This document shows, in pieces, positions 1 through 64,000 of a stretch of 64,000 nucleotides of DNA. The notes beneath the pieces are model-generated. The model ran no database searches, was not told the origin of the DNA, and worked only from the letters and a program-made list of their open reading frames with translations. Source of the DNA: Dyella thiooxydans (GTDB taxonomy: Bacteria > Pseudomonadota > Gammaproteobacteria > Xanthomonadales > Rhodanobacteraceae); contig NZ_CP014841.1 in assembly GCF_001641285.1 (NCBI RefSeq), positions 1,984,001-2,048,000 on the forward strand, given 5' to 3'. Within the stretch, counting starts at the first letter, position 1; each line of letters starts with the position of its first letter. The translations under genes and the position numbers were made by a program.

Positions 1-326
1 ACGTTCTGGCGGAATGACGCGTCGCAGGCCTTGCCGCTGTCCCGCATGGCATCGAAATCCGCCCAGGACAGCGGATCGCTGACATAGGAATAGGTGTAGA
101 CGTCGCCGGTTTCGTGGTTCAGCGCCATCCATGCGTACTTGAATCCATGCTCGCCCAGGCACTGGTTGTAGGCCTTGATGCCCGATTCGTAGGCCTGCTG
201 CTCGGCAGGTGCCACCCAGTCCGTGTAGCCGCGTATGACGCGGGGACTGCTGTCGTCGGCCGCCTGCACGCCAAGGACACAGAACAAGCCAGCCACCAGG
301 GCCAGCCATGCAGTGATGCGCTTCAT
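1..326 (-). CDS. Exported protein of unknown function, C-terminus cut by window edge
   Basis: The frame is open from an ATG at 324-326 to the left edge (108 codons visible, no stop), so the gene is partial. A ribosome binding site (GAGGGAGAC) lies just upstream. Residues 1-22 form a clear signal peptide (KR, hydrophobic stretch, VQA cleavage site), so the product should be periplasmic or secreted. The mature part holds two cysteines (Cys56, Cys101) and many aromatic residues but no motif I recognise. It lies downstream of dapE on the same strand but is separated by 151 bp containing its own Clp/CRP-type operator, so it is probably an independent, catabolite-type regulated unit. No function is proposed. 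Confidence 0.75.
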   Translation of the reverse strand, partial: MKRITAWLALVAGLFCVLGVQAADDSSPRVIRGYTDWVAPAEQQAYESGIKAYNQCLGEHGFKYAWMALNHETGDVYTYSYVSDPLSWADFDAMRDSGKACDASFRQN

Positions 327-446
327 GAGAGTCTCCCTCAGGGCATGTCGCCCTGCACTGATGTGGTCTAGGGCCCCGAACTCTCTCCGCAACGCGAAGG
401 GCTTCGCCAACGGCGAAGACTTCTGAGCATACGCTCAAGCGCAAGA

Positions 447-468
447 AAATGTGATCTACATCACATTT
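447..468 (-). promoter_or_regulatory. Clp/CRP operator with adjacent -10 element
   Basis: The core TGTGATCTACATCACA with AAA/TTT flanks matches the 22-bp E. coli CRP consensus at 21 positions. Xanthomonad Clp recognises the same sequence. Reading leftwards, a TATGCT -10-like hexamer lies at 431-426, which would put the operator near -38 to -42 (class II activator geometry) for the exported protein gene starting at 326. A hairpin (CTTCGCC/GGCGAAG, 402-418) would sit at the mRNA 5' end. The operator is directly visible; the promoter assignment is inferred. Confidence 0.8.
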
Positions 469-477
469 TTGGAGCGA

Positions 478-1611
478 TCAGAGGAACAATCGCTCGCAGA
501 TACCCGCGTAAAGGGCCAGCAATCGCTCCAAATCCTCGACCGCCACGCACTCGTCCACCTTGTGGATGGTGGCATTCACCGGCCCCAGCTCCACCACTTC
601 GGCACCCAGCGGGGCGATGAAGCGGCCGTCCGACGTGCCGCCGCCGGTGCTCTCCACCGGCGACACGCCCGCCAGCTCGCGGCACACCGACGCCACCACC
701 TCGCGCAGGCGTCCGCCCGGCGGGGTGAGGAACGGCTCGCCCGAGAGGTTCCAGTCCAGCGAGTAATCCAGCCCGTGGCGATCGAGGATGGCCTGTGCCC
801 GGGCCCTCAGGTCCCCGGCGCTACTGGCCGTGCTGTAGCGGAAGTTGAACAGCGCCGTGAGCGCGCCCGGGATGACATTGGTGGCACCGGTGCCCGCATT
901 GAGGTTCGACACCTGGAACGAGGTCGGCGGGAAATCGGCGTTGCCCTCGTCCCAGCGCTCGAGTGCCAGTTCGGCCAGCGCGGGGGCGAAGGCGTGGATC
1001 GGGTTCTTCGCCTTCTCCGGATACGCCACGTGGCCCTGCACGCCGCGCACGGTGAGCGTGCCGCTGAGCGACCCACGCCGACCCACGCGGACCAGGTCGC
1101 CGAGACGCGTGGTCGACGAGGGCTCGCCGACCACGCACCAGTCGATGCGCTCGCCCTCGGCACGGAACACCTCGGCGACCTTGCGCACGCCGTCGAGGTT
1201 GGTCGGGCCTTCCTCGTCGCTGGTCAGCAGCAACCCGACGCGCCCCGCGTGGTCCGGATGCGCGGCGACGAAGCTCTCCAGCGCCACCACCATCGCCGCC
1301 ACCGAACCCTTCATGTCGGCCGCGCCGCGGCCGTACAGCACGCCGTCGACCACGGTCGGCCCGAACGGATCGAAGCGCCACGAGTCCACCGGGCCCGTCG
1401 GCACCACGTCGGTGTGACCGAGGAAGGCCAGCGTGGAGCCGCCTTCGCCGTGCGTGGCCCACAGGTTGTCGACCTCGCCGAAGCGCAGGTGGCGCACGCG
1501 AAAGCCGGCCTTCGTCAGCCGCGCGGCGATCATCGACTGGCATCCGGCGTCGTCGGGCGTGACCGAAGCGCGGCGGATCAGATCGCAGGTGAGGTCTAAG
1601 ACGTCGCTCAT
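478..1611 (-). CDS. dapE: Succinyl-diaminopimelate desuccinylase
   Basis: DapE hydrolyses N-succinyl-LL-2,6-diaminopimelate to succinate and LL-DAP in the lysine/peptidoglycan precursor pathway, as a cytoplasmic di-zinc M20-family enzyme. The 377-residue product is full length. Metal-binding landmarks are GHTD (His66, Asp68), the GRGAADMKG segment and the SDEEG segment with the catalytic Glu. The ATG at 1611 is chosen because it overlaps the stop of the upstream ArsC-like gene (ATGA); the frame is open further upstream but that would overlap the neighbour throughout. It is the last gene of a translationally coupled dapD-ArsC-ArsC-dapE run, so the pathway enzymes bracket two thioredoxin-fold proteins. 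Confidence 0.97.
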
Positions 1612-1985
1612 GCGGTGGCCCTGCCCTTGCCGAATCGCTTTTCGTATTGCCCGCCGGTGAAGCCCAGCAGCAGCGTGCCATCGGCGAGCACCGCCAGCGG
1701 CTGGCGCAGCACGCCGGGATGCTCGCGGATCAGCAGTGTCCACTCCGGATCGCTCTCCGGGTTGCGCCGCTGCGGCAGCAGGCCTTTCCAGGCGCGGCCA
1801 CTGCGGTCGGCCAGCGCGTCCCAGCCGCCGGCGGCCTGCGCCCAGGCCTTCAGCGCCTCGGGCGCGGGCCGCTCGCGCTGGGTGTCGACGAAGCGATACG
1901 CGTGGCCGAAACGGTCCAGCCACGCACAGGCCTTGCGGCAGGCATCGGTGCCCGCCAGTCCATAGAGGACTGCGGCCTCAGCCAC
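1608..1985 (-). CDS. ArsC/Spx-like thioredoxin-fold protein lacking the catalytic cysteine
   Basis: This 125-residue product belongs to the ArsC/Spx/YffB family and is a diverged paralogue of the gene just upstream. Aligned at the shared LYGLA start, the catalytic Cys position (Cys11 in the neighbour) is Thr13 here, while the second cysteine is kept (Cys16), followed by Cys20. The fold-defining segments (ALKAW, the late LA-L-DG-LLLGF hairpin) are retained. It overlaps both neighbours by a few bases and is therefore coupled to dapE. Loss of the family nucleophile argues against classical arsenate reductase activity; a binding or regulatory role is possible but unproven. Confidence 0.85.
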
Positions 1986-2324
1986 CGAACAGTTCCTTGA
2001 ACTTCTTCTCGGTGAAACCGACGCTCACCGCGCCGTCCTTCACCACCACCGGACGCTTGACCAGTGCGGGGAATTCCTTGATCAGGGCGAGCCACTGCGC
2101 GTCGGTGGAAGCGGCCTTCTGCGTCTCGCTCAGGTCGCGCCAGGTGTAGCTGGCCCGGTTGACCAGCTTCTCCCAGGTCAGCTCCTTCGCCCACGCCTTC
2201 AGCGCGGCCGGGGCGATCGGGTGTTCGCGGTAGTCGGTGAAGCTGTGCTTGATCTTGTGCGCATCCAGCCATGCGCGCGCCTTGTCGCAGGTGCTGCACT
2301 TGGCCAGGCCATACAGTTCGACGC

Positions 2325-2328
<4 letters not shown>
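1978..2328 (-). CDS. ArsC/Spx/YffB-family reductase-like protein
   Basis: A 116-residue thioredoxin-fold protein of the arsenate reductase-like (ArsC/YffB) family. It starts with [13 protein letters not shown], giving Cys11 at the family nucleophile position and Cys14 in a CxxC arrangement. The C-terminal [12 protein letters not shown] segment is the conserved family hairpin. ArsC-like genes next to dap genes are common in gammaproteobacteria (E. coli yffB is adjacent to dapE), so this is the likely functional member of the tandem. The ATG overlaps the dapD stop (ATGA) and the 3' end overlaps the second ArsC-like gene by 8 bp. The physiological substrate is unknown; glutathione-linked thiol chemistry is the family expectation. 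Confidence 0.9.
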
Positions 2329-3152
<824 letters not shown>

Positions 3153-3274
3153 GCGTAGGCTTCCGGCGTGCTCGTGACAAGCCGCCAAGAGTACACGCAT
3201 GGGCCCCGCCAGCACCCGCTTCCGGGGCGGAATGGACAACCGGGCGGCCGTCCAGACGCCCGTCGCGCGACCGG

Positions 3275-3883
3275 CTAGAGCTGCATGTAGCTGTAGCCGC
3301 GCTGGCCGTAGAGGATCGGGTCGGTGAGGCCGGACAGGGTGATGGTGACGTCGGGATCGATGTCGCTGTCCTTCAGGCCCAGCCCCGCCATCGCCTGGCT
3401 GCACACCATCAGCTTCACCCCGGCCTGCCTGAGCGCATGCAGCAATGCGGTATTGGGGTTGGCGGTGTGCTTCTTGCTCATCCGCCGGTAGGCCTCATCG
3501 GTCAGCGCGGCGGCGCCGGCCTGGCCATCCAGCAGCGCCACGATGTGCACGTGCGATGGCGGCACCTTGCCGTAGCCCATCAGGTTGACAAGGCGAGCCA
3601 GGCGCAGCAGCGAATGGAGCGGCTCGTCCGAGTCGAGATCGGCGGACACCACGTCGACGAACACCTTGTAGTCGGCCTTCGGATCCAGCTGCATGTCCAC
3701 ATCGGGGCGCGGATGCACCCCTCCGAACTTCGCTATGACCGGGTGGACCCAGGTGACCCCGGCGGCGCCCTGCTGCGGAGACGCCGCGGCATCGGCGGTG
3801 GCCGCGGCCGCGGAAGCCGGCACCGTCGCGATACAGAACGCGAGGGCCGCCAGGGCCGAACGACCCGCATGCCTGATGTTCAT
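3275..3883 (-). CDS. Exported DsrE-family protein
   Basis: This 202-residue product begins with an evident signal peptide (Arg-rich start, [15 protein letters not shown], about residues 1-27) followed by a DsrE/MSEG-type domain. Hallmarks are the VHIVALLDG strand-turn, the [10 protein letters not shown] segment with the family's conserved cysteine, and a C-terminal GYSYMQL. A strong RBS (GAGGAAGCAGGG) precedes the ATG. DsrE-fold proteins usually act in the cytoplasm in sulfur relay or as small-molecule sensors; an exported version suggests a periplasmic redox or sulfur role, which is inference. It lies between glnD and dapD on the same strand with gaps of about 80 and 120 bp. Confidence 0.85.
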
Positions 3884-3965
3884 CCCTGCTTCCTCCTTCA
3901 GCTGCCGCACGGGCGGAAGACGGGACGATACACCCGCTCCCACCGGCTGGAGGCGTGCCGGCCAC

Positions 3966-6608
3966 TCACCCCTGGGCCGGGGCCAGCCGCTCCAGCAGGG
4001 CCTGCCGCAGGCACTCCTGCAGTTCACCGTCCAGTGGCGCGTCGTGGCGATCGGTGAGCTGGAAGAAATCCTCCACCCGCTCGCCGAAGGTGGCGATGCG
4101 CGCGTCGTGCACGCGCACGCCCACCTCCAGCATCACCTGCGCCACTGCGGCCAGCAGGCCAGGGCGGTCACTGCAAACCAGCGCCATCTGGGTGCGCCCG
4201 CCGGTGGCGGAGAAGGCGATCCGCGGCGCCATCTGGAAGTGCTTCAGGTGCCGGTGCAGTCCGCGCCGCGCCGGCAGCACCGGCTTGGTCTCGGCCAGCG
4301 CGCGCAGCAGCCGCTGGCGCAGCTCGTCGGCACGCTGCGGCGTGGCTGGCATCTGGCTGTCGGCCTCCAGCAGCAGGAAGGTGTCCATCGCCAGCCCGCT
4401 GGGCGAGCTGAGCACGCGCGCCTCCATCACCGAGAAATGCATGCGGTCGAGCATCGCGGTGACGCTGGCGAACAGGCCGTCGCGGTCCGGCGCATAGACG
4501 AACAGTTCCGTGCTGCCGCGCACCGAGAACGGATGCACCTCCACCAGCGGCAGTGCCTTGTCCGCCCGCAGGATCGCCGCGGTCTGCCAGGCCACCTGCT
4601 CGGGCCGGTGGCGGAGGAAGCTGCGCTCGGGGAAATCACGCCACACCGTCTCCACCGCCTCTTCGGCGAAGCCCTCCGAAGCCAGCAGCGCCAGCGCGCT
4701 GGCACGGCATTCGGCGATGCTGGCGCTGGCGTCGCGCGGCAGTTCGGCGTCGCTGCGCAGGGCGTAGCGGGTGGCGGTGTAGAGATCGGCCAGCAAGCGG
4801 TCCTTCCACGCGTTCCACAGCCGCGGGCTGGTGCCGATGATGTCGGCGATGGTGAGCAGGTAGAGCCGGTCCAGCCGCAGGCGGTCGCCGACCGCCTCGG
4901 CGAAACGGTTCACCACCTCCGGGTCGGTGATGTCCTGGCGCTGCGCGGTGGTGCTCATCAGCAGGTGCCAGCGCACCAGCCAGGCCACGGTATCCACATG
5001 CTCGGGAGCCAGCCCCAGCCGGGTGCAGAACACGCGGGCGTCGTCCTCGCCCAGCACCGAGTGGTCGCCGCCGCGACCCTTGGCGATGTCGTGGAACAGG
5101 CCGGCCAGCAGGAGCAGCTCGGGCTTTTCCAGCGAGGCCCAGATCTGGCAGCCGAGCGGAAACTCCTTCACCGCCGCCGGATCGGCGAAGCGCGCCAGGT
5201 TGCGCAGCACGCGCAGCGTGTGCTCGTCCACGGTATAGACGTGGAACAGGTCGTACTGCATGCGCCCGAACACCTTGCCGAACGCCGGCAGGATCGCCGC
5301 CAGCAGCCCGTGCCGGTTCATCCGCCACAGCGCGTCCACCGCCGGTGCGCCACGCTGGAGCAGCTTCAGGAAGGCAGCCAGTGCCGCCGGGTCGTCGCTC
5401 AGCGCACTGCCGTGCCGTGCCGTCGCCTGGTGGATGCGGCGCATCGTCTCGGCGCTGAAGCCGATCAGCTCGGGGTGGTCCAGCCGCGCCAGGAAAATCT
5501 CGACCAGCGCCGCCGGCCGGATCATGAACAGCTCCGGGTCGGCCGCGGCGATGCGCCGGCCGTGCTGCACGAAGCCGCTGCCGATCGGTGTCATCGGGCT
5601 GTCCGGCTCGAGCATCTCCTCGAAGCGCTCGACGATCTGCACACCCAGCCGCTCGACCTGGCTGGCGGCGCGGTAGTAGCCCTGCATGAACTGCTCGACG
5701 CCGAGGTTCTTCTCGTGCTGGTCGACGAAGCCCATGCGCGCGGCCAGCCCGCGCTGGAAGTCGAACAGCAGACGTTCCTCCGGCCGCCCGGCCTCCAGGT
5801 GCAGGGCGAAGCGATAGCGCCGCAACGTGGCCTCGGCCTCGGCCAGGGTGGCGCGCTCGGCCGGGTCGAGCAGGCCCTCGGCGACCATCCCGTCGAAACC
5901 GTCGGCATGCGCGAGGCGCAGGCCGAGCCAGCGCAGCGAGTCGAGCGTGCGCAGGCCGCCGGGTCCGTCCTTGAGGTTGGGTTCGAGGTTGTAGGCGGTG
6001 TCGTCGAAGCGGGCGTGCCGCGCGTCGCGCTCGGCCAGGCGTGCGGCGAGATAGGCGCGCGGCGGCCATAGTGCGGGATCGTCGACGATGCTCCGCAGCA
6101 CGGTGTCCAGCGCCGGGTCGCCGGCCAGTCGGCGCGCGTCCAGCAGGCTGGTGAACACGCTGGCCTCTTCCGCCGCCAGCGCCCTGCACTGGGCCGGCTC
6201 GCGCACCGCATGGCCGACCTTCAGGCCGATGTCCCAGAAGGTCGCAAAGCACTGCTCCAGCGCGCGGCGCAGGGTCGGGTCGTCGCGGGTGGTCAGCACC
6301 AGCAGGTCGACGTCCGACTGCGGGAACAGCAGGCCGCGGCCGAAACCGCCCACCGCGAACAGCGCGGTGTCCGCGACCTCGCCCAGGCAGGCGTTCCACA
6401 CGTGCACCACGATGCGCCCCACCGACTCGCCACGTCGCGCGGCCAGCGCGGTGGCGTCGGCACCGTCGCGGAAGGCGGTGGCCAGCGCCCGATCCATGTC
6501 GCCCAGCAATTGGCGCAACGCCTTGCGCGCCTCGGTCGAGACGCCGGAGCGGGGTACCGCGATCGGCAGGCGGGGCAGCGGCGGCAGCGGGACGGAAGGG
6601 GGAGTCAT
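3966..6608 (-). CDS. glnD: Bifunctional uridylyltransferase/uridylyl-removing enzyme GlnD
   Basis: GlnD senses glutamine and uridylylates or deuridylylates the PII proteins GlnB/GlnK, setting nitrogen assimilation. The 880-residue product has the expected order: a nucleotidyltransferase domain near residues 85-105 with GGFGRGLLFPQSDVDLL, an HD phosphohydrolase domain with GLFHDIAKGRGGDHS in the middle, and two C-terminal ACT domains (FVYAPDRDGLFASVTAMLD and LVCSDRPGLLAAVAQVML). The ATG at 6608 is the most plausible start. The frame stays open upstream through a repeat-rich, hairpin-rich interval that is unlikely to be coding. The map gene lies upstream on the same strand. Confidence 0.96.
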   Translation of the reverse strand: MTPPSVPLPPLPRLPIAVPRSGVSTEARKALRQLLGDMDRALATAFRDGADATALAARRGESVGRIVVHVWNACLGEVADTALFAVGGFGRGLLFPQSDVDLLVLTTRDDPTLRRALEQCFATFWDIGLKVGHAVREPAQCRALAAEEASVFTSLLDARRLAGDPALDTVLRSIVDDPALWPPRAYLAARLAERDARHARFDDTAYNLEPNLKDGPGGLRTLDSLRWLGLRLAHADGFDGMVAEGLLDPAERATLAEAEATLRRYRFALHLEAGRPEERLLFDFQRGLAARMGFVDQHEKNLGVEQFMQGYYRAASQVERLGVQIVERFEEMLEPDSPMTPIGSGFVQHGRRIAAADPELFMIRPAALVEIFLARLDHPELIGFSAETMRRIHQATARHGSALSDDPAALAAFLKLLQRGAPAVDALWRMNRHGLLAAILPAFGKVFGRMQYDLFHVYTVDEHTLRVLRNLARFADPAAVKEFPLGCQIWASLEKPELLLLAGLFHDIAKGRGGDHSVLGEDDARVFCTRLGLAPEHVDTVAWLVRWHLLMSTTAQRQDITDPEVVNRFAEAVGDRLRLDRLYLLTIADIIGTSPRLWNAWKDRLLADLYTATRYALRSDAELPRDASASIAECRASALALLASEGFAEEAVETVWRDFPERSFLRHRPEQVAWQTAAILRADKALPLVEVHPFSVRGSTELFVYAPDRDGLFASVTAMLDRMHFSVMEARVLSSPSGLAMDTFLLLEADSQMPATPQRADELRQRLLRALAETKPVLPARRGLHRHLKHFQMAPRIAFSATGGRTQMALVCSDRPGLLAAVAQVMLEVGVRVHDARIATFGERVEDFFQLTDRHDAPLDGELQECLRQALLERLAPAQG

Positions 6609-6814
6609 GGGAGGAGTGAGTGAAGAGAAGTGAGGAGTGAGAGAAGGCAGGACAGTGTAGACCCCGGCACGGCTGTGCCGGGGTCCGGTATGCGGCTCCG
6701 CATCCCCCCATGCCCGCGTCACCGCGGGTTGTTCAAATGCAGAGGGCGCCACGTCCACCGTGGCGCCCCCTCTCACTCCTCACTCCTCACTCCTCTCCCC
6801 TCACTCCTAGGCCT
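6609..6814. repeat. Hairpin cluster bounded by GAGTGAGGAGTGAG-type inverted repeats
   Basis: This 206-bp gap between map and glnD holds no gene. Runs of GAGTGAGGAGTGAG-type sequence at 6611-6644 and its complement at 6771-6808 include a perfect 15-bp inverted repeat (6629-6643 with 6770-6784). Between them lie four successive perfect hairpins: 6661-6684 (10-bp stem, GGCT loop), 6690-6703 (6-bp stem), 6713-6728 (6-bp stem) and 6744-6768 (10-bp stem). It may be a miniature palindromic element, a terminator array for map, or a structured glnD leader; the sequence alone does not decide. Confidence 0.6.
6744..6768 (-). terminator. Stem-loop downstream of map, possible terminator
   Basis: A 10-bp GC-rich stem (GGGCGCCACG with its complement) and a 5-nt loop lie 47 bp after the map stop codon. 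No T-run follows in the map direction, so an intrinsic terminator is only possible; it is also the rightmost hairpin of the 6609-6814 cluster. Confidence 0.35.
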
Positions 6815-7579
6815 TCAGGCATCCGGCCAGGGCGTGAGGATCTCGAAGCCGTCGTCGGTGACGGCGATGGTGTGTTCCCACTGGGCGGAGAGCGAGTGGT
6901 CCTTGGTGACCACGGTCCAGCCGTCGGGCAACTGCTTGGTATGCGGCTTGCCGGCGTTGATCATCGGCTCGACGGTGAAGGTCATGCCCTTCTTCAGTTC
7001 CACCCCGGTACCGGGCCTGCCGTAGTGCAGGACCTGCGGCTCGTCGTGGTAGACCTTGCCGATGCCGTGGCCGCAGTACTCGCGCACCACGCTGAAGCCG
7101 GCCGCCTCGGCGTGCTTCTGGATCGCCGCGCCGACATCGCCCAGCGTGGCGCCCGGGCGCACCGCCTGGATGCCGCGCATCATCGCCTCGTGAGTGGTGT
7201 CCACCAAGCGTTTCGCCAGCACCGACGGGGTGCCGACGAAGTACATGCGGCTGGTGTCGCCGTGCCAGCCGTCCTTGATGACGGTGACGTCGAGATTGAT
7301 GATGTCGCCGTCCTTGAGCACCTTGGCTCCGGTCGGAATGCCGTGGCAGATCACGTGGTTGACCGAAGTGCACAGCGTCTTGGGGAAGCCGTGGTAGCCG
7401 ACATTGGCCGGGATCGCCTTCTGCCTGTTGACGATGTGCTCGTAGGCGAGGCGGTCCAGGTCCTCGGTGGTGACACCGGGCTTGACGTGTTCTTTCAGCA
7501 TCGCCAGCACTTCGGCGGCAAGCTGGCCGGCCACACGCATGGCGGCCAGGTCTTCGGGGGTCTTGAGGGTAATGGCCAT
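6815..7579 (-). CDS. map: Type I methionine aminopeptidase
   Basis: Map removes the initiator methionine from nascent proteins. The 254-residue product has the pita-bread fold metal ligands in order: the [18 protein letters not shown] segment (two Asp), [12 protein letters not shown] (His), FTVEPMI (Glu) and [14 protein letters not shown] (Glu). The ATG at 7579 follows a GGGTGGAAC ribosome binding site; an upstream in-frame start would invade the promoter region shared with rpsB. The gene is divergent from rpsB, a conserved arrangement in gammaproteobacteria that links N-terminal processing with ribosomal protein synthesis. Confidence 0.97.
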
Positions 7580-7631
7580 GGTTCCACCCAGATGGCGGCG
7601 GCATGCCCGTGGATCAACGCCCGGGCCCAAC

Positions 7632-7661
7632 TTGCCGCCTTGCCGGCTCACCGGCTACAAT
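7632..7661 (+). promoter_or_regulatory. Candidate rpsB promoter
   Basis: TTGCCG (7632-7637) and TACAAT (7656-7661) are spaced 18 bp apart in the map-rpsB divergent gap (7580-7899). Transcription would begin near 7668 and give a leader of about 230 nt for rpsB. Apart from this and the hairpin at 7862-7879 the 320-bp gap shows no gene. Confidence 0.55.
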
Positions 7662-7861
7662 TCGTGAGTTTTGCGGGGCGCAACAGGCGTTTTCAGCCCA
7701 CTCCCCTGCAATGCGAGCGGGCATTGTAACCATCCAGCGGAACAAGCCCAAACCAACGCCACACACGCATCGGCACCGTCTTCGGGGTGCTGCGTCCGTT
7801 TCCGCCAATCCCAGGAAACGCCGCGGTCGAAGCCGGGGATGCGTGGAGGTCCCAACCCCCA

Positions 7862-7879
7862 GGTTCCGTTCGCGGAACC
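7862..7879 (+). promoter_or_regulatory. Hairpin with TTCG loop in the rpsB leader
   Basis: GGTTCCG and CGGAACC form a perfect 7-bp stem closed by a TTCG tetraloop, ending 20 nt before the rpsB start codon and next to its CGGAG ribosome binding site. The position suits an S2 autoregulatory leader element or an mRNA stabiliser; the function is inferred from position only. Confidence 0.5.
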
Positions 7880-7899
7880 GACAATTCGGAGTTACACCC

Positions 7900-8754
7900 A
7901 TGGCACAAGTCACCATGCGCCAGATGCTCGAAGCGGGCGTCCATTTCGGTCACCAGACCCGTTACTGGAACCCCAAGATGGCCCCGTACATCTTCGGTGC
8001 CCGCGGCAAGATCCACATCATCAACCTCGAGAAGACCCTGCCGCTGTTCACCGACGCGATGAACTTCCTGTCGGGTCTGGCGCAGAAGCGCGGCACCATC
8101 CTGTTCGTCGGCACCAAGCGCTCCGCCCGTGAGCCGCTGGCCGAAGAGGCCGCCCGCGCCGGCATGCCCTTCGTGACCGCCCGCTGGCTCGGCGGCATGC
8201 TGACCAACTTCCGCACCGTGAAGCAGTCGGTCGCCCGCCTGAAGGAGCTGGAAGCGGCCGAGACCGACGGCTCGTTCGACAAGCTGGTCAAGCACGAGGT
8301 GCTGTCCCTGCGCCGCGAGCGCGAGAAGCTTGAGAACTCGCTGGGCGGCATCAAGAACATGAACCGCCTGCCCGACGCGCTGTTCATCATCGACATCGGC
8401 CACGAAGACATCGCCGTGCAGGAAGCCAAGAAGCTCGGCATCCCGGTGATCGCGGTGGTCGACACCAACTACAACCCGGAGCTGGTCGACTACGCCATCC
8501 CGGGCAACGACGACGCGATCCGCGCGATCCAGCTGTACGCCCGCGCCGCCGCCGACGCCATCCTGGAAGGCAAGGCCGCCGCGCCGAACGCCGCCCAAGG
8601 CGATGCCGACGAGTTCGTCGAGCTCGACGAGGAAGGCAACCCGGTCGCCAAGGACGAGGAGCGCAAGGCCGCTCCGCGCCGCGCTCCCGCCAAGAAGGGC
8701 GCGCCGCGCCGTGACGGCGGCCGTGGCCGCCGCGAGTCGACCGACGCCGAGTAA
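7900..8754 (+). CDS. rpsB: 30S ribosomal protein S2 with extended C-terminal tail
   Basis: S2 binds late to the 30S subunit at the head-body junction and is needed for S1 attachment. The core matches the family ([19 protein letters not shown] at the N-terminus, [42 protein letters not shown]). The protein is 284 residues versus 241 in E. coli; the extra length is a charged tail beginning after [10 protein letters not shown], first acidic ([12 protein letters not shown]) then Arg/Lys-rich to the end. The ATG at 7900 follows CGGAG. It is the first gene of the rpsB-tsf unit. Confidence 0.98.
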
Positions 8755-8822
8755 GCCTGCCGCTTCACCCGCCCGACGGCCGCCCGCCGGTCGTCGGGCT
8801 CCAAAGCATTCGAGGAACTGAC

Positions 8823-9701
8823 ATGAGCAACATCTCCGCCCAGCTGGTGAAGGAACTGCGCGAGCGGTCCGGCGCCGGCATGATGGAATGCAAGAAGGCC
8901 CTGGTCGAGAACAACGGTGACATCGAAGTCGCCATCGAGTGGCTGCGCAAGAACGGCCTGGCCAAGGCCGACAAGAAGGCCGACCGCGTCGCCGCCGAAG
9001 GTCGCATCGTGACCGCGCAGGCCGCCGGCAAGGCCGTGCTGGTCGAGGTCAACTGCGAGACCGACTTCGTCACCAAGAACCCCGACTTCGTGAAGTTCAG
9101 CGACGCCGTCGCCACGGTGGCACTGGAGTCCGGCGCAGCCGACATCGACGCGCTGAAGGCCGCCGCCTTCCCGGGCGCCAGCAACGTCGAGGAAGGCGCC
9201 AAGGCGCTGATCGCCACCATCGGCGAGAAGATCGAGGTGCGCCGCATCGCCCGCGTCGAAACCGACGGCGTGATCGGCAGCTACATCCACGGCGGCCGCA
9301 TCGGCGTGCTGGTGGCCCTGAAGGGCGGCTCCGAGGAGCTGGCCAAGGGCGTGGCCATGCACGTGGCCGCGATGAACCCGCAGTACGTGAAGGCCGAGGA
9401 CGTCCCGGCCGACTTCGTGCAGAAGGAAAAGGACATCGCGCTGAGCCAGATGTCCGACAAGGACAAGGCCAAGCCGGCCGAGATCCTGGAGAAGATCATC
9501 TCCGGCAAGATCAACAAGATCGTGTCCGAGGTGACCCTGCTCGGCCAGGCCTACGTGCTGGACACCAACGTGACCGTCGGCGACGCCCTGAAGAAGGACG
9601 GCGCCGAAGTGGTGGCGGTGGCCCGCCTGGCCGTCGGCGAAGGCATCGAGAAGGTGCAGGAAGACTATGCCGCCGAAGTGGCGAAGGCGATGCAGGTCTG
9701 A
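8823..9701 (+). CDS. tsf: Elongation factor Ts
   Basis: EF-Ts is the guanine-nucleotide exchange factor for EF-Tu. The 292-residue product carries both signature stretches: [16 protein letters not shown] near residue 12 (UBA-like domain) and [14 protein letters not shown] near residue 78 (core). A GAGGAA ribosome binding site precedes the ATG. It lies 68 bp after rpsB with no promoter visible, so the two are expected to be cotranscribed, and a strong intrinsic terminator follows. Confidence 0.98.
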
Positions 9702-9723
9702 TCCCCGCCACCCGGTGACACGG

Positions 9724-9756
9724 AAAAGCCGCGGGAAACCGCGGCTTTTTCTTTTC
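9724..9756 (+). terminator. Rho-independent terminator of rpsB-tsf
   Basis: AAAAGCCGCGG and CCGCGGCTTTT form a perfect 11-bp stem with a GAAA tetraloop at 9724-9749, followed by CTTTT. It lies 22 bp after the tsf stop and separates rpsB-tsf from pyrH. Confidence 0.92.
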
Positions 9757-9890
9757 CAGGCGCCAATCCGGCGCCTATCCCGGGCATGACAGCGAAGCCC
9801 GCGCCGCTTCCGGGGAATGCCCTCGTCACCCAAAGCTGCCGGCAAGAGCCCGTCTTTCCCCCCGATTGGGCCGACAAGGCGCCTTCCAGC

Positions 9891-9919
9891 TTAACCGCCG
9901 GCCCGCCGCCCGCTACAAT
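9891..9919 (+). promoter_or_regulatory. Promoter of pyrH and downstream genes
   Basis: TTAACC (9891-9896) and TACAAT (9914-9919) are separated by exactly 17 bp, after the tsf terminator. The start site would be near 9926, leaving about 27 nt of leader before the pyrH ATG. Confidence 0.7.
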
Positions 9920-9952
9920 ATGGCGGTTTGCCCCACACAATCCGGAGACCCC

Positions 9953-10675
9953 ATGAGCGAACCGCTTAAGTACCGCCGTATCCTGCTCAAACTCTCCGGT
10001 GAAGCCCTGATGGGCGACGAGGACTACGGCATCGATCCGAAGGTGATCGGCCGCCTCGCCGACGAAATCCTCGAAGTGCGCAAGGCCGGCGTCGAAATCG
10101 GCGTGGTGATCGGCGGCGGCAACATCTTCCGCGGTGCCGGCCTGGCCGCAGCCGGCATGGACCGGGTCACCGGCGACCACATGGGCATGCTCGCCACGGT
10201 GATGAACGCACTGGCGATGCAGGACGCGATCGAGAAGCGTGGCGGCTTCGCCCGCGTAATGAGCGCCCTGCCGATCCACGACGTGGCCGAGGACTTCATC
10301 CGCCGCCGCGCCATCCGCCACATCGAGAAGGGCCGCATCGTGCTGTTCGCCGCCGGCATCGGCAATCCGTTCTTCACCACCGACTCGGCCGCCGCGCTGC
10401 GCGCCGTGGAGGTGAGTGCGGACTTGCTGCTGAAGGCCACCAAGGTGGACGGCATCTACACCGCCGACCCGGCCAAGCACGCCGACGCCACCCGCTACGA
10501 CCACCTCACCTACGACCAGGTGATCGAGCGCAAGCTGGCGGTGATGGATACCGCAGCCATCGCGCTTTGCCGCGACCACCGCCTGCCGATGGTGATCTAC
10601 GACATGACCGTGCCGGGCAACCTGATGCGGGTGATGCGCGGCGAGTCGATCGGCACCACCGTCGGCACCCACTGA
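9953..10675 (+). CDS. pyrH: UMP kinase
   Basis: PyrH phosphorylates UMP to UDP with ATP and is a hexameric amino-acid-kinase-fold enzyme, allosterically controlled by GTP and UTP in this group. The 240-residue product has the phosphate-binding start [13 protein letters not shown], the [10 protein letters not shown] loop, the [13 protein letters not shown] segment and [12 protein letters not shown]. The ATG at 9953 (MSEPLKYRR) is chosen because the promoter and a GGAGA ribosome binding site lie just upstream. It begins the pyrH-frr-uppS-cdsA-dxr-rseP series. Confidence 0.98.
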
Positions 10676-10689
10676 CCCGGGCTTGCTGC

Positions 10690-10706
10690 GCCGCCCCAAG
10701 GGCGGC
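10690..10706 (+). other. Stem-loop in the pyrH-frr gap
   Basis: GCCGCCC and GGGCGGC form a perfect 7-bp stem with a CAA loop, 14 bp after pyrH. No T-run follows, so it may be a partial terminator or mRNA processing or stability element. A TATACT -10-like hexamer follows at 10720-10725, 33 bp before frr, without a good -35. Confidence 0.4.
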
Positions 10707-10758
10707 TCCGCCTCGCTGGTATACTTGCCGGCTCGCCTGATCCACCGGAAGACGTCCC

Positions 10759-11316
10759 ATGATCAACGACATCAAGACCGATGCCCAGACCCGCATGGGC
10801 AAGACCATCGACGCGCTCAAGCACGACCTGACTCGTCTGCGCACGGGCCGTGCGAGCACCGCACTGGTGGACAACATCAAGGTGTCCTACTACGGCTCGG
10901 ACATGCCACTGAACCAGGTCGCCTCGGTGGCGCTGGGCGACTCGCGCTCGATCATCATCACCCCGTTCGAAAAGAGCCTGGTGGCGACCATCGAGAAGGC
11001 GCTGATGGCGTCGGACATCGGCATCACGCCGACCACCGCCGGCACCGTGATCCGCCTCAACATGCCGCCGCTCACCGAGGAGCGCCGCCGCGAGCTGGCC
11101 AAGCACGTGGGCCACGAGGGCGAGAACGCCAAGATCGCGATCCGCAACATCCGTCGCGACGCCCTGCAGCAGATCAAGGACCTGGGCAAGGACAAGCAGA
11201 TCACCGAGGACGACGAGCGCAAGGCGGACGAGGAGATCCAGAAGATCACCGATCGTTTCGTCAAGGAAGTCGATGCGGTGGTCAAGCACAAGGAAGAAGA
11301 GCTGCTGAGCGTCTGA
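10759..11316 (+). CDS. frr: Ribosome recycling factor
   Basis: Frr acts with EF-G to split post-termination ribosomes. The 185-residue protein is exactly the family length, with the three-helix-bundle signatures LRTGRASTALVDNIKV near residue 30, the PLNQVASVALGDSRSI hinge domain stretch and RRDALQQIKDLGKDK toward the C-terminus. Gene order after pyrH is the widely conserved pyrH-frr pair. A hairpin and a weak -10 box in the 83-bp gap could allow extra transcription of frr. Confidence 0.98.
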   Translation: MINDIKTDAQTRMGKTIDALKHDLTRLRTGRASTALVDNIKVSYYGSDMPLNQVASVALGDSRSIIITPFEKSLVATIEKALMASDIGITPTTAGTVIRLNMPPLTEERRRELAKHVGHEGENAKIAIRNIRRDALQQIKDLGKDKQITEDDERKADEEIQKITDRFVKEVDAVVKHKEEELLSV

Positions 11317-11359
11317 CGATGCCGCGCTCACCCGCCCCGCCTGGCCGGCGTCGCCGCGC

Positions 11360-12100
11360 ATGAACGCTCCGGCACGGGTGCCTCGCCACATCGCCATCGT
11401 GATGGACGGCAACGGCCGCTGGGCCAGGGCCCGCTTCCAGCCACGCAGCTTTGGCCACAACGCCGGGCGCAAGGCGGTGCGCGAGGTGATCGAGGGCTGC
11501 GTCCGACTGGGCGTGGAGGCGCTGACGCTGTTCGCCTTTTCCAGCGAGAACTGGCAACGCCCGGAGGATGAGGTCAGCGCCTTGATGTCGCTGTTCCTGC
11601 GGGCGCTGGACAAGGAAGTGGACGAGCTGCATGCACAGGGCGTGCGCGTGCGCTTCATCGGCGAACTGTCGGGCTTCGGCGCAGACCTGCGGCAGCGCAT
11701 GCACGGCGCGATGGAGCGCACCGCCGGCAACACGCGGTTGCAGCTGAACATCGCGGTCAACTACGGCGGCCGCTGGGACATCGTGCAGGCCGCGCGCCAG
11801 GCCGCCCAGGCGATCGGCCGGGGCGAGCTGACTGCCGAGACCCTTGACGAGGCCGCGCTGGGTCGGTGGATGTGCCTGGCCGACCTCCCCCCGCTGGACC
11901 TGTTCATCCGCACCGGCGGCGAGCAGCGCATCAGCAACTTCCTGCTTTGGCAGGCCGCCTACGCCGAGCTGTACTTCACCGATACCCTGTGGCCGGACTT
12001 CGACCAGGCCAGCCTCGCGCAGGCCATCGACGACTTCGCCCGCCGCGAACGCCGCTACGGCCGCACCAGCGACCAGGTCGCTGCGGCACCTCCGCCCTGA
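11360..12100 (+). CDS. uppS: Undecaprenyl diphosphate synthase
   Basis: UppS is the cis-prenyltransferase that adds eight isoprene units to farnesyl diphosphate for the carrier lipid of peptidoglycan and O-antigen synthesis. The 246-residue product has the signature [13 protein letters not shown] with catalytic Asp16, [24 protein letters not shown] and the C-terminal [18 protein letters not shown]. No good ribosome binding site precedes the ATG at 11360, 43 bp after frr, so expression may depend on transcription from pyrH/frr and relatively weak initiation. It precedes cdsA by 17 bp. Confidence 0.98.
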
Positions 12101-12117
12101 CGAACCCAAGGACCTCC

Positions 12118-12948
12118 ATGCTGCTCCAGCGCATCCTCACCGCCCTGCTGCTGCTTCCCTTGGCCCTGTTCATCATCCTGGGGCCGGCGACGCCGGTGTT
12201 CGCGGTGATCGTGGCCATCGCGTTCCTCGCCAGCGCCTGGGAATGGATGCGCCTGAGCGGACTGAACAACATGGCCGCCCGCATCGCCGTGCTGCTCGCA
12301 CTGGCGCTGGTCTATGCCGCCGCCGGCTGGAGCCGCGATCCGCGGCTGTGGGCGGCGATGGCACTGCTGGGTGTGGCCTGGTGGGTGGTCGCGTCGGCCT
12401 GGCTGCGCCATTTCTCCTTCGGTGCCGCGCCGACGCCGGAGAACCGGCGCCTGAAGCTGCTGGCCGGCGCGTTCGTGATGGTGCCGGCGTGGGCCGGTCT
12501 GGTGCTGATCCATCGCACCGTGCCTCACGGCCACTGGTGGACCTTCCTCGGCCTGGCGATCGTCTGGGCCGCCGACATTGGCGCCTACTTCGCCGGCCGC
12601 TTCTTGGGCAAGCGCAAGCTGGCGCCGCAGATCAGCCCCGGCAAGACCTGGGCCGGCGTCTACGGCGCGTTCGTCGCGGCCGGCCTGGTGGTGGCGATCG
12701 GCGGCTGGCTGCTGGGCGTGCACGATGCACGCCTGGCCGGTCTGGTCGTGCTGGCCGCGGTTACCGTGGCGGTGTCGATCGTCGGCGATCTCGTCGAGAG
12801 CCTGATGAAGCGCCACGCGCAGGTGAAGGATTCCGGCCACCTGTTCCCCGGCCACGGTGGCCTGCTCGACCGGCTCGACAGCGTGTTCGCAGCGATGCCG
12901 GTGTTCGCGCTGGGCCTGTGGTTGCTCGGCGTCGTGCAGCTGTCATGA
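12118..12948 (+). CDS. cdsA: Phosphatidate cytidylyltransferase
   Basis: CdsA makes CDP-diacylglycerol from phosphatidate and CTP at the inner membrane, the branch point for all phospholipids. The 276-residue product has about eight hydrophobic membrane segments. Its C-terminal family signature runs from [19 protein letters not shown] through [11 protein letters not shown]. The ATG at 12118 has AAGGA at good spacing; an upstream in-frame reading overlaps uppS and is rejected. Its stop overlaps the dxr start (ATGA), indicating translational coupling. Confidence 0.97.
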
Positions 12949-14120
12949 GGCAGGTCGGAGTCCTCGGCGCCACTGGCTCCATCGGCGGCAGCACCCTCGA
13001 CGTCATCGCGCGCCATCCGGAGCGATTCCGCGCCAGCGTGCTGGTGGCGCACCGCCAGGTGGACGCACTGGTCGCGCTGTGCGCGACGCATCGGCCCGAT
13101 CTGGCGGTGATCGCCGATCCATCGCTGGAACCGGCGCTGGCCAGGGGACTCGCCGCCGCCGGCGTCCACTGCGATGTGGCCGGCGGCCCCGAGGCCGTTG
13201 CGCAGGCCGCCGCGGGCCCGCTCTGCGACACCGTGGTGGCCGCCATCGTCGGCGCCGCCGGACTGGAATCCACCCTGGCGGGCGCGAGGGCCGGCAAGCG
13301 CCTGCTGCTGGCCAACAAGGAGTCGATCGTAATGGCCGGCCCGCTGCTGCTGGCCGCGCTGGACGAGGGCGGCGGCGAGCTGATCCCGGTGGATTCCGAG
13401 CACAACGCGATCTTCCAGTGCCTGCCGGGCGGCCGCCCGGATCTCGCCAGGAGTGGTGTCCGCCGGCTGATCCTCACGGCCTCCGGCGGCCCGTTCCGCG
13501 GCCGCAGCCGCGCCGAGCTGGCCCATATCACTCCCGACCAGGCCTGCGCCCACCCGAACTGGGTGATGGGCCGGAAGATCTCGGTCGACTCGGCCACCCT
13601 GATGAACAAGGGCCTGGAAGTGATCGAGGCGCACCACCTGTTCGGCGCCCCGGCCGAGGCGATCGAGGTGGTGGTGCACCCGCAGAGCCTGGTCCACTCG
13701 ATGGTCGACTACCTGGACGGCTCGGTGCTGGCCCAGCTCGGCAACCCGGACATGCGCACGGCGATCGGCCACGCGCTGGCCTGGCCGGAGCGGATCGACA
13801 CCGCCGTCGCCCCGCTGGACCTGGCTGCGCTGGCGCCCCTGCAGTTCGAACGGCCGGATACCGACACGTTCCGCTGCCTGGCCCTGGCCTTCCAGGCGCT
13901 GCGCGCAGGCGGCGACGCCCCGGCCATCCTGAACGCCGCCAACGAGGTGGCGGTGGAGGCCTTCCTGGCCGGCGCACTGGGTTTTCTCGACATCGCCAAC
14001 GTGGTGGAGAGTGTGCTGGCGGAACTGCCGGCCGAAGCCGTGGTCGATGTCCAGACCCTGGTAGACCGGGACCGCGTGGCGCGCGCTGCCGCACGCCGCG
14101 TCCTCCGTCACGCATGCTGA
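12945..14120 (+). CDS. dxr: 1-deoxy-D-xylulose 5-phosphate reductoisomerase
   Basis: Dxr (IspC) converts DXP to 2-C-methyl-D-erythritol 4-phosphate with NADPH, the committed step of the MEP isoprenoid pathway. The 391-residue product starts with the NADPH-binding [17 protein letters not shown]. It has the [15 protein letters not shown] stretch, the metal-site [13 protein letters not shown], and the [25 protein letters not shown] region. The start overlaps the cdsA stop. With uppS and, further on, ispA, it supplies the undecaprenyl carrier for the envelope genes in the same block. Confidence 0.98.
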
Positions 14121-14133
14121 TAAGCTCTTATCG

Positions 14134-15471
14134 ATGAATCCTTTTTTCGGCTCGGTGTTCTGGCTGCTGGTCACGCTCGGCGTGCTGGTGACCTTTCATG
14201 AGTTCGGCCATTTCTGGGTCGCGCGCCGCTGTGGCGTGAAGGTGCTGCGCTTCTCCGTCGGCTTCGGCAAGGCGATCTGGAAGCGCGTCGGCCGGGACGG
14301 CACCGAGTACCAGATCGCGATGATCCCGCTCGGCGGCTACGTGAAGATGCTCGACGCCCGCGAGGGCGACGTGGAACCGCAGCTGCAGGACGAGGAATTC
14401 ACCGGCAAGCCGGTGTGGAAGCGCATCGCGATCGTTGCTGCCGGCCCTGCTTTCAACCTGATCTTCGCGGTGGCGGCGTTCTGGGTGATGTTCATGATCG
14501 GGCGCCCGGATGCGGTGCCGGTGGTGACCCCCAAAGCTCAAAGCATCGCGGCGCAGGCAGGCATCCGCGACGGTGACGAGCTGCTGGAAATCGGGGGCAA
14601 GAAGACCCCCACCTGGTCCGATGCGATGGACCAGCTGGCCACGGCTCTGCTCGGGCGCGAACCCCTCCCACTGGAGGTTCGTGGTGCCGAGGGAGGAGTC
14701 CGGCATCTGGTGCTTCCCCTGGACCGGCTGCCGGCGGGCAAGGACGTCGGCCAGTATCTCGATATGGTCGGCCTGCAGTCGGCTCCCCCGCCAGCCATCA
14801 TCCAGGAGGTGATTGCCGGCAAGCCCGCCGCACAGGCGGGCATGCGGATCGGAGACCGGATCCTCAGCGTCAACGGGCAGCCCGTCACCGACTACCGCGC
14901 ATTTACCAAGCTGGTACCGGAACTGGCAGCCAAATCGCCGGAACTGGCGATCCTGGTGGACCGCGACGGAAGCCAGCTCCTGCTGCATGTGACAGCGCGT
15001 CGCGAAGCGCTCGAAGGCCAGCCGGTGAACTGGATCATCGGCGTCGGCATCAAGTCCGTGATGCAACGGTACGGTCCGCTTCGCGCCCTGCGTGAATCCC
15101 TGGATACCACCTGGGGCACGGCGCACCAGACCTTCCAGATGATCGGGAAGATGATCACGGGGCAGGCCTCCACCAGGAATCTCTCCGGCGTGATCGGCAT
15201 CGCCCAGGTCGCCAACCAGTCGGCCAACATGGGCCCGGGCTGGTTCCTCAACTTCCTCGGCATGGTCTCGCTGAGCCTGTGCATCCTCAACCTGCTGCCC
15301 ATCCCGCTCTTGGATGGGGGTCATCTGCTGTATTACCTTATCGAGTTGGTCAAGGGCAGCCCGGTCAGCGAGCGAACCATGATCGCCGGCCAGTATGTCG
15401 GGCTCGCCCTGCTGTTCACGATGATGGGTCTGGCGTTCTACAACGACCTTCATCGCATCCTGCTGTCGTGA
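14134..15471 (+). CDS. rseP: Site-2 zinc metalloprotease RseP
   Basis: RseP performs the intramembrane cleavage of anti-sigma factor RseA in the envelope stress response and clears signal peptides. The 445-residue product has the membrane zinc site HEFGH at residues 22-26, two periplasmic PDZ domains (PAAQAGMRIGDRILSVNGQPV in the second) and a C-terminal LLPIPLLDGGHLL providing the third ligand. Start at 14134 lacks a Shine-Dalgarno sequence; a GATAAG-CT-CTTATC palindrome (14119-14132) spans the dxr stop and abuts it. It lies between dxr and bamA, the usual gammaproteobacterial order. Confidence 0.97.
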   Translation: MNPFFGSVFWLLVTLGVLVTFHEFGHFWVARRCGVKVLRFSVGFGKAIWKRVGRDGTEYQIAMIPLGGYVKMLDAREGDVEPQLQDEEFTGKPVWKRIAIVAAGPAFNLIFAVAAFWVMFMIGRPDAVPVVTPKAQSIAAQAGIRDGDELLEIGGKKTPTWSDAMDQLATALLGREPLPLEVRGAEGGVRHLVLPLDRLPAGKDVGQYLDMVGLQSAPPPAIIQEVIAGKPAAQAGMRIGDRILSVNGQPVTDYRAFTKLVPELAAKSPELAILVDRDGSQLLLHVTARREALEGQPVNWIIGVGIKSVMQRYGPLRALRESLDTTWGTAHQTFQMIGKMITGQASTRNLSGVIGIAQVANQSANMGPGWFLNFLGMVSLSLCILNLLPIPLLDGGHLLYYLIELVKGSPVSERTMIAGQYVGLALLFTMMGLAFYNDLHRILLS

Positions 15472-15642
15472 CGGATCTCTGCTCTGCCCATGCTGCCGGT
15501 TCGTACGGCCCGCTCCGGATCGCGGCGCCACGCACCGCCGGTGCAGGCGGACGTGATCGAACTTCGGCGTTGCTCCTGCGCCCTGCCTTGTCCGGGACGA
15601 TCACCATGATCGGCCCGTCGAAATAACCCAACGGAATCGACG

Positions 15643-18045
15643 ATGAAGCGTATCGCCGCCCTGCTCCTGCTTGCCTCTCTCTCCGCCAACGCGGTGGCCT
15701 TCGAACCGTTCGTCGTGTCCGACATCCGCATCGACGGCCTGAGCCGCATCTCGGCGGGCACGGTCTACAACTACCTGCCGGTGAACAAGGGTGACCAGTT
15801 CACCGAGGACGAGGCCCAGCGCGCCATCCGCGCCCTCTACGACACGCACTTCTTCAGCGACGTGGAGATGAGCCGGGAGGGCAACATCCTGGTGATCAAG
15901 GTGATCGAGCGCCCGTCCATCGCCAAGCTGACCATCCGCGGCAACAAGGACATCAAGGAAGAGGACCTGCGCAAGGGCCTGAAGGAAATCGGCCTGTCCG
16001 AGGGCGAGACCTTCGACCGCCTCTCGCTGGACCGCGTGAAGCAGGAGCTGATCACCCAGTACTACAACCGCGGCAAGTACAACGTGTCGATCGACCCGCA
16101 CGTGACCCGGCTGGACCGCAACCGTGTGGCGCTGGACATCGAGATCCGCGAGGGCAAGGTCGCCAAGATCAAGGAGATCAACGTCGTCGGCAACACCACG
16201 TTCACCGACAAGCAGATCGAGGACAACTTCGAGTCCGGCACCACCAACTGGATGTCCTGGTACTCGAAGAACGACCAGTACTCGCGCGAGAAGCTCTCCG
16301 GCGACCTGGAGAAGCTGCAGTCCTACTACATGAACCGCGGCTACGCCGACTTCGGCGTGGATTCCACCCAGGTCACCATCTCGCCCGACAAGCGCGAGAT
16401 GTACATCGCCGCGAGCATCAAGGAGGGCGAGGTCTACACCGTTTCGGATGTGCACCTGCTGGGCAAGCTGATCCTGCCGGAGAAAACCCTGCGCCAGCTG
16501 GTGTTCGTGAAGGCGGGCGACAAGTTCAACCGCGCTGCGGTCGAAGGCACCTCCAACGCCATCAAGGGCATCCTGTCCAACCTCGGCTTCGCCTACGCCA
16601 AGGTGACGCCGGTGCCGAAGCTGGACAAGGAAAAGCGCACCGTCGACCTGACCTTCTACGTCGAGCCGGGCCAGCGCGTGTACGTGCGCCGGGTGATCTT
16701 CCAGGGCAACACCCGTACCGAGGACGACGTGCTGCGCCGTCAGATGCGCCAGCTTGAGGGCTCCTGGTATTCCCAGGCGATGATCGACCGCTCGAAGATC
16801 CGCCTGCAGCAGCTGGGCTATTTCAAGAAGGTCGACATCGACAAGCAGCGCGTGCCCGGCACCCAGGACCAGGTCGACGTCACCGTGAAGGTGGAAGAGC
16901 AGTCCGCCGGCAGCCTGCAGTTCGGCGTGGGCTACTCGCAGTACTCGGGCATCATCCTGTCCGCCTCGGTGTCACAGAACAATTTCCTCGGCACCGGCGA
17001 CAGCTTCAGCGTCGGCGCCGAGACCAGCACGTACTACAAGCGCGTCAATGCCAGCTACTACAACCCGTTCCTGACCGACAGCGGCATCGGCATCGGCTAT
17101 ACGGTTGGCTACTCCAAGACCGACTATGGCAACACCAACTTCGCCAACTACGCCACCAGTGCCAAATCGTTCTCCACCTTCCTCGGCATCCCGATCACCG
17201 AATTCGACAGCCTGCGCGTCGGTCTCGGCCTGAGCAGCAACAAGATCAATCTGTACCCGGGCTACAGCCCGCAGGTGCTGCTGGACTACCAGAACGCGCT
17301 GGGCCACCAGACCATCCACGAGTGGACCGGCACCCTGGGCTGGAACCACGACACCCGCAATGGCTACTGGGCGCCGACCCGCGGTGGCCTGATGTCGGTG
17401 TCCACGGACGTGGCACTACCGGGCTCCACCGTGCAGCACTTCCGCGTCAGCGCGGAAGCCAACCACTACTGGCCGATCGGTGGTGGCTTCGTGCTGTACC
17501 TGGACGGCCAGGCGCAGTACGGCGCGACCTACGGCAGCCAGACCTACAAGAACTCGTTCGGCCAGTACCAGGCCGGGCAGCCGCTGGACTACCCGTTCTG
17601 GCAGAACTTCTACTCCGGCGGCGTGCGCGACGTGCGCGGCTTCCAGGACAACACCCTGGGCCCGCGCGTGTGCTCCGGCACCGATGCCAGCGGTCATGCG
17701 ATCCAGCCCGGTTCCAACGGCTACTGCACCGGCAGCTACTACCAGTACGCCCAGCCGATCGGCGGCGCCTTCAAGGTGCTCGGGACGTCCGAGCTATACC
17801 TGCCGCTGCCGTTCCTGAAGGACATCAACACCGCCCGCGTGTCGCTGTTCATGGACGTCGGCAACGCCTACAAGGACTACCAGAGCTTCAAGGCGGGCGA
17901 CCTGCGTGCCTCGGCCGGTATCTCGCTGCACTGGCAGGCGCCGATCGGTCCGCTGATCATCAACTTCGCCACGCCGATCCGCTCCAAGCCGGCCGACCGG
18001 CCGTACGAGGAGCGCATCCAGTTCACCTTCGGCAGCCAGTTCTGA
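15643..18045 (+). CDS. bamA: Outer membrane protein assembly factor BamA
   Basis: BamA is the Omp85 core of the BAM machine that folds beta-barrels into the outer membrane. The 800-residue precursor has a signal peptide (residues 1-19, cleavage after AVA), five POTRA domains up to about residue 420, and a 16-strand barrel. The barrel has the lid-loop motif VRGF in the DVRGFQDNTLGPR stretch and ends in Phe (FTFGSQF), the outer-membrane signature. A 171-bp gap after rseP precedes it, in which I see no convincing promoter. A terminator follows, and lpxD rather than skp is the next gene. Confidence 0.98.
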   Translation: MKRIAALLLLASLSANAVAFEPFVVSDIRIDGLSRISAGTVYNYLPVNKGDQFTEDEAQRAIRALYDTHFFSDVEMSREGNILVIKVIERPSIAKLTIRGNKDIKEEDLRKGLKEIGLSEGETFDRLSLDRVKQELITQYYNRGKYNVSIDPHVTRLDRNRVALDIEIREGKVAKIKEINVVGNTTFTDKQIEDNFESGTTNWMSWYSKNDQYSREKLSGDLEKLQSYYMNRGYADFGVDSTQVTISPDKREMYIAASIKEGEVYTVSDVHLLGKLILPEKTLRQLVFVKAGDKFNRAAVEGTSNAIKGILSNLGFAYAKVTPVPKLDKEKRTVDLTFYVEPGQRVYVRRVIFQGNTRTEDDVLRRQMRQLEGSWYSQAMIDRSKIRLQQLGYFKKVDIDKQRVPGTQDQVDVTVKVEEQSAGSLQFGVGYSQYSGIILSASVSQNNFLGTGDSFSVGAETSTYYKRVNASYYNPFLTDSGIGIGYTVGYSKTDYGNTNFANYATSAKSFSTFLGIPITEFDSLRVGLGLSSNKINLYPGYSPQVLLDYQNALGHQTIHEWTGTLGWNHDTRNGYWAPTRGGLMSVSTDVALPGSTVQHFRVSAEANHYWPIGGGFVLYLDGQAQYGATYGSQTYKNSFGQYQAGQPLDYPFWQNFYSGGVRDVRGFQDNTLGPRVCSGTDASGHAIQPGSNGYCTGSYYQYAQPIGGAFKVLGTSELYLPLPFLKDINTARVSLFMDVGNAYKDYQSFKAGDLRASAGISLHWQAPIGPLIINFATPIRSKPADRPYEERIQFTFGSQF

Positions 18046-18074
18046 CCGACGCCGCAGGGCACGCGGACACCCTG

Positions 18075-18108
18075 GCGAAAGCGCGGCCCCGGCCGCGCTT
18101 TCGCGTTT
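18075..18108 (+). terminator. Intrinsic terminator after bamA
   Basis: GCGAAAGCGCGGCC (18075-18088) and its exact complement (18091-18104) form a 14-bp stem with a 2-nt loop, followed by GTTTCC. The T-run is short, but stem strength and its place 30 bp after bamA make termination likely. Confidence 0.75.
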
Positions 18109-18133
18109 CCGGCCCCTTCCCTTCGCGGGCGCA

Positions 18134-18162
18134 CGGACACCCGCGCCCGGGTCGCCTACAAT
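18134..18162 (+). promoter_or_regulatory. Promoter of the lpxD-fabZ-lpxA series
   Basis: CGGACA (18134-18139), a 17-bp spacer and TACAAT (18157-18162) lie between the bamA terminator and lpxD. The start would be near 18169, a 16-nt leader before the lpxD ATG at 18185. The in-frame ATG at 18161 is inside the -10 box and so is not the start. Confidence 0.65.
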
Positions 18163-18184
18163 GGCGCGCTTTCCCGGAGCATCC

Positions 18185-19213
18185 ATGAGCGCGAATTCCC
18201 ATACGGTCGGAGAGCTGGCCGATCGCTTCGGCCTCGTCGCCCACGGCGACGCCGGCCGCCTGATCGACGGCGTCGGCACGCTGTCCGGCGCCGGCCCGAG
18301 CCAGCTCACCTTTTTGTCCAACAGCAAGTACGCCGGCCAGCTGGCCGGCACCCGCGCCGGCGTGGTGGTGCTGCGCGAGGCGGACGCGGCGCAGTGCCCG
18401 ACCGCGGCGCTGGTCGCCCGCGACCCCTACGTCACCTACGCAAAGATCGCCGCGCTGTTCGAGCATCTGCCGGCCGCTCCGGCCGGCGTCCACCCGAGCG
18501 CGGTGGTCGCGCCCACGGCGCGGGTCAGCCCGAGCGCCAGCGTCGGCCCCTGTTGCGTGGTGGAGGCTGACGCGGTGATCGAGGATGGGGTCGTGCTCGG
18601 TCCGCACTGCGTCATTGGCGAGGGTTGCGTGGTCGGCGCCCAGTCACGGCTGGTCGCCCGCGTGACCCTGGTCACCCGCGTCACCCTGGGCAAGCGGGTG
18701 CTGGTGCACCCCGGCGCGGTGATCGGTTCGGACGGCTTCGGCCTGGCCTTCGACCGCGACCACTGGATCAAGCTGCCCCAGCTTGGCGGCGTGCGCATCG
18801 GCGACGACTGCGAGATCGGGGCGAACACCACCATCGACCGAGGCGCGCTGGACGACACCGTGCTCGAGGAGGACGTGCGGCTGGACAACCAGATCCAGAT
18901 CGCCCACAACGTGACGATCGGCGCGCATTCGGCGCTGGCCGGATGTGCCGCCGTGGCAGGCAGCGCGAAGATCGGCCGCTATTGCATGATCGGCGGCAAC
19001 GCCGGCGTGCTCGGCCATCTGGAGCTGGCCGACCGGGTTACCATCACGGCCAAGAGCCTGGTGACCCACTCGATCCGCGAACCCGGCGAGTATTCCTCGG
19101 GAACGCCGCTTCAGGAAAACCGGCAGTGGCGGAAGAATGCCGCCCGCTTCAAGCATCTCGACGACTATGTGCGCCGCCTCGCGGCGCTGGAGAAGGACAG
19201 CAACAATGAGTGA
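18185..19213 (+). CDS. lpxD: UDP-3-O-(3-hydroxyacyl)glucosamine N-acyltransferase
   Basis: LpxD adds the second, N-linked 3-hydroxyacyl chain in the third step of lipid A synthesis. The 342-residue product has an N-terminal uridine-binding domain (FLSNSKYAGQL segment) and a long left-handed beta-helix of hexapeptide repeats. The helix includes IGSDGFGLAFDRDHWIKLPQLGGV and the catalytic-His segment QIAHNVTIGAHSALAG. Within the helix a near-direct repeat encodes RVTLV-TRVTLG. The start at 18185 has GGAG upstream. The 3' end overlaps fabZ by 8 bp. Confidence 0.97.
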   Translation: MSANSHTVGELADRFGLVAHGDAGRLIDGVGTLSGAGPSQLTFLSNSKYAGQLAGTRAGVVVLREADAAQCPTAALVARDPYVTYAKIAALFEHLPAAPAGVHPSAVVAPTARVSPSASVGPCCVVEADAVIEDGVVLGPHCVIGEGCVVGAQSRLVARVTLVTRVTLGKRVLVHPGAVIGSDGFGLAFDRDHWIKLPQLGGVRIGDDCEIGANTTIDRGALDDTVLEEDVRLDNQIQIAHNVTIGAHSALAGCAAVAGSAKIGRYCMIGGNAGVLGHLELADRVTITAKSLVTHSIREPGEYSSGTPLQENRQWRKNAARFKHLDDYVRRLAALEKDSNNE

Positions 19214-19679
19214 TTACGCTGCGGATTTCAGCCTGCCGGTCGGTGTCGAACAGATCCAGCAGTTGCTGCCCCACCGCTACCCGTTCCTGCTGGTGGACCG
19301 GGTGATCGAACTGGTGCCGGACACCAGCGTGGTGACGCTGAAGAACGTCACCATGAACGAGCCGTTCTTCCAGGGCCACTTCCCCGGCCACCCGGTGATG
19401 CCGGGCGTGCTGATCGTCGAGGCGATGGCGCAGAGCGCCGGCCTGCTTACCCAGATCTCGAGCCGCCTGAAGGGCGACCAGGGCAGCCCGCTGTTCTACC
19501 TGGCGAAGATCGACAACGCCCGTTTCGCCTGCCCGGTGGTGCCGGGCGACCAGTTGCGCATGGAAGTCTCGCTCAAGCGCCTGATGCGCGGCATGGGCCT
19601 GTTCATCGCGAGGACCTTGGTGGACGGCAAGGAAGTGGCCAGCTGCGAACTGATGTGCGCAGCGAGGTCCGACAAATGA
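19206..19679 (+). CDS. fabZ: 3-hydroxyacyl-ACP dehydratase FabZ
   Basis: FabZ dehydrates 3-hydroxyacyl-ACP in fatty acid elongation and competes with LpxA/LpxD for the same substrates. The 157-residue hot-dog fold protein has [14 protein letters not shown] near residues 20-33 and the active-site stretch [20 protein letters not shown] with His58 and Glu72. The start overlaps lpxD by 8 bp and the stop overlaps lpxA (ATGA), so LpxD, FabZ and LpxA are made in fixed proportion, which suits their shared substrate pool. Confidence 0.98.
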
Positions 19680-20464
19680 TCCACGCCGCGTCGATCCATC
19701 CCACCGCCCAGATCGACCCGTCGGTCGTGCTGGGCGACAACGTCAGTATCGGCGCTTACACGGTGATCGGGCCGGACGTGGAGATCGGCGCCGGCACCGT
19801 GGTCGGGCCGCACGTGGTGATCGAGGGCCCCACCCGCATCGGCCGCGACAACCGCATCAGCCAGTTCGCCTCGCTCGGCGGCGCACCACAGGACAAGAAG
19901 TTCTCGGGCGAGCGCACCGAGCTGGTGATCGGCGACCGCAACCTGATCCGCGAGTTCGTCACCGTAAACCGCGGCACCGGCGACGGCGGCGGCATCACCC
20001 GCATCGGCAACGACAACTGGCTGCTGGCCTACGTGCATGTGGCGCATGACTGCCAGGTCGGCAACCACGTGGTGTTCTCCAACTACTCGGCGCTGGCCGG
20101 GCACGCGGAGATCGGCGACTGGGTGATCGTGTCCGGCTACGCCGGCGTGCACCAGTTCTGCAAGGTCGGTGCGCACGCCTTCATCGGCATGGGCTGCCTG
20201 GTCGGCAGCGACGTGCCTCCGTTCGTCATGATGGCCAACGAGACCCGCGGTCGCCCGCGTGGCATCAACAGCGAGGGCCTCAAGCGCCGCGGCTTCGACA
20301 GCACGCGCATCTCGGCGATCAAGCGTGCCTACCGCACGCTGTACATGGCCGGCCTGAGCCTGGCCGAGGCGCGCGAGCAGCTGGCCACGCAGGCGCAGGA
20401 CAGCGAGGATGTCCGTGCGATGCTGGAGTTCCTGGAGCGCAGCGAGCGCTCGCTGGCGCGCTGA
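19676..20464 (+). CDS. lpxA: UDP-N-acetylglucosamine acyltransferase
   Basis: LpxA performs the first, reversible step of lipid A synthesis, O-acylating UDP-GlcNAc with 3-hydroxyacyl-ACP. The 262-residue protein matches the family length. It is built of hexapeptide repeats ([20 protein letters not shown] and following), with the catalytic-His region [20 protein letters not shown] and a C-terminal helical domain. The start overlaps the fabZ stop. The next gene, lpxB, completes the cluster. Confidence 0.98.
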
Positions 20465-20522
20465 AACGTCCACCCCATGGGACCGGCCTGCGCTGCGCCC
20501 CGTACGGCCGGGCGGCACGCAC

Positions 20523-20528
20523 TACAAT
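20523..20528 (+). promoter_or_regulatory. TACAAT -10 box immediately before lpxB
   Basis: A perfect TACAAT ends 7 bp before the lpxB ATG. If used, transcription would start at about the start codon itself, giving a leaderless mRNA. No convincing -35 lies at 16-18 bp, so this is a weak to moderate call; read-through from lpxA, 71 bp upstream, is the alternative. Confidence 0.4.
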
Positions 20529-20535
20529 CGCGCAC

Positions 20536-21777
20536 ATGAATGCGCCGCCCGTCTCCACCGATTCGCGACTCCCCGACCCCGCCGCCCCGCTCATCGCCGT
20601 GATCGCCGGCGAGGAATCCGGCGACCAGCTGGGCGGGGATTTGCTGGCCGCGCTGCGCCGGCGATACCCCGGAGCCCGCTTCGTCGGCATCGGCGGCAAG
20701 CGCATGCAGGCACAGGGGCTGGAATCCTGGTACGACATGGCCGAACTGTCGCTGTTCGGCCTGGCCGAAGTGCTGCGCCACCTGCCGCGACTGCTGCGGC
20801 TGCGCAAGGCACTGGTCGCCCGGCTGATCGCCGCCCGGCCTGACGTGGTCGTCGGCATCGATGCACCGGACTTCAATCTCGGCGTGGAGCAGCGCCTGCG
20901 CGCCGCCGGACTGCGTACCGTGCACTACGTCAGCCCTTCGGTGTGGGCCTGGCGCGAGAAGCGCGCGGAGAAGATCGGTCGCAGCGCCGACCGGGTGCTG
21001 TGCCTGTTCCCGATGGAGCCGCCGATCTACGCCCGACACGGTGTGGATGCGCGCTTCGTTGGCCACCCGCTGGCCGACCGCTTTCCGATGGTCGGCGACC
21101 GCCCCGCCGCGCGCGAGGCGCTGAACCTGGCGCAGGATCGCCCCGTGCTCGCGGTGCTGCCCGGCAGCCGCGGTTCGGAGATCGAACGGCTCGGCGCGAC
21201 CTTTCTCGACGCCGCCGCACGGGTCGCCGCCGCCGTACCGGGGCTGCAGGTGGTGGTGCCTTCGGCCAACGCCCGCATGCACGAGCGGGTCCGGGCACTG
21301 CTGAACCGGCCCGGCCCGCACTGGCCCGAGCCGCCGCGGCTGCTCGACGGCCATGCCCACGAGGCGATGCTGGCCGCCGACGTGGTGTTGCTGGCTTCCG
21401 GCACAGCCACGCTGGAGGCGATGCTGGCGAAGCGGCCGATGGTGGTCGGTTACCGCGTGTCGCCCCTCAGCTACCGCATCGCCCGGCTGCTGCACATGCT
21501 CAAGACCGATATCTATTCGCTGCCCAACGTGCTGGCGCGCGCCAGCGGGCTGGGCGATCCGCTGCCGGTGTCCGAGCGCATGCAGGACGACTGCACCGCG
21601 GCCCATCTGGCCGACGATACGCTGGCGCTGTTCCAGCACAGCGAGCGGCGCGGCGCGATCGTGGCGACGTTCGAGCAACTGCACCGCAACCTGCAGGTCG
21701 ACCTGTCCGGCCACGCCGGTGACGCCGCGGCCACCGCGGTGGCCGAACTGATCGAGCGGAGCGCCGCGCATGCCTGA
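20536..21777 (+). CDS. lpxB: Lipid-A-disaccharide synthase
   Basis: LpxB condenses UDP-2,3-diacylglucosamine with lipid X to form the tetraacyl disaccharide of lipid A, as a peripheral inner-membrane GT-B glycosyltransferase. The 413-residue product has [13 protein letters not shown] near residue 25, the [17 protein letters not shown] region, [13 protein letters not shown] and the donor-binding [20 protein letters not shown]. No other start is possible without losing the conserved N-terminus, although the ATG at 20536 has no ribosome binding site and a -10 box sits directly before it. The 3' end overlaps rnhB by 8 bp. Confidence 0.97.
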
Positions 21778-22366
21778 GCGGACCCCGCACCGGATCGCCG
21801 GCGTCGACGAGGCCGGCCGCGGCCCGCTGGCCGGCCCGGTGGTGGTGGCCGCGGTGATCCTCGACCCGGCCCGGCCGATCGCCGGCCTCGACGACTCCAA
21901 GAAACTCAGCGAGAAAAAGCGCGAGGCGCTCTACCCGCTGGTCATCGAACACGCGCTGGCGCACTGCGTGGTGGTGGTCGAGGCGGAAGAAATCGACCGG
22001 CTGAACATCTTCCAGGCCACCATGGCCGGCATGAGCCGAGCCGTGGCCGGCCTGGCGCCGGTCGCGCACGAGGCGCTGGTCGACGGCAACAAGCTGCCGC
22101 GCGACCTGCCCTGCCCCGGCCGCGCCATCGTCGGCGGCGACGCGCTGGAGCCGGCGATCAGTGCCGCCTCGATCCTCGCCAAGGTCACCCGCGACCGGCT
22201 GATGGTGCAGCTGGACACCGTCCATCCCGGCTATGGCTTCGCCGTGCACAAGGGTTACCCGACGGCGGCACACCTGGACGCGCTGCAGCGGCTGGGACCG
22301 TGCCCGCAGCACCGGCGAAGCTTCGGCCCGGTCGGCCGGGCGCTCGAGCAGATGGCCCTGTTCTGA
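21770..22366 (+). CDS. rnhB: Ribonuclease HII
   Basis: RNase HII nicks DNA at misincorporated ribonucleotides and degrades RNA in RNA-DNA hybrids. The 198-residue protein has the active-site [17 protein letters not shown] (Asp13, Glu14), the [11 protein letters not shown] segment, [23 protein letters not shown] with the third acid, and the C-terminal [10 protein letters not shown]. It overlaps the lpxB stop. The following gap to dnaE is unusually long for this cluster (693 bp) and contains a small gene and a palindrome. Confidence 0.98.
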
Positions 22367-22642
22367 GCAGTACGGGCAGCAAGCAGCGGGCCAGCGAAAA
22401 CCTGACTGGTGGCAGGTGCGGGCGCATGCTGGCGGCGTAAAATGCTGCGCAAAGCCCCTGCCGATGCGGGGCACCGATCCGGACCGGATCCTCCCGGCCG
22501 CGCAACGCGGACCGCGTTTCCCGCATCCCATGGGGCAGGACAAGGCGACGGCCACCCCATCCGCCCGCCCGATGCAGGGACGCCCCCCGGATCCGCTCCT
22601 GCGGATCGTTCCAACCGCGGAAAGACCGCGAGGAGCCCCGTC

Positions 22643-22843
22643 ATGACATCGCCCACCGCTCCCTGGCCCGCACCATCCGACGTCCCTGCACCGAACCCGC
22701 TGCGCGAAGCGATCGACCAGGCGCTGCCGCGAGGCAAGGCGGACGACACCACGCATCACGACTACGACGGCCGCGGCCTGCTGATCCAGCCATTCGACCA
22801 CGTCCTCGGCGAGGACGACTGCCAGCGCTTCACCATCCGTTGA
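22643..22843 (+). CDS. Small hypothetical protein, 66 residues
   Basis: A short frame with a good ribosome binding site (GAGGAG, 8 bp before the ATG) and third-position G/C bias like its neighbours lies between rnhB and dnaE. The product is Pro-rich at its N-terminus and acidic later (DDTTHHDYDGRGLLIQPFDH), with one Cys near the end and no membrane segment or signal peptide. I recognise no family. The flanks 22367-22642 and 22844-23059 show no other gene; a TAAAAT hexamer at 22438-22443 is a weak -10 candidate. It could be a lineage-specific small gene or chance. Confidence 0.45.
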   Translation: MTSPTAPWPAPSDVPAPNPLREAIDQALPRGKADDTTHHDYDGRGLLIQPFDHVLGEDDCQRFTIR

Positions 22844-22924
22844 GTCGTGCGGCCCGGTCATCGGCTTCCGCCAGCCTTTGCGGCGCGAAGCCGGTGCGGA
22901 GCCGGGATGCCATGCCGTACATGA

Positions 22925-22940
22925 AACCTGTCGACAGGTT
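22925..22940. promoter_or_regulatory. 16-bp perfect palindrome upstream of dnaE
   Basis: AACCTGTCGACAGGTT is a perfect dyad lying 119 bp before the dnaE ATG, in a gap without other features. It could be an operator or a hairpin in the dnaE leader. The half-site spacing differs from a LexA box (CTGT and ACAG are separated by only 2 bp). Confidence 0.4.
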
Positions 22941-23059
22941 CCCCATCGCAGGAGGCTGACCACCCAGGCCTGGCCGCGGGATGGTCTGGTTGCCGCGACT
23001 GTCAAGCTTGTGGCCCACCCGACCCACGGTTACCTTTCCCGGTCAGCCGCCGAGTCGCC

Positions 23060-26000
23060 ATGCCCGCCCGTTTCGTCCACCTGCACCTGCACAGCGAGTA
23101 CTCGCTGGTCGATTCGACCATCCGCATCAAGGCGCTGGTCGATGGCTGCGTGCGCGCCGGGATGCCCGCGGTCGCGCTGACCGACGACAGCAACATGTTC
23201 GCGCTGGTGAAGTTCTACAAGGCCTGCAGTGCGGCTGGCATCAAGCCGATCGGCGGCAGCGACCTGTGGGTGAACGCCCCGGACGACCCGCGCCCCTGGC
23301 GCCTCACCGTGCTGTGCCAGAACCACGCCGGCTACCTGAACCTGTCGCGGATGGTGTCGCGCGCCTGGCGCGACGGCCAGGCCGGTGGCAAGGCCATGGT
23401 CGATGCCGCATGGCTCACCCCCGGCGCCTCCGAGGGCCTGATCGCCCTGCTCGGCCGCGAGAGCGAGGTGGCGCGCGTCGCGGTGAACCAGGGCACCGAC
23501 GCGGCACTGGCGAAGCTGCGCCCGCTGGCCCGGCTGTTTCCCGACCGCCTGTACCTGGAGCTGGTGCGCACCGGCCGCGAAGGCGAGGAGGCCTGGAACG
23601 CCGCCGCGCTGATCCTGGCCACCGAGCTCGAGCTGCCGGTGATCGCCAGCAACGACGTGCGCTTCCTCAAGCAGGAAGACTTCGAGTCGCACGAGGCGCG
23701 CGTGTGCATCCACCAGGGTCGCGTGCTGGCCGACCCCAAGCGCCCGCGCGACTACAGCAACCAGCAGTACCTGAAGTCGCCGGAGGAGATGGAGGCGCTG
23801 TTTGCCGACCTGCCGGAGGCGCTGGAAAACACCGTCGAGCTGGCCAAGCGCTGCAACCTGGAACTGAAGTTCGGCACCTACTACCTGCCCGACTTCCCGG
23901 TACCGGACGGCCACGACCTGGCCAGCTACATCCGCGAACTGGCGCGTGAAGGCCTGGCCGAGCGCCTCGCCGCCGCGCCGCTGGCCGAAGGCAAGACCCT
24001 GGCCGACTACGAGGCACGGCTGGAACGCGAGCTGGACGTCATCATCGAGATGGGCTTCCCCGGCTACTTCCTGATCGTGGCGGACTTCATCAACTGGGGT
24101 AAGCAGAACGGCATCCCGGTGGGCCCGGGCCGCGGCTCGGGCGCCGGCTCACTGGTGGCCTGGGTGCTGAAGATCACCGACCTGGATCCGTTGCAGTACG
24201 ACCTGCTGTTCGAGCGATTCCTCAATCCCGAGCGCGTGTCGATGCCCGACTTCGACATCGACTTCTGCATGGACCGCCGCGACGAGGTGATCGACTACGT
24301 GGCGCGCAAGTACGGCCGCGACCACGTCAGCCAGATCATCACCTACGGCTCGATGGCGGCGAAGGCGGTGCTGCGCGACTCCGGCCGCGTGCTCGGCATG
24401 GGCTACAACGCGGTCGACCGCATCGCCAAGCTGATTCCCGCGCGCCCGCTCGACCTGACCCTGTCCGACGCGCTGGGCCGCAGCGAGAAGTCGAAGAAGG
24501 AGCCGGACCGTGTCGTCAGGGAGTTCTGCGATCTGTACGAGCAGGACGAGGACGAGGCGCGGCCGCTGATCGACCTGGCGCTGAGTCTGGAGAACCTCAC
24601 CCGCAACGCCGGCAAGCACGCCGGCGGCGTGGTGATCGGGCCGAAGCCGCTGACCGAGTTCGCCCCGCTGTACTGCGAACCGGGCGGTAGCGGCGTCGTC
24701 ACCCAGTACGACAAGGACGACGTGGAAGCGGTCGGCCTCGTGAAGTTCGACTTCCTCGGCCTGCGTACGCTGACCATCATCGACTGGGCGGTGAAGGCGA
24801 TCAACGCTCGTCGCGCCCAGAGCGGCGAGGCGCCGCTGGACATCAGCCAGATCCCGCTGGACGACGTGCCCACCTACGAGCTGCTCAAGCGCGCGCAGAC
24901 GGTGGCGGTGTTCCAGCTCGAATCCTCCGGCATGCAGCGCATGCTCAAGGACGCCAAACCCGACCGCTTCGGCGACATCGTGGCGCTGGTGGCGCTGTAC
25001 CGCCCCGGCCCGATGGACCTGATTCCCAGCTTCGTCGCGCGCAAGCACGGCAAGGAAGAAGTCGAATACCCCGATCCGCGCGTCGAGCCGATCCTGAAAG
25101 AGACCTACGGCATCATGGTCTACCAGGAGCAGGTGATGCAGATGGCGCAGATCGTCGGCGGCTATTCGCTCGGCGGCGCCGACCTGCTGCGCCGCGCGAT
25201 GGGCAAGAAGAAAGTCGAGGAGATGGTCAAGCACCGCGCGACGTTCCGCGAGGGTGCGGCCAGGGACGGGCTCAGCGCGTCCAAGGCCGACGAAATCTTC
25301 GACCTGATGGAGAAGTTCGCCGGCTACGGCTTCAACAAGTCGCACGCGGCCGCCTACGCGCTGGTGTCCTACCAGACCGCCTGGCTGAAGGCGCACTACC
25401 CGGCCGAGTTCATGGCCGCGACGATCTCCTCGGACATGGACAACACCGACAAGGTGGTGACCTTCCTGACCGAGTCGAAGGCGATCGGGTTGACCATCCT
25501 GCCGCCGGACGCGAACGCCTCCGACTACATGTTCGTGGCGGTCGAACCGAAGGTGATCCGCTACGGCCTCGGCGCGATCAAGGGCGTCGGCCAGGGCGCC
25601 TGCGAGGCGATCGTCGACGAGCGCAAGCGCAACGGTCCCTACCAGGACCTGGCCGACTTCTGCCGCCGGGTCGATCCGACCAAGCTCAACCGCCGCGTGC
25701 TCGAAGCGCTGATCTACGCCGGTTCGCTCGACCCGCTGGCGCCGACCCGCGCCAGCCTGATGGAGCAGCTGCCGGACGCGATCAAGGCCGCCGAACAACA
25801 CCTGCGCGACCGCCAGTCCGGCCAGAACGACATGTTCGGGGCGGCAATGGGTGCGGTCACGCCGGTGGTGCAGATCGACCTGCCGACGGTGCCGGAGTGG
25901 CCGCTGGAGCGGAAGCTGCAGGGCGAGCGCGACACGCTCGGCCATTACCTCTCCGGCCATCCCACCGACCCGTGGCGCGATGAGCTGGCGCAGCTGTCCA

Positions 26001-26605
26001 GTTGCCCGCTGGGCGAGATCGCCGAGCGCTACCAGCCGCCGCGACCGCGCAAGAACAACGACGGCGAGAACAACCGCTTCCGTCGCGGCCCGGACACGCC
26101 GTGGACGGTCGCCGGCATGGTCACCGCGGTGCGCAAGCGCGGCGACTCCGATGCCTTCGTGCGGCTGGAGGACGGCACCGGTTCGATCGAGGTGAGCTTC
26201 TTCGGCGAACTGTTCCAGCAGGTGGCCCCGCTGCTGACTCGCGACGAGATGCTGATCGTCGAAGGCGGCCTGCGCATCGACGAGTTCTCCGGCGGCGGCT
26301 TCCAGGTGCGCGCGCGCAGCGCGATCACCCTGGCCGACGCCTGCCGCCGCCATGCCCGCCTGCTGCGGCTGAAGCTGAACGGCATCACCCCGGATTTCCC
26401 GGCCCAGCTGCAACGCACCCTGGCGGGCTTCCGCGGCGGTCGGGCCAGCGTGGTGCTCTACGGCTACCACAACCGCGACGCCCAGGCCGACCTGGAACTG
26501 GGCGACGATTGGCGGGTGGAGGCGATCCCGGACCTGCTGCGCGCCGTGCGCGCCCTGCCCGGGGTCGAGGCCGCCCGGCTGCGCATCGTGCGGAGCCAGG
26601 AGTGA
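23060..26605 (+). CDS. dnaE: DNA polymerase III alpha subunit
   Basis: DnaE is the replicative polymerase. The 1181-residue product carries an N-terminal PHP domain (FVHLHLHSEYSLVDSTIRIK), the palm with the catalytic PDFDIDFCMDRRDEVI near residue 397, the fingers region LLRRAMGKKKVEEM, the helix-hairpin-helix segment and a C-terminal OB fold (WTVAGMVTAVRKRGD). The length fits DnaE1. The ATG at 23060 has only a weak GAG upstream. Association with rnhB and accA is the common gammaproteobacterial order. A REPIN starts immediately after the stop codon. Confidence 0.98.
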   Translation: MPARFVHLHLHSEYSLVDSTIRIKALVDGCVRAGMPAVALTDDSNMFALVKFYKACSAAGIKPIGGSDLWVNAPDDPRPWRLTVLCQNHAGYLNLSRMVSRAWRDGQAGGKAMVDAAWLTPGASEGLIALLGRESEVARVAVNQGTDAALAKLRPLARLFPDRLYLELVRTGREGEEAWNAAALILATELELPVIASNDVRFLKQEDFESHEARVCIHQGRVLADPKRPRDYSNQQYLKSPEEMEALFADLPEALENTVELAKRCNLELKFGTYYLPDFPVPDGHDLASYIRELAREGLAERLAAAPLAEGKTLADYEARLERELDVIIEMGFPGYFLIVADFINWGKQNGIPVGPGRGSGAGSLVAWVLKITDLDPLQYDLLFERFLNPERVSMPDFDIDFCMDRRDEVIDYVARKYGRDHVSQIITYGSMAAKAVLRDSGRVLGMGYNAVDRIAKLIPARPLDLTLSDALGRSEKSKKEPDRVVREFCDLYEQDEDEARPLIDLALSLENLTRNAGKHAGGVVIGPKPLTEFAPLYCEPGGSGVVTQYDKDDVEAVGLVKFDFLGLRTLTIIDWAVKAINARRAQSGEAPLDISQIPLDDVPTYELLKRAQTVAVFQLESSGMQRMLKDAKPDRFGDIVALVALYRPGPMDLIPSFVARKHGKEEVEYPDPRVEPILKETYGIMVYQEQVMQMAQIVGGYSLGGADLLRRAMGKKKVEEMVKHRATFREGAARDGLSASKADEIFDLMEKFAGYGFNKSHAAAYALVSYQTAWLKAHYPAEFMAATISSDMDNTDKVVTFLTESKAIGLTILPPDANASDYMFVAVEPKVIRYGLGAIKGVGQGACEAIVDERKRNGPYQDLADFCRRVDPTKLNRRVLEALIYAGSLDPLAPTRASLMEQLPDAIKAAEQHLRDRQSGQNDMFGAAMGAVTPVVQIDLPTVPEWPLERKLQGERDTLGHYLSGHPTDPWRDELAQLSSCPLGEIAERYQPPRPRKNNDGENNRFRRGPDTPWTVAGMVTAVRKRGDSDAFVRLEDGTGSIEVSFFGELFQQVAPLLTRDEMLIVEGGLRIDEFSGGGFQVRARSAITLADACRRHARLLRLKLNGITPDFPAQLQRTLAGFRGGRASVVLYGYHNRDAQADLELGDDWRVEAIPDLLRAVRALPGVEAARLRIVRSQE

Positions 26606-26691
26606 TGTAGGAGCGCACCCTGTGCGCGAATGCTTTTTCTCCCGATCGACATTGAAGCCAAGAGCATTCGCGCACAGGGTGCGCTCCTACA
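26606..26691. repeat. REPIN: inverted pair of REP sequences
   Basis: A 29-bp arm at 26606-26634 (starting TGTAGGAGCGCACC) is repeated perfectly inverted at 26663-26691, with a 28-bp spacer. Each arm also folds on itself (GCGCAC-CCT-GTGCGC). The TGTAGGAGCG start and GCGCGAATGC end are those of the REP family mobilised by RAYT transposases in pseudomonads and xanthomonads. It abuts the dnaE stop and could act as a transcript terminator or stabiliser. Confidence 0.9.
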
Positions 26692-26726
26692 ATACGCCCG
26701 CGTTCTCGCGTTTTTCCGCGTACCGC

Positions 26727-26732
26727 TATACT
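26727..26732 (+). promoter_or_regulatory. -10 box of accA
   Basis: TATACT lies 29 bp before the accA ATG, giving a start near 26739. The -35 region (around 26703-26709) is poor. A second TACAAT at 26688-26693 is formed by the outer end of the REPIN right arm and could also serve as a -10. Confidence 0.45.
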
Positions 26733-26761
26733 GCCCCGCTTACTGTCCTGAACCGCGCCGA

Positions 26762-27721
<960 letters not shown>

Positions 27722-27900
27722 TATCAGCGTCGGCGTGGCTGCCGACGGCCGGCGCATACGCCGCGGGGTCGCCCGCAGGCCCGACTGGCGGGGACTGGAT
27801 GCGTTGCGGCACGAACTCGATCGCGCCGGCGTCCGCTACTGACCCGGATCCGCCGCCGCTCTGCCATGATGGGCACTGGCTCGCAAAGGGAAGCTTCGCC

Positions 27901-28635
27901 ATGGCCAACACCCCATCCGACCGCCTTGCCGTCCTGATCGACGCCGACAACGCCCAGCCGGCAATCGTCGAGGGTCTGCTGGCGGAAATCGCCAAGTACG
28001 GTACCGCCCACGCCAAGCGCATCTACGGCGACTGGACCGGCTCGCACCTGAAGGGCTGGAAGGAAACGCTGCTGACCTACTCGATCCAGCCGATCCAGCA
28101 GTTCGGCTATACCCGCGGCAAGAACGCCACCGACTCGGCGATGATCATCGACGCGATGGACCTGCTCTACACCGGGCGCTTCGACGGCTTCTGCATCGTC
28201 TCCAGCGACAGCGACTTCACCCGACTGGCCGCGCGCATCCGCGAGTCCGGGCTCACCGTGTACGGGTTCGGCGAGAAGAAGACGCCCGAGCCGTTCGTTG
28301 CCGCCTGCGACAAGTTCATCTACACCGAACTGCTGGTGGAAAAGCCGGAGGACGAGACCCCTGCCAAGCGCCTGTCGCAGGCCCAGCTGAAGGGCGACGC
28401 GCGGCTGGTCGGACTGCTGCGCAATGCCATCGAAGCGGTCTCCGACGACAGCGGCTGGGCACACCTGGGCGCGATCGGTTCGTCGGTCGCCAAGCAGGCC
28501 CCGGAGTTCGACCCGCGCAATTACGGCTACCGCAAGCTGAGCGAACTGGTCGACGCGACCGGCCTGTTCGAGATCGACCCGCGGGGAGACGGCGCGACCC
28601 GCACGCTCTACGTGCGCGACAAGCGGCGCAAATAG
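27901..28635 (+). CDS. NYN domain protein with C-terminal OST-HTH/LOTUS domain
   Basis: The N-terminal half is a NYN (PIN-like) nuclease domain: VLIDADNAQP with Asp14 and Asn17, TDSAMIIDAMDLLY with Asp78, and IVSSDSDFTRL with Asp103 and Asp105, so all expected metal-binding acids are present. Residues of about 165-240 (LVGLLRNAIEAVSDDSGWAHLGAIG through YGYRKLSELVDATGLFEID) form an OST-HTH/LOTUS domain that binds RNA, often G-quadruplex RNA in this family. The 244-residue product is therefore a candidate RNA-targeting endonuclease. A GGGAAG ribosome binding site precedes the ATG. The 179-bp gap after accA has no clear gene. The cellular target is unknown. Confidence 0.88.
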   Translation: MANTPSDRLAVLIDADNAQPAIVEGLLAEIAKYGTAHAKRIYGDWTGSHLKGWKETLLTYSIQPIQQFGYTRGKNATDSAMIIDAMDLLYTGRFDGFCIVSSDSDFTRLAARIRESGLTVYGFGEKKTPEPFVAACDKFIYTELLVEKPEDETPAKRLSQAQLKGDARLVGLLRNAIEAVSDDSGWAHLGAIGSSVAKQAPEFDPRNYGYRKLSELVDATGLFEIDPRGDGATRTLYVRDKRRK

Positions 28636-28659
28636 CCCACCCGCCACCGCGCAGCGGGC

Positions 28660-29991
28660 GTGACCGTACCGGTCGCCCTAGACTGTGTGCGTCCCCGGCC
28701 ACCACGCATCGTCTTGTCACACTCGCTGACCGAACACCTGCTTGACCGGCTGGCCGACGCACCGGCAGATGGCCTGTGCGTGGCATTCAGCGGCGGACCG
28801 GACTCCTCCGCCCTGCTGCATGCACTGGCCACGCTTCCGCGCGAGCGGCCACTGCGCGCGCTGCATGTCGACCACGGCCTGCATGCGGACAGCGCGCGAT
28901 GGGCCGGACACGCGCTGGCGTTCTGCACCGGCCTGGACGTCGCCTGCACGGTGCTGCGCGTCGCGGTGGACGCCAGCGCCGGCCTTGGCGTGGAGGGCGC
29001 CGCACGCGAGGCCAGGTACGCCGCGCTCGCTGCCGCGCTGCAGCCAGGTGAGCAGCTGTTGACTGCCCACCATCGCGACGACCAGGTCGAGACGGTACTG
29101 CTGAAGCTGCTGCGCGGTGCCGGGCCGGAAGGGCTGGGCGGCATGCGCGCGCGGCGGCCGCTTGGCGCCGGCACGCTGTGGCGTCCCTTGCTCGAAGTGC
29201 CCCGCAGCGTGCTGCATGCTTACGTGCAGCAGCATGCGCTGGCCTGCCTCGATGACCCGGCCAACGCCGATCCGCGACTGGCCCGCCATGCCCTGCGCCA
29301 CGAGATTCTTCCCCGCCTCGCCCGACACTGGCCCCAGGCCGCCGACTCGATCGTCCGCAGCGCCGCGCTTTGCCGGGCGGCCGCCGACGCGTTGCGCACC
29401 CGCTGGCTGGCAGCCTTCGGGCAACTGCACGACCACGTCACCGGCAGCCTGGACGCCGCCGGCTGGCGCGGCCTCGCCCCGGGCCTGCGCGAGCCGCTGC
29501 TCGATCACTGGCTGCACGGCCGTGGCCTGCCCGCTCCCACCGGCGGCCAACGGGCGCAGATCCTGCGCCAGATCGACGCCCGTGACGGCCGCGTCCCCTG
29601 CATCCGCTGGCCCGGCGCCGAGCTGCACGTGTGGCGCGGGCGCCTGTGGGCCCTGCCGCAGGCACCGCCGTTCGCCCCGGGCTGGCAGGCGTGCTGGCAC
29701 GGCGGCGTGCTGGACCTGCCGGACGGCGGCTCGCTGCGCGTCGACCGCACGCTGGACACCCCGCTCACGGTCCGCCTGCGCCGGGGCGGCGAGCGGCTCA
29801 AGCCGGCCGGCGACCCACACACCCGCGAACTGCGCGACCTTTTCCAGGCCGGCGCCGTGCCCCCCTGGCAACGCCTGGCCTGCCCGCTGATCTGGGAGGA
29901 CCATGCGCTCGTGGCTGTCGCCGACCGCTGGTTGAGCGCCCGCGGGCAGGCCCTGCTCGGCGAAACGCTGTGCTGGGTTCCGGGCCGTTAG
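28660..29991 (+). CDS. tilS: tRNA(Ile)-lysidine synthase
   Basis: TilS modifies C34 of tRNA-Ile(CAU) to lysidine, essential for reading AUA. The product has the N-type ATP-pyrophosphatase P-loop AFSGGPDSSALLHAL, the ALHVDHGLHADS segment, LLTAHHRDDQVETVLLKLLRG and a C-terminal substrate-binding domain. The start is uncertain: GTG at 28660 gives 443 residues, while GTG at 28687 or TTG at 28714 would begin closer to the P-loop as in other TilS proteins. None has a strong ribosome binding site. It follows the NYN gene by 24 bp and precedes xseB by 88 bp. Confidence 0.92.
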   Translation: MTVPVALDCVRPRPPRIVLSHSLTEHLLDRLADAPADGLCVAFSGGPDSSALLHALATLPRERPLRALHVDHGLHADSARWAGHALAFCTGLDVACTVLRVAVDASAGLGVEGAAREARYAALAAALQPGEQLLTAHHRDDQVETVLLKLLRGAGPEGLGGMRARRPLGAGTLWRPLLEVPRSVLHAYVQQHALACLDDPANADPRLARHALRHEILPRLARHWPQAADSIVRSAALCRAAADALRTRWLAAFGQLHDHVTGSLDAAGWRGLAPGLREPLLDHWLHGRGLPAPTGGQRAQILRQIDARDGRVPCIRWPGAELHVWRGRLWALPQAPPFAPGWQACWHGGVLDLPDGGSLRVDRTLDTPLTVRLRRGGERLKPAGDPHTRELRDLFQAGAVPPWQRLACPLIWEDHALVAVADRWLSARGQALLGETLCWVPGR

Positions 29992-30079
29992 CGAAAAGCC
30001 CGATGCCATGCGGTTTCCAGGGCATGCGCGACGCCTTTTCCATTGATTCCCGTGCCCCGCTGCGTTAGCGTTCCCGGCC

Positions 30080-30337
30080 ATGGCAAAGACCGTTCCCGCC
30101 CCTGTCGATACCGCGCCAGCCGCCGACTTCGAGCATTCGCTCGACGAGCTCGAACAGCTCGTGGCGAAGATGGAAGGTGGCGACCTCAGCCTGGACGATT
30201 CACTGGCCTCCTTCGAGCGTGGCATCGGTCTCTACCGCCACTGCCAGCAGGCGCTGGAAAAGGCCGACCTGCGGGTGCGCCTGCTGCTCGACCCCGACGC
30301 CCCCGAGAGCGCCGAACCGTTTGAACCCGAACTCTGA
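30080..30337 (+). CDS. xseB: Exodeoxyribonuclease VII small subunit
   Basis: XseB joins XseA to form the multimeric single-strand DNA exonuclease VII. The 85-residue helical protein has the family core [32 protein letters not shown] and [23 protein letters not shown] (30043-30048) and TAGCGT (30066-30071) pair with 17-bp spacing lies just upstream and would start transcription close to the ATG. The gene overlaps ispA by 17 bp, the usual xseB-ispA arrangement. Confidence 0.96.
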
Positions 30338-31211
30338 GCTGAGCCCGGCGCTGCAGGCGCTGATTGATCGCGCCGACCGCGCCCTCGCCGCGGCACTGCC
30401 CGCCGAAGACGCCCCGCCCGCCGAACTGCATCGCGCCATGCGCTACGCCGTGCTCGGCGGCGGCAAGCGGCTGCGTCCGCTGCTGGTCTATGCCACCGGC
30501 CACGCACTGGGCTGCGACGACCCGGTGCTCGACGCGCCGGCCTGCGCGGTGGAACTGATCCATGCCTACTCGCTGGTGCACGACGACCTGCCGGCCATGG
30601 ACGACGACGCACTGCGCCGCGGCCGCCCCACCTGCCACATCGTGTTCGGCGAGGCGATGGCGATCCTTGCCGGCGACGCGCTGCAGGCGCTGGCCTTCGA
30701 ACTGCTGGCACAGGCTCCGGTAGATCCTGCCACCGGCATGGCGATGCAGCGCGCGCTCGGCCGTGCCTGTGGTGCCGAGGGCATGGCCGGCGGCCAGGCA
30801 CTGGATCTTTCCGCCGTTGGCCGCACGCTGTCGCTGGACGAGCTGGAGCACATGCACGCCTGCAAGACCGGCGCGCTGATCCGCGCCTCGGTGCAGTTGG
30901 GCGCGATGACCGCCGGCGCCGACACCGCCACACTGAATGCGCTGGACCATTACGCCCGCGCCGTCGGCCTGGCCTTCCAGGTGCGCGACGACATTCTCGA
31001 CGTCGAGGGCGAATCGGCGGTGATCGGCAAGACCGCCGGCAAGGATGCGGCGGCCGACAAGCCCACCTTCCCGTCGATCCTGGGCCTGGACGCCTCGCGC
31101 ACGCGGCTGGCACAGCTCACCGACGAGGCGCTGGCCGCCATCTCCATGCTGGAGTCGCGTAGCGAGCTGCTGATCGAACTGGCACGTTACGCAGCCGGTC
31201 GCCAGCACTGA
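30321..31211 (+). CDS. ispA: Farnesyl diphosphate synthase
   Basis: IspA condenses dimethylallyl/geranyl and isopentenyl diphosphates to farnesyl diphosphate, the substrate for UppS encoded in the same window. The product has both aspartate-rich motifs, [17 protein letters not shown] and [13 protein letters not shown], and the [17 protein letters not shown] region. No ATG fits the conserved N-terminus; TTG at 30321 (reading [12 protein letters not shown]) gives 296 residues, close to the E. coli 299, and overlaps xseB by 17 bp. The start codon choice is inferred. Confidence 0.94.
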
Positions 31212-31235
31212 AAAGGGCGGCTTGCGCCGCCCTTT
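31212..31235. terminator. Bidirectional terminator between ispA and DUF805 gene
   Basis: AAAGGGCGGC and GCCGCCCTTT form a perfect 10-bp stem with a TTGC loop directly after the ispA stop. The A/T-flanked stem can terminate both ispA and the convergent gene ending at 31261. Confidence 0.8.
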
Positions 31236-31260
31236 CCACTCCTCTGAGAGACCCTTCGGT

Positions 31261-31620
31261 TCAGCCCGCCTGCTTCGGATCAGGGCCGTACTGGTTGGAG
31301 CCCTGGGTGCCCTCGAGCACCATCAGCACCAGCAGCCAGATCGTGCCGATCAGCGGGATCAGGCCAATCAGGATCCACCAGCCCGATCGATCGGTGTCAT
31401 GCAGACGGCGCACCGTCACGGCGATACCTGGCAACAGCACCGCCAGCGAATACAGCGAACCCAGCATCCTCAGGTGGATGATCGCCCCGATGACGCCCAC
31501 CACGATGGCGGCAAGGATGTTCACCAGGGCGAACATCCAGTACTCCTGGCGCCGTGCACGGCCTTCGAAGTCGACGTAGTGATCCTTGATACACGACACG
31601 TACCAGTCGAAAAATCCCAT
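31261..31620 (-). CDS. DUF805 inner membrane protein
   Basis: The 119-residue product begins MGFFDWYVSCIKDHYVDFEG and contains RARRQEYWMF, three or four hydrophobic segments and the RRLHDTDRSGWW loop, all typical of DUF805 (E. coli YhaH/YhaI). It is an integral inner membrane protein; the family function is unknown. The ATG at 31620 with GGGAGATAGGG upstream is preferred to an in-frame start further upstream. It lies downstream of a DUF4870 gene on the same strand, so two small membrane proteins follow pmbA. Confidence 0.9.
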   Translation of the reverse strand: MGFFDWYVSCIKDHYVDFEGRARRQEYWMFALVNILAAIVVGVIGAIIHLRMLGSLYSLAVLLPGIAVTVRRLHDTDRSGWWILIGLIPLIGTIWLLVLMVLEGTQGSNQYGPDPKQAG

Positions 31621-31742
31621 CCCTATCTCCCCTTTTCCGATTTGTCTGCCAGTCCCGGTGGCGCTGGCTCCTGATTGGTGTGCGGCCCCGTTCGCTGATG
31701 GCCCCGCACACCGCACCGCGGATTCTGGCAGGTTCTCTCATG

Positions 31743-31759
31743 CCGCTGCTTGGCAGCGG
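31743..31759 (-). other. Stem-loop after the DUF4870 gene
   Basis: CCGCTGC and GCAGCGG form a 7-bp stem with a TTG loop, just past the DUF4870 stop codon. There is no T-run, so it may only attenuate read-through to the DUF805 gene. Confidence 0.35.
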
Positions 31760-31761
31760 GG

Positions 31762-32202
31762 TTACTTGATCAGACGCAGCGCGAACGGGTAGCGGTAGGC
31801 CACGCCCTCGTTGGCCTTGATCGCCGCGATGATGGTGAACACGATCCACACGATCGCCAGTGCCCACAGCAGCAGGAAGCCGATCAGCACGAACACCAGG
31901 ATCCAGCAGATCGCGCCGGCGATCATCACCGTGATGTTGAAATTCAACGCCTCCTTCGCCTGGTCGTCGACAAAGGGCATGGTGTCCTTCTTCACCAGCC
32001 AGATGACCAGCGGCCCCAGGAAGCACGCCCAGCCAGCGGTGACCAGACCGAGCAGAGCCGACAGGTGGGCGAACATCGCCCATTGACGCTGCTCGGCGGA
32101 AGGCCCACCGGCAACCGGCGGCTCGGACGGGGGAGGATCGCTCGGCGGCGGCGCGGCCGGCGGGGGCGGAGGAGGTACGACGTCTTCGGGGGGAACGCTC
32201 AT
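31762..32202 (-). CDS. DUF4870 membrane protein with Pro-rich N-terminus
   Basis: This 146-residue protein opens with a low-complexity proline-rich stretch (about residues 6-32). The DUF4870/Tic20-like membrane region follows: WAMFAHLSALLGLVTAG, the loop FVDDQAKEALNFNITVMI, and a last helix ending in VAYRYPFALRLIK. Three or four membrane segments are visible. The ATG at 32202 has GAGGG at suitable spacing. Function is unknown for the family; the cytoplasmic proline-rich arm suggests partner binding. It follows pmbA by about 95 bp on the same strand. Confidence 0.88.
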   Translation of the reverse strand: MSVPPEDVVPPPPPPAAPPPSDPPPSEPPVAGGPSAEQRQWAMFAHLSALLGLVTAGWACFLGPLVIWLVKKDTMPFVDDQAKEALNFNITVMIAGAICWILVFVLIGFLLLWALAIVWIVFTIIAAIKANEGVAYRYPFALRLIK

Positions 32203-32297
32203 GGCCTGGCCCTCGTTGGTGGCAAAGCATCGCGCGACGCGGCGATGTCCTGCCGATGCTACCGCGAGCGCAGACTTTTGCGCAGGGGACCGGCCAC

Positions 32298-33665
32298 CTA
32301 TTCGCCGGCGACGGTCACGCGATCGAGCAGGATCGAACCGGTGAGAATGTGCGAGCGCGGATCCACGTCCGATCCCACCGCCACGATGCCGGCGAACATG
32401 TCGCGCAGGTTGGCCGCGATGGTGATTTCCTCGACCGGGAACGCGATCACGCCGTTCTCCACCCAGAAGCCGGATGCACCGCGCGAATAGTCGCCCGTGG
32501 TGGTGTTGACGCCCTGCCCCATCAGCTCGGTCACCAGCAGGCCGGTACCCAGGCGCTCGAGCATGCCGGCAAAGTCGCTGGCCTCGCCGTCGCTGCTGCC
32601 CGGCGTGACGACCAGGTTGTGGATGCCGCCGGCATTGCCGGTGGTGGCCAGGCCCAGCTTGCGCGCGGAGTAACTGCCGAGCACGTAGCGCGCCAGGACG
32701 CCATCCTCGACCAGTGCGCTGTCGCGGGTGGCCACGCCCTCGGCGTCGAACGCACCGGAAGCCTGGCCGCCGCGCAGGAGCGGCCGCTCGACGATCTGCA
32801 TCCACGACGGCATCACCGGCTTGCCGGCATGGTCGACGAGGAAACTGGAGCGCCGGTAAAGCGCCCCACCGCTGACCGCGCTGACCAGGTGACCGACCAG
32901 CCCGCGCGCCAGCTCCGACGCGAACAGCACCGGGCACTGCCGCGTGGACAGGCTGCGCGCACCCAGCCGCGCCAGGGTGCGCTCGGCGGCCTTGTCGCCC
33001 AGCGCCTTCGCGTCCATGAACTTCGCCGCATCGCGCACGCTGTCGTACCAGTAGTCGCGCTGCATGCCGGCCTCGTCGCCGGCGATCAGCGACAGCGAGA
33101 TCGAGTGCCGGGTGCCGCGCTCGCGTCCGACGAAGCCGTGCGAGTTGGCGTACACCGACAGGCTCTCGCCCATCTGTACGCCGGCACCGTCGGAGTTGCT
33201 GATACCGGCATGGGCGCGGCCGGCGTCTTCGATGCGCTGGCCCAGCGCTATGGCATCGGCGGTATCGATCGCCCACGGATGCCACAGGTCCAGATCGGGG
33301 AACTCGGTGGCCATCAGTGCCGCATCGGCGAGGCCGGCGGCCGGGTCCTCCTCGGTATAGCGGGCGATCGCGCAGGCCTGGTCCAGCGTGGCCTGGATCG
33401 AGTCCGGGTTCAGGTCGGCGGTGCTGGCCGAGCCCTTGCGCTGGCCGAAGTACACGGTGAGGCCGAAACCGCGGTCGCGGGTGTGCTCGACCGTTTCCAC
33501 CTCGCCCAGCCGCACATTCACGCTCAGGCCCGTGTCGATGCTGGCGGCCACTTCGGCCTGGCTGGCACCGGCGGCGCGCGCGCGGTGGATCACGTCCTGC
33601 GCCAGCTCGGCCAGGCGGTCCAGCTCCTCGTGGCTGCGGTCGGGATGGGGAGTGATGTCGCTCAC
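32298..33665 (-). CDS. pmbA: Metalloprotease subunit PmbA (TldE)
   Basis: TldE forms a heterodimer with TldD that degrades or trims unfolded peptides, and in E. coli matures microcin B17 and processes CcdA. The 455-residue product has the TldE body (VETVEHTRDRGFGLTVYFGQRKG at the N-terminus, GVNTTTGDYSRGASGFWVENG near the C-terminus) and no HExxxH, as expected since TldD carries the zinc site. The start is GTG at 33665 with AGGAATCC upstream. Divergence from darP (yjgA) is as in E. coli, and tldD lies 1.5 kb away. Confidence 0.96.
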   Translation of the reverse strand: MSDITPHPDRSHEELDRLAELAQDVIHRARAAGASQAEVAASIDTGLSVNVRLGEVETVEHTRDRGFGLTVYFGQRKGSASTADLNPDSIQATLDQACAIARYTEEDPAAGLADAALMATEFPDLDLWHPWAIDTADAIALGQRIEDAGRAHAGISNSDGAGVQMGESLSVYANSHGFVGRERGTRHSISLSLIAGDEAGMQRDYWYDSVRDAAKFMDAKALGDKAAERTLARLGARSLSTRQCPVLFASELARGLVGHLVSAVSGGALYRRSSFLVDHAGKPVMPSWMQIVERPLLRGGQASGAFDAEGVATRDSALVEDGVLARYVLGSYSARKLGLATTGNAGGIHNLVVTPGSSDGEASDFAGMLERLGTGLLVTELMGQGVNTTTGDYSRGASGFWVENGVIAFPVEEITIAANLRDMFAGIVAVGSDVDPRSHILTGSILLDRVTVAGE

Positions 33666-33784
33666 GTGGGATTCCTGCAGGGTGGACGGGTAGAATGGAC
33701 GACCCGCGCCGCCCAGCTCCCAGACATGGGGCCTGCCGGCCGGCATGAAAAGAGCGTGCCAGTCTGGCCGCTGTGGAGAGTCCC

Positions 33785-34045
33785 ATGCAACCTGCCGCCG
33801 GCATCTACCGCCACTACAAGGGCCAGCGCTACCGCGTGCTGGGCACCGCCCGCCACAGCGAGACGATGGAGCCGCTGGTGGTGTACCAGGCGCTGTACGG
33901 CGAGCACGGCCTGTGGGTGCGCCCGGCGGCGATGTTCTGCGAGACGGTGGAGCTGGAGGGCGAGCCGATTCCGCGCTTCGCGCTGGAGCAGGCCGACGAC
34001 AGCGATCCGCTCGCCCTTGCCACCCCGCCGGAATCCGCCCCGTGA
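33785..34045 (+). CDS. DUF1653 protein
   Basis: The 86-residue protein has the family pattern IYRHYKGQRYRVLGTARHSETMEPLVVYQALYGEHGLWVRP, a small beta-rich domain of unknown function seen alone in many proteobacteria. The ATG at 33785 has GGAGAG at good spacing; a GTG 12 bp upstream is less likely. A TAGAAT hexamer (33691-33696) is a weak -10 candidate. The stop overlaps the darP GTG start (GTGA), so the two are coupled. Confidence 0.88.
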   Translation: MQPAAGIYRHYKGQRYRVLGTARHSETMEPLVVYQALYGEHGLWVRPAAMFCETVELEGEPIPRFALEQADDSDPLALATPPESAP

Positions 34046-34605
34046 GCCCCAGCCGAAGCCGCAGCCAGTACGAACTGGACGAAAACGAATACGGTCCCAG
34101 CCGCACCCAGCAGCGGCGCGACGCACTGGCCGTGCTGACGCTGGCCACGCAACTGGTGGAAATGATCCCGTCCAGGCTGGCCAAGCTGGAGCTGCCGGAC
34201 GACGTGCGCGACGAGATCGCCAACGTACGGAAGATCACCTCGCACATCGCACGCAAGCGCCAGCTCGGCTTCCTCGCCAAGCTGATGCGCCGCCACGACG
34301 AGGCCACCTTCGACACGGTGCGCGCCGCGCTGGGCGAAAACCGCGACAAGCAGCGCCAGGAGACCGCGGCGATGCACCGGCTGGAATCGCTGCGTGAACG
34401 CCTGCTCGGCGACGAGGGGGATGCCGCCTTGTCCGATCTGGCCGACAAGCATCCGGCGCTCGACCGCCAGCACCTGCGCTCGCTGGTGCGCCAGGCACGC
34501 ATCGAGAAGAACACCCCGAACAAGCCGCCGCGGGCCTATCGCGAGATCTTCCAGGTGCTCAAGACGCTGGAGGAAGCCGATGGCGACGAGGGCTCAGCCG
34601 ACTGA
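34042..34605 (+). CDS. darP: Ribosome-associated protein DarP (YjgA, DUF615)
   Basis: DarP binds late 50S precursors and promotes peptidyl transferase centre maturation. The 187-residue helical protein shows QYELDENEYGPSRTQQRRDA at the N-terminus, LPDDVRDEIANVRKITSHIARKRQLGFLAKLMR in the middle and PPRAYREIFQVLK at the C-terminus. The GTG at 34042 overlaps the DUF1653 stop. Its partner on the other strand, pmbA, is the same neighbour as in E. coli. The DUF1653 gene upstream is coupled, but its link to ribosomes is unknown. Confidence 0.95.
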   Translation: MSPSRSRSQYELDENEYGPSRTQQRRDALAVLTLATQLVEMIPSRLAKLELPDDVRDEIANVRKITSHIARKRQLGFLAKLMRRHDEATFDTVRAALGENRDKQRQETAAMHRLESLRERLLGDEGDAALSDLADKHPALDRQHLRSLVRQARIEKNTPNKPPRAYREIFQVLKTLEEADGDEGSAD

Positions 34606-34622
34606 CCGGGGATGCCCGCGGT

Positions 34623-35060
34623 TCAGAAGTCGGCGGAACGATCCATGGCGTCCGCGTCGCCGTCGTGCAGGGCCATGTCCCGGACATTCTTCTGCACAGC
34701 CACTGCGGCGAACAGGCTGAGCAGGAACGCCATGGCGTAGAAGCCCTTTTCGCTGAGACCGAGCGTGGCGTTCCACAGTCCGATCACCAGCAGCACGATG
34801 GCGATGCCGAGCGAGACCCAGCACAGGCCGAAATAGAGGCCTGTCACGCGTAGCCCCTCCAGCCGGTCGCGTACCGATTTCTGCAGCGATACCGCGGAAA
34901 ACAGCCCGTACAGCAGCAGGGTCAGGTAGTAGCCCTTTTCGTTGAGCGCCATCTGGGCATTCCACAGCCCGATGAGATAGGCCAGCGAGCCGACCATCAG
35001 GGCCAGCCAGGAAGCACCGACGAAGGCCGCCGTCGGGCGTTGGATCTGCGGGACCGGCAT
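34623..35060 (-). CDS. YiaA/YiaB-type inner membrane protein with duplicated domain
   Basis: A 145-residue membrane protein made of two tandem YiaAB two-helix units. LIGLWNAQMALNEKGYY and SAVSLQKSVRD in the first are mirrored by VIGLWNATLGLSEKGFY and AAVAVQKNVRD in the second. Four hydrophobic segments are visible. The ATG at 35060 is chosen because AAGGAG lies 7 bp upstream; an in-frame GTG at 35066 would be too close to it. Function is unknown. It converges on darP with a 17-bp gap. Confidence 0.88.
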   Translation of the reverse strand: MPVPQIQRPTAAFVGASWLALMVGSLAYLIGLWNAQMALNEKGYYLTLLLYGLFSAVSLQKSVRDRLEGLRVTGLYFGLCWVSLGIAIVLLVIGLWNATLGLSEKGFYAMAFLLSLFAAVAVQKNVRDMALHDGDADAMDRSADF

Positions 35061-35142
35061 GCTCACTCTCCTTAGGTCGCATGGAAGGCGCCGCTACTCT
35101 AGCAGCGCCACGCCGGCGGTAGCGGCCGGAACAGCTGCCGGC

Positions 35143-36588
35143 TCAGGACGCGGTGCCGCCCACGGTCATCGAGTCGATCCGCAGGGTCGGCTGGCCCACG
35201 CCCACCGGCACGCTCTGGCCGTCCTTGCCGCACACGCCGACACCCTCGTCCAGTGCCATGTCGTTGCCGATCATCGACACCCGCTGCAGCACCTCCGGAC
35301 CGGAACCGATCAGGGTGGCGCCCTTCACCGGCGCGGTGATCTTCCCATCCTCGATCAGGTAGGCCTCGCTGGCCGAGAAGGTGAACTTGCCGTTGGTGAT
35401 GTCGACCTGGCCACCGCCGAAATTCGGCGCGTACAGGCCCTTCTTCACCGAGCGGATGATCTCTGCCGGGTCCATGTCACCGCCGCGCATGTAGGTGTTG
35501 GTCATGCGCGGCATCGGCAGCTGGGTGAACGATTCGCGCCGGCCGTTGCCGGTGGGCTGCATGCCCATCAGGCGGGCGTTGAGCTTGTCCTGCATGTAGC
35601 CGACCAGGATGCCGTCCTCGATCAGCGTGGTGCATTCGGTCGGCGTGCCCTCGTCGTCGATGCTGAGCGAACCGCGGCGGCCGGCCAGGGTGCCGTCGTC
35701 GACCACGGTGACGCCCCTGGCCGCGACGCGCTGGCCGATGCGGCCGGCGAAGGCGGAGCTGCCCTTGCGGTTGAAGTCGCCCTCCAGGCCGTGGCCGATC
35801 GCCTCGTGCAGCAGCACGCCGGGCCAGCCCGGGCCGAGCACCACGGTCATCTGGCCGGCCGGGGCATCGACCGAGTCGAGGTTGACCAGCGCCTGGCGCA
35901 CCGCCTCGTCGGCGAACGCCAGCGCGCGGCCGTTGGCGATCAGCTCGCCGTAGCTGTAGCGCCCGCCGCCACCGGCATAGCCCTGCTCTCGGCGGCCGTT
36001 GGCCTCGGCGATCACCTGCACGTTGATGCGCACCAGCGGGCGCACGTCGGCGGCCAGGGTGCCGTCGGAGGCGGCGATCAGGATCGTATCCAGCGTGGCG
36101 GCGAGGCTGACGATCACCTGGGTGATGCGCGGATCGCGCGAGCGCGCGTAGGCATCCACCTCGCGCAGCAGGGCGATCTTGTCGGGGTTGGGCAGGCTCT
36201 CGACCGGATCGATCGCCGGATATAGCGCGCGCGTGTTGCCGATGGCCAGCGGGTGGCCGGCGCCGCGGCCGTCCTGCGCGATGGCGCGGGCGGCCTTCGA
36301 GGCGTCCAGCAGCTGCGGCAGCACGATCTCGTCGGAATAGGCGAAGCCGGTCTTCTCGCCCGAGATCGCACGCACGCCCACGCCCTGCTCGATCGAGTGG
36401 CTGCCGTCCTTGACGATACCCTCCTCCAGCAGCCACGACTCGCTGCGCGAATGCTGGAAATACAGGTCGGCAGCGTCGATCGACGGCGCCATCAGCTGGT
36501 CGAACACCCGCTCCAGGTCGCCGGTGGCCAGGCCACCGGGGGTGAGCAGGCGGCTCTGGGCTTGTTCGAGGAGGGAAGACATGGGCAT
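35143..36588 (-). CDS. tldD: Metalloprotease subunit TldD
   Basis: TldD is the catalytic zinc subunit of the TldD/TldE peptidase. The 481-residue product has the HExxxH zinc motif in [13 protein letters not shown] and the conserved C-terminal region [42 protein letters not shown], which carries the third-ligand cysteine. It starts at ATG 36588 (MPMSSLL; the ATG at 36582 is equally possible). It is divergent from a fatty acid hydroxylase gene; the 107-bp gap must hold both promoters. The usual tldD-yhdP-rng neighbourhood is conserved but interrupted by the hydroxylase. Confidence 0.97.
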
Positions 36589-36695
36589 CCGCTTCGGTAT
36601 CCGGTATTGACTGGCAGGTATGGGGGCACCGTTCGGTGCTTTAAAGCGCCCCGCGCCCCGGTCCGCTACGATGCGCCAACGCCAGGAAGGCGTCC

Positions 36696-37916
36696 ATGGG
36701 GAGACGATTCATGCAGCCAGACTCGGGGCGCAAGCGCGCACGCGACGTGATCGAACACACACTGCAGCAGCCGGTCGCCGAGACCCGCGAACTGCTGCGC
36801 AGCGACGGCGAACTCAAGCCCGGTCTGGGCCGGGTCAGCGGCGTGATCGCCCTGTCGCTGGGCGTGCTTTGCCTGCTCGCGGTGCTCGCCTTCCACTATC
36901 CCCAGTACCTGACCACGCCGGACCTCCGCCACAAGTATTCGGTGGACGTGCTGCGCCAGCTGCTGCTGGCGGGGCTGCTGGTCGCCGGCGGCATGTCGCT
37001 GGGCAACGTGATCCTGGGCCGCTCGCGCAACATCAACGCGGTGGCCTTCGCCTTCGTGCTGGCGGCGACCGCGCTGGGCGGTTCGCGCGTGCCGGTGGGC
37101 AACTTCCCCGACCACACGCCGTACATCGGGCTGGACTGGTTCATCCTCGACCTGCTCGGCTCGACGCTGGTGTTCGTGGTGATCGAGAAGCTGTTCCCGC
37201 TCTACAAGGGCCAGGCGGTGTTCCGCAAGGAGTGGCAGACCGACCTGAAGCACTTCGCGGTCAACCATTTCATCGTGGGGCTGGCGCTGCTGACGGTGAA
37301 CTTCCTGCTGCACCACTTGTTCGGCTGGCTCACCGACAGCCCGTTCCAGCAGACCGTGCAGCACACCGCCTTCGTGCCGCAGCTGCTGCTTTGCATCCTG
37401 GTCGCCGACCTGGCGCAGTACTGGACGCACCGCGCCTACCACGAGGTGCCGTTCCTCTGGCGCTTCCACGCCGTGCACCACAGCGCCAAGACGATGGACT
37501 GGCTGGCCGGCTCGCGCCAGCACATGCTGGAGCTCATCGTGACCCGGGTGGCGGTGCTGGCGCCGCTGTACATCCTGGGTTTCAGCGAGGGCGTGATGAA
37601 CGCCTACATCCTGGTGGTCGGCTTCCAGGCGGTGTTCAACCACGCCAACGTGCACCTGCCGTGGGGCCCGCTGAAATACCTGGTGGTGACGCCCGATTTC
37701 CACCACTGGCACCACGCCTCGGACGACGAGGCGATCGACCGCAACTACGCCGCCCACTACGCCTTCCTCGACTACCTGTTCGGCACCGCGGTGAAGTCGA
37801 CCAAGGCGTTCCCGGAGAAGTACGGCGTGGTCGGCGACTACATGCCCGACGGGTTCGTCCGGCAGCAGCTGTTTCCGTTCCGCGGTCCGCCGAAGGAGGC
37901 TGGCGCCCCGGACTGA
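36696..37916 (+). CDS. Membrane fatty acid hydroxylase/sterol desaturase family protein
   Basis: The 406-residue product has about six membrane segments and the three histidine clusters of the di-iron superfamily: HRAYH, HAVHHSA and, in the C-terminal part, [19 protein letters not shown]. Members hydroxylate or desaturate lipids such as fatty acids, ornithine lipids or hopanoids; the substrate here cannot be deduced. The N-terminal 130 residues, including two membrane helices before the catalytic part, exceed the minimal family. Either ATG 36696 (AGGAAGG upstream) or ATG 36711 (GGGGAG upstream) could be the start. TACGAT at 36667-36672 is a possible -10. It converges on yhdP with a 4-bp gap. 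Confidence 0.88.
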
Positions 37917-37920
37917 GGGC

Positions 37921-40900
37921 TCAGCGCGCCGGCGCCGACGTGGCCGGCGCGGGCAGCAGCGGAGGCGTTGGCGCGGTCGAGCTGGCCGGCGCCGGCAGCA
38001 GTGGCAGGGGCTTGGGCACGCGCTTCTCGATCAGGGTGATCTTGGGCTTGTCCCAGCTGCCAGTGACCGCGTAGCGCGCGCTGGCCGCCTTGTTCAGGCC
38101 GCGGCCGAGCAGCCCCTGCACCGCCAGGCCCGCCGCGGCCCCCACCGGCCCACCGACCACCGCGCCGACCACCGGCAGGCTGTTGCCGACGTGCGGCACC
38201 ACGTAGAGCTGCTGGTCGTAGTCGCGGGCGCGCAGGCCGGTGCGCCCCGTCACGGTGATCTCCGCGGCCGGCCCCTTGATCTTCATGTTCTGGGTGGTGG
38301 CGTTGCCGCCGGCGAAGACGAAGCTGCCGTCGATGCTGTCGAACGCGAGGCCCTTGCCGAACACGTCGCCGAAGTCGAGCGTGAGCCGGCGCGGCAGTTC
38401 GGCCAGCGAGACCAGTCCCAGCAGCCGCCCCACGCCCGGCGAATCGGCCTCGGGGATGCGCCCGTCGCTCACATGCACCTGCAGCCGGCCCTCGAGGTTG
38501 GCCAGGGTGATCGCCGAGGGGCTGCCCGGCCAGATGCCGTCCAGGTGGGCCCGGGTCTTGCCTCCGTTGAACAAGCCGTCGAAGCCCAGCGCATCGAGCA
38601 TCTTGCCGATGTCCTCGGCGGAGAAGTCGATCGCCAGATGGGTCTGGCTGTCCTCGGGAGTTCCGTTCCAGTCGCCGGAGGCGGTGATCTGCACGCTGGG
38701 GGACAACGCCCGCAGCTGGTCCAGGTGCATGCCCTTGGCGGTCGGCCAGCTCTCCAGCCGGGCCTGGCCGAGGTGGGCATTGCCCAGCCGCAGGTCGTCC
38801 ACCAGCAGGTGGAAGGGCGGCAGGCTGGCCGGATTCACGCCCGTGCGTGCGGCCTGCGCCGGGGTCGGGCCGGTGTCGGGCAGCGCCTTGCCGTCGGCAT
38901 CCTTCGGCGGCTCGGCCTTCGGCCAGTAGAGGCGCTTGAGCCTTGCGGTGATGCCGCGCTTGCCGAGGTCGGCGCCGGGTACGTCGAAGTGCCCGGACAG
39001 CGTCGCGCCGTCGGCGTCGATACCCAGGCCGTCGGGCTTCGGGGTGACCTTCATGTGCAGGCCGGGGAAATCGTTGCCGAACAGCATCGCGTGGTCCGCG
39101 GTGATGTCGATGCCCTCGAGCGGAGGCGCGCTGCCGCTGCCCTGCCCGCCGACGACCTGCTGGATCCAGCCGCTGACATCCACCCGGCCACCATGGCCCT
39201 GCACGCGCAGCCCCAGCTGCGGCAGCGTGTCGGGCATCCGGTCGCCCAGCGCCACGGTTCCGGCCAGCGGCTGGCCGTAACCACCCGGCAGGCGGAAGCG
39301 CGCGCGCATCACGTCGTCCAGCGAGACCTGCAGGTCGGCCGAATCGGTCGGCAGGCCGAGCTCCACGTGCAACGGCATCATCACGCCCGCGGGCTTGTCC
39401 AGCGGCGCCGGCAGCTTGATCGCGATCTCCTGCAGCGCCGAGTCGACGGTCAGCCGCTGGTGCAGCGGCGTATTGGCCGCATCGCGACCGATGTCCAGCC
39501 CGATGCGGAACTCGCTGCGCCCCTCGGAAGCGGCGCCGAGCCAGGCCATGGCCGGCTGGTCCTGCAGCAGCTCAGCCAGGGTGTAGCGTCCGTCCAGGCT
39601 GGCCGAAAGCACTGCATCGGGGTCGCCGGTGGCGCCGGCAATGCGCATCTGCAGCGTGGACGGCTGGCCACGGAACGTCCCCTGCAGCGGGCCGGCGGTC
39701 AGGCCCTTGGCATCGAACTGCATCGGCCCGGAAAGCTGCCCCAGCTGGAGGTTCCAGTCCGGCGCGCTGAGATCGGCACGGGTCAATTGCGCGGTGCCGT
39801 TGAGCTGCAGCGAGGCATCGTCCTTGAGCGGCAGCAGCAGGTGGAAATCGAAGTCGCCCTTGCCCCCGAGCTTGAGCTTGGCCAGCGTGTCAGCCTCGCG
39901 CGCAGCGATCGGGCTGTGGCTGACGAAGCCGAGCAGGCTCGCCCCGCTGCCGCTGCCACTGACGTTGAGATCCAGCGCGGCATCACCGAAATCTGGGATC
40001 AGCGCCACCGCGTGCTGCGCCTTCACCCCCATCGCATCGCCCCCGCTGGCCTGCACCAGCATGCCGTTGTCGATGAAGCTGGCCACCGCGCTGACATGCT
40101 CGGCGCGCGGCCAGCCGCTGCCGTAGTCCAGGGTGAGGTCGCTGATCCGTGCCTGCGCCTCGAAGCGTCCTTCGTTGTGCAGGAATGGCCAATCAGCCAG
40201 GCTGCCGCGGACCAGCGCATCGCCGCCGTCGATGGTGCCGCTGACCAGGCCGCGGTCCAGCCAAGCCATCGCCTTCGGCGGCATCGTCAATGGCCAGAAC
40301 AGCTTGGCGGCCGTGACGTCACCGCGGTCGATATGGGCATACAGGTCGAGGAACGGCCGGCCGCCGCCAGCCGGCAACAGCACCTCGCCTCGCGCCTGGC
40401 CGGCATAGCCGACGCCGGTGAAGTCCAGCGGATCGGTGCCGAGATGTACGCCATCGTCGTCGTGCCACACCGCGATCGTGCCGGCCAGCCGGGACAGCGC
40501 GAACGGCTGGCGGAACGCCTTGGGAAAACGCAGCACCGTGGCCTGCTCCGGCAGCTCCAGCGAGAGCGCCTCGGTGTCGCCACGCAGCGTCCCGGAGAGC
40601 CGGTCGATACCGGGCATCGTGCCGACCGGGTCGATGCCCAGCCCCTGGAACGCGGCATCCAGCCGGGTAAGCCCGACACCCTGTTGCCACTGCACGTCGG
40701 CGCGCGTGATTTCCCCGCGTGGCTTGCCCTCACCCAGCCAGTGGGACAGGCCGGCGGACATGTCCGGCTTGAGCGCAAGCCAGGGCACCAGCGGCGCCAG
40801 TTGCAGCTGGCTGGCGGCGATGCCGATGCGGATTGCCTCGGCCGAAGGCCGATGCATCACCGCCACCAGGGCGCTGCCGTCGTAACCGGCCCAGGCCAGC

Positions 40901-41835
40901 CGATAGCCGTCACCGGTCTGGCGGATCTCCATCACGCCGCGGATCGCCGCCACGTCGACCCGGCTGCCTGCCGGTGTGCCGAGCGAAACACCGGTCAGGT
41001 CGGTCTGCAGCACGCTGCGCACCACCTTGCCGTCGCGCCAGTCCAGCCAGGCCTCCAGATGCCCGTGTCCCTGCTCGGCGGTGTAGCCGGCGAGGCTGGC
41101 GTCGCCCAGCATGGCGTTCACGTCGAGGTTGTCCCCAGCCAGCCAGACCCGCCCGCTGCTGCCATCGTCGCGGAACTGCCCGGCCGCGGTGAGTACGCCA
41201 TCGGCACCGGCGCGGCGCAGACGCGCCCCCACCCGCACCTCGCCCGAACCCAGCCATGCCCGCAACTGGTCGGCCAGCACCGCGTAGTGCCGACCAGTGC
41301 GCTCGTCGGCGACGTCGATGTGCACATCGTCCAGCCACAGGTCCAGCGATAGCCGCCCCAGCGACGTGGGCTGACCGGAGCTGCCCCCGGTCGCGCCGAC
41401 GCCACGGATCGACCAGTGCCCGTCCTTGCTCCGGGCCACGTCCAGTTGCACGCCCCGCACGTGCAGGTTGAGCAGGTGCCGGGAGGGCAGCAGCCAGCCA
41501 CCGAAATCGAGCGTCGCGTCGACCTCGGGAAGGCGCAGCGGCGCCTGCCCCGGAGTGGCAGCGCCGAGGGTGACCCCACGCAGGGCGAAGGTGGGGCCGG
41601 CCGGGGTCCAGCGCCCCTGCATCGACTCGAACGACACCGGACGGTGCAGGCGCTCGCCCAGCTGGGCGGCGACCCATTGCGGATGCTGCGCCAACGCCGG
41701 CAGCAGCACCTGCGCCAATGCCGCGACCACCGCCAGGGTGATCAGGCCGACGCCGATCGTCCATCCGAACGCCCGGCTGAGCCGGTGCGCGTGCCGCGAC
41801 CAGGTCGCCGTCACGGTCGGCGACCTGCGTCGCAT
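37921..41835 (-). CDS. yhdP: YhdP, AsmA-like intermembrane lipid transport protein
   Basis: YhdP is a long AsmA/VPS13-type bridge protein that moves phospholipid toward the outer membrane. The 1304-residue product has one N-terminal membrane anchor (FGWTIGVGLITLAVVAALAQVLL, about residues 24-46), a long beta-rich periplasmic body of DUF3971 type, and a C-terminal AsmA-like region (ITVTGRTGLRARDYDQQLYVVP). It ends in a Pro/Ala-rich tail. It starts 6 bp after the rng stop, so the two genes are almost certainly cotranscribed, as in E. coli. Confidence 0.94.
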   Translation of the reverse strand: MRRRSPTVTATWSRHAHRLSRAFGWTIGVGLITLAVVAALAQVLLPALAQHPQWVAAQLGERLHRPVSFESMQGRWTPAGPTFALRGVTLGAATPGQAPLRLPEVDATLDFGGWLLPSRHLLNLHVRGVQLDVARSKDGHWSIRGVGATGGSSGQPTSLGRLSLDLWLDDVHIDVADERTGRHYAVLADQLRAWLGSGEVRVGARLRRAGADGVLTAAGQFRDDGSSGRVWLAGDNLDVNAMLGDASLAGYTAEQGHGHLEAWLDWRDGKVVRSVLQTDLTGVSLGTPAGSRVDVAAIRGVMEIRQTGDGYRLAWAGYDGSALVAVMHRPSAEAIRIGIAASQLQLAPLVPWLALKPDMSAGLSHWLGEGKPRGEITRADVQWQQGVGLTRLDAAFQGLGIDPVGTMPGIDRLSGTLRGDTEALSLELPEQATVLRFPKAFRQPFALSRLAGTIAVWHDDDGVHLGTDPLDFTGVGYAGQARGEVLLPAGGGRPFLDLYAHIDRGDVTAAKLFWPLTMPPKAMAWLDRGLVSGTIDGGDALVRGSLADWPFLHNEGRFEAQARISDLTLDYGSGWPRAEHVSAVASFIDNGMLVQASGGDAMGVKAQHAVALIPDFGDAALDLNVSGSGSGASLLGFVSHSPIAAREADTLAKLKLGGKGDFDFHLLLPLKDDASLQLNGTAQLTRADLSAPDWNLQLGQLSGPMQFDAKGLTAGPLQGTFRGQPSTLQMRIAGATGDPDAVLSASLDGRYTLAELLQDQPAMAWLGAASEGRSEFRIGLDIGRDAANTPLHQRLTVDSALQEIAIKLPAPLDKPAGVMMPLHVELGLPTDSADLQVSLDDVMRARFRLPGGYGQPLAGTVALGDRMPDTLPQLGLRVQGHGGRVDVSGWIQQVVGGQGSGSAPPLEGIDITADHAMLFGNDFPGLHMKVTPKPDGLGIDADGATLSGHFDVPGADLGKRGITARLKRLYWPKAEPPKDADGKALPDTGPTPAQAARTGVNPASLPPFHLLVDDLRLGNAHLGQARLESWPTAKGMHLDQLRALSPSVQITASGDWNGTPEDSQTHLAIDFSAEDIGKMLDALGFDGLFNGGKTRAHLDGIWPGSPSAITLANLEGRLQVHVSDGRIPEADSPGVGRLLGLVSLAELPRRLTLDFGDVFGKGLAFDSIDGSFVFAGGNATTQNMKIKGPAAEITVTGRTGLRARDYDQQLYVVPHVGNSLPVVGAVVGGPVGAAAGLAVQGLLGRGLNKAASARYAVTGSWDKPKITLIEKRVPKPLPLLPAPASSTAPTPPLLPAPATSAPAR

Positions 41836-41841
41836 CGCCGG

Positions 41842-43317
41842 TTACAGCAACACCACATCGAACTGTTCCTGGGAATAATGCTCTTCGGCCTGGAAGCGTA
41901 TGCTCTTGGAGATGAACTCCTCCAGTTCGGCCACCGCGGAGGACTCCTCCTCCAGGATGCGGTTGACCACTGACGGGCTGGCCATCACCAGCAGCTTGGC
42001 GGCGCTGAACTGGCGCACCGCGCGGGTGATCTCGCGGAAGATCTCGTAGGTCACCGTCTCGGCGGTCTTCACCGTGCCGCGACCGGAGCAGGCCGGGCAC
42101 GGCTCGCACAGCTGCCGCTCCAGGCTCTCGGTCGTGCGTTTGCGGGTCATCTCCACCAGGCCAAGCGCCGACATCGGATAGACGGTGGTCTTGGCATGGT
42201 CGCGCGACAGGCCCTTCTCGAGGGTGCGCAGCACCTGGCGCTTGTGCTCCTCGTCGGTCATGTCGATGAAATCGATGATGATGATGCCGCCCAGGTTGCG
42301 CAGGCGCAGCTGGCGCGCCGCGGCCTGTGCCGCCTCCAGGTTGGTGCGGTAGACGGTTTCCTCGAGGTTGCGCGTGCCGAGGTAGCCCCCGGTATTCACG
42401 TCGATGGTGGTCATCGCCTCGGTCTGGTCGACGATGAGATAACCGCCCGACTTGAGCGGCACCTCCTTCCTCAGCGCGCGCTGGATCTCATCCTCGGCGC
42501 CGTAGAGGTCGAAGATCGGCCGCTCGCCGTCGTAGTGCTCGACGCGGTCGTCCAGGCTGGGCATGAACTTGTGCACGAACTTCACCACCTTCTCGAAGGT
42601 CTCGCGCGAATCCACGCGCACCTTCTCGATGGTTTCGTTGAGCGAGTCGCGCAGGCAGCGCAGCGGCAACGACAGTTCCTCGTAGACCCGCTCGCCGACC
42701 TTCGCGCGGGCGATGTTCTCCTGCACCACCCGCCACACCTTGCCGAGGTAGGTCACGTCGAACGCCAGCGATTCGGCCGACTGGCCCTCGGCGTTGGTGC
42801 GCACGATGTAACCCAGCGGGTTCTCGCCGAGCAACGGCGCCAGCACGTCCTTCAGGCGCTGGCGCTCATCCTCGTCCTCGATGCGCGCGGAGATGCCCAG
42901 CGTGCGCGCGTGCGGCAGCAGCACCAGGTAGCGCGAGGGGATCGACAGGTGGGTGGACAGCCGCGCGCCCTTGGTGCTGATCGGGTCCTTCACCACCTGC
43001 ACCACGATCTCCTGGCCCTCATGCACCAGTTCGCTGATCGACGGTACCGAGCCGTTGCCGCCACCGTCTCCCTCGCCGCCCGGAATGGCGGGACGAATGA
43101 TGTCCGAGGCGTGCAGGAAGGCCGCCCGGTCCAGGCCGATGTCCACGAACACCGCCTGCATGCCGGGCATCACCCGCTGCACCCGGCCCTTGTAGATGTT
43201 GCCCACGTAGCCGCGCCGGGAGGCGCGCTCGACATGGACCTCCTGGAGCATGCCGTTCTCGACGATGCCGACGCGGGTCTCGCGCGGCGTCACATTGATC
43301 AGGATCTCTTCGCTCAC
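41842..43317 (-). CDS. rng: Ribonuclease G
   Basis: RNase G matures the 5' end of 16S rRNA and degrades some mRNAs. The 491-residue product has the S1 domain start (GYVGNIYKGRVQRVMPGMQAVFVDIG), the 5' sensor and RNase H-like part, the catalytic GGYLIVDQTEAMTTIDVNTG and FIDM region, and a zinc-link CPAC after the catalytic domain. There is no long scaffold tail, which distinguishes it from RNase E. The start is GTG at 43317 (MSEEILINVTPRETRVG); the open frame upstream lacks conservation. yhdP follows directly. Confidence 0.96.
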   Translation of the reverse strand: MSEEILINVTPRETRVGIVENGMLQEVHVERASRRGYVGNIYKGRVQRVMPGMQAVFVDIGLDRAAFLHASDIIRPAIPGGEGDGGGNGSVPSISELVHEGQEIVVQVVKDPISTKGARLSTHLSIPSRYLVLLPHARTLGISARIEDEDERQRLKDVLAPLLGENPLGYIVRTNAEGQSAESLAFDVTYLGKVWRVVQENIARAKVGERVYEELSLPLRCLRDSLNETIEKVRVDSRETFEKVVKFVHKFMPSLDDRVEHYDGERPIFDLYGAEDEIQRALRKEVPLKSGGYLIVDQTEAMTTIDVNTGGYLGTRNLEETVYRTNLEAAQAAARQLRLRNLGGIIIIDFIDMTDEEHKRQVLRTLEKGLSRDHAKTTVYPMSALGLVEMTRKRTTESLERQLCEPCPACSGRGTVKTAETVTYEIFREITRAVRQFSAAKLLVMASPSVVNRILEEESSAVAELEEFISKSIRFQAEEHYSQEQFDVVLL

Positions 43318-43423
43318 CGCACTACCCCCGCCCAGGGCGACCTTTATAACGGCTGGTTCGGGGCACTGTCGATGCGCACCAGCCCTTGACTTTGGCGGCC
43401 CGTGACGCGTGTCGCCGGGCGGC

Positions 43424-44590
43424 TCAGGCCGACCCGGGAAGCTCGCCGGCGCCATCTTCGGGATGCGGGCTGCGCTGCCCCTCCGGAGGCCGCCGCGGCG
43501 CCATCCCGGCCGCCTCCCGTTCGCCGCCCGGGGCACGCGACCATTCGCCGCGCCAGCGCGGAAGCGCATCCGGATACCGGGCCTGCGCGAAGGCCAGCAG
43601 GCCCTCGCGTACCCGGCAGCGCAGATCCCAGTTGCGCCCGGAATCGCCCGAACTGACCAACGCACGCAGCTGCATGGCCCGATCGCTGGCATCGGTGACC
43701 TGCAGCACGCATACCCGACCGTCCCATTCGGCCGCCTCGCGGCACAGTCGCTGCAGCTCCTCCCGCAATGGCGCCAGCGGCACGCGGTAGTCCAGCCACA
43801 GGAACACGGTGCCGATGATCTGCGCCGTGCGCCGGGTCCAGTTCTGGAACGGGTGCTCCATGAACCAGTTCAACGGCACCACCAGCCGTCGCTCGTCCCA
43901 GATGCGCACCACCACGTAGGTGCCGGTGATTTCCTCGACCCGGCCCCATTCGCCTTCGATGATCACCACGTCGTCGAGCCGGATCGGCTGGGTCAGCGCG
44001 ATCTGCAGCCCGGCGATCAGGTTGCTCAGTACCGGCTTGGCGGCCAGGCCGACCGCCAGCCCGGCCAATCCGGCCGAGGCGAGCAGGCTCGCGCCGATCT
44101 GGCGCACCAGCGGCAGGGTCATCAGCGCCGCCGCCAGCCCGAGCAGCACAATCAGCACGGTGGCGGTACGGCCGAGCACGCGCGACTGGGTCAGCACCCG
44201 GCGCGCGTGCAGATTGTCGGCCACGTCCACCGGGAAGCGCCGGGCGAAGAACGCCTCGGCCGCCTGCACGCAACGTACGGCCAGCCAGGTGGCGACGCCG
44301 ATCAACGCGACGACCAGTCCGCGCGACAGCACCGGCACCGGGGCAAGCAGCGTCGACTCGGGGCGGGCATGCAGGACCACCGCCAGGGCGACCAGCGGCA
44401 CCAGCCAGCCCATCGGGGCCCGCGCGAAGCGCAGCATGTCGCGCACCATCGGATGATCGTCGCTCCACCGCCACAGCAGGGCGCGGATGGCGCGATGCAC
44501 CAGCATCGCCACGACCAGCGCCACCGCGGCGCAGCCGATCAGGCGGAACGCGGGAGAGTGGGTCCACAGGTCGTCGAGGAAGCCGGTCAT
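43424..44590 (-). CDS. MscS-family mechanosensitive ion channel protein
   Basis: The 388-residue protein has five predicted membrane segments, the last with the pore-lining pattern LLASAGLAGLAVGLAAKPVLSNLIAG. An MscS beta domain follows (PIRLDDVVIIEGEWGRVEEITGTYVVVRIWDERRLVVPLNWFM). The C-terminal 40 residues are Pro/Arg/Glu-rich and disordered. It should open under membrane tension to release solutes. The ATG at 44590 gives the cleanest N-terminus, but no strong ribosome binding site is present; an in-frame GTG 6 bp upstream is an alternative. It is divergent from the PP-loop ATPase gene. Confidence 0.9.
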   Translation of the reverse strand: MTGFLDDLWTHSPAFRLIGCAAVALVVAMLVHRAIRALLWRWSDDHPMVRDMLRFARAPMGWLVPLVALAVVLHARPESTLLAPVPVLSRGLVVALIGVATWLAVRCVQAAEAFFARRFPVDVADNLHARRVLTQSRVLGRTATVLIVLLGLAAALMTLPLVRQIGASLLASAGLAGLAVGLAAKPVLSNLIAGLQIALTQPIRLDDVVIIEGEWGRVEEITGTYVVVRIWDERRLVVPLNWFMEHPFQNWTRRTAQIIGTVFLWLDYRVPLAPLREELQRLCREAAEWDGRVCVLQVTDASDRAMQLRALVSSGDSGRNWDLRCRVREGLLAFAQARYPDALPRWRGEWSRAPGGEREAAGMAPRRPPEGQRSPHPEDGAGELPGSA

Positions 44591-44654
44591 CGTCACAGCG
44601 TGCCAAGCCGGACGTCCATGCCATGTGGTCGGCATGATCACGTAGAGTTAGCGG

Positions 44655-45344
44655 ATGACACCGACACCGATCCTGCTCGCCTGGAGCGGGGGCAAAGACT
44701 GCCTGATGGCCCTGCAGCGGCTGCGCGCCGATCCGCATTGGCAGGTGGTCGCCCTGCTCACCACGGTCAACCGCACCTACGACCGCATCGCCATGCACGG
44801 CGTACGCCGCGACATCCTGGAAGCCCAGGCCGCGTCGCTCGGCCTGCCGCTGCTGGTGGTGGAGATGGACTGGCCCGGCTCGAACGAGGCCTACGAGGAG
44901 GCGCACGCCAAGGCGCTGATCGAAGCGCGCATGCGCTGGCCGGGCATCCGGCACTGCGCGTTCGGCGACCTGTTCCTGCAGGACGTGCGCGACTATCGCG
45001 TACGCCAGCTCGGCCAGACCGAATGGCGCGCGGTATTTCCGATCTGGGGCGAAGACACTTCCGCGCTGTCGCGCCGTTTCGTCGCCGAGGGCCATCGCGC
45101 CATGCTGTGCTGCGTGGACACCCAGCAACTCGACGCCGCTTTCTGTGGTCGCGCCTATGACGGCGCCCTGCTCGACGCATTGCCGGTCGGGGTCGACCCC
45201 TGCGGCGAGCGCGGCGAGTTCCATACGCTGAGCTGCGGCGGCCCGCTGTTCCGCACGCCGCTGCGGCTGCGTCGCGGCGAGTCGGTGCTGCGCGACGAAC
45301 GCTTCCAGTTCACCGACTTCCTGCTCGATGACGCGGACGACTGA
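44655..45344 (+). CDS. PP-loop ATPase of the diphthine-ammonia ligase-like (DUF71) family
   Basis: The 229-residue product has the N-type pyrophosphatase motif WSGGKDCLMAL (Ser11-Asp15) and the family C-terminal signature DPCGERGEFHTL with GPLF. Family members adenylate a substrate carboxyl before amide formation; the eukaryotic homologue makes diphthamide, but bacteria lack that pathway, so the bacterial substrate is unknown. The gene overlaps mug by 17 bp, indicating coexpression. Confidence 0.9.
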   Translation: MTPTPILLAWSGGKDCLMALQRLRADPHWQVVALLTTVNRTYDRIAMHGVRRDILEAQAASLGLPLLVVEMDWPGSNEAYEEAHAKALIEARMRWPGIRHCAFGDLFLQDVRDYRVRQLGQTEWRAVFPIWGEDTSALSRRFVAEGHRAMLCCVDTQQLDAAFCGRAYDGALLDALPVGVDPCGERGEFHTLSCGGPLFRTPLRLRRGESVLRDERFQFTDFLLDDADD

Positions 45345-45840
45345 GCGGCACATCCTGCCCGACGTGCTGCAACCGGGCCTGGCACTGGTGTTCTGCGGCA
45401 CCGCGGCGGGCAAGCGCTCGGCGGCCGAGGGCGCCTACTACGCGCACCCCGGCAATCTTTTCTGGCGGGCGCTGGCCGAGGTCGGCCTGACCCCGCGACG
45501 CTACGCGCCGGAGGAGTTCCCGCGGCTTCCCGAACTCGGCATCGGCTTCACCGACCTGGCCAAGTTCCACAGCGGCAACGACAGCGAGCTGCCGCGCGAC
45601 GCCTTCGACGTGCCGGCGCTGATGGCAAAGATCGAGTGCTTTGCACCGCGCTGGCTGGCCTTCACCAGCAAGCACGGCGCGAAGGCGGCGCTGGGCAGGG
45701 CGATCAGCGGCTACGGCGAGCAGCCGGAACACATCGGCACGACGCGGGTGTTCGTGCTGCCGTCGCCGTCGGGGCAGGCGCGCGGGCACTGGTCGATCGG
45801 GCCATGGGTTGAGTTGGCCAGGTTGGTACGTGGCGATTGA
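45328..45840 (+). CDS. mug: G/U mismatch-specific DNA glycosylase
   Basis: Mug removes uracil and ethenocytosine opposite guanine. The 170-residue product follows the family layout: VFCGTAAGKRSAAEGAYYAHPGNLFWRAL near the N-terminus (the GNxFW stretch is diagnostic), GIGFTDLAKF, and VLPSPSGQARGHW near the end. The catalytic Asn of E. coli Mug (NPG motif) is replaced in this segment by CGT, as in a subset of the family. The start overlaps the upstream ATPase gene. A REP-like region follows the stop. Confidence 0.92.
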   Translation: MTRTTERHILPDVLQPGLALVFCGTAAGKRSAAEGAYYAHPGNLFWRALAEVGLTPRRYAPEEFPRLPELGIGFTDLAKFHSGNDSELPRDAFDVPALMAKIECFAPRWLAFTSKHGAKAALGRAISGYGEQPEHIGTTRVFVLPSPSGQARGHWSIGPWVELARLVRGD

Positions 45841-45871
45841 AGACGCTGGATGACCGGCATTCGCCGCTGAA

Positions 45872-45974
45872 GAGCGCCTCCGGCGGGCGCCGGGATGACG
45901 ATGAGGCATGGCATGAGCTTGCCGTCGAAGGCGCCAACCCCACGCTCGTCATTCCAGCGAAGGCTGGGATCCAG
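45872..45974. repeat. REP-like doublet, TCGTCATTCC family
   Basis: At 45946-45974 TCGTCATTCCAGC folds with GCTGGGAT (8-bp stem with one wobble, GAAG loop). At 45872-45902 an inverted unit reads, on the complement, TCGTCATCCCGGCG followed by its own GC-rich stem. The two units face each other across about 45 bp. This resembles a second REP family common in GC-rich proteobacteria. The whole 45841-46046 gap holds no gene. Confidence 0.6.
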
Positions 45975-45997
45975 TGCCGTTGCAGCCCCCAAACGCA

Positions 45998-46021
45998 CAC
46001 GGGCGCCCAGGGGCGCCCGTG
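45998..46021 (-). terminator. Terminator of fabV
   Basis: ACGGGCGCCC (45999-46008) pairs with GGGCGCCCGT (46011-46020), extended by one C-G pair to 11 bp, with a 2-nt loop. It lies 26 bp past the fabV stop codon. In the fabV direction only a short GTTT follows, so efficiency is uncertain. Confidence 0.65.
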
Positions 46022-46046
46022 CGTCATGCAGCTTGGAGAGGGCGGG

Positions 46047-47252
46047 TTACATCTCCACGCAGTCAAAGCGCACGTCCGCGGGCACGTCCAGCGTGTAGTC
46101 CACGTCACTGCGGTCGAAGCCGAACAGCTTGAGGAAGTCGTGGCGGTAGCCGGCGTAGTCGGTCACCTGGCTGAGGTTCTCGGTGGTCACCGTCGGCCAC
46201 AGCGCCTTGCACTCGGACTGCACGTCCTCGCGCAGCTCCCAGTCGTCCAGGCGCAGGCGATGCTCCTCGTCCACCGGCGGCGCGCTGCCATCGGCGCGAT
46301 AGAGAAAGTCGCGGAACAGACGGTTGGCCTGCTCGATGGTGCCCTCGTGGATGCCCTTGGCCTTCATGATCTTGAAGACCATCGACACGTACAGCGGGAT
46401 CACCGGGATCGCCGCGCTGGCCTGGGTCACCACCGACTTCATCACGCCCACATAGGCCTTCAGGCCATTCGCCGCGTAGCGCTCTCGCATCGCGTTGGCG
46501 GTGTTGTCCAGGTGCTGCTTGGCGCGGCCCAGGGTGCCGTGCCAGTAGATCGGCCAGGTGATCGAGGTGCCGACGTAGCTGTAGGCGATGGTGGTGGCGT
46601 CCTTCGCCAGCACGCCGGCCTGGTTCAGCGCCTCGATCCACAGCGCCCAGTCCTCGCCGCCCATCACGGCGACGGTGTCGGCGATCTCCTGCTCGGTGGC
46701 CGGCTCGACGGTAGCGGTGATCACGGTGTCGCGGTTGGTGTCGACCGAGGTGGCGCTGAAGGGCTCGCCGATGGTCTTGAGCGCCGAACGCTTCACTTCA
46801 CCGGTGTCCGGCAGCTTGCGCACCGGCGAGGCCAGCGAATAGACCACCAGGTCGATCGGGCCGCCCATCTCCGCCTTGATCAGCTCGATCGCGCGCTCAC
46901 GGGTCTCGTTTGAGAACGCATCGCCGTTGATCGACTTGCTGTACAGGCCGGCGGCCTTGGCTGCCTGGTCGAACGCGGCGGAGTTGTACCAGCCGGCGGT
47001 GCCGGTCTTGGTCTCGCTCGAGGGCTTCTCGAAGAACACGCCGAGCGTCGCCGCACCGTAGCCGAACGCGGCGGTGATGCGCGAAGCCAGGCCGTAGCCG
47101 GTGGAGGCGCCGATGACCAGCACGCGCTTCGGGCCCTGCCCGCTCTGGCCGCTGGCCCTGGTGATGTCGATCTGCTCGCGCACGTTGTTCGCGCAGCCCA
47201 CCGGGTGCGCCGTGATACAGATGAAACCGCGGACTTTCGGATTGATGATCAT
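46047..47252 (-). CDS. fabV: Trans-2-enoyl-CoA/ACP reductase FabV
   Basis: FabV is an NADH-dependent enoyl reductase that ends each fatty acid elongation cycle and is intrinsically resistant to triclosan. The 401-residue product has [20 protein letters not shown] at the N-terminus, the nucleotide-binding [16 protein letters not shown], and the active-site Y-x8-K signature in [10 protein letters not shown]. The start at 47252 is set by the conserved MIIxPKVRGFI. A TAAGAT hexamer at 47291-47286 could be its -10. It stands alone between a REP-like region and the cytochrome genes. Confidence 0.97.
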
Positions 47253-47340
47253 GCGTTCGCTTCGACTGTCGTGAGGCAAAGGCGCATCTTACCTGCGAGC
47301 GCCAGCCATGCGCCGCCGTAGGGTTGCCGGAGCCCGGCAT

Positions 47341-47388
47341 GCGAACGGCCCTACGAAGCGGGCCGTTCGCGCGATGCGGTGCGCATCG
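47341..47388. terminator. Two adjacent stem-loops between fabV and cytochrome genes
   Basis: GCGAACGGCCC (47341-47351) pairs perfectly with 47360-47370 (11 bp, 8-nt loop), and CGATGCG (47372-47378) pairs with 47382-47388 (7 bp, GTG loop). They lie directly past the triheme cytochrome stop (47395) and probably end its transcript before the fabV promoter. No T-run is seen. Confidence 0.5.
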
Positions 47389-47394
47389 ATGGAC

Positions 47395-48690
47395 TCAGTC
47401 CATCGGCGTCTGGCGATACTTGCCCACGTCACGCTCGAGCACCGGCGAAGCGCGGTTGCTCCAGGCGTGGCGGATGTAGCTGACCACCGCCGCCACGTCC
47501 GCGTCGCTCAGCGACTGCGCGAACGGCGGCATCGAGTACGGCCGCGGGTTGCCCGCGGTCACCGGAGGAAAGCCGCCGAGCAGCACCACGCGGATCGCGT
47601 TGATGCCGGTCGGTTCGTCGACCGAGGAGTTGCCGTTGAGCGGCGGGTAGACCCCGGCCACGCCATTGCCGTCCTTGCCGTGGCAGGCGGCACAACGCTG
47701 GCCATAGATTTCCCCGCCCCTGTGCCGCATCGCCGTTGCGTCGATCGCCGGTTCGACGACCCGCGGCTGCGACCGTGGCGGCAGCGACTCGAGATAGCTG
47801 GCGATCGCTGCGAGATCGGCGTCGGTCATGTGCTGGGTGCTGCGCGCGACCACCTCGGCCATCGGGCCGAACGCGCTGCCTTTCGCCGACTGCCCCGTCT
47901 TGAGCAACTGCACGATGTCCTGCCCGCTCCAGCCCTCCAGCCCGCCGTGGGCCTGCGTGCCGAGGTCGGGCGCATACCAGTCCTGTGCGGGAATCTCGCC
48001 GCCGGACAACGGCGGCTGCGCCGGGATGCCGCCCAGCGCGTCGCGCCGGGCGTGACACTCGTTGCAGTGACCCAGGCCCTGCACCAGATAAGCGCCTCGA
48101 TTCCATTCGGCCGACCGGGCCGGATCGGGCTGGTACACACCGGGCTGGAAATACATCGCGCGCCAGGCAGCCAGTCCCTGGCGCACGCTGTAGGGAAATT
48201 TCAGCTCCGGTGTTGCGGCCGGGCGATGCACCGCCGCCAGCGATTTCAGGTAGGCGAAGATCGCCAGCGCATCATCGCGAGTGACCTTGGTGTACGAGGT
48301 GTAGGAGAACGCCGGATAGAGGAACTCGCCGTGGCGGCCCTTGCCCTCGTGCAGGGCACGCCAGAAATCGGCAAACGTCCACCGGCCCAATCCGGTCTCG
48401 TCATCCGGGGTGATGTTCGGCGCCGGGATATTGCCGAATGGGGTCGGCACTTCGTGGCCGCCGGCGAACGGGACGCCATCGCGCGCGGTGTGGCAGGCCG
48501 CGCAATCGCCGACCGTGGCGAGGTAGCGACCGCGTTCGATCAGCGCCGGGTCGGCCAGGTTTTCGCTGGCGGCAAGGCGACCTGCCTCGCGCGTGGCGAC
48601 ATCGTCGGGGTGCGGCCCGAACAGCCACCAGGCGACGCCGCCCACCATCAGCAAGAGGACAATCAGGAAACCGCGCAGCAGCCACTTCAT
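47395..48690 (-). CDS. Membrane-anchored triheme cytochrome c
   Basis: The 431-residue product has an N-terminal hydrophobic segment (residues 6-24, WLLRGFLIVLLLMVGGVAWW) and three CxxCH heme sites: CAACH (63-67), CNECH (209-213) and CAACH (about 335). Layout and length match the cytochrome c subunit of membrane-bound alcohol/aldose dehydrogenases, which passes electrons from a periplasmic dehydrogenase to ubiquinone or an oxidase. No dehydrogenase gene is adjacent. Its ATG overlaps the stop of the diheme cytochrome gene (ATGA), so the two are coexpressed. Confidence 0.9.
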   Translation of the reverse strand: MKWLLRGFLIVLLLMVGGVAWWLFGPHPDDVATREAGRLAASENLADPALIERGRYLATVGDCAACHTARDGVPFAGGHEVPTPFGNIPAPNITPDDETGLGRWTFADFWRALHEGKGRHGEFLYPAFSYTSYTKVTRDDALAIFAYLKSLAAVHRPAATPELKFPYSVRQGLAAWRAMYFQPGVYQPDPARSAEWNRGAYLVQGLGHCNECHARRDALGGIPAQPPLSGGEIPAQDWYAPDLGTQAHGGLEGWSGQDIVQLLKTGQSAKGSAFGPMAEVVARSTQHMTDADLAAIASYLESLPPRSQPRVVEPAIDATAMRHRGGEIYGQRCAACHGKDGNGVAGVYPPLNGNSSVDEPTGINAIRVVLLGGFPPVTAGNPRPYSMPPFAQSLSDADVAAVVSYIRHAWSNRASPVLERDVGKYRQTPMD

Positions 48691-49451
48691 GCGCCGTCTC
48701 CCTTGACCGGCGCCTCCGCCGGCGGGGCATTGCCCAGCACGCCGCACTGCAGTGGTGGCGTCACCGAACCGGGCGGCTGCGCATGCATGTCCGCCGGCAG
48801 CTGCCTTGTGGCCAGGAAAGCAGACACCGCGGTGATGTCCGCCGGAGTAAGCCGGTTGGCGATGGTCGACATGCAGTCCGGTGCGGCAGCGGCGCGGGTG
48901 CCGGTGCGCCAGGAGCCGAGCTGCGAACTCACGTAGTCGTAGGGAAGACCCACCAGGCCGGGCGTGGACGGCTGCACGCCGGTCAGCTGGCTGCCGTGGC
49001 AAGCCTGGCACGGCGGGATCTTGCGCCCGGGGTCGCCATGCTCGGTCAGCGCCTGTCCGCGTGCCAGCTGCGCGGCGGACACCCTCGGCGTGGGTGACGG
49101 CGAGTACGGCACTTCCTGCTGGGCGAAGTAGCTGGCGATCTCGTGCATGTAGGTGTCGGTGAGCGGGCGCACGGTGTATTCCATCGGGCCGTACCTGCGC
49201 AGGCCGAGCTGGAAATAGCGCAGCTGGCGCGCCAGGTACTCCGCCGGCTTGCCCGCCAGACGCGGGAAGAAACCGGTGCCCGGCGAACCCTCGCCGTGTT
49301 CGCCATGACACGCCGTGCACGAGGCGATGCGCTGGGCCAGGGTATCCGGCACGGTATGCGTCGGCGGGTTATCGGCGGCGTGTACGGCCGGCAGCAGCAG
49401 GGCTGCCAGCAGAAGGACGCCGCGGAGCGGGATACGGAAGCATCGGGTCAT
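48687..49451 (-). CDS. Diheme c4-type cytochrome c
   Basis: The 254-residue precursor has a signal peptide (IPLRGVLLLAALLLPAVHA) and two heme sites, CTACH and CQACH, each in a cytochrome c4/c553-like domain with GLVGLPYDYVSSQLGSW-type segments. It should be a soluble or loosely attached periplasmic electron carrier. ATG 49451 is preferred; an ATG at 49475 lies upstream of a TATACT -10 box (49463-49458) that would place the transcript start at 49451, giving a leaderless message. It is translationally coupled to the triheme cytochrome. Confidence 0.88.
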   Translation of the reverse strand: MTRCFRIPLRGVLLLAALLLPAVHAADNPPTHTVPDTLAQRIASCTACHGEHGEGSPGTGFFPRLAGKPAEYLARQLRYFQLGLRRYGPMEYTVRPLTDTYMHEIASYFAQQEVPYSPSPTPRVSAAQLARGQALTEHGDPGRKIPPCQACHGSQLTGVQPSTPGLVGLPYDYVSSQLGSWRTGTRAAAAPDCMSTIANRLTPADITAVSAFLATRQLPADMHAQPPGSVTPPLQCGVLGNAPPAEAPVKGDGA

Positions 49452-49457
49452 CCACGA

Positions 49458-49463
49458 AGTATA
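49458..49463 (-). promoter_or_regulatory. TATACT -10 box before diheme cytochrome gene
   Basis: TATACT reads leftwards and ends 6 bp before the ATG at 49451. No good -35 is seen at 16-18 bp. The layout is the same as at lpxB and implies a leaderless transcript if active. Confidence 0.35.
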
Positions 49464-49687
49464 GGCGCCCGGCATGGTGAAGCCGCCAAACGCTAAGGTC
49501 GTCGCCCGGACGCCGCGACAACCTGCCGCAAGCCCCACGCCGCTCCGGCCTGCGCGATCCCGGAAGCCCCCCGGTTCGAACTGCCCGCGGAAGCGCCGAA
49601 GGCGCCAGCGCCACGCCCGGGAACCGGCCGACTGCGCGTGGCGCCAGACTCCACGCTGGCCTGCCTTCGACCGCTCCGTGAGACCTC

Positions 49688-50572
49688 ATGCGCATCCCCT
49701 TCCCCGGCGCCCTCGCGGCGGCCATCGCGATCGCCCTTCCGCTGCCCGCCACTCCGGCAGCGCCGGATCCCCACCCCACCTGGCGCCAGCCACAGGTGCC
49801 GCAGCGCATCTACGGCAACACCTGGTACGTCGGCAGCCGCGGACTCAGCGCGATCCTGGTGACCTCGCCACGGGGCCACGTGCTGATCGACGGCACGCTG
49901 CCCGAAAGTGCGGCGATGGTCGAAGCAAACATCCGATCGCTCGGCTTCCGCCTGCACGACGTCCGGGTGATCCTCGACTCGCATGCGCACGGGGACCACG
50001 CCGGCGCCGTGGCAGCGATCGCCCGGGACAGCGGGGCCACGGTCCGGGCCCGCGCCGCCCAGGCTCGGGCGCTGCGTGAGGGCGGCAAGGACCCGGAAGA
50101 CCCACAGTACGGCGACGCGCCGCTGTTTCCGCCCATCAGGCACGTGCAGGTGATCGGGGACGAGGCCACGGTACATGTCGGGCCACTGGCGATCCGCGCC
50201 CACCCGACGCCGGGACACACCCCCGGAAGCACCACCTGGAGCTGGACCTCCTGCGAGCGCGGCCGCTGCCTGCACATGGTGTATGCCGACAGCCTCACGC
50301 CCATGGCGGCCGGCAGCTACCGCTTCTCCGCTCCGGACCATCCGGAGCGTCTGACATCCTTCCGTCGCGGCATCGCCGCGTTGTCCACCCTGCCTTGTGA
50401 CATCCTGATGACCCCACATCCGGAAGCCAGCCGCTTCTGGCAACGCATGACGGCGCGCGCGCAGGGGCATGCGGATGCGCTGCGTGATCCGGACGCCTGC
50501 CGCGCCTACGCACGCCTGGGCGGGCAGATGATGGACAAGCGCATCGCCGTCGAGCGGGAGGCCGCTCCCTGA
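49688..50572 (+). CDS. Subclass B3 metallo-beta-lactamase
   Basis: The 294-residue precursor has a signal peptide (about residues 1-25) and all subclass B3 zinc ligands in canonical order. The HxHxDH motif is HAHGDH at 99-104 (His99, His101, Asp103, His104), with His177 in TPGHTPGSTTW and His244 in LPCDILMTPHPE. Cys237 and Cys271 match the conserved B3 disulfide. The start of the mature enzyme (RIYGNTWYVGSRGLSAILV, HVLIDGTLP) is also B3-like. Such enzymes hydrolyse penicillins, cephalosporins and carbapenems in the periplasm. The actual spectrum is unknown, and a non-beta-lactam hydrolase role cannot be excluded. No AmpR-type regulator is adjacent. Confidence 0.92.
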   Translation: MRIPFPGALAAAIAIALPLPATPAAPDPHPTWRQPQVPQRIYGNTWYVGSRGLSAILVTSPRGHVLIDGTLPESAAMVEANIRSLGFRLHDVRVILDSHAHGDHAGAVAAIARDSGATVRARAAQARALREGGKDPEDPQYGDAPLFPPIRHVQVIGDEATVHVGPLAIRAHPTPGHTPGSTTWSWTSCERGRCLHMVYADSLTPMAAGSYRFSAPDHPERLTSFRRGIAALSTLPCDILMTPHPEASRFWQRMTARAQGHADALRDPDACRAYARLGGQMMDKRIAVEREAAP

Positions 50573-50667
50573 GCTGCATGCAGGATCTGCAGGTGACAAG
50601 GATCACTTCGCTCCGGCTACCCGACGTGGTCCGATAGGCAGCGTTGCCCTGTCCCGGAACCTCACCG

Positions 50668-51495
50668 ATGAGTGCGAAGCAACGATCGCCTGAAGCGCCC
50701 GCCGAGCTGCCGCATGTCGATCGCTGGACCCTGATCGGCCTGGTTCTGCTGCTTTCGCCCTTGCTGACCATGGCCCACGAGCTGCTGGGCCACGCCGTGA
50801 CCTGCGTGGCCTCCGGGCACCGTCCGAGCGAGCTGGGGGCCTACTACGTCGAATGTCCAGGCACCGGGCCGATAGCGCGCCGCCTGGTGGCCATGGCCGG
50901 CACGACGGTCGATATCGTGGTGGCGGCACTGGCCTACCTCGCCTGGCGCACCGTCCGCACGCCGCTGCTGCGACTGGCGCTCTGGATCACCTTCACCGTG
51001 AAGGCGATGGTGGCTGCCGGCTACTGGCTGTTCTCCGGAATATTGGGCCTGGGCGACTGGAGTCCGGTCGGCGATGGCGGACTCGCGCCGCTGCCGCATC
51101 CGTGGTTGTGGCGGGTCGCCCTGACCGCCGTAGGCCTGGCGGCCTACATCGGCACCATCCGCCTCGCCAACCGCAGCATCGACGCGATGCTCGGCGGCGG
51201 CGCGGCAGCGCGTGCCACCCGCGTGCGCACGGCCATGACCGTCTACTGGATAGGCGGTGCGGGCGCGCTGCTGGTCAGCCTGTTCAACCCGCACGGGCTG
51301 GTGATCACGCTGATCTCCGCCGTGGCGTCGACCTTCGGCGGCACGGCGGGGCTGTTCAATGTGGCCTATCGCCCAACACCGGCGACTCCACCCCGCCCCC
51401 TGGCGATCGGCCGCCACCCCGCGCTGCTCATCGCAGGCGCCGTGGTGATGGCGGCGTTTGCCGCGGTGCTCGGCCCCACCGTCTACCTGCGCTGA
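50668..51495 (+). CDS. Polytopic membrane protein with HExxxH motif
   Basis: The 275-residue product has about six or seven membrane segments. The first helix runs into AHELLGHAVTC, so His37, Glu38 and His42 form an HExxxH motif at the membrane face. This resembles, but is one residue longer than, the HExxH of M50 site-2 proteases; no LDG-type third-ligand motif is evident. It may be a metal-binding membrane protein or a diverged protease; the function is unknown. The start at 50668 (MSAKQRSPEAPAEL, GGAAC upstream) is preferred over one 24 bp upstream. It follows the metallo-beta-lactamase by 95 bp on the same strand. Confidence 0.75.
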   Translation: MSAKQRSPEAPAELPHVDRWTLIGLVLLLSPLLTMAHELLGHAVTCVASGHRPSELGAYYVECPGTGPIARRLVAMAGTTVDIVVAALAYLAWRTVRTPLLRLALWITFTVKAMVAAGYWLFSGILGLGDWSPVGDGGLAPLPHPWLWRVALTAVGLAAYIGTIRLANRSIDAMLGGGAAARATRVRTAMTVYWIGGAGALLVSLFNPHGLVITLISAVASTFGGTAGLFNVAYRPTPATPPRPLAIGRHPALLIAGAVVMAAFAAVLGPTVYLR

Positions 51496-51503
51496 CCGAT
51501 GCC

Positions 51504-52871
51504 TCAGCCGCGACTGACGGATTTGCGCACGATCAGCATCGCCAACTCCAGCGACTGCTCGTAGTTCAGCCGGGGATCGACCGTCGACTTGTAGGCCCGC
51601 GAGAGATCCGACTCGGACAGGTCGCGTGCGCCACCCATGCACTCGGTGACGTTCTCGCCGGTCAGCTCGAGATGGACGCCACCCAAGCGCGTGCCGGCGG
51701 CGGCGTGGATGTCGAAAGCCTGATCGAGCTCGCCGCGGATGTTGTCGAAGCGACGCGTCTTGTAGCCGTTGGATGTGCTTTCGGTGTTGCCATGCATCGG
51801 GTCGGCCACCCACAGCACACGACGCCCTTCGCGCTTCACCGCGTCCAGCAGCGGCGGCAGGCGCTCGGCAATCGCCGCGTTGCCCATGCGATGCACCAGC
51901 GTCAGCCGTCCAGGTTCGTCGTCGGGGTTGAGTGCGTCCATCAACGGCAGCAGCTGCTCGGGTGTGACCGACGGCCCCACTTTCACCGCGATCGGATTGC
52001 GGATGCCGCGGAAATACTCCACGTGCGCGCCGTCGAGCGCCGCAGTGCGCATGCCGATCCACGGAAAATGCGTGGACAGGTTGAACCAGCCCGGGTGGCG
52101 CGGCACCTGGCGGGTCAACGCCTGTTCGTAGTGCAGCAGCAACGCCTCGTGCGAGGTGAAGAAATCGACCCGCGAAAAGCTGGCGATCGGGCCGGCGAGC
52201 GTCTCCATGAAACGCAGCGAGTCGCCGATCGAGGCGACCATCTGGCGATACTCGGCAGCCAGCGGCGAGTGCTCGACCCAAGCCAGGTCCCAGTACTCCG
52301 GATGATGCAGGTCGGCAAAACCGCCATCGATCAGCGCCCGCACGAAATTCATCGTGAGCGCCGAATGTGCGTGTGCCTGGATCAGGCGCTGAGGATCGGC
52401 GCGGCGTGCCTCGGCCGTGAAGGCCGGTGCGTTCACCACGTCCCCGCGGAAACTCGGCAGGGTCAGACCGTCGCGTGTCTCGGTGTCGGCCGAGCGCGGC
52501 TTGGCGTACTGTCCAGCGAATCGCCCCACCCGAAGCACCGGCTTCTTGAGCCCGTGCACCATCACCAGACTCATCTGCAGCAGCACCTTGAGCCGGTTGG
52601 AGATGATCGGGCTGGTGCAGTCGGTGAAACTCTCCGCGCAATCGCCGCCCTGCAGCAGGAAGCTGTGGCCATCCTGGGCCTCGGCCAGCGCCTGCTTGAG
52701 CGCAAGCACTTCCCAGGAGGTCACCAGCGGTGGCAGCGAGGCCAGCTGGGCCGTAGCGGCGGCCAGTTCGGCCGGATCGTCGTAGTGGGGCTGCTGCAAC
52801 GCCTCGCGCTGCTGCCAGGAAGCGGGAGACCAGTCCACCGGGGTGGATGGGCTCGTAGGCTGGATCGCCAT
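51504..52871 (-). CDS. Class II 3-deoxy-7-phosphoheptulonate synthase
   Basis: This plant-type (class II) DAHP synthase condenses phosphoenolpyruvate and erythrose 4-phosphate, the first shikimate-pathway step. The 455-residue product has LLQGGDCAESFTDC, the LRVGRFAGQYAKPRS segment, VWVADPMHGNT-type metal region (LWVADPMHGNTEST), GVHLELTGENVTECMGG and the C-terminal DPRLNYEQSLELA. It is unrelated in sequence to E. coli AroF/G/H. The ATG at 52871 is one base after the dsbB stop, with GGAGCG upstream, so expression is probably linked to dsbB. It converges on the HExxxH membrane protein gene. Confidence 0.96.
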   Translation of the reverse strand: MAIQPTSPSTPVDWSPASWQQREALQQPHYDDPAELAAATAQLASLPPLVTSWEVLALKQALAEAQDGHSFLLQGGDCAESFTDCTSPIISNRLKVLLQMSLVMVHGLKKPVLRVGRFAGQYAKPRSADTETRDGLTLPSFRGDVVNAPAFTAEARRADPQRLIQAHAHSALTMNFVRALIDGGFADLHHPEYWDLAWVEHSPLAAEYRQMVASIGDSLRFMETLAGPIASFSRVDFFTSHEALLLHYEQALTRQVPRHPGWFNLSTHFPWIGMRTAALDGAHVEYFRGIRNPIAVKVGPSVTPEQLLPLMDALNPDDEPGRLTLVHRMGNAAIAERLPPLLDAVKREGRRVLWVADPMHGNTESTSNGYKTRRFDNIRGELDQAFDIHAAAGTRLGGVHLELTGENVTECMGGARDLSESDLSRAYKSTVDPRLNYEQSLELAMLIVRKSVSRG

Positions 52872-52872
52872 G

Positions 52873-53370
52873 TCAGACGCTCCGACGCCGCGTGACCAGT
52901 ACCGCCCAGATCCCCAGCGCGATGAACCACAACAGTGTCCAGGCCGGCATCGGCAGGCCGAGGATGGGCTCGACCTTGGCACACTCGCCCGACCCGGTGA
53001 ACACGAGCTTCAGGACCTTGGCGAAAGGAAAGGCGCTCATCAGGTAACCGAGGTCACCGCCACAGGAGGGCACTTCGTCGGCGGGCAGCGACTGGATCCA
53101 CAAATGGCGTCCAGCCACCGCAATGCCCCAGGCCGCGCCAAGCAGAACGCCAGCCGTGTAGATCCAGCGTCCACCTCCCTTGGGCGCATGGATCGCACCG
53201 GCCAGAAAGAACAGGCCCATCACCATGAAACCGATGCGCTGGAAGATGCACAGCGGGCACGGAATCATCGCCCAGACGTACTGCGCATAGAGCGCAAAAC
53301 CGAGCAGCCCCGCACAGATAACGAAGCCGGCGAGGAAGGTGGTGCGGTAGGACCAATGGAGAGGATTCAT
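52873..53370 (-). CDS. dsbB: Disulfide bond formation protein B
   Basis: DsbB is the four-helix inner membrane protein that reoxidises DsbA with ubiquinone. The 165-residue product has the two periplasmic cysteine pairs in family positions: CPLC (Cys38, Cys41) and Cys103 with Cys130 (GSGECAK), nearly the E. coli numbering. The ATG at 53370 gives the standard N-terminus. It lies between the terminator of the ribosomal operon and the DAHP synthase gene, which it probably cotranscribes. Confidence 0.96.
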   Translation of the reverse strand: MNPLHWSYRTTFLAGFVICAGLLGFALYAQYVWAMIPCPLCIFQRIGFMVMGLFFLAGAIHAPKGGGRWIYTAGVLLGAAWGIAVAGRHLWIQSLPADEVPSCGGDLGYLMSAFPFAKVLKLVFTGSGECAKVEPILGLPMPAWTLLWFIALGIWAVLVTRRRSV

Positions 53371-53449
53371 GGCTTGTGGATAGCAGGGAATGGCCGACAT
53401 TAACCCGTCCCGCGGTGCGCTGTCAGCACACCCCATCGCCTCCGGACCG

Positions 53450-53488
53450 ACAAACAAAAAGCCCCGGCAGACCAGCTGTCGGGGCTTT
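53450..53488 (-). terminator. Intrinsic terminator of the rpoA-rplQ operon
   Basis: Read leftwards, AAAGCCCCGACAG pairs with CTGCCGGGGCTTT (13 bp with one G-T wobble, 5-nt loop, 53458-53488) and is followed by TTTTTGTTTG. It lies about 40 bp beyond the rplQ stop and is the clearest terminator of the ribosomal gene cluster. Confidence 0.9.
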
Positions 53489-53526
53489 CGTTGACACGGA
53501 CGTCCAGACGCCCGAGCGGGTAGCGC

Positions 53527-53910
53527 TTACTCGGCGTCGACGGCCTCGGCGCGCGGACGATCCACCAGTTCGACGTATGCCATCGGCGCATTGTCGCCGG
53601 GACGGAAGCCGCACTTGAGGATGCGCAGGTAGCCGCCGGGACGCTCGCGGTAACGCGGGCCCAGCTCGACGAACAGCTTGCCCACGGCCTGCTTGTCGCG
53701 CAGACGGGCGAAGGCGAGGCGGCGGTTGGCGACGCCGTCGGTCTTGCTGAGGGTGATCAGCGGCTCGGCGACGCGGCGAAGTTCCTTCGCCTTCGGCAGG
53801 GTGGTACGGATCAGCTCGTGCTTGATCAGCGACGCGGCCATGTTGCGGAACATGGCTTCGCGATGGCTGCTGGTGCGGTTGAGCTTGCGACCGCTCTTCA
53901 TATGGCGCAT
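53527..53910 (-). CDS. rplQ: 50S ribosomal protein L17
   Basis: L17 sits near the polypeptide exit tunnel. The 127-residue product has the family start [20 protein letters not shown], the [23 protein letters not shown] stretch and the C-terminal [17 protein letters not shown]. It is the last gene of the alpha operon, but a 221-bp gap with a stem-loop separates it from rpoA, longer than usual. Confidence 0.98.
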
Positions 53911-54093
53911 GGCGATAATCTCTGTCTGTTGTTATGAGAGGCCGGACGTCGCCGGCTTCCCGCGGTTGCCCGCTATAGGAGTATTGAGGATCAACTGCTG
54001 CGAAAGCCCCGGGAAGTCCCCGCGGCGGACGATCAAGTGGACCGTCGAAAGGTGCCGGAAACAGGCAGGCCGCAGCAGCCCCCTCACGGCAAG

Positions 54094-54123
54094 ATGCCGC
54101 GATCGCCAAGGCGACCGCGGCAT
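54094..54123 (-). other. Stem-loop between rpoA and rplQ
   Basis: ATGCCGCGATCGCC (54094-54107) pairs with 54110-54123 (14 bp with one mismatch, 2-nt loop), beginning 9 bp past the rpoA stop. No T-run follows, so it may reduce or process the transcript before rplQ. The rest of the 53911-54131 gap shows no gene. Confidence 0.5.
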
Positions 54124-54131
54124 GTGTTGCA

Positions 54132-55130
54132 TCAGCCCAGCTGCATGCCGTGCGACAGGCCCGGCGGCGGCCAGTTCTCGAGCTTCATGCCGAGCGCCAG
54201 ACCGCGGCTGCCCAGCACGTCCTTGATCTCGGTCAGCGACTTCTTGCCGAGGTTCGGGGTCTTCAGCAGCTCGACCTCGGTCTTCTGCACCAGATCGCCG
54301 ATGTAGTAGATGCTCTCGGCCTTCAGGCAGTTCGCCGAACGCACGGTGAGCTCCAGGTCGTCGATCGGACGCAGCAGCAGCGGGTCGAAACCGCTCTTCT
54401 CGGCCGTGTCCGTGGCGCTCTCGCGACGCGAAAAGTCACCGAACACCGACAGCTGGTCGTTGAGGATCTCGGCCGCCTTGCGGACCGCATCCTCGGCACC
54501 GATGGTGCCGTTGGTCTCGATATCCAGCACCAGCTTGTCGAGGTTGGTGCGCTGCTCCACGCGAGCGGCGTCCACCTCGTAGGCCACGCGCAGCACCGGC
54601 GCGAAGGACGCATCGAGCTGCAGGCGGCCGATCGGACGCGCTTCGTCGTCCGGATGCTGGCGCGCACTGGCCGGCTGGTAACCCACGCCGCGACGCACCT
54701 TCAGGCGCATGCTGAGCGCGATGTCCTTGGTCAGGTGGCAGATCACGTGCTCCGGGTTGATGATCTCGACCGTGTGATCCACGGTGATATCGCCGGCGGT
54801 GACCACGCCCTTGCCCTTCTTGGACAAGGTCAGGGTGACCTCGTCGCCCGAATGCTGACGGATCGCGACATCCTTGAGGTTCAGCAGGACTTCGATCACG
54901 TCCTCCTGCAGACCCTCGAGGGTGGTGTACTCGTGAAGCACGCCATCGATCTCGACCTCGACGATGGCACTGCCGGGGATCGAGGAGAGCAGTACGCGGC
55001 GCAGCGCGTTGCCCAGGGTGTGGCCGAAGCCACGCTCGAGCGGCTCGACCACCACCTTGGCGCGGTTGGCTCCGAGCTGTTCGACGCTGAGGCCACGAGG
55101 CCGCAGCACGCTAGTTGACGAAACTGCCAT
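54132..55130 (-). CDS. rpoA: RNA polymerase alpha subunit
   Basis: The alpha subunit dimerises to nucleate RNA polymerase and contacts UP elements and activators. The 332-residue product has the N-terminal assembly domain ([25 protein letters not shown]), a linker, and the C-terminal domain with the DNA-contacting [22 protein letters not shown] and [14 protein letters not shown]. It lies 16 bp after rpsD in the alpha operon order rpsM-rpsK-rpsD-rpoA-rplQ. Confidence 0.99.
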
Positions 55131-55146
55131 GCAGAGCTCCGGTTGA

Positions 55147-55773
<627 letters not shown>

Positions 55774-55784
55774 GGGTATGCTCC

Positions 55785-56171
55785 TTAGACTCGACGCTTC
55801 TTGGGGGGACGGCAGCCGTTGTGCGGGATCGGCGTGACGTCGATGATGTTCAGGACCTTGTAGCCGAGGGCGTTCAGCGAACGCACCGCCGACTCACGAC
55901 CCGGGCCCGGCCCCTTGATGCGCACTTCGACGGTCTTCACGCCGTAGTCGCCCGCGGCGCGGCCGGCCTTCTCGGCGGCGACCTGGGCAGCGAACGGAGT
56001 CGACTTGCGCGAGCCGCGGAAACCCGCGCCGCCGGCAGTCGCCCACGACAGTGCGTTGCCCTGGCGATCGGTGATGGTGACGATGGTGTTGTTGAAGGAG
56101 GCCTGCACGTGAGCCACGGCATCCGTGACAACGCGCTTGATCTTCTTCTTGGTCTTGACTGGCTTGGCCAT
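55785..56171 (-). CDS. rpsK: 30S ribosomal protein S11
   Basis: S11 lies on the 30S platform near the mRNA exit. The 128-residue product has [43 protein letters not shown] and the basic C-terminus [18 protein letters not shown], all diagnostic. It lies 11 bp upstream of rpsD and 12 bp after rpsM in the alpha operon. Confidence 0.99.
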
Positions 56172-56183
56172 GATTCGAATCCG

Positions 56184-56540
56184 TTACTTCTTGATGGCGC
56201 GACGCGGACCCTTGCGGGTACGGGCGTTGGTGCGCGTGCGCTGGCCGCGCACCGGCAGGCCACGACGGTGACGCAGACCGCGGTAGCAACCCAGATCCAT
56301 CAGACGCTTGATGGCGATGCCAACTTCGCGACGCAGATCACCTTCGACAACGTACTTGCCGATTTCGTGGCGGAGCTTCTCCACCTCGCCCTCACTGAGG
56401 GACTTGATCGGCGTGGTCGGAACCACGCCGGCGTCCGCGCAGACCTTCTTGGCCCGGCTGCGGCCGATGCCGTAGATGCTCTGCAGACCGACCCAGACAT
56501 GCTTCTGGACCGGCAAATTGACACCCGCGATGCGCGCCAT
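56184..56540 (-). CDS. rpsM: 30S ribosomal protein S13
   Basis: S13 forms the subunit bridge with the 50S central protuberance and contacts the P-site tRNA. The 118-residue product starts [20 protein letters not shown] (ATG 56540, GGAG upstream), has the helix-turn [16 protein letters not shown] and the basic tail [21 protein letters not shown]. The short upstream in-frame extension is not conserved. It is the first gene of the alpha operon, and a promoter lies just upstream. Confidence 0.99.
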
Positions 56541-56581
56541 GATGTACTTTCTCCGATGCTTTCGTGCGCGGTAAACGCGCA

Positions 56582-56610
56582 ATTTTAACCTGAATCAACC
56601 CTGCTGGAAA
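56582..56610 (-). promoter_or_regulatory. Promoter of the alpha operon
   Basis: Read leftwards, TTTCCA (56610-56605), a 17-bp spacer and TAAAAT (56587-56582) lie between secY and rpsM. The start would be near 56575, a leader of about 35 nt. The -35 box overlaps the foot of the stem-loop at 56606-56637. Confidence 0.65.
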
Positions 56611-56637
56611 GTCCCGCGGCCTGCGCCGCGGCTTTCC
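56606..56637 (-). terminator. Stem-loop after secY
   Basis: GGAAAG plus CCGCGGC pair with GCCGCGG plus CTTTCC (13 bp in all, one 2-nt bulge, 4-nt loop) in the 133-bp secY-rpsM gap. There is no T-run, so it may be a partial terminator of the spc operon. The gap contains no rpmJ gene. Confidence 0.5.
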
Positions 56638-56673
56638 CGTTTATCCGGCCCCACTCCTACGCCCCAGCAGCCA

Positions 56674-58005
56674 CTAGCTGCGCCGGAGATTGGCCTTCTT
56701 GAGCAAACCTTCGTACTGGTGGCTCACCAGGTGCGCCTGCACCTGCGAGGTGAAGTCCATGACCACCACCACTACGATCAGCAGCGAGGTGCCGCCGAAG
56801 TAGAAGGGCACGTTCCACGACTTCTGCATGAACGTGGGCACCAGACAGACCAGCACCAGGTAGAGCGCGCCCACACCGGTGAGGCGAGTCATCACCGCAT
56901 CGATGTAGCTGGCGGTCGCCTTGCCCGGACGGATGCCCGGGATCAGCGCGCCGGAGCGCTTGAGATTGTCCGCCGTCTCCTGGGAGTTGAAGACGATGGC
57001 CGTGTAGAAGAACGCGAAGGTGATCACCAGTACCGCGAACACCACGTCGTGCAGCGGCTCACCCTGGTTCAGCGCCTGGGTCAGCGACTGCAGCCAGCGG
57101 GCTTGGTGACCGGTGCCGAACCAGGTCAGCGCGGTGGCCGGGAACATCAGCAGGCTCGAGGCGAAGATCGGCGGGATCACGCCCGACATGTTGATCTTCA
57201 GCGGCAGGTGCGAGCTCTGGTTCATGTACGCCTGCTGGCCGCCGGAGCGCCGCGCGTAGTTCACCGTGATCCGCCGCTGCGCCCGCTCCATGAACACCAC
57301 GAAGGCGGTCACGGCCAGCACCATGGCGACGATCAGGATCAGCTTCAGGCCGTTGCCCAGCTCGCCGTTCGCCTGCATGGTCAGCGTGTGCGCCACCGCG
57401 CCGGGCAGGCCCGCCACGATGCCCGCGAAGATCAGCAGCGAGATGCCGTTGCCGATGCCGCGCTCGGTGATCTGCTCGCCCAGCCACATCAGGAACATGG
57501 TGCCGGCGGTCAGCCCGACCACCGAGGACAGCACGAAACCCATGCCCGGCATGTAGACCACCGGCACGCCGCCGGAAGCAACCTGCTTCTGCAGCGCCAC
57601 GGCAATGCCGAACGCCTGGAAAGCCGCAAGGCCGACCGTGCCGAAGCGGGTGTACATGGTCATCTTGCGCCGCCCTGCCTCGCCTTCCTTGCGGAGGTTC
57701 TGCAGGCTGGGGATCACCGAACCCATCATCTGCACCACGATCGAGGCGGAGATGTAGGGGACGACGCCCAGGGCGAAGACCGACATGCGGGACAGCGAGC
57801 CACCCGAGAACATGTTGAACATGCTCAGGAGGCCACCGCCCTGCTGTTCGATCAGGCGGGTCATCGCCTCGGGATTCACGCCCGGAACCGGGATGAACGA
57901 ACCGAGGCGGAAGACGATCAGCGCACCGATCACGAAGAAGATGCGCTGACGCAGCTCGGTCAACTTGCCGAGCGAGCCGAGCTGGTTGCCCTTGGCAGCA
58001 GCCAC
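56674..58005 (-). CDS. secY: Preprotein translocase subunit SecY
   Basis: SecY forms the channel of the SecYEG translocon. The 443-residue product has ten membrane helices, the plug region after helix 1, [19 protein letters not shown], the [23 protein letters not shown] signature and the cytoplasmic loop [29 protein letters not shown]. The start is GTG at 58005, four bases after the rplO stop, with GGAG overlapping the end of rplO. It closes the spc operon here, since rpmJ is missing. Confidence 0.98.
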
Positions 58006-58009
58006 CGGG

Positions 58010-58441
58010 TTACTCCACGCTGCCGCCGGCCGCCTCGATCGCGACCTTGGCACCGGCCGTGGCGAGGATGCCGGAGAGTTTCACGGCGCGACCGATCTCA
58101 CCCTTGGCCACGACCTTGACCTTCTTGGCGCGGCTGTCGACCAGGCCGGCCTTGTGCAGCGTCACCAGGTCGATCACCTCGGCATCGAGCGTGGCGAGCT
58201 GGTACAGGAACACCTGCTGGCTCTCGGCTTTCTTCTGCGAGCGGAAGCCGACCTTCGGCAGGCGACGCTGCAGCGGCATCTGGCCGCCTTCGAAGCCGTA
58301 CTTGTGGGTGCCGCCCGCGCGGGCGTGCTGACCCTTGTGACCGCGACCAGCGGTCTTGCCGAGGCCCGAACCGATGCCGCGACCGACGCGCAGGCGCGTC
58401 TTGCGGGAACCGGCGGCCGGCTTGATGTCGTTAAGACGCAT
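58010..58441 (-). CDS. rplO: 50S ribosomal protein L15
   Basis: L15 helps assemble the 50S central region. The 143-residue product has [20 protein letters not shown], the glycine-rich [22 protein letters not shown] and [18 protein letters not shown] segments, and the C-terminal [13 protein letters not shown]. It lies between rpmD and secY in standard spc operon order. Confidence 0.99.
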
Positions 58442-58446
58442 GACGA

Positions 58447-58644
58447 TTACTCCTCGACCCGGACCAGGTAGTAGACCGTGTTGATCAGGCCGCGCACCTG
58501 CGGGCTGTCCTTCAACTCACGAACGTCGTTGAGCTTGCCCAGGCCCAAGGCCTTGACACTCAGACGGTGACGGCTCTGCACACCGCGCAGACCCTTGACC
58601 AGGCGCACGCGCACGGTCTTTTCGGCAGTCTCTTTCTTAGCCAT
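58447..58644 (-). CDS. rpmD: 50S ribosomal protein L30
   Basis: The 65-residue product matches L30 ([34 protein letters not shown] and the central NTVYYLVRV end). The ATG at 58644 overlaps the rpsE stop by 8 bp. A short N-terminal acidic/basic prefix (MAKKETAEK) is slightly longer than in E. coli. Confidence 0.98.
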
Positions 58645-59146
58645 TGCCCAGCACCTCATCCAGGGTCTTGCCACGCTTGGCGGCGATCTTCTTGGGCGAG
58701 GCCACGGCCTGCAGGCCCTTGATGGTGGCGCGCACCAGGTTGATCGGGTTGCGCGAACCGACCGCCTTGGCCAGCACGTTCTTCACGCCGACCACTTCCA
58801 GTACGGCGCGCATCGCGCCGCCAGCGATCACGCCGGTACCCTCGGCGGCCGGCTGCATGTAGACGCGGGCGGCGCCGTGGTTGGCCTTGACGGCATACCA
58901 CAGGGTGCCATTGTTCAGCTCGATGTTGACCATCTGGCGACGGGCACGCTCCATCGCCTTGGAGATGGCGACCGGCACTTCACGCGCCTTGCCATAACCA
59001 AAGCCGACGCGGCCCTCGCCGTCACCCACCACCGTCAGCGCGGTGAAGCTCATCTGGCGGCCACCCTTCACAGTCTTGGCCACGCGGTTGACGGCGATCA
59101 GCTTCTCGAGCAGGCCGTCCGAATTTTCGCGATCGTTAGAGGACAT
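58637..59146 (-). CDS. rpsE: 30S ribosomal protein S5
   Basis: S5 controls decoding fidelity with S4. The 169-residue product has the double-stranded RNA-binding-like N-terminal domain ([39 protein letters not shown]) and the C-terminal [43 protein letters not shown]. It lies between rplR and rpmD; the gap to rplR is 107 bp, without other features noted. Confidence 0.99.
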
Positions 59147-59253
59147 GTTGGTTTCCGTATGCCCGGAGTTCCGGGACTTTTGCTTGCGGCTTGGCCGCTT
59201 GGAGTTGTAGTTGAAGCTTGGGACGCGCCGTCAATCGCCGCGCCCCACGTGGA

Positions 59254-59613
59254 TCAGAACTTCAGACCGGCCTCGCGAGCGGCGTCGGCCAGCGCCTTGA
59301 TGCGACCGTGGTAGCGGAAGCCCGAGCGGTCGAAAGCGACCGACTCGATGCCCGCGGCCATCGCACGCTCGGCGACAGCCTTGCCGACGGCTGCGGCCGC
59401 CTCGAGGTTCTTGGTGCCCTTCAGACCCTCGGCGACCGCCTTCTGCACGGTCGATGCCGCGGCCACCACCTTGGTGCCGGACGCATCGAACACCTGCGCG
59501 TACAGGTGCTGCCCCGTGCGATGCACCGAGAGGCGCGGCACGGCGAGCTTGCGGATGTGCGCGCGGGTGGACTTGGCGCGGCGCAGACGGGATTCGTTCT
59601 TGTTCATCGTCAT
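59254..59613 (-). CDS. rplR: 50S ribosomal protein L18
   Basis: L18 binds 5S rRNA. The 119-residue product has [44 protein letters not shown] and the end [26 protein letters not shown]. The start is either ATG 59613 ([12 protein letters not shown] 4 bp upstream) or ATG 59607 (MNKNES); the difference is two residues. Confidence 0.98.
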
Positions 59614-59673
59614 GGTTCTCCAGGAAGCGGATCGACCCTTGCCTACCCCCGGGGGTTCACCCCGGGAGGCGGA

Positions 59674-60201
59674 TTAGGCCTTCTTGGCTTCCTTCAGCGT
59701 GATCTTCTCGCCGGCGTAGCGCACACCCTTGCCCTTGTAGGGCTCCGGCGGACGGTAGGCGCGGATCTTGGCAGCTACCTGGCCCACGCTCTGCTTGTCC
59801 GAGCCCTTGATCAGGATCTCGGTCTGCGTCGGCGTCTCGATGGTCACGCCTTCCGGCGCGTTGAACACCACCGGATGGGAAAAGCCGAGGCTCAGGTTCA
59901 GCGCCTTGCCGGTCATCGACGCGCGATAACCCACGCCGACCAGTTCAAGCTTGCGCTCGTAGCCGTCGGAGACGCCCTTGACCATGTTGGCCAGCAGCGC
60001 GCGGGCAGTGCCGCCGAACTTGTCGTCCGCACCTTCGGCCAGAACGATCGTCGCCACGCCGTTCTCGACGGACACGTTGACGCCCGGCAGCGCGTGCACG
60101 GACAGGGAGCCCTTCGGGCCCTTCACGGAGATGCCGTCTTCGGCAACCTTCAGCTCGACACCCTTCGGCAGGCTGATCGGCTTCTTAGCAACACGGGACA
60201 T
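59674..60201 (-). CDS. rplF: 50S ribosomal protein L6
   Basis: L6 binds near the sarcin-ricin loop. The 175-residue product has [19 protein letters not shown] at the N-terminus, [31 protein letters not shown] and the C-terminal signature [24 protein letters not shown]. The ATG at 60201 is used; the open frame upstream crosses into rpsH. It lies 10 bp after rpsH. Confidence 0.99.
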
Positions 60202-60211
60202 CGTCGACTCC

Positions 60212-60607
60212 TTAAGCCACTTGGCCGATGACTTCGCCACCGAGACCCTTGGCGCGGGCCTGGGCGTCGGTCAGCAGACCGGCGGAAGTCGAAATGATCG
60301 AGATACCAAGACCGCCGAGCACCTTCGGCAGCTCGTCCTTGCCGCGATAGACGCGGAGGCCGGAGCGGCTGACTCGGGAGATGGCCTCGATGGCCGGACG
60401 GCCTTCGAAATACTTGAGCTTGATCTCGAGCACCGGCTTGCCCTCCGCGTCGGAGGTCTTGGCGTCGAGGATGTAGCCCTCGTTCTTGAGAAGGTCGGCG
60501 ATCGCCACCTTCAGCTTCGACGACGGCATGGTCACGGTCTGCTTGCCCGACAGCTGGGCATTGCGCACGCGCGTGAACATATCGGCGATGGGATCAGTCA
60601 TGCTCAT
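60212..60607 (-). CDS. rpsH: 30S ribosomal protein S8
   Basis: S8 is a primary 16S binder and, in E. coli, the translational regulator of the spc operon. The 131-residue product starts [18 protein letters not shown] as in E. coli and ends with the RNA-binding [35 protein letters not shown]. It is separated from rpsN by a 211-bp gap with a candidate promoter, unusual inside the spc operon. Confidence 0.99.
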
Positions 60608-60704
60608 GAAAACATCCTTCAGAGTGCACCGATATCCGATAAAACCGGAAATCAATTCTAGATTGTGAGCCGCGACAAGCCGGCCTGCTTTACGCAGACC
60701 GACG

Positions 60705-60733
60705 AGTGTAGCAGCCTTTTCCAGCTTTGGCGA
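60705..60733 (-). promoter_or_regulatory. Candidate internal promoter of the spc operon before rpsH
   Basis: Read leftwards, TCGCCA (60733-60728), a 17-bp spacer and TACACT (60710-60705) lie in the rpsN-rpsH gap (60608-60818). The start would be near 60698, a leader of about 90 nt. Both boxes are partial matches. Confidence 0.45.
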
Positions 60734-60755
60734 ATATCAGAGCGCCAACGTCATG

Positions 60756-60777
60756 GACGGCGGGAGATACCGCCGTC
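60756..60777 (-). other. Stem-loop after rpsN
   Basis: GACGGCGG pairs with CCGCCGTC (8-bp stem, GAGATA loop), 41 bp past the rpsN stop. With the promoter candidate downstream it may mark a partial transcript boundary within the operon. Confidence 0.45.
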
Positions 60778-60818
60778 GGGGGCGAGCGGACCGAGCCGGC
60801 CCGCTTCCCGGTCGGGAA

Positions 60819-61124
60819 TTACCAGCTGGCCTTGCGCAGACCCGGAACCTCACCGCGCATGGTGGCTTCGCGCAGCTTGTTGCGGCCCAGGCCGAACTTC
60901 TTGTAGACCGCACGCGGGCGACCGGACAGGGCGCAACGGGTGCGCTGGCGAACCGGGCTGGCGTCGCGGGGCAGCTTCTGCAGCTTGCTCTGGGCCTCCA
61001 TCTTCTCCTCGTAGGAGGCGCTGGGGCTCAGCACGACCGCCTTCAGTTCGGCGCGCTTGGCGGCGTACTTCTGGACGAGCTTGGTCCGCTTCAGATCGCG
61101 GTTGACCATCGAGGTCTTTGCCAT
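60819..61124 (-). CDS. rpsN: 30S ribosomal protein S14 (zinc-free form)
   Basis: The 101-residue product has [24 protein letters not shown] and the C-terminal signature [43 protein letters not shown]. Only one cysteine is present, so it is the long C-minus form that does not bind zinc. It lies between rplE and rpsH as in the E. coli spc operon. Confidence 0.99.
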
Positions 61125-61141
61125 GGTTTATCTCTCGCGTA

Positions 61142-61681
61142 TCAGTTGCGGAACGGGAAGCTGAAGGCTTCCAGCAACGCCTTGGCTTCGGCGTCGGTCT
61201 TGGCGGTCGTGGTGATGGAGATATCCATGCCACGCATCGCGTCGATCTGGTCGAAGTCGATTTCCGGGAAGATGATCTGTTCCTTCACGCCGAAGTTGTA
61301 GTTGCCACGGCCGTCGAAGGCGCGACCCGACACGCCACGGAAGTCGCGGACGCGGGGCAGCGAGATGTTGATCAGGCGATCGAGGAACTCCCACATCTGG
61401 GCACGGCGCAGGGTCACCTTGCAGCCGATCGGCCAGCCATCGCGGATCTTGAACGAGGCGACGGAGACGCGCGCCTTGGTCGTGATCGGCTTCTGGCCTG
61501 CGATCTTGGCCATGTCGGCAACGGCGTTCTCGAGCACCTTCTTGTTGCCCGCAGCTTCACCCACGCCCATGTTCAGCGTGATCTTGGTGATGCGGGGAAC
61601 CTGCATCACGTTCTGGTAGCCGAACTTCTCGGTGAGCTTGGCGACTACCTGCTCTTTATAGAAATTTTCGAGGCGCGTCAT
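61142..61681 (-). CDS. rplE: 50S ribosomal protein L5
   Basis: L5 binds 5S rRNA and contacts the P-site tRNA. The 179-residue product equals the E. coli length, with [73 protein letters not shown] and [21 protein letters not shown]. It lies 11 bp after rplX. Confidence 0.99.
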
Positions 61682-61692
61682 GATCGTGTTCC

Positions 61693-62007
61693 TTACGCGT
61701 CCACCACTTCGCCGCTGGAGCGGAACACGCGGACCTTGCGCCCATCCTCGAGCGTCTTGGCACCCACGCGCTCACCCTTGCCGGAGGCGGAGTTGAACAG
61801 CTGGACATTGGAGATGTGGATCGAGGCCTCGCGCTCGACGATGCCGCCGGGCTGGTTGGCCTGCGGATTCGCCTTGGTGTGGCGCTTGACCAGGTTGACG
61901 TTGGTGACGAAAACGCGGTCACCATCGACGCGCAGCACATCGCCGCGCTGACCCTTGTTCTTGCCGGCGATCACGATGACCTGATCGCCCTTGCGGATAC
62001 GGTTCAT
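61693..62007 (-). CDS. rplX: 50S ribosomal protein L24
   Basis: L24 is an assembly initiator near the tunnel exit. The 104-residue product has the KOW motif [59 protein letters not shown] and a C-terminal basic stretch. It lies between rplN and rplE. Confidence 0.99.
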
Positions 62008-62021
62008 GGCTATTACTCCGC

Positions 62022-62390
62022 TCAGAGCACTTCCGGCGCGAGCGAGACGATCTTCATGAACTTCTCGCTGCGCAGCTCGCGGGTGACCGGCCCGAAAATA
62101 CGGGTGCCGATCGGCTCGAGCTTGTTGTTGAGGAGGACAGCCGCGTTGCCGTCGAAACGGATCAGCGAACCATCCGGACGGCGCACGCCCTTGGCAGTGC
62201 GAACCACCACGGCGTTGTAGACCTCGCCCTTCTTCACCTTGCCACGGGGGATGGCATCCTTCACGGTGACCTTGATCACGTCACCGATCGCGGCGTAGCG
62301 GCGCTTGGAGCCGCCGAGCACCTTGATGCACATCAGTTCCTTGGCGCCGCTGTTGTCCGCCGCGGAGAGCGTGCTTTGCATCTGGATCAT
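62022..62390 (-). CDS. rplN: 50S ribosomal protein L14
   Basis: L14 forms a subunit bridge and is the RsfS target. The 122-residue product has [45 protein letters not shown] and the C-terminal [23 protein letters not shown], almost identical to E. coli. It is the first gene of the spc operon; the rpsQ-rplN gap is only 15 bp, so no separate promoter is likely. Confidence 0.99.
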
Positions 62391-62405
62391 GTCTGCACCC
62401 TCCTC

Positions 62406-62666
62406 TTAGACGTTGGCGCGCGTGAGGATTTCCACCACGCGGTGATGCTTGGTCTTGGACAGCGGGCGGCATTCGGCGATACGCACCACGTCACCCTCGT
62501 TCGCGCCCAGGTCGTCCTGCGCGTGAAGCTTGGTCGAACGACGGATGATCTTGCCGAGCAGACCGTGCTGCACCTGACGCTCGATCAGCACCGTGACCGT
62601 CTTGTCCATCTTGTTGGAAACCACGCGCCCCTCGAGGGTGCGTGCCTGTTTCTGGTTCTCGCTCAT
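62406..62666 (-). CDS. rpsQ: 30S ribosomal protein S17
   Basis: The 86-residue OB-fold protein has [26 protein letters not shown] and [23 protein letters not shown], diagnostic for S17, a primary 16S rRNA binder. It is the last gene of the S10 operon, 11 bp after rpmC. Confidence 0.99.
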
Positions 62667-62677
62667 GTCCGCCGTCC

Positions 62678-62863
62678 TTACTTCTTGCCGCCGAGCACGA
62701 ACTTCGTGCGGGCGATGTCGCGCCGAACGCGGCGCAGCTGGTGCGGCTGGCTGAGCTGGCCGGTGCCCTTCTGCATGCGCAGATTGAACTGCTCCTTGCG
62801 AAGGTCCAGCAGGTGCTGGTTCAGCTCTTCGACCGACTTGTTGTTGATATCTTTGATAGCCAT
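62678..62863 (-). CDS. rpmC: 50S ribosomal protein L29
   Basis: L29 is a two-helix protein near the tunnel exit and part of the SRP/trigger factor docking site. The 61-residue product has [29 protein letters not shown] and [14 protein letters not shown]. The ATG at 62863 overlaps the rplP stop by one base (TGATG), giving tight coupling. Confidence 0.98.
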
Positions 62864-63276
62864 CACATCACCGCCCGGCTGACAAACTGGGTCTGCACCG
62901 AGAGCTTGGCGGCCGCCAGGCGGAACGCCTCGCGCGCCGTGGACTCGTCCACACCCTCGATTTCATAAAGCATGCGGCCGGGCTGGATCGGGGCGACCCA
63001 CAGCTCGACGCTACCCTTACCCGCGCCCATGCGGACCTCGATGGGCTTCTTGGTGATCGGCTTGTCCGGAAACACGCGGATCCAGAGCTTGCCGCCACGC
63101 TTGACGTAACGGGTGATGCAACGACGACCGGCCTCGATCTGGCGCGCGGTCAGCGCACCGAACGTGGTCGCCTTCAGACCGAACTCGCCGAAGCTGACCA
63201 GGTTGGCGCTGTGCGCCAGCCCGTCATTGCGGCCCTTGAACTGCTTGCGGAATTTGGTTCGCTTGGGTTGCAACAT
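62863..63276 (-). CDS. rplP: 50S ribosomal protein L16
   Basis: L16 organises the A-site region of the 50S subunit. The 137-residue product starts [36 protein letters not shown] and has the tRNA-side loop [37 protein letters not shown]. It lies 11 bp after rpsC in S10 operon order. Confidence 0.99.
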
Positions 63277-63287
63277 GGCAACTCTCC

Positions 63288-64000
63288 TTACTTCGCCGCC
63301 CGCTCGCGACGGCCTTCACCGCCCTCGCGACGCGATTCACGACGACCCTCGCCGCCTTCGCGACGCGGCTGCGACTGCTCGTCCTTCGACTCCTGCGACG
63401 CTGCCGCCAGGTCGAAGATCTCGCCCTTGTAGATCCACACCTTGATGCCGATGATGCCGTAGGTGGTCTTGGCCTCGGCGGTGCCGTAGTCGATGTCCGC
63501 ACGCAGGGTGTGCAGCGGCACGCGACCTTCACGACTCCACTCGGAGCGGGCGATCTCGGCACCGTTCAGACGACCGGACACGTTGATCTTGACGCCCTGG
63601 GCACCGAGGCGCATCGCGTTGCCGACGGCGCGCTTCATCGCACGACGGAACATGATGCGGCGCTCGAGCTGCTGCGCGATCGACTCGGCGACCAGCTGCG
63701 CATCGAGCTCCGGCTTGCGGACTTCGTTCACGTTGATGTGCGTCGGAACGCCCATCATCTCGCTGACTTCCTTGCGCAGCTTCTCGATGTCCTCGCCCTT
63801 CTTGCCGATCACCACGCCCGGACGGGCGCTGTAAATCGTCACGCGGGCGGTCTTGGCCGGGCGCTCGATCTGGATCTTGGAGATGCCAGCCTGGGCGAGC
63901 TTCTTGCGAAGCATCTCGCGGACCTTCAGGTCAGCGACCAGGTACTTGGCGTAATCGCCCTTGTTTGCGTACCACTTCGAGTTCCAGTCCTTGGCGATGC
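63288..64000 (-). CDS. rpsC: 30S ribosomal protein S3, N-terminus cut by window edge
   Basis: S3 lines the mRNA entry channel. The gene runs off the right edge; 237 codons are visible and roughly 15 N-terminal residues are missing (the visible part begins near [18 protein letters not shown]). The KH domain ([27 protein letters not shown]) and the C-terminal domain ([42 protein letters not shown]) are clear. An extra tail of about 40 residues follows, made of two copies of an [11 protein letters not shown]-like unit and mostly Arg/Glu/Gly. Confidence 0.98.

Follow-up and report, generated by a model that had tools for sequence, protein, structure and literature searches.

A very probably functional subclass B3 metallo-β-lactamase, intrinsic to the chromosome of Dyella thiooxydans, with a canonical HHH/DHH di-zinc site

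Subclass B3 of the metallo-β-lactamases is defined by the ligand motif HHH/DHH (BBL positions 116, 118, 196 / 120, 121, 263), and the mechanism of the class employs two zinc sites with a bridging hydroxide that attacks the β-lactam carbonyl (PMC10318434). AIM-1, SMB-1, MIM-1 and SAM-1 have three disulfides including an N-terminal one, and a disulfide matching the pair Cys189/Cys194 of the protein described below was also reported for these four enzymes (PMC7392888). According to the same authors, L1, BJP-1 and Rm3 lack the N-terminal disulfide and their N-terminus reaches into the active site, which is associated with lower activity. In the collection of papers that was searched, nothing relevant was found on enzymes of this subclass from Dyella, Rhodanobacter or Rhodanobacteraceae. 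Here we describe the B3 protein of Dyella thiooxydans, which is a new, unnamed member of this well-known enzyme class. All coordinates refer to the window, i.e. the whole stretch of 64,000 nucleotides that was analyzed, unless another genome or locus is named.

The gene occupies positions 49688–50572 on the forward strand. According to ORF call and translation it is intact, begins with ATG and encodes 294 amino acids, so the original prediction was right in calling it complete. An in-frame tga lies shortly before the coding region (tga gac ctc ATG), which makes this ATG the earliest possible start. In Dyella lutea, the orthologue carries TTG at the position of the ATG start of the window and of D. 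ginsengisoli. The hydrophobic N-terminus of the translation is read as a probable Sec signal peptide of about residues 1–25 (49688–49762, forward strand); that it has one positive charge only speaks against this. Homology to mature B3 proteins starts at residue 30–32, and most of residues 1–20 have pLDDT values below 50 in the AlphaFold model. Judged by the appearance of its N-terminus, the protein may be secreted. A scan for consensus promoters and terminators around the gene, which is weak at high GC, revealed no sigma-70-type promoter and no terminator, and an Rfam scan near the gene gave no match to a regulatory RNA. The sole Rfam match in the window was to the t44 RNA family (RF00127) at 7742–7856 on the forward strand. 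A repeat search around the gene yielded weak pairs only, as expected for GC-rich coding DNA.

All six zinc ligands are found at the residues named in the original prediction. The HAHGDH motif (49982–49999, forward strand, as for all residues of the protein given here) contains the Zn1 ligands His99 and His101 (BBL 116 and 118) and the Zn2 ligands Asp103 and His104 (BBL 120 and 121). The third Zn1 ligand is His177 in PGHTPG (50216–50218, BBL 196) and the third Zn2 ligand His244 in TPHPE (50417–50419, BBL 263), both without variation in 103 aligned proteins. The complete set aligns with the ligands of Rm3, SMB-1, AIM-1 and L1, and the six positions are kept in nearly all of the 103 relatives. 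Ser202 is invariant in the alignment; Gln140 and Thr204 are also as in AIM-1 and SMB-1. In a B3 match from a Woeseiaceae MAG (5001–5771 of locus L079), HAHYHN stands in place of HxHxDH, so that other residues occupy the positions of the Asp and His that bind Zn2. This motif may be genuine or may stem from an error in the assembly.

The protein contains four cysteines in total (residues 189, 194, 237 and 271). A cysteine pair like Cys237/Cys271 forms a disulfide in most subclass B3 members. Cys237 (50396–50398) and Cys271 (50498–50500), the family pair noted in the original prediction, are present and aligned and would be expected to be disulfide partners. The additional pair Cys189/Cys194 (50252–50269), which had gone unmentioned, aligns with a pair in AIM-1, SMB-1, Rm3 and SIE-1 and is likewise a putative disulfide. 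Since there are only these four cysteines, an N-terminal disulfide is impossible, and the protein thus lacks this feature of the three-disulfide type represented by AIM-1, SMB-1, MIM-1 and SAM-1.

The protein scored 327.2 bits with the subclass B3 equivalog model of NCBIfam (NF033105) at a curated cut-off of 240 (E = 6e-98), and a Pfam profile search matched the general MBL family alone. The enzymes of solved structure that matched best by sequence were Rm3, SMB-1, MEM-A1 and AIM-1, with identities of 44–49% over nearly the whole mature protein. The best of the named enzymes, Rm3 (PDB-entry 5iqk), aligned with 48.7% identity over 261 columns (E = 3.7e-85). With E-values of this size for both the model and Rm3, a chance match is ruled out. 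The named B3 subfamily models (THIN, SMB, PJM, AIM, MIM, SAM, L1, CAU and others) gave scores such as 278 bits for THIN (cut-off 700), 276 for SMB (cut-off 400) and 252 for AIM (cut-off 675). None of those listed reached its own cut-off, and placement in a named subfamily was rejected for that reason.

Along with the original prediction, an alignment and a tree of the B3 family had been suggested as a check. We calculated a tree of 103 proteins by a fast maximum-likelihood method, comprising B3 sequences only and rooted on the BJP-1/FEZ-1 rows. The window protein is located among B3 enzymes in a clade of five rows (support 100), where its neighbors are D. lutea and D. ginsengisoli. This clade is nested in one of 21 rows (support 98) that are almost all from Rhodanobacteraceae. 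The protein lies among SMB-1, Rm3, MEM-A1, AIM-1 and SIE-1, and the branches of L1 and of BJP-1/FEZ-1 are separate and outside. As the tree has no non-B3 outgroup, the boundary between B3 and B1/B2 is drawn from score and fold. For the same reason, together with the BJP-1/FEZ-1 rooting and many open deeper forks, we leave the branching order of the Rm3, SMB-1 and AIM-1 lineages loose.

An AlphaFold model was built from 31 natural sequences (genome loci, three plasmid-record rows excluded) and has a mean pLDDT of 90. Superposition of the model resulted in Z-scores of 40.1 for MEM-A1, 40.1 for Rm3, 39.9 for SMB-1 and 39.5 for AIM-1 (r.m.s.d. 1.4–1.7 Å), and of about 19.7 for B1 enzymes. Foldseek returned Rm3 as the best match and the same order of families. 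The B3 fold is thus predicted with high confidence. Membership in subclass B3, the central claim of the original prediction, is supported by the agreement of curated HMM, ligands, alignment, tree and predicted fold.

Based on these results we consider it highly likely that the gene encodes a functional, chromosomally intrinsic subclass B3 metallo-β-lactamase with a canonical HHH/DHH di-zinc site, its activity being that expected from the family. The protein would be exported to the periplasm, where Zn1 would be held by His99, His101 and His177 and Zn2 by Asp103, His104 and His244. As usual for the class, a zinc-bridging hydroxide would then attack the carbonyl of a β-lactam (a penicillin, cephalosporin or carbapenem) and open its ring. 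By analogy with its family, this zinc enzyme is very likely to break down antibiotics of the penicillin and carbapenem types. If the argument put forward for L1, BJP-1 and Rm3 is applied to the window protein, its missing N-terminal disulfide may go along with lower activity.

A protein with a B3 fold could, however, have its main job on another substrate, e.g. an acyl-homoserine lactone, and hydrolyze β-lactams on the side, as has been discussed for MIM-1 and SAM-1. Both of these enzymes are known to have lactonase activity (PMC7392888) and B3 genes are common among environmental relatives, but AIM-1, which is similarly distant from the window protein, is devoid of it (PMC7392888). The nearest solved relatives are Rm3, MEM-A1 and SMB-1, and no quorum-sensing gene was recognized among the neighbors of the gene. 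We regard a lactonase as an unlikely identity, but the window protein may have lactonase activity on the side, like MIM-1 and SAM-1. It is also doubtful that the B3 enzymes of Rhodanobacteraceae in general have mainly a native role other than resistance, such as the turnover of lactone signals, with β-lactam hydrolysis as a by-product.

The protein would have to be classified differently if it were a B3-like MBL-fold protein without β-lactamase function, i.e. a member of the HARLDQ group (B3-RQK) or a glyoxalase-type MBL-fold hydrolase. The fold is indeed shared, with Z-scores of about 35–37 for HARLDQ structures, and the HARLDQ_not_B3 model matched at 178 bits. This score is far below the cut-off of 350 bits, whereas the B3 model was matched well above its own. 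The site reads HAHGDH plus His263 (BBL numbering; His244) and not HRH/DQK (PMC10318434), and the protein shares about 35% of its residues with HARLDQ structures as compared to 48–49% with Rm3. We rejected this identity on the basis of ligands and score and consider it very improbable.

The assignment as a B3 β-lactamase leaves the question of how the gene came to its present position. Upstream, divergently oriented cytochrome c genes (47395–49478, reverse strand) are conserved neighbors, and a class II DAHP synthase is located downstream (51504–52982, reverse strand; its true start is probably inside this ORF). The wider neighborhood includes fabV, a DsbB-like gene and rplQ-rpoA-rpsD. Between 44 and 56 kb, the neighbors that were identified comprise housekeeping genes, cytochrome c genes and one unclassified membrane-protein-like ORF; neither a mobile element nor an AmpR-type regulator was found in this range, as the original prediction had stated. 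The GC content of the gene (71.5%, third position 86%) is near the values of adjacent genes, again as predicted.

The ORF directly downstream of the B3 gene (50668–51495, forward strand) resembles a membrane protein, contains a HELLGH motif and had no match in Pfam, NCBIfam or PADLOC. It is present in D. lutea and D. ginsengisoli and absent from MAG 15-68-25. A link to anti-phage defence was rejected, PADLOC having no match for the B3 enzyme or this ORF.

A B3 gene is present in all four genomes of the genus that were examined and in 27 of the 35 other family genomes sampled. In the host genome a single match exceeded the B3 cut-off; no second copy was found, the other listed matches having at most 41 bits. 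The closest named genomes are those of D. lutea (93% protein identity) and D. ginsengisoli LA-4 (91%), which have the B3 gene in the same neighborhood and with few substitutions. The gene order is common to the window, D. lutea, D. ginsengisoli and MAG 15-68-25. It is largely shared by D. silvatica, despite a B3 protein that is only 53% identical. Adjacency to the DAHP synthase extends to three more genomes, so that the two genes adjoin in eight genomes including the window. Most other family genomes have different B3 neighbors within the stretch examined, and vertical descent at this locus is thus demonstrated for only part of the family. The ratio dN/dS was 0.20–0.31 among relatives (about 0.25, with rough values for distant pairs because synonymous sites are near saturation), which indicates purifying selection on the gene.

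B3 genes can move, LMB-1 being found on plasmids of Enterobacter and Citrobacter, but relatives carried on plasmids do not exceed 42% identity to the window protein. This distance, the synteny and the composition led us to reject a recently acquired mobile resistance gene, an origin that we find scarcely credible. Wide presence in genus and family, the conserved neighborhood in the nearest relatives and a dN/dS of about 0.25, to which the base composition is added, support the view of the original prediction that the B3 gene is intrinsic to the chromosome. Inherited together with the chromosomal genes around it, it enlarges the environmental reservoir of enzymes that probably degrade carbapenems by one well-supported member. 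In Rhodanobacteraceae such B3 genes are common, and the window gene is typical of the family; the understanding of the B3 class is unchanged by it.

Among the described enzymes, BJP-1 (27% identical) and FEZ-1 (29%) are remote from the window protein. L1 of Stenotrophomonas (bla-L1) resembles it in B3 fold and site and is also encoded by a chromosomal gene in the same bacterial order. It differs in that the two bla-L1 genes are 37–38% identical to the window gene product, form a separate supported tree branch and lack the Cys189/Cys194 pair. The host genome also contains two class A serine β-lactamases, at about 3544421–3545071 of contig C1 (L131) and at 935428–936183 (L132), with scores of 297.5 and 230 bits at a curated class A cut-off of 200. 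This combination of B3 and class A enzymes is reminiscent of L1/L2 in Stenotrophomonas. SMB-1 (PDB-entry 3vpe) and AIM-1 (PDB-entry 4p62) are 46–47% identical and share the HHH/DHH site, Gln157 (BBL numbering), Ser202 and Thr204 (numbering of the window protein) as well as the Cys189/Cys194 pair, but have a reported N-terminal disulfide, which the window protein does not. In Rm3, a B3 enzyme from a functional metagenomic study, the six ligands and both cysteine pairs align with those of the window protein, whereas about half of the residues differ, including Asn at position 204 (Thr in the window protein), Tyr at 46 (Trp) and Ile at 102 (Gly).
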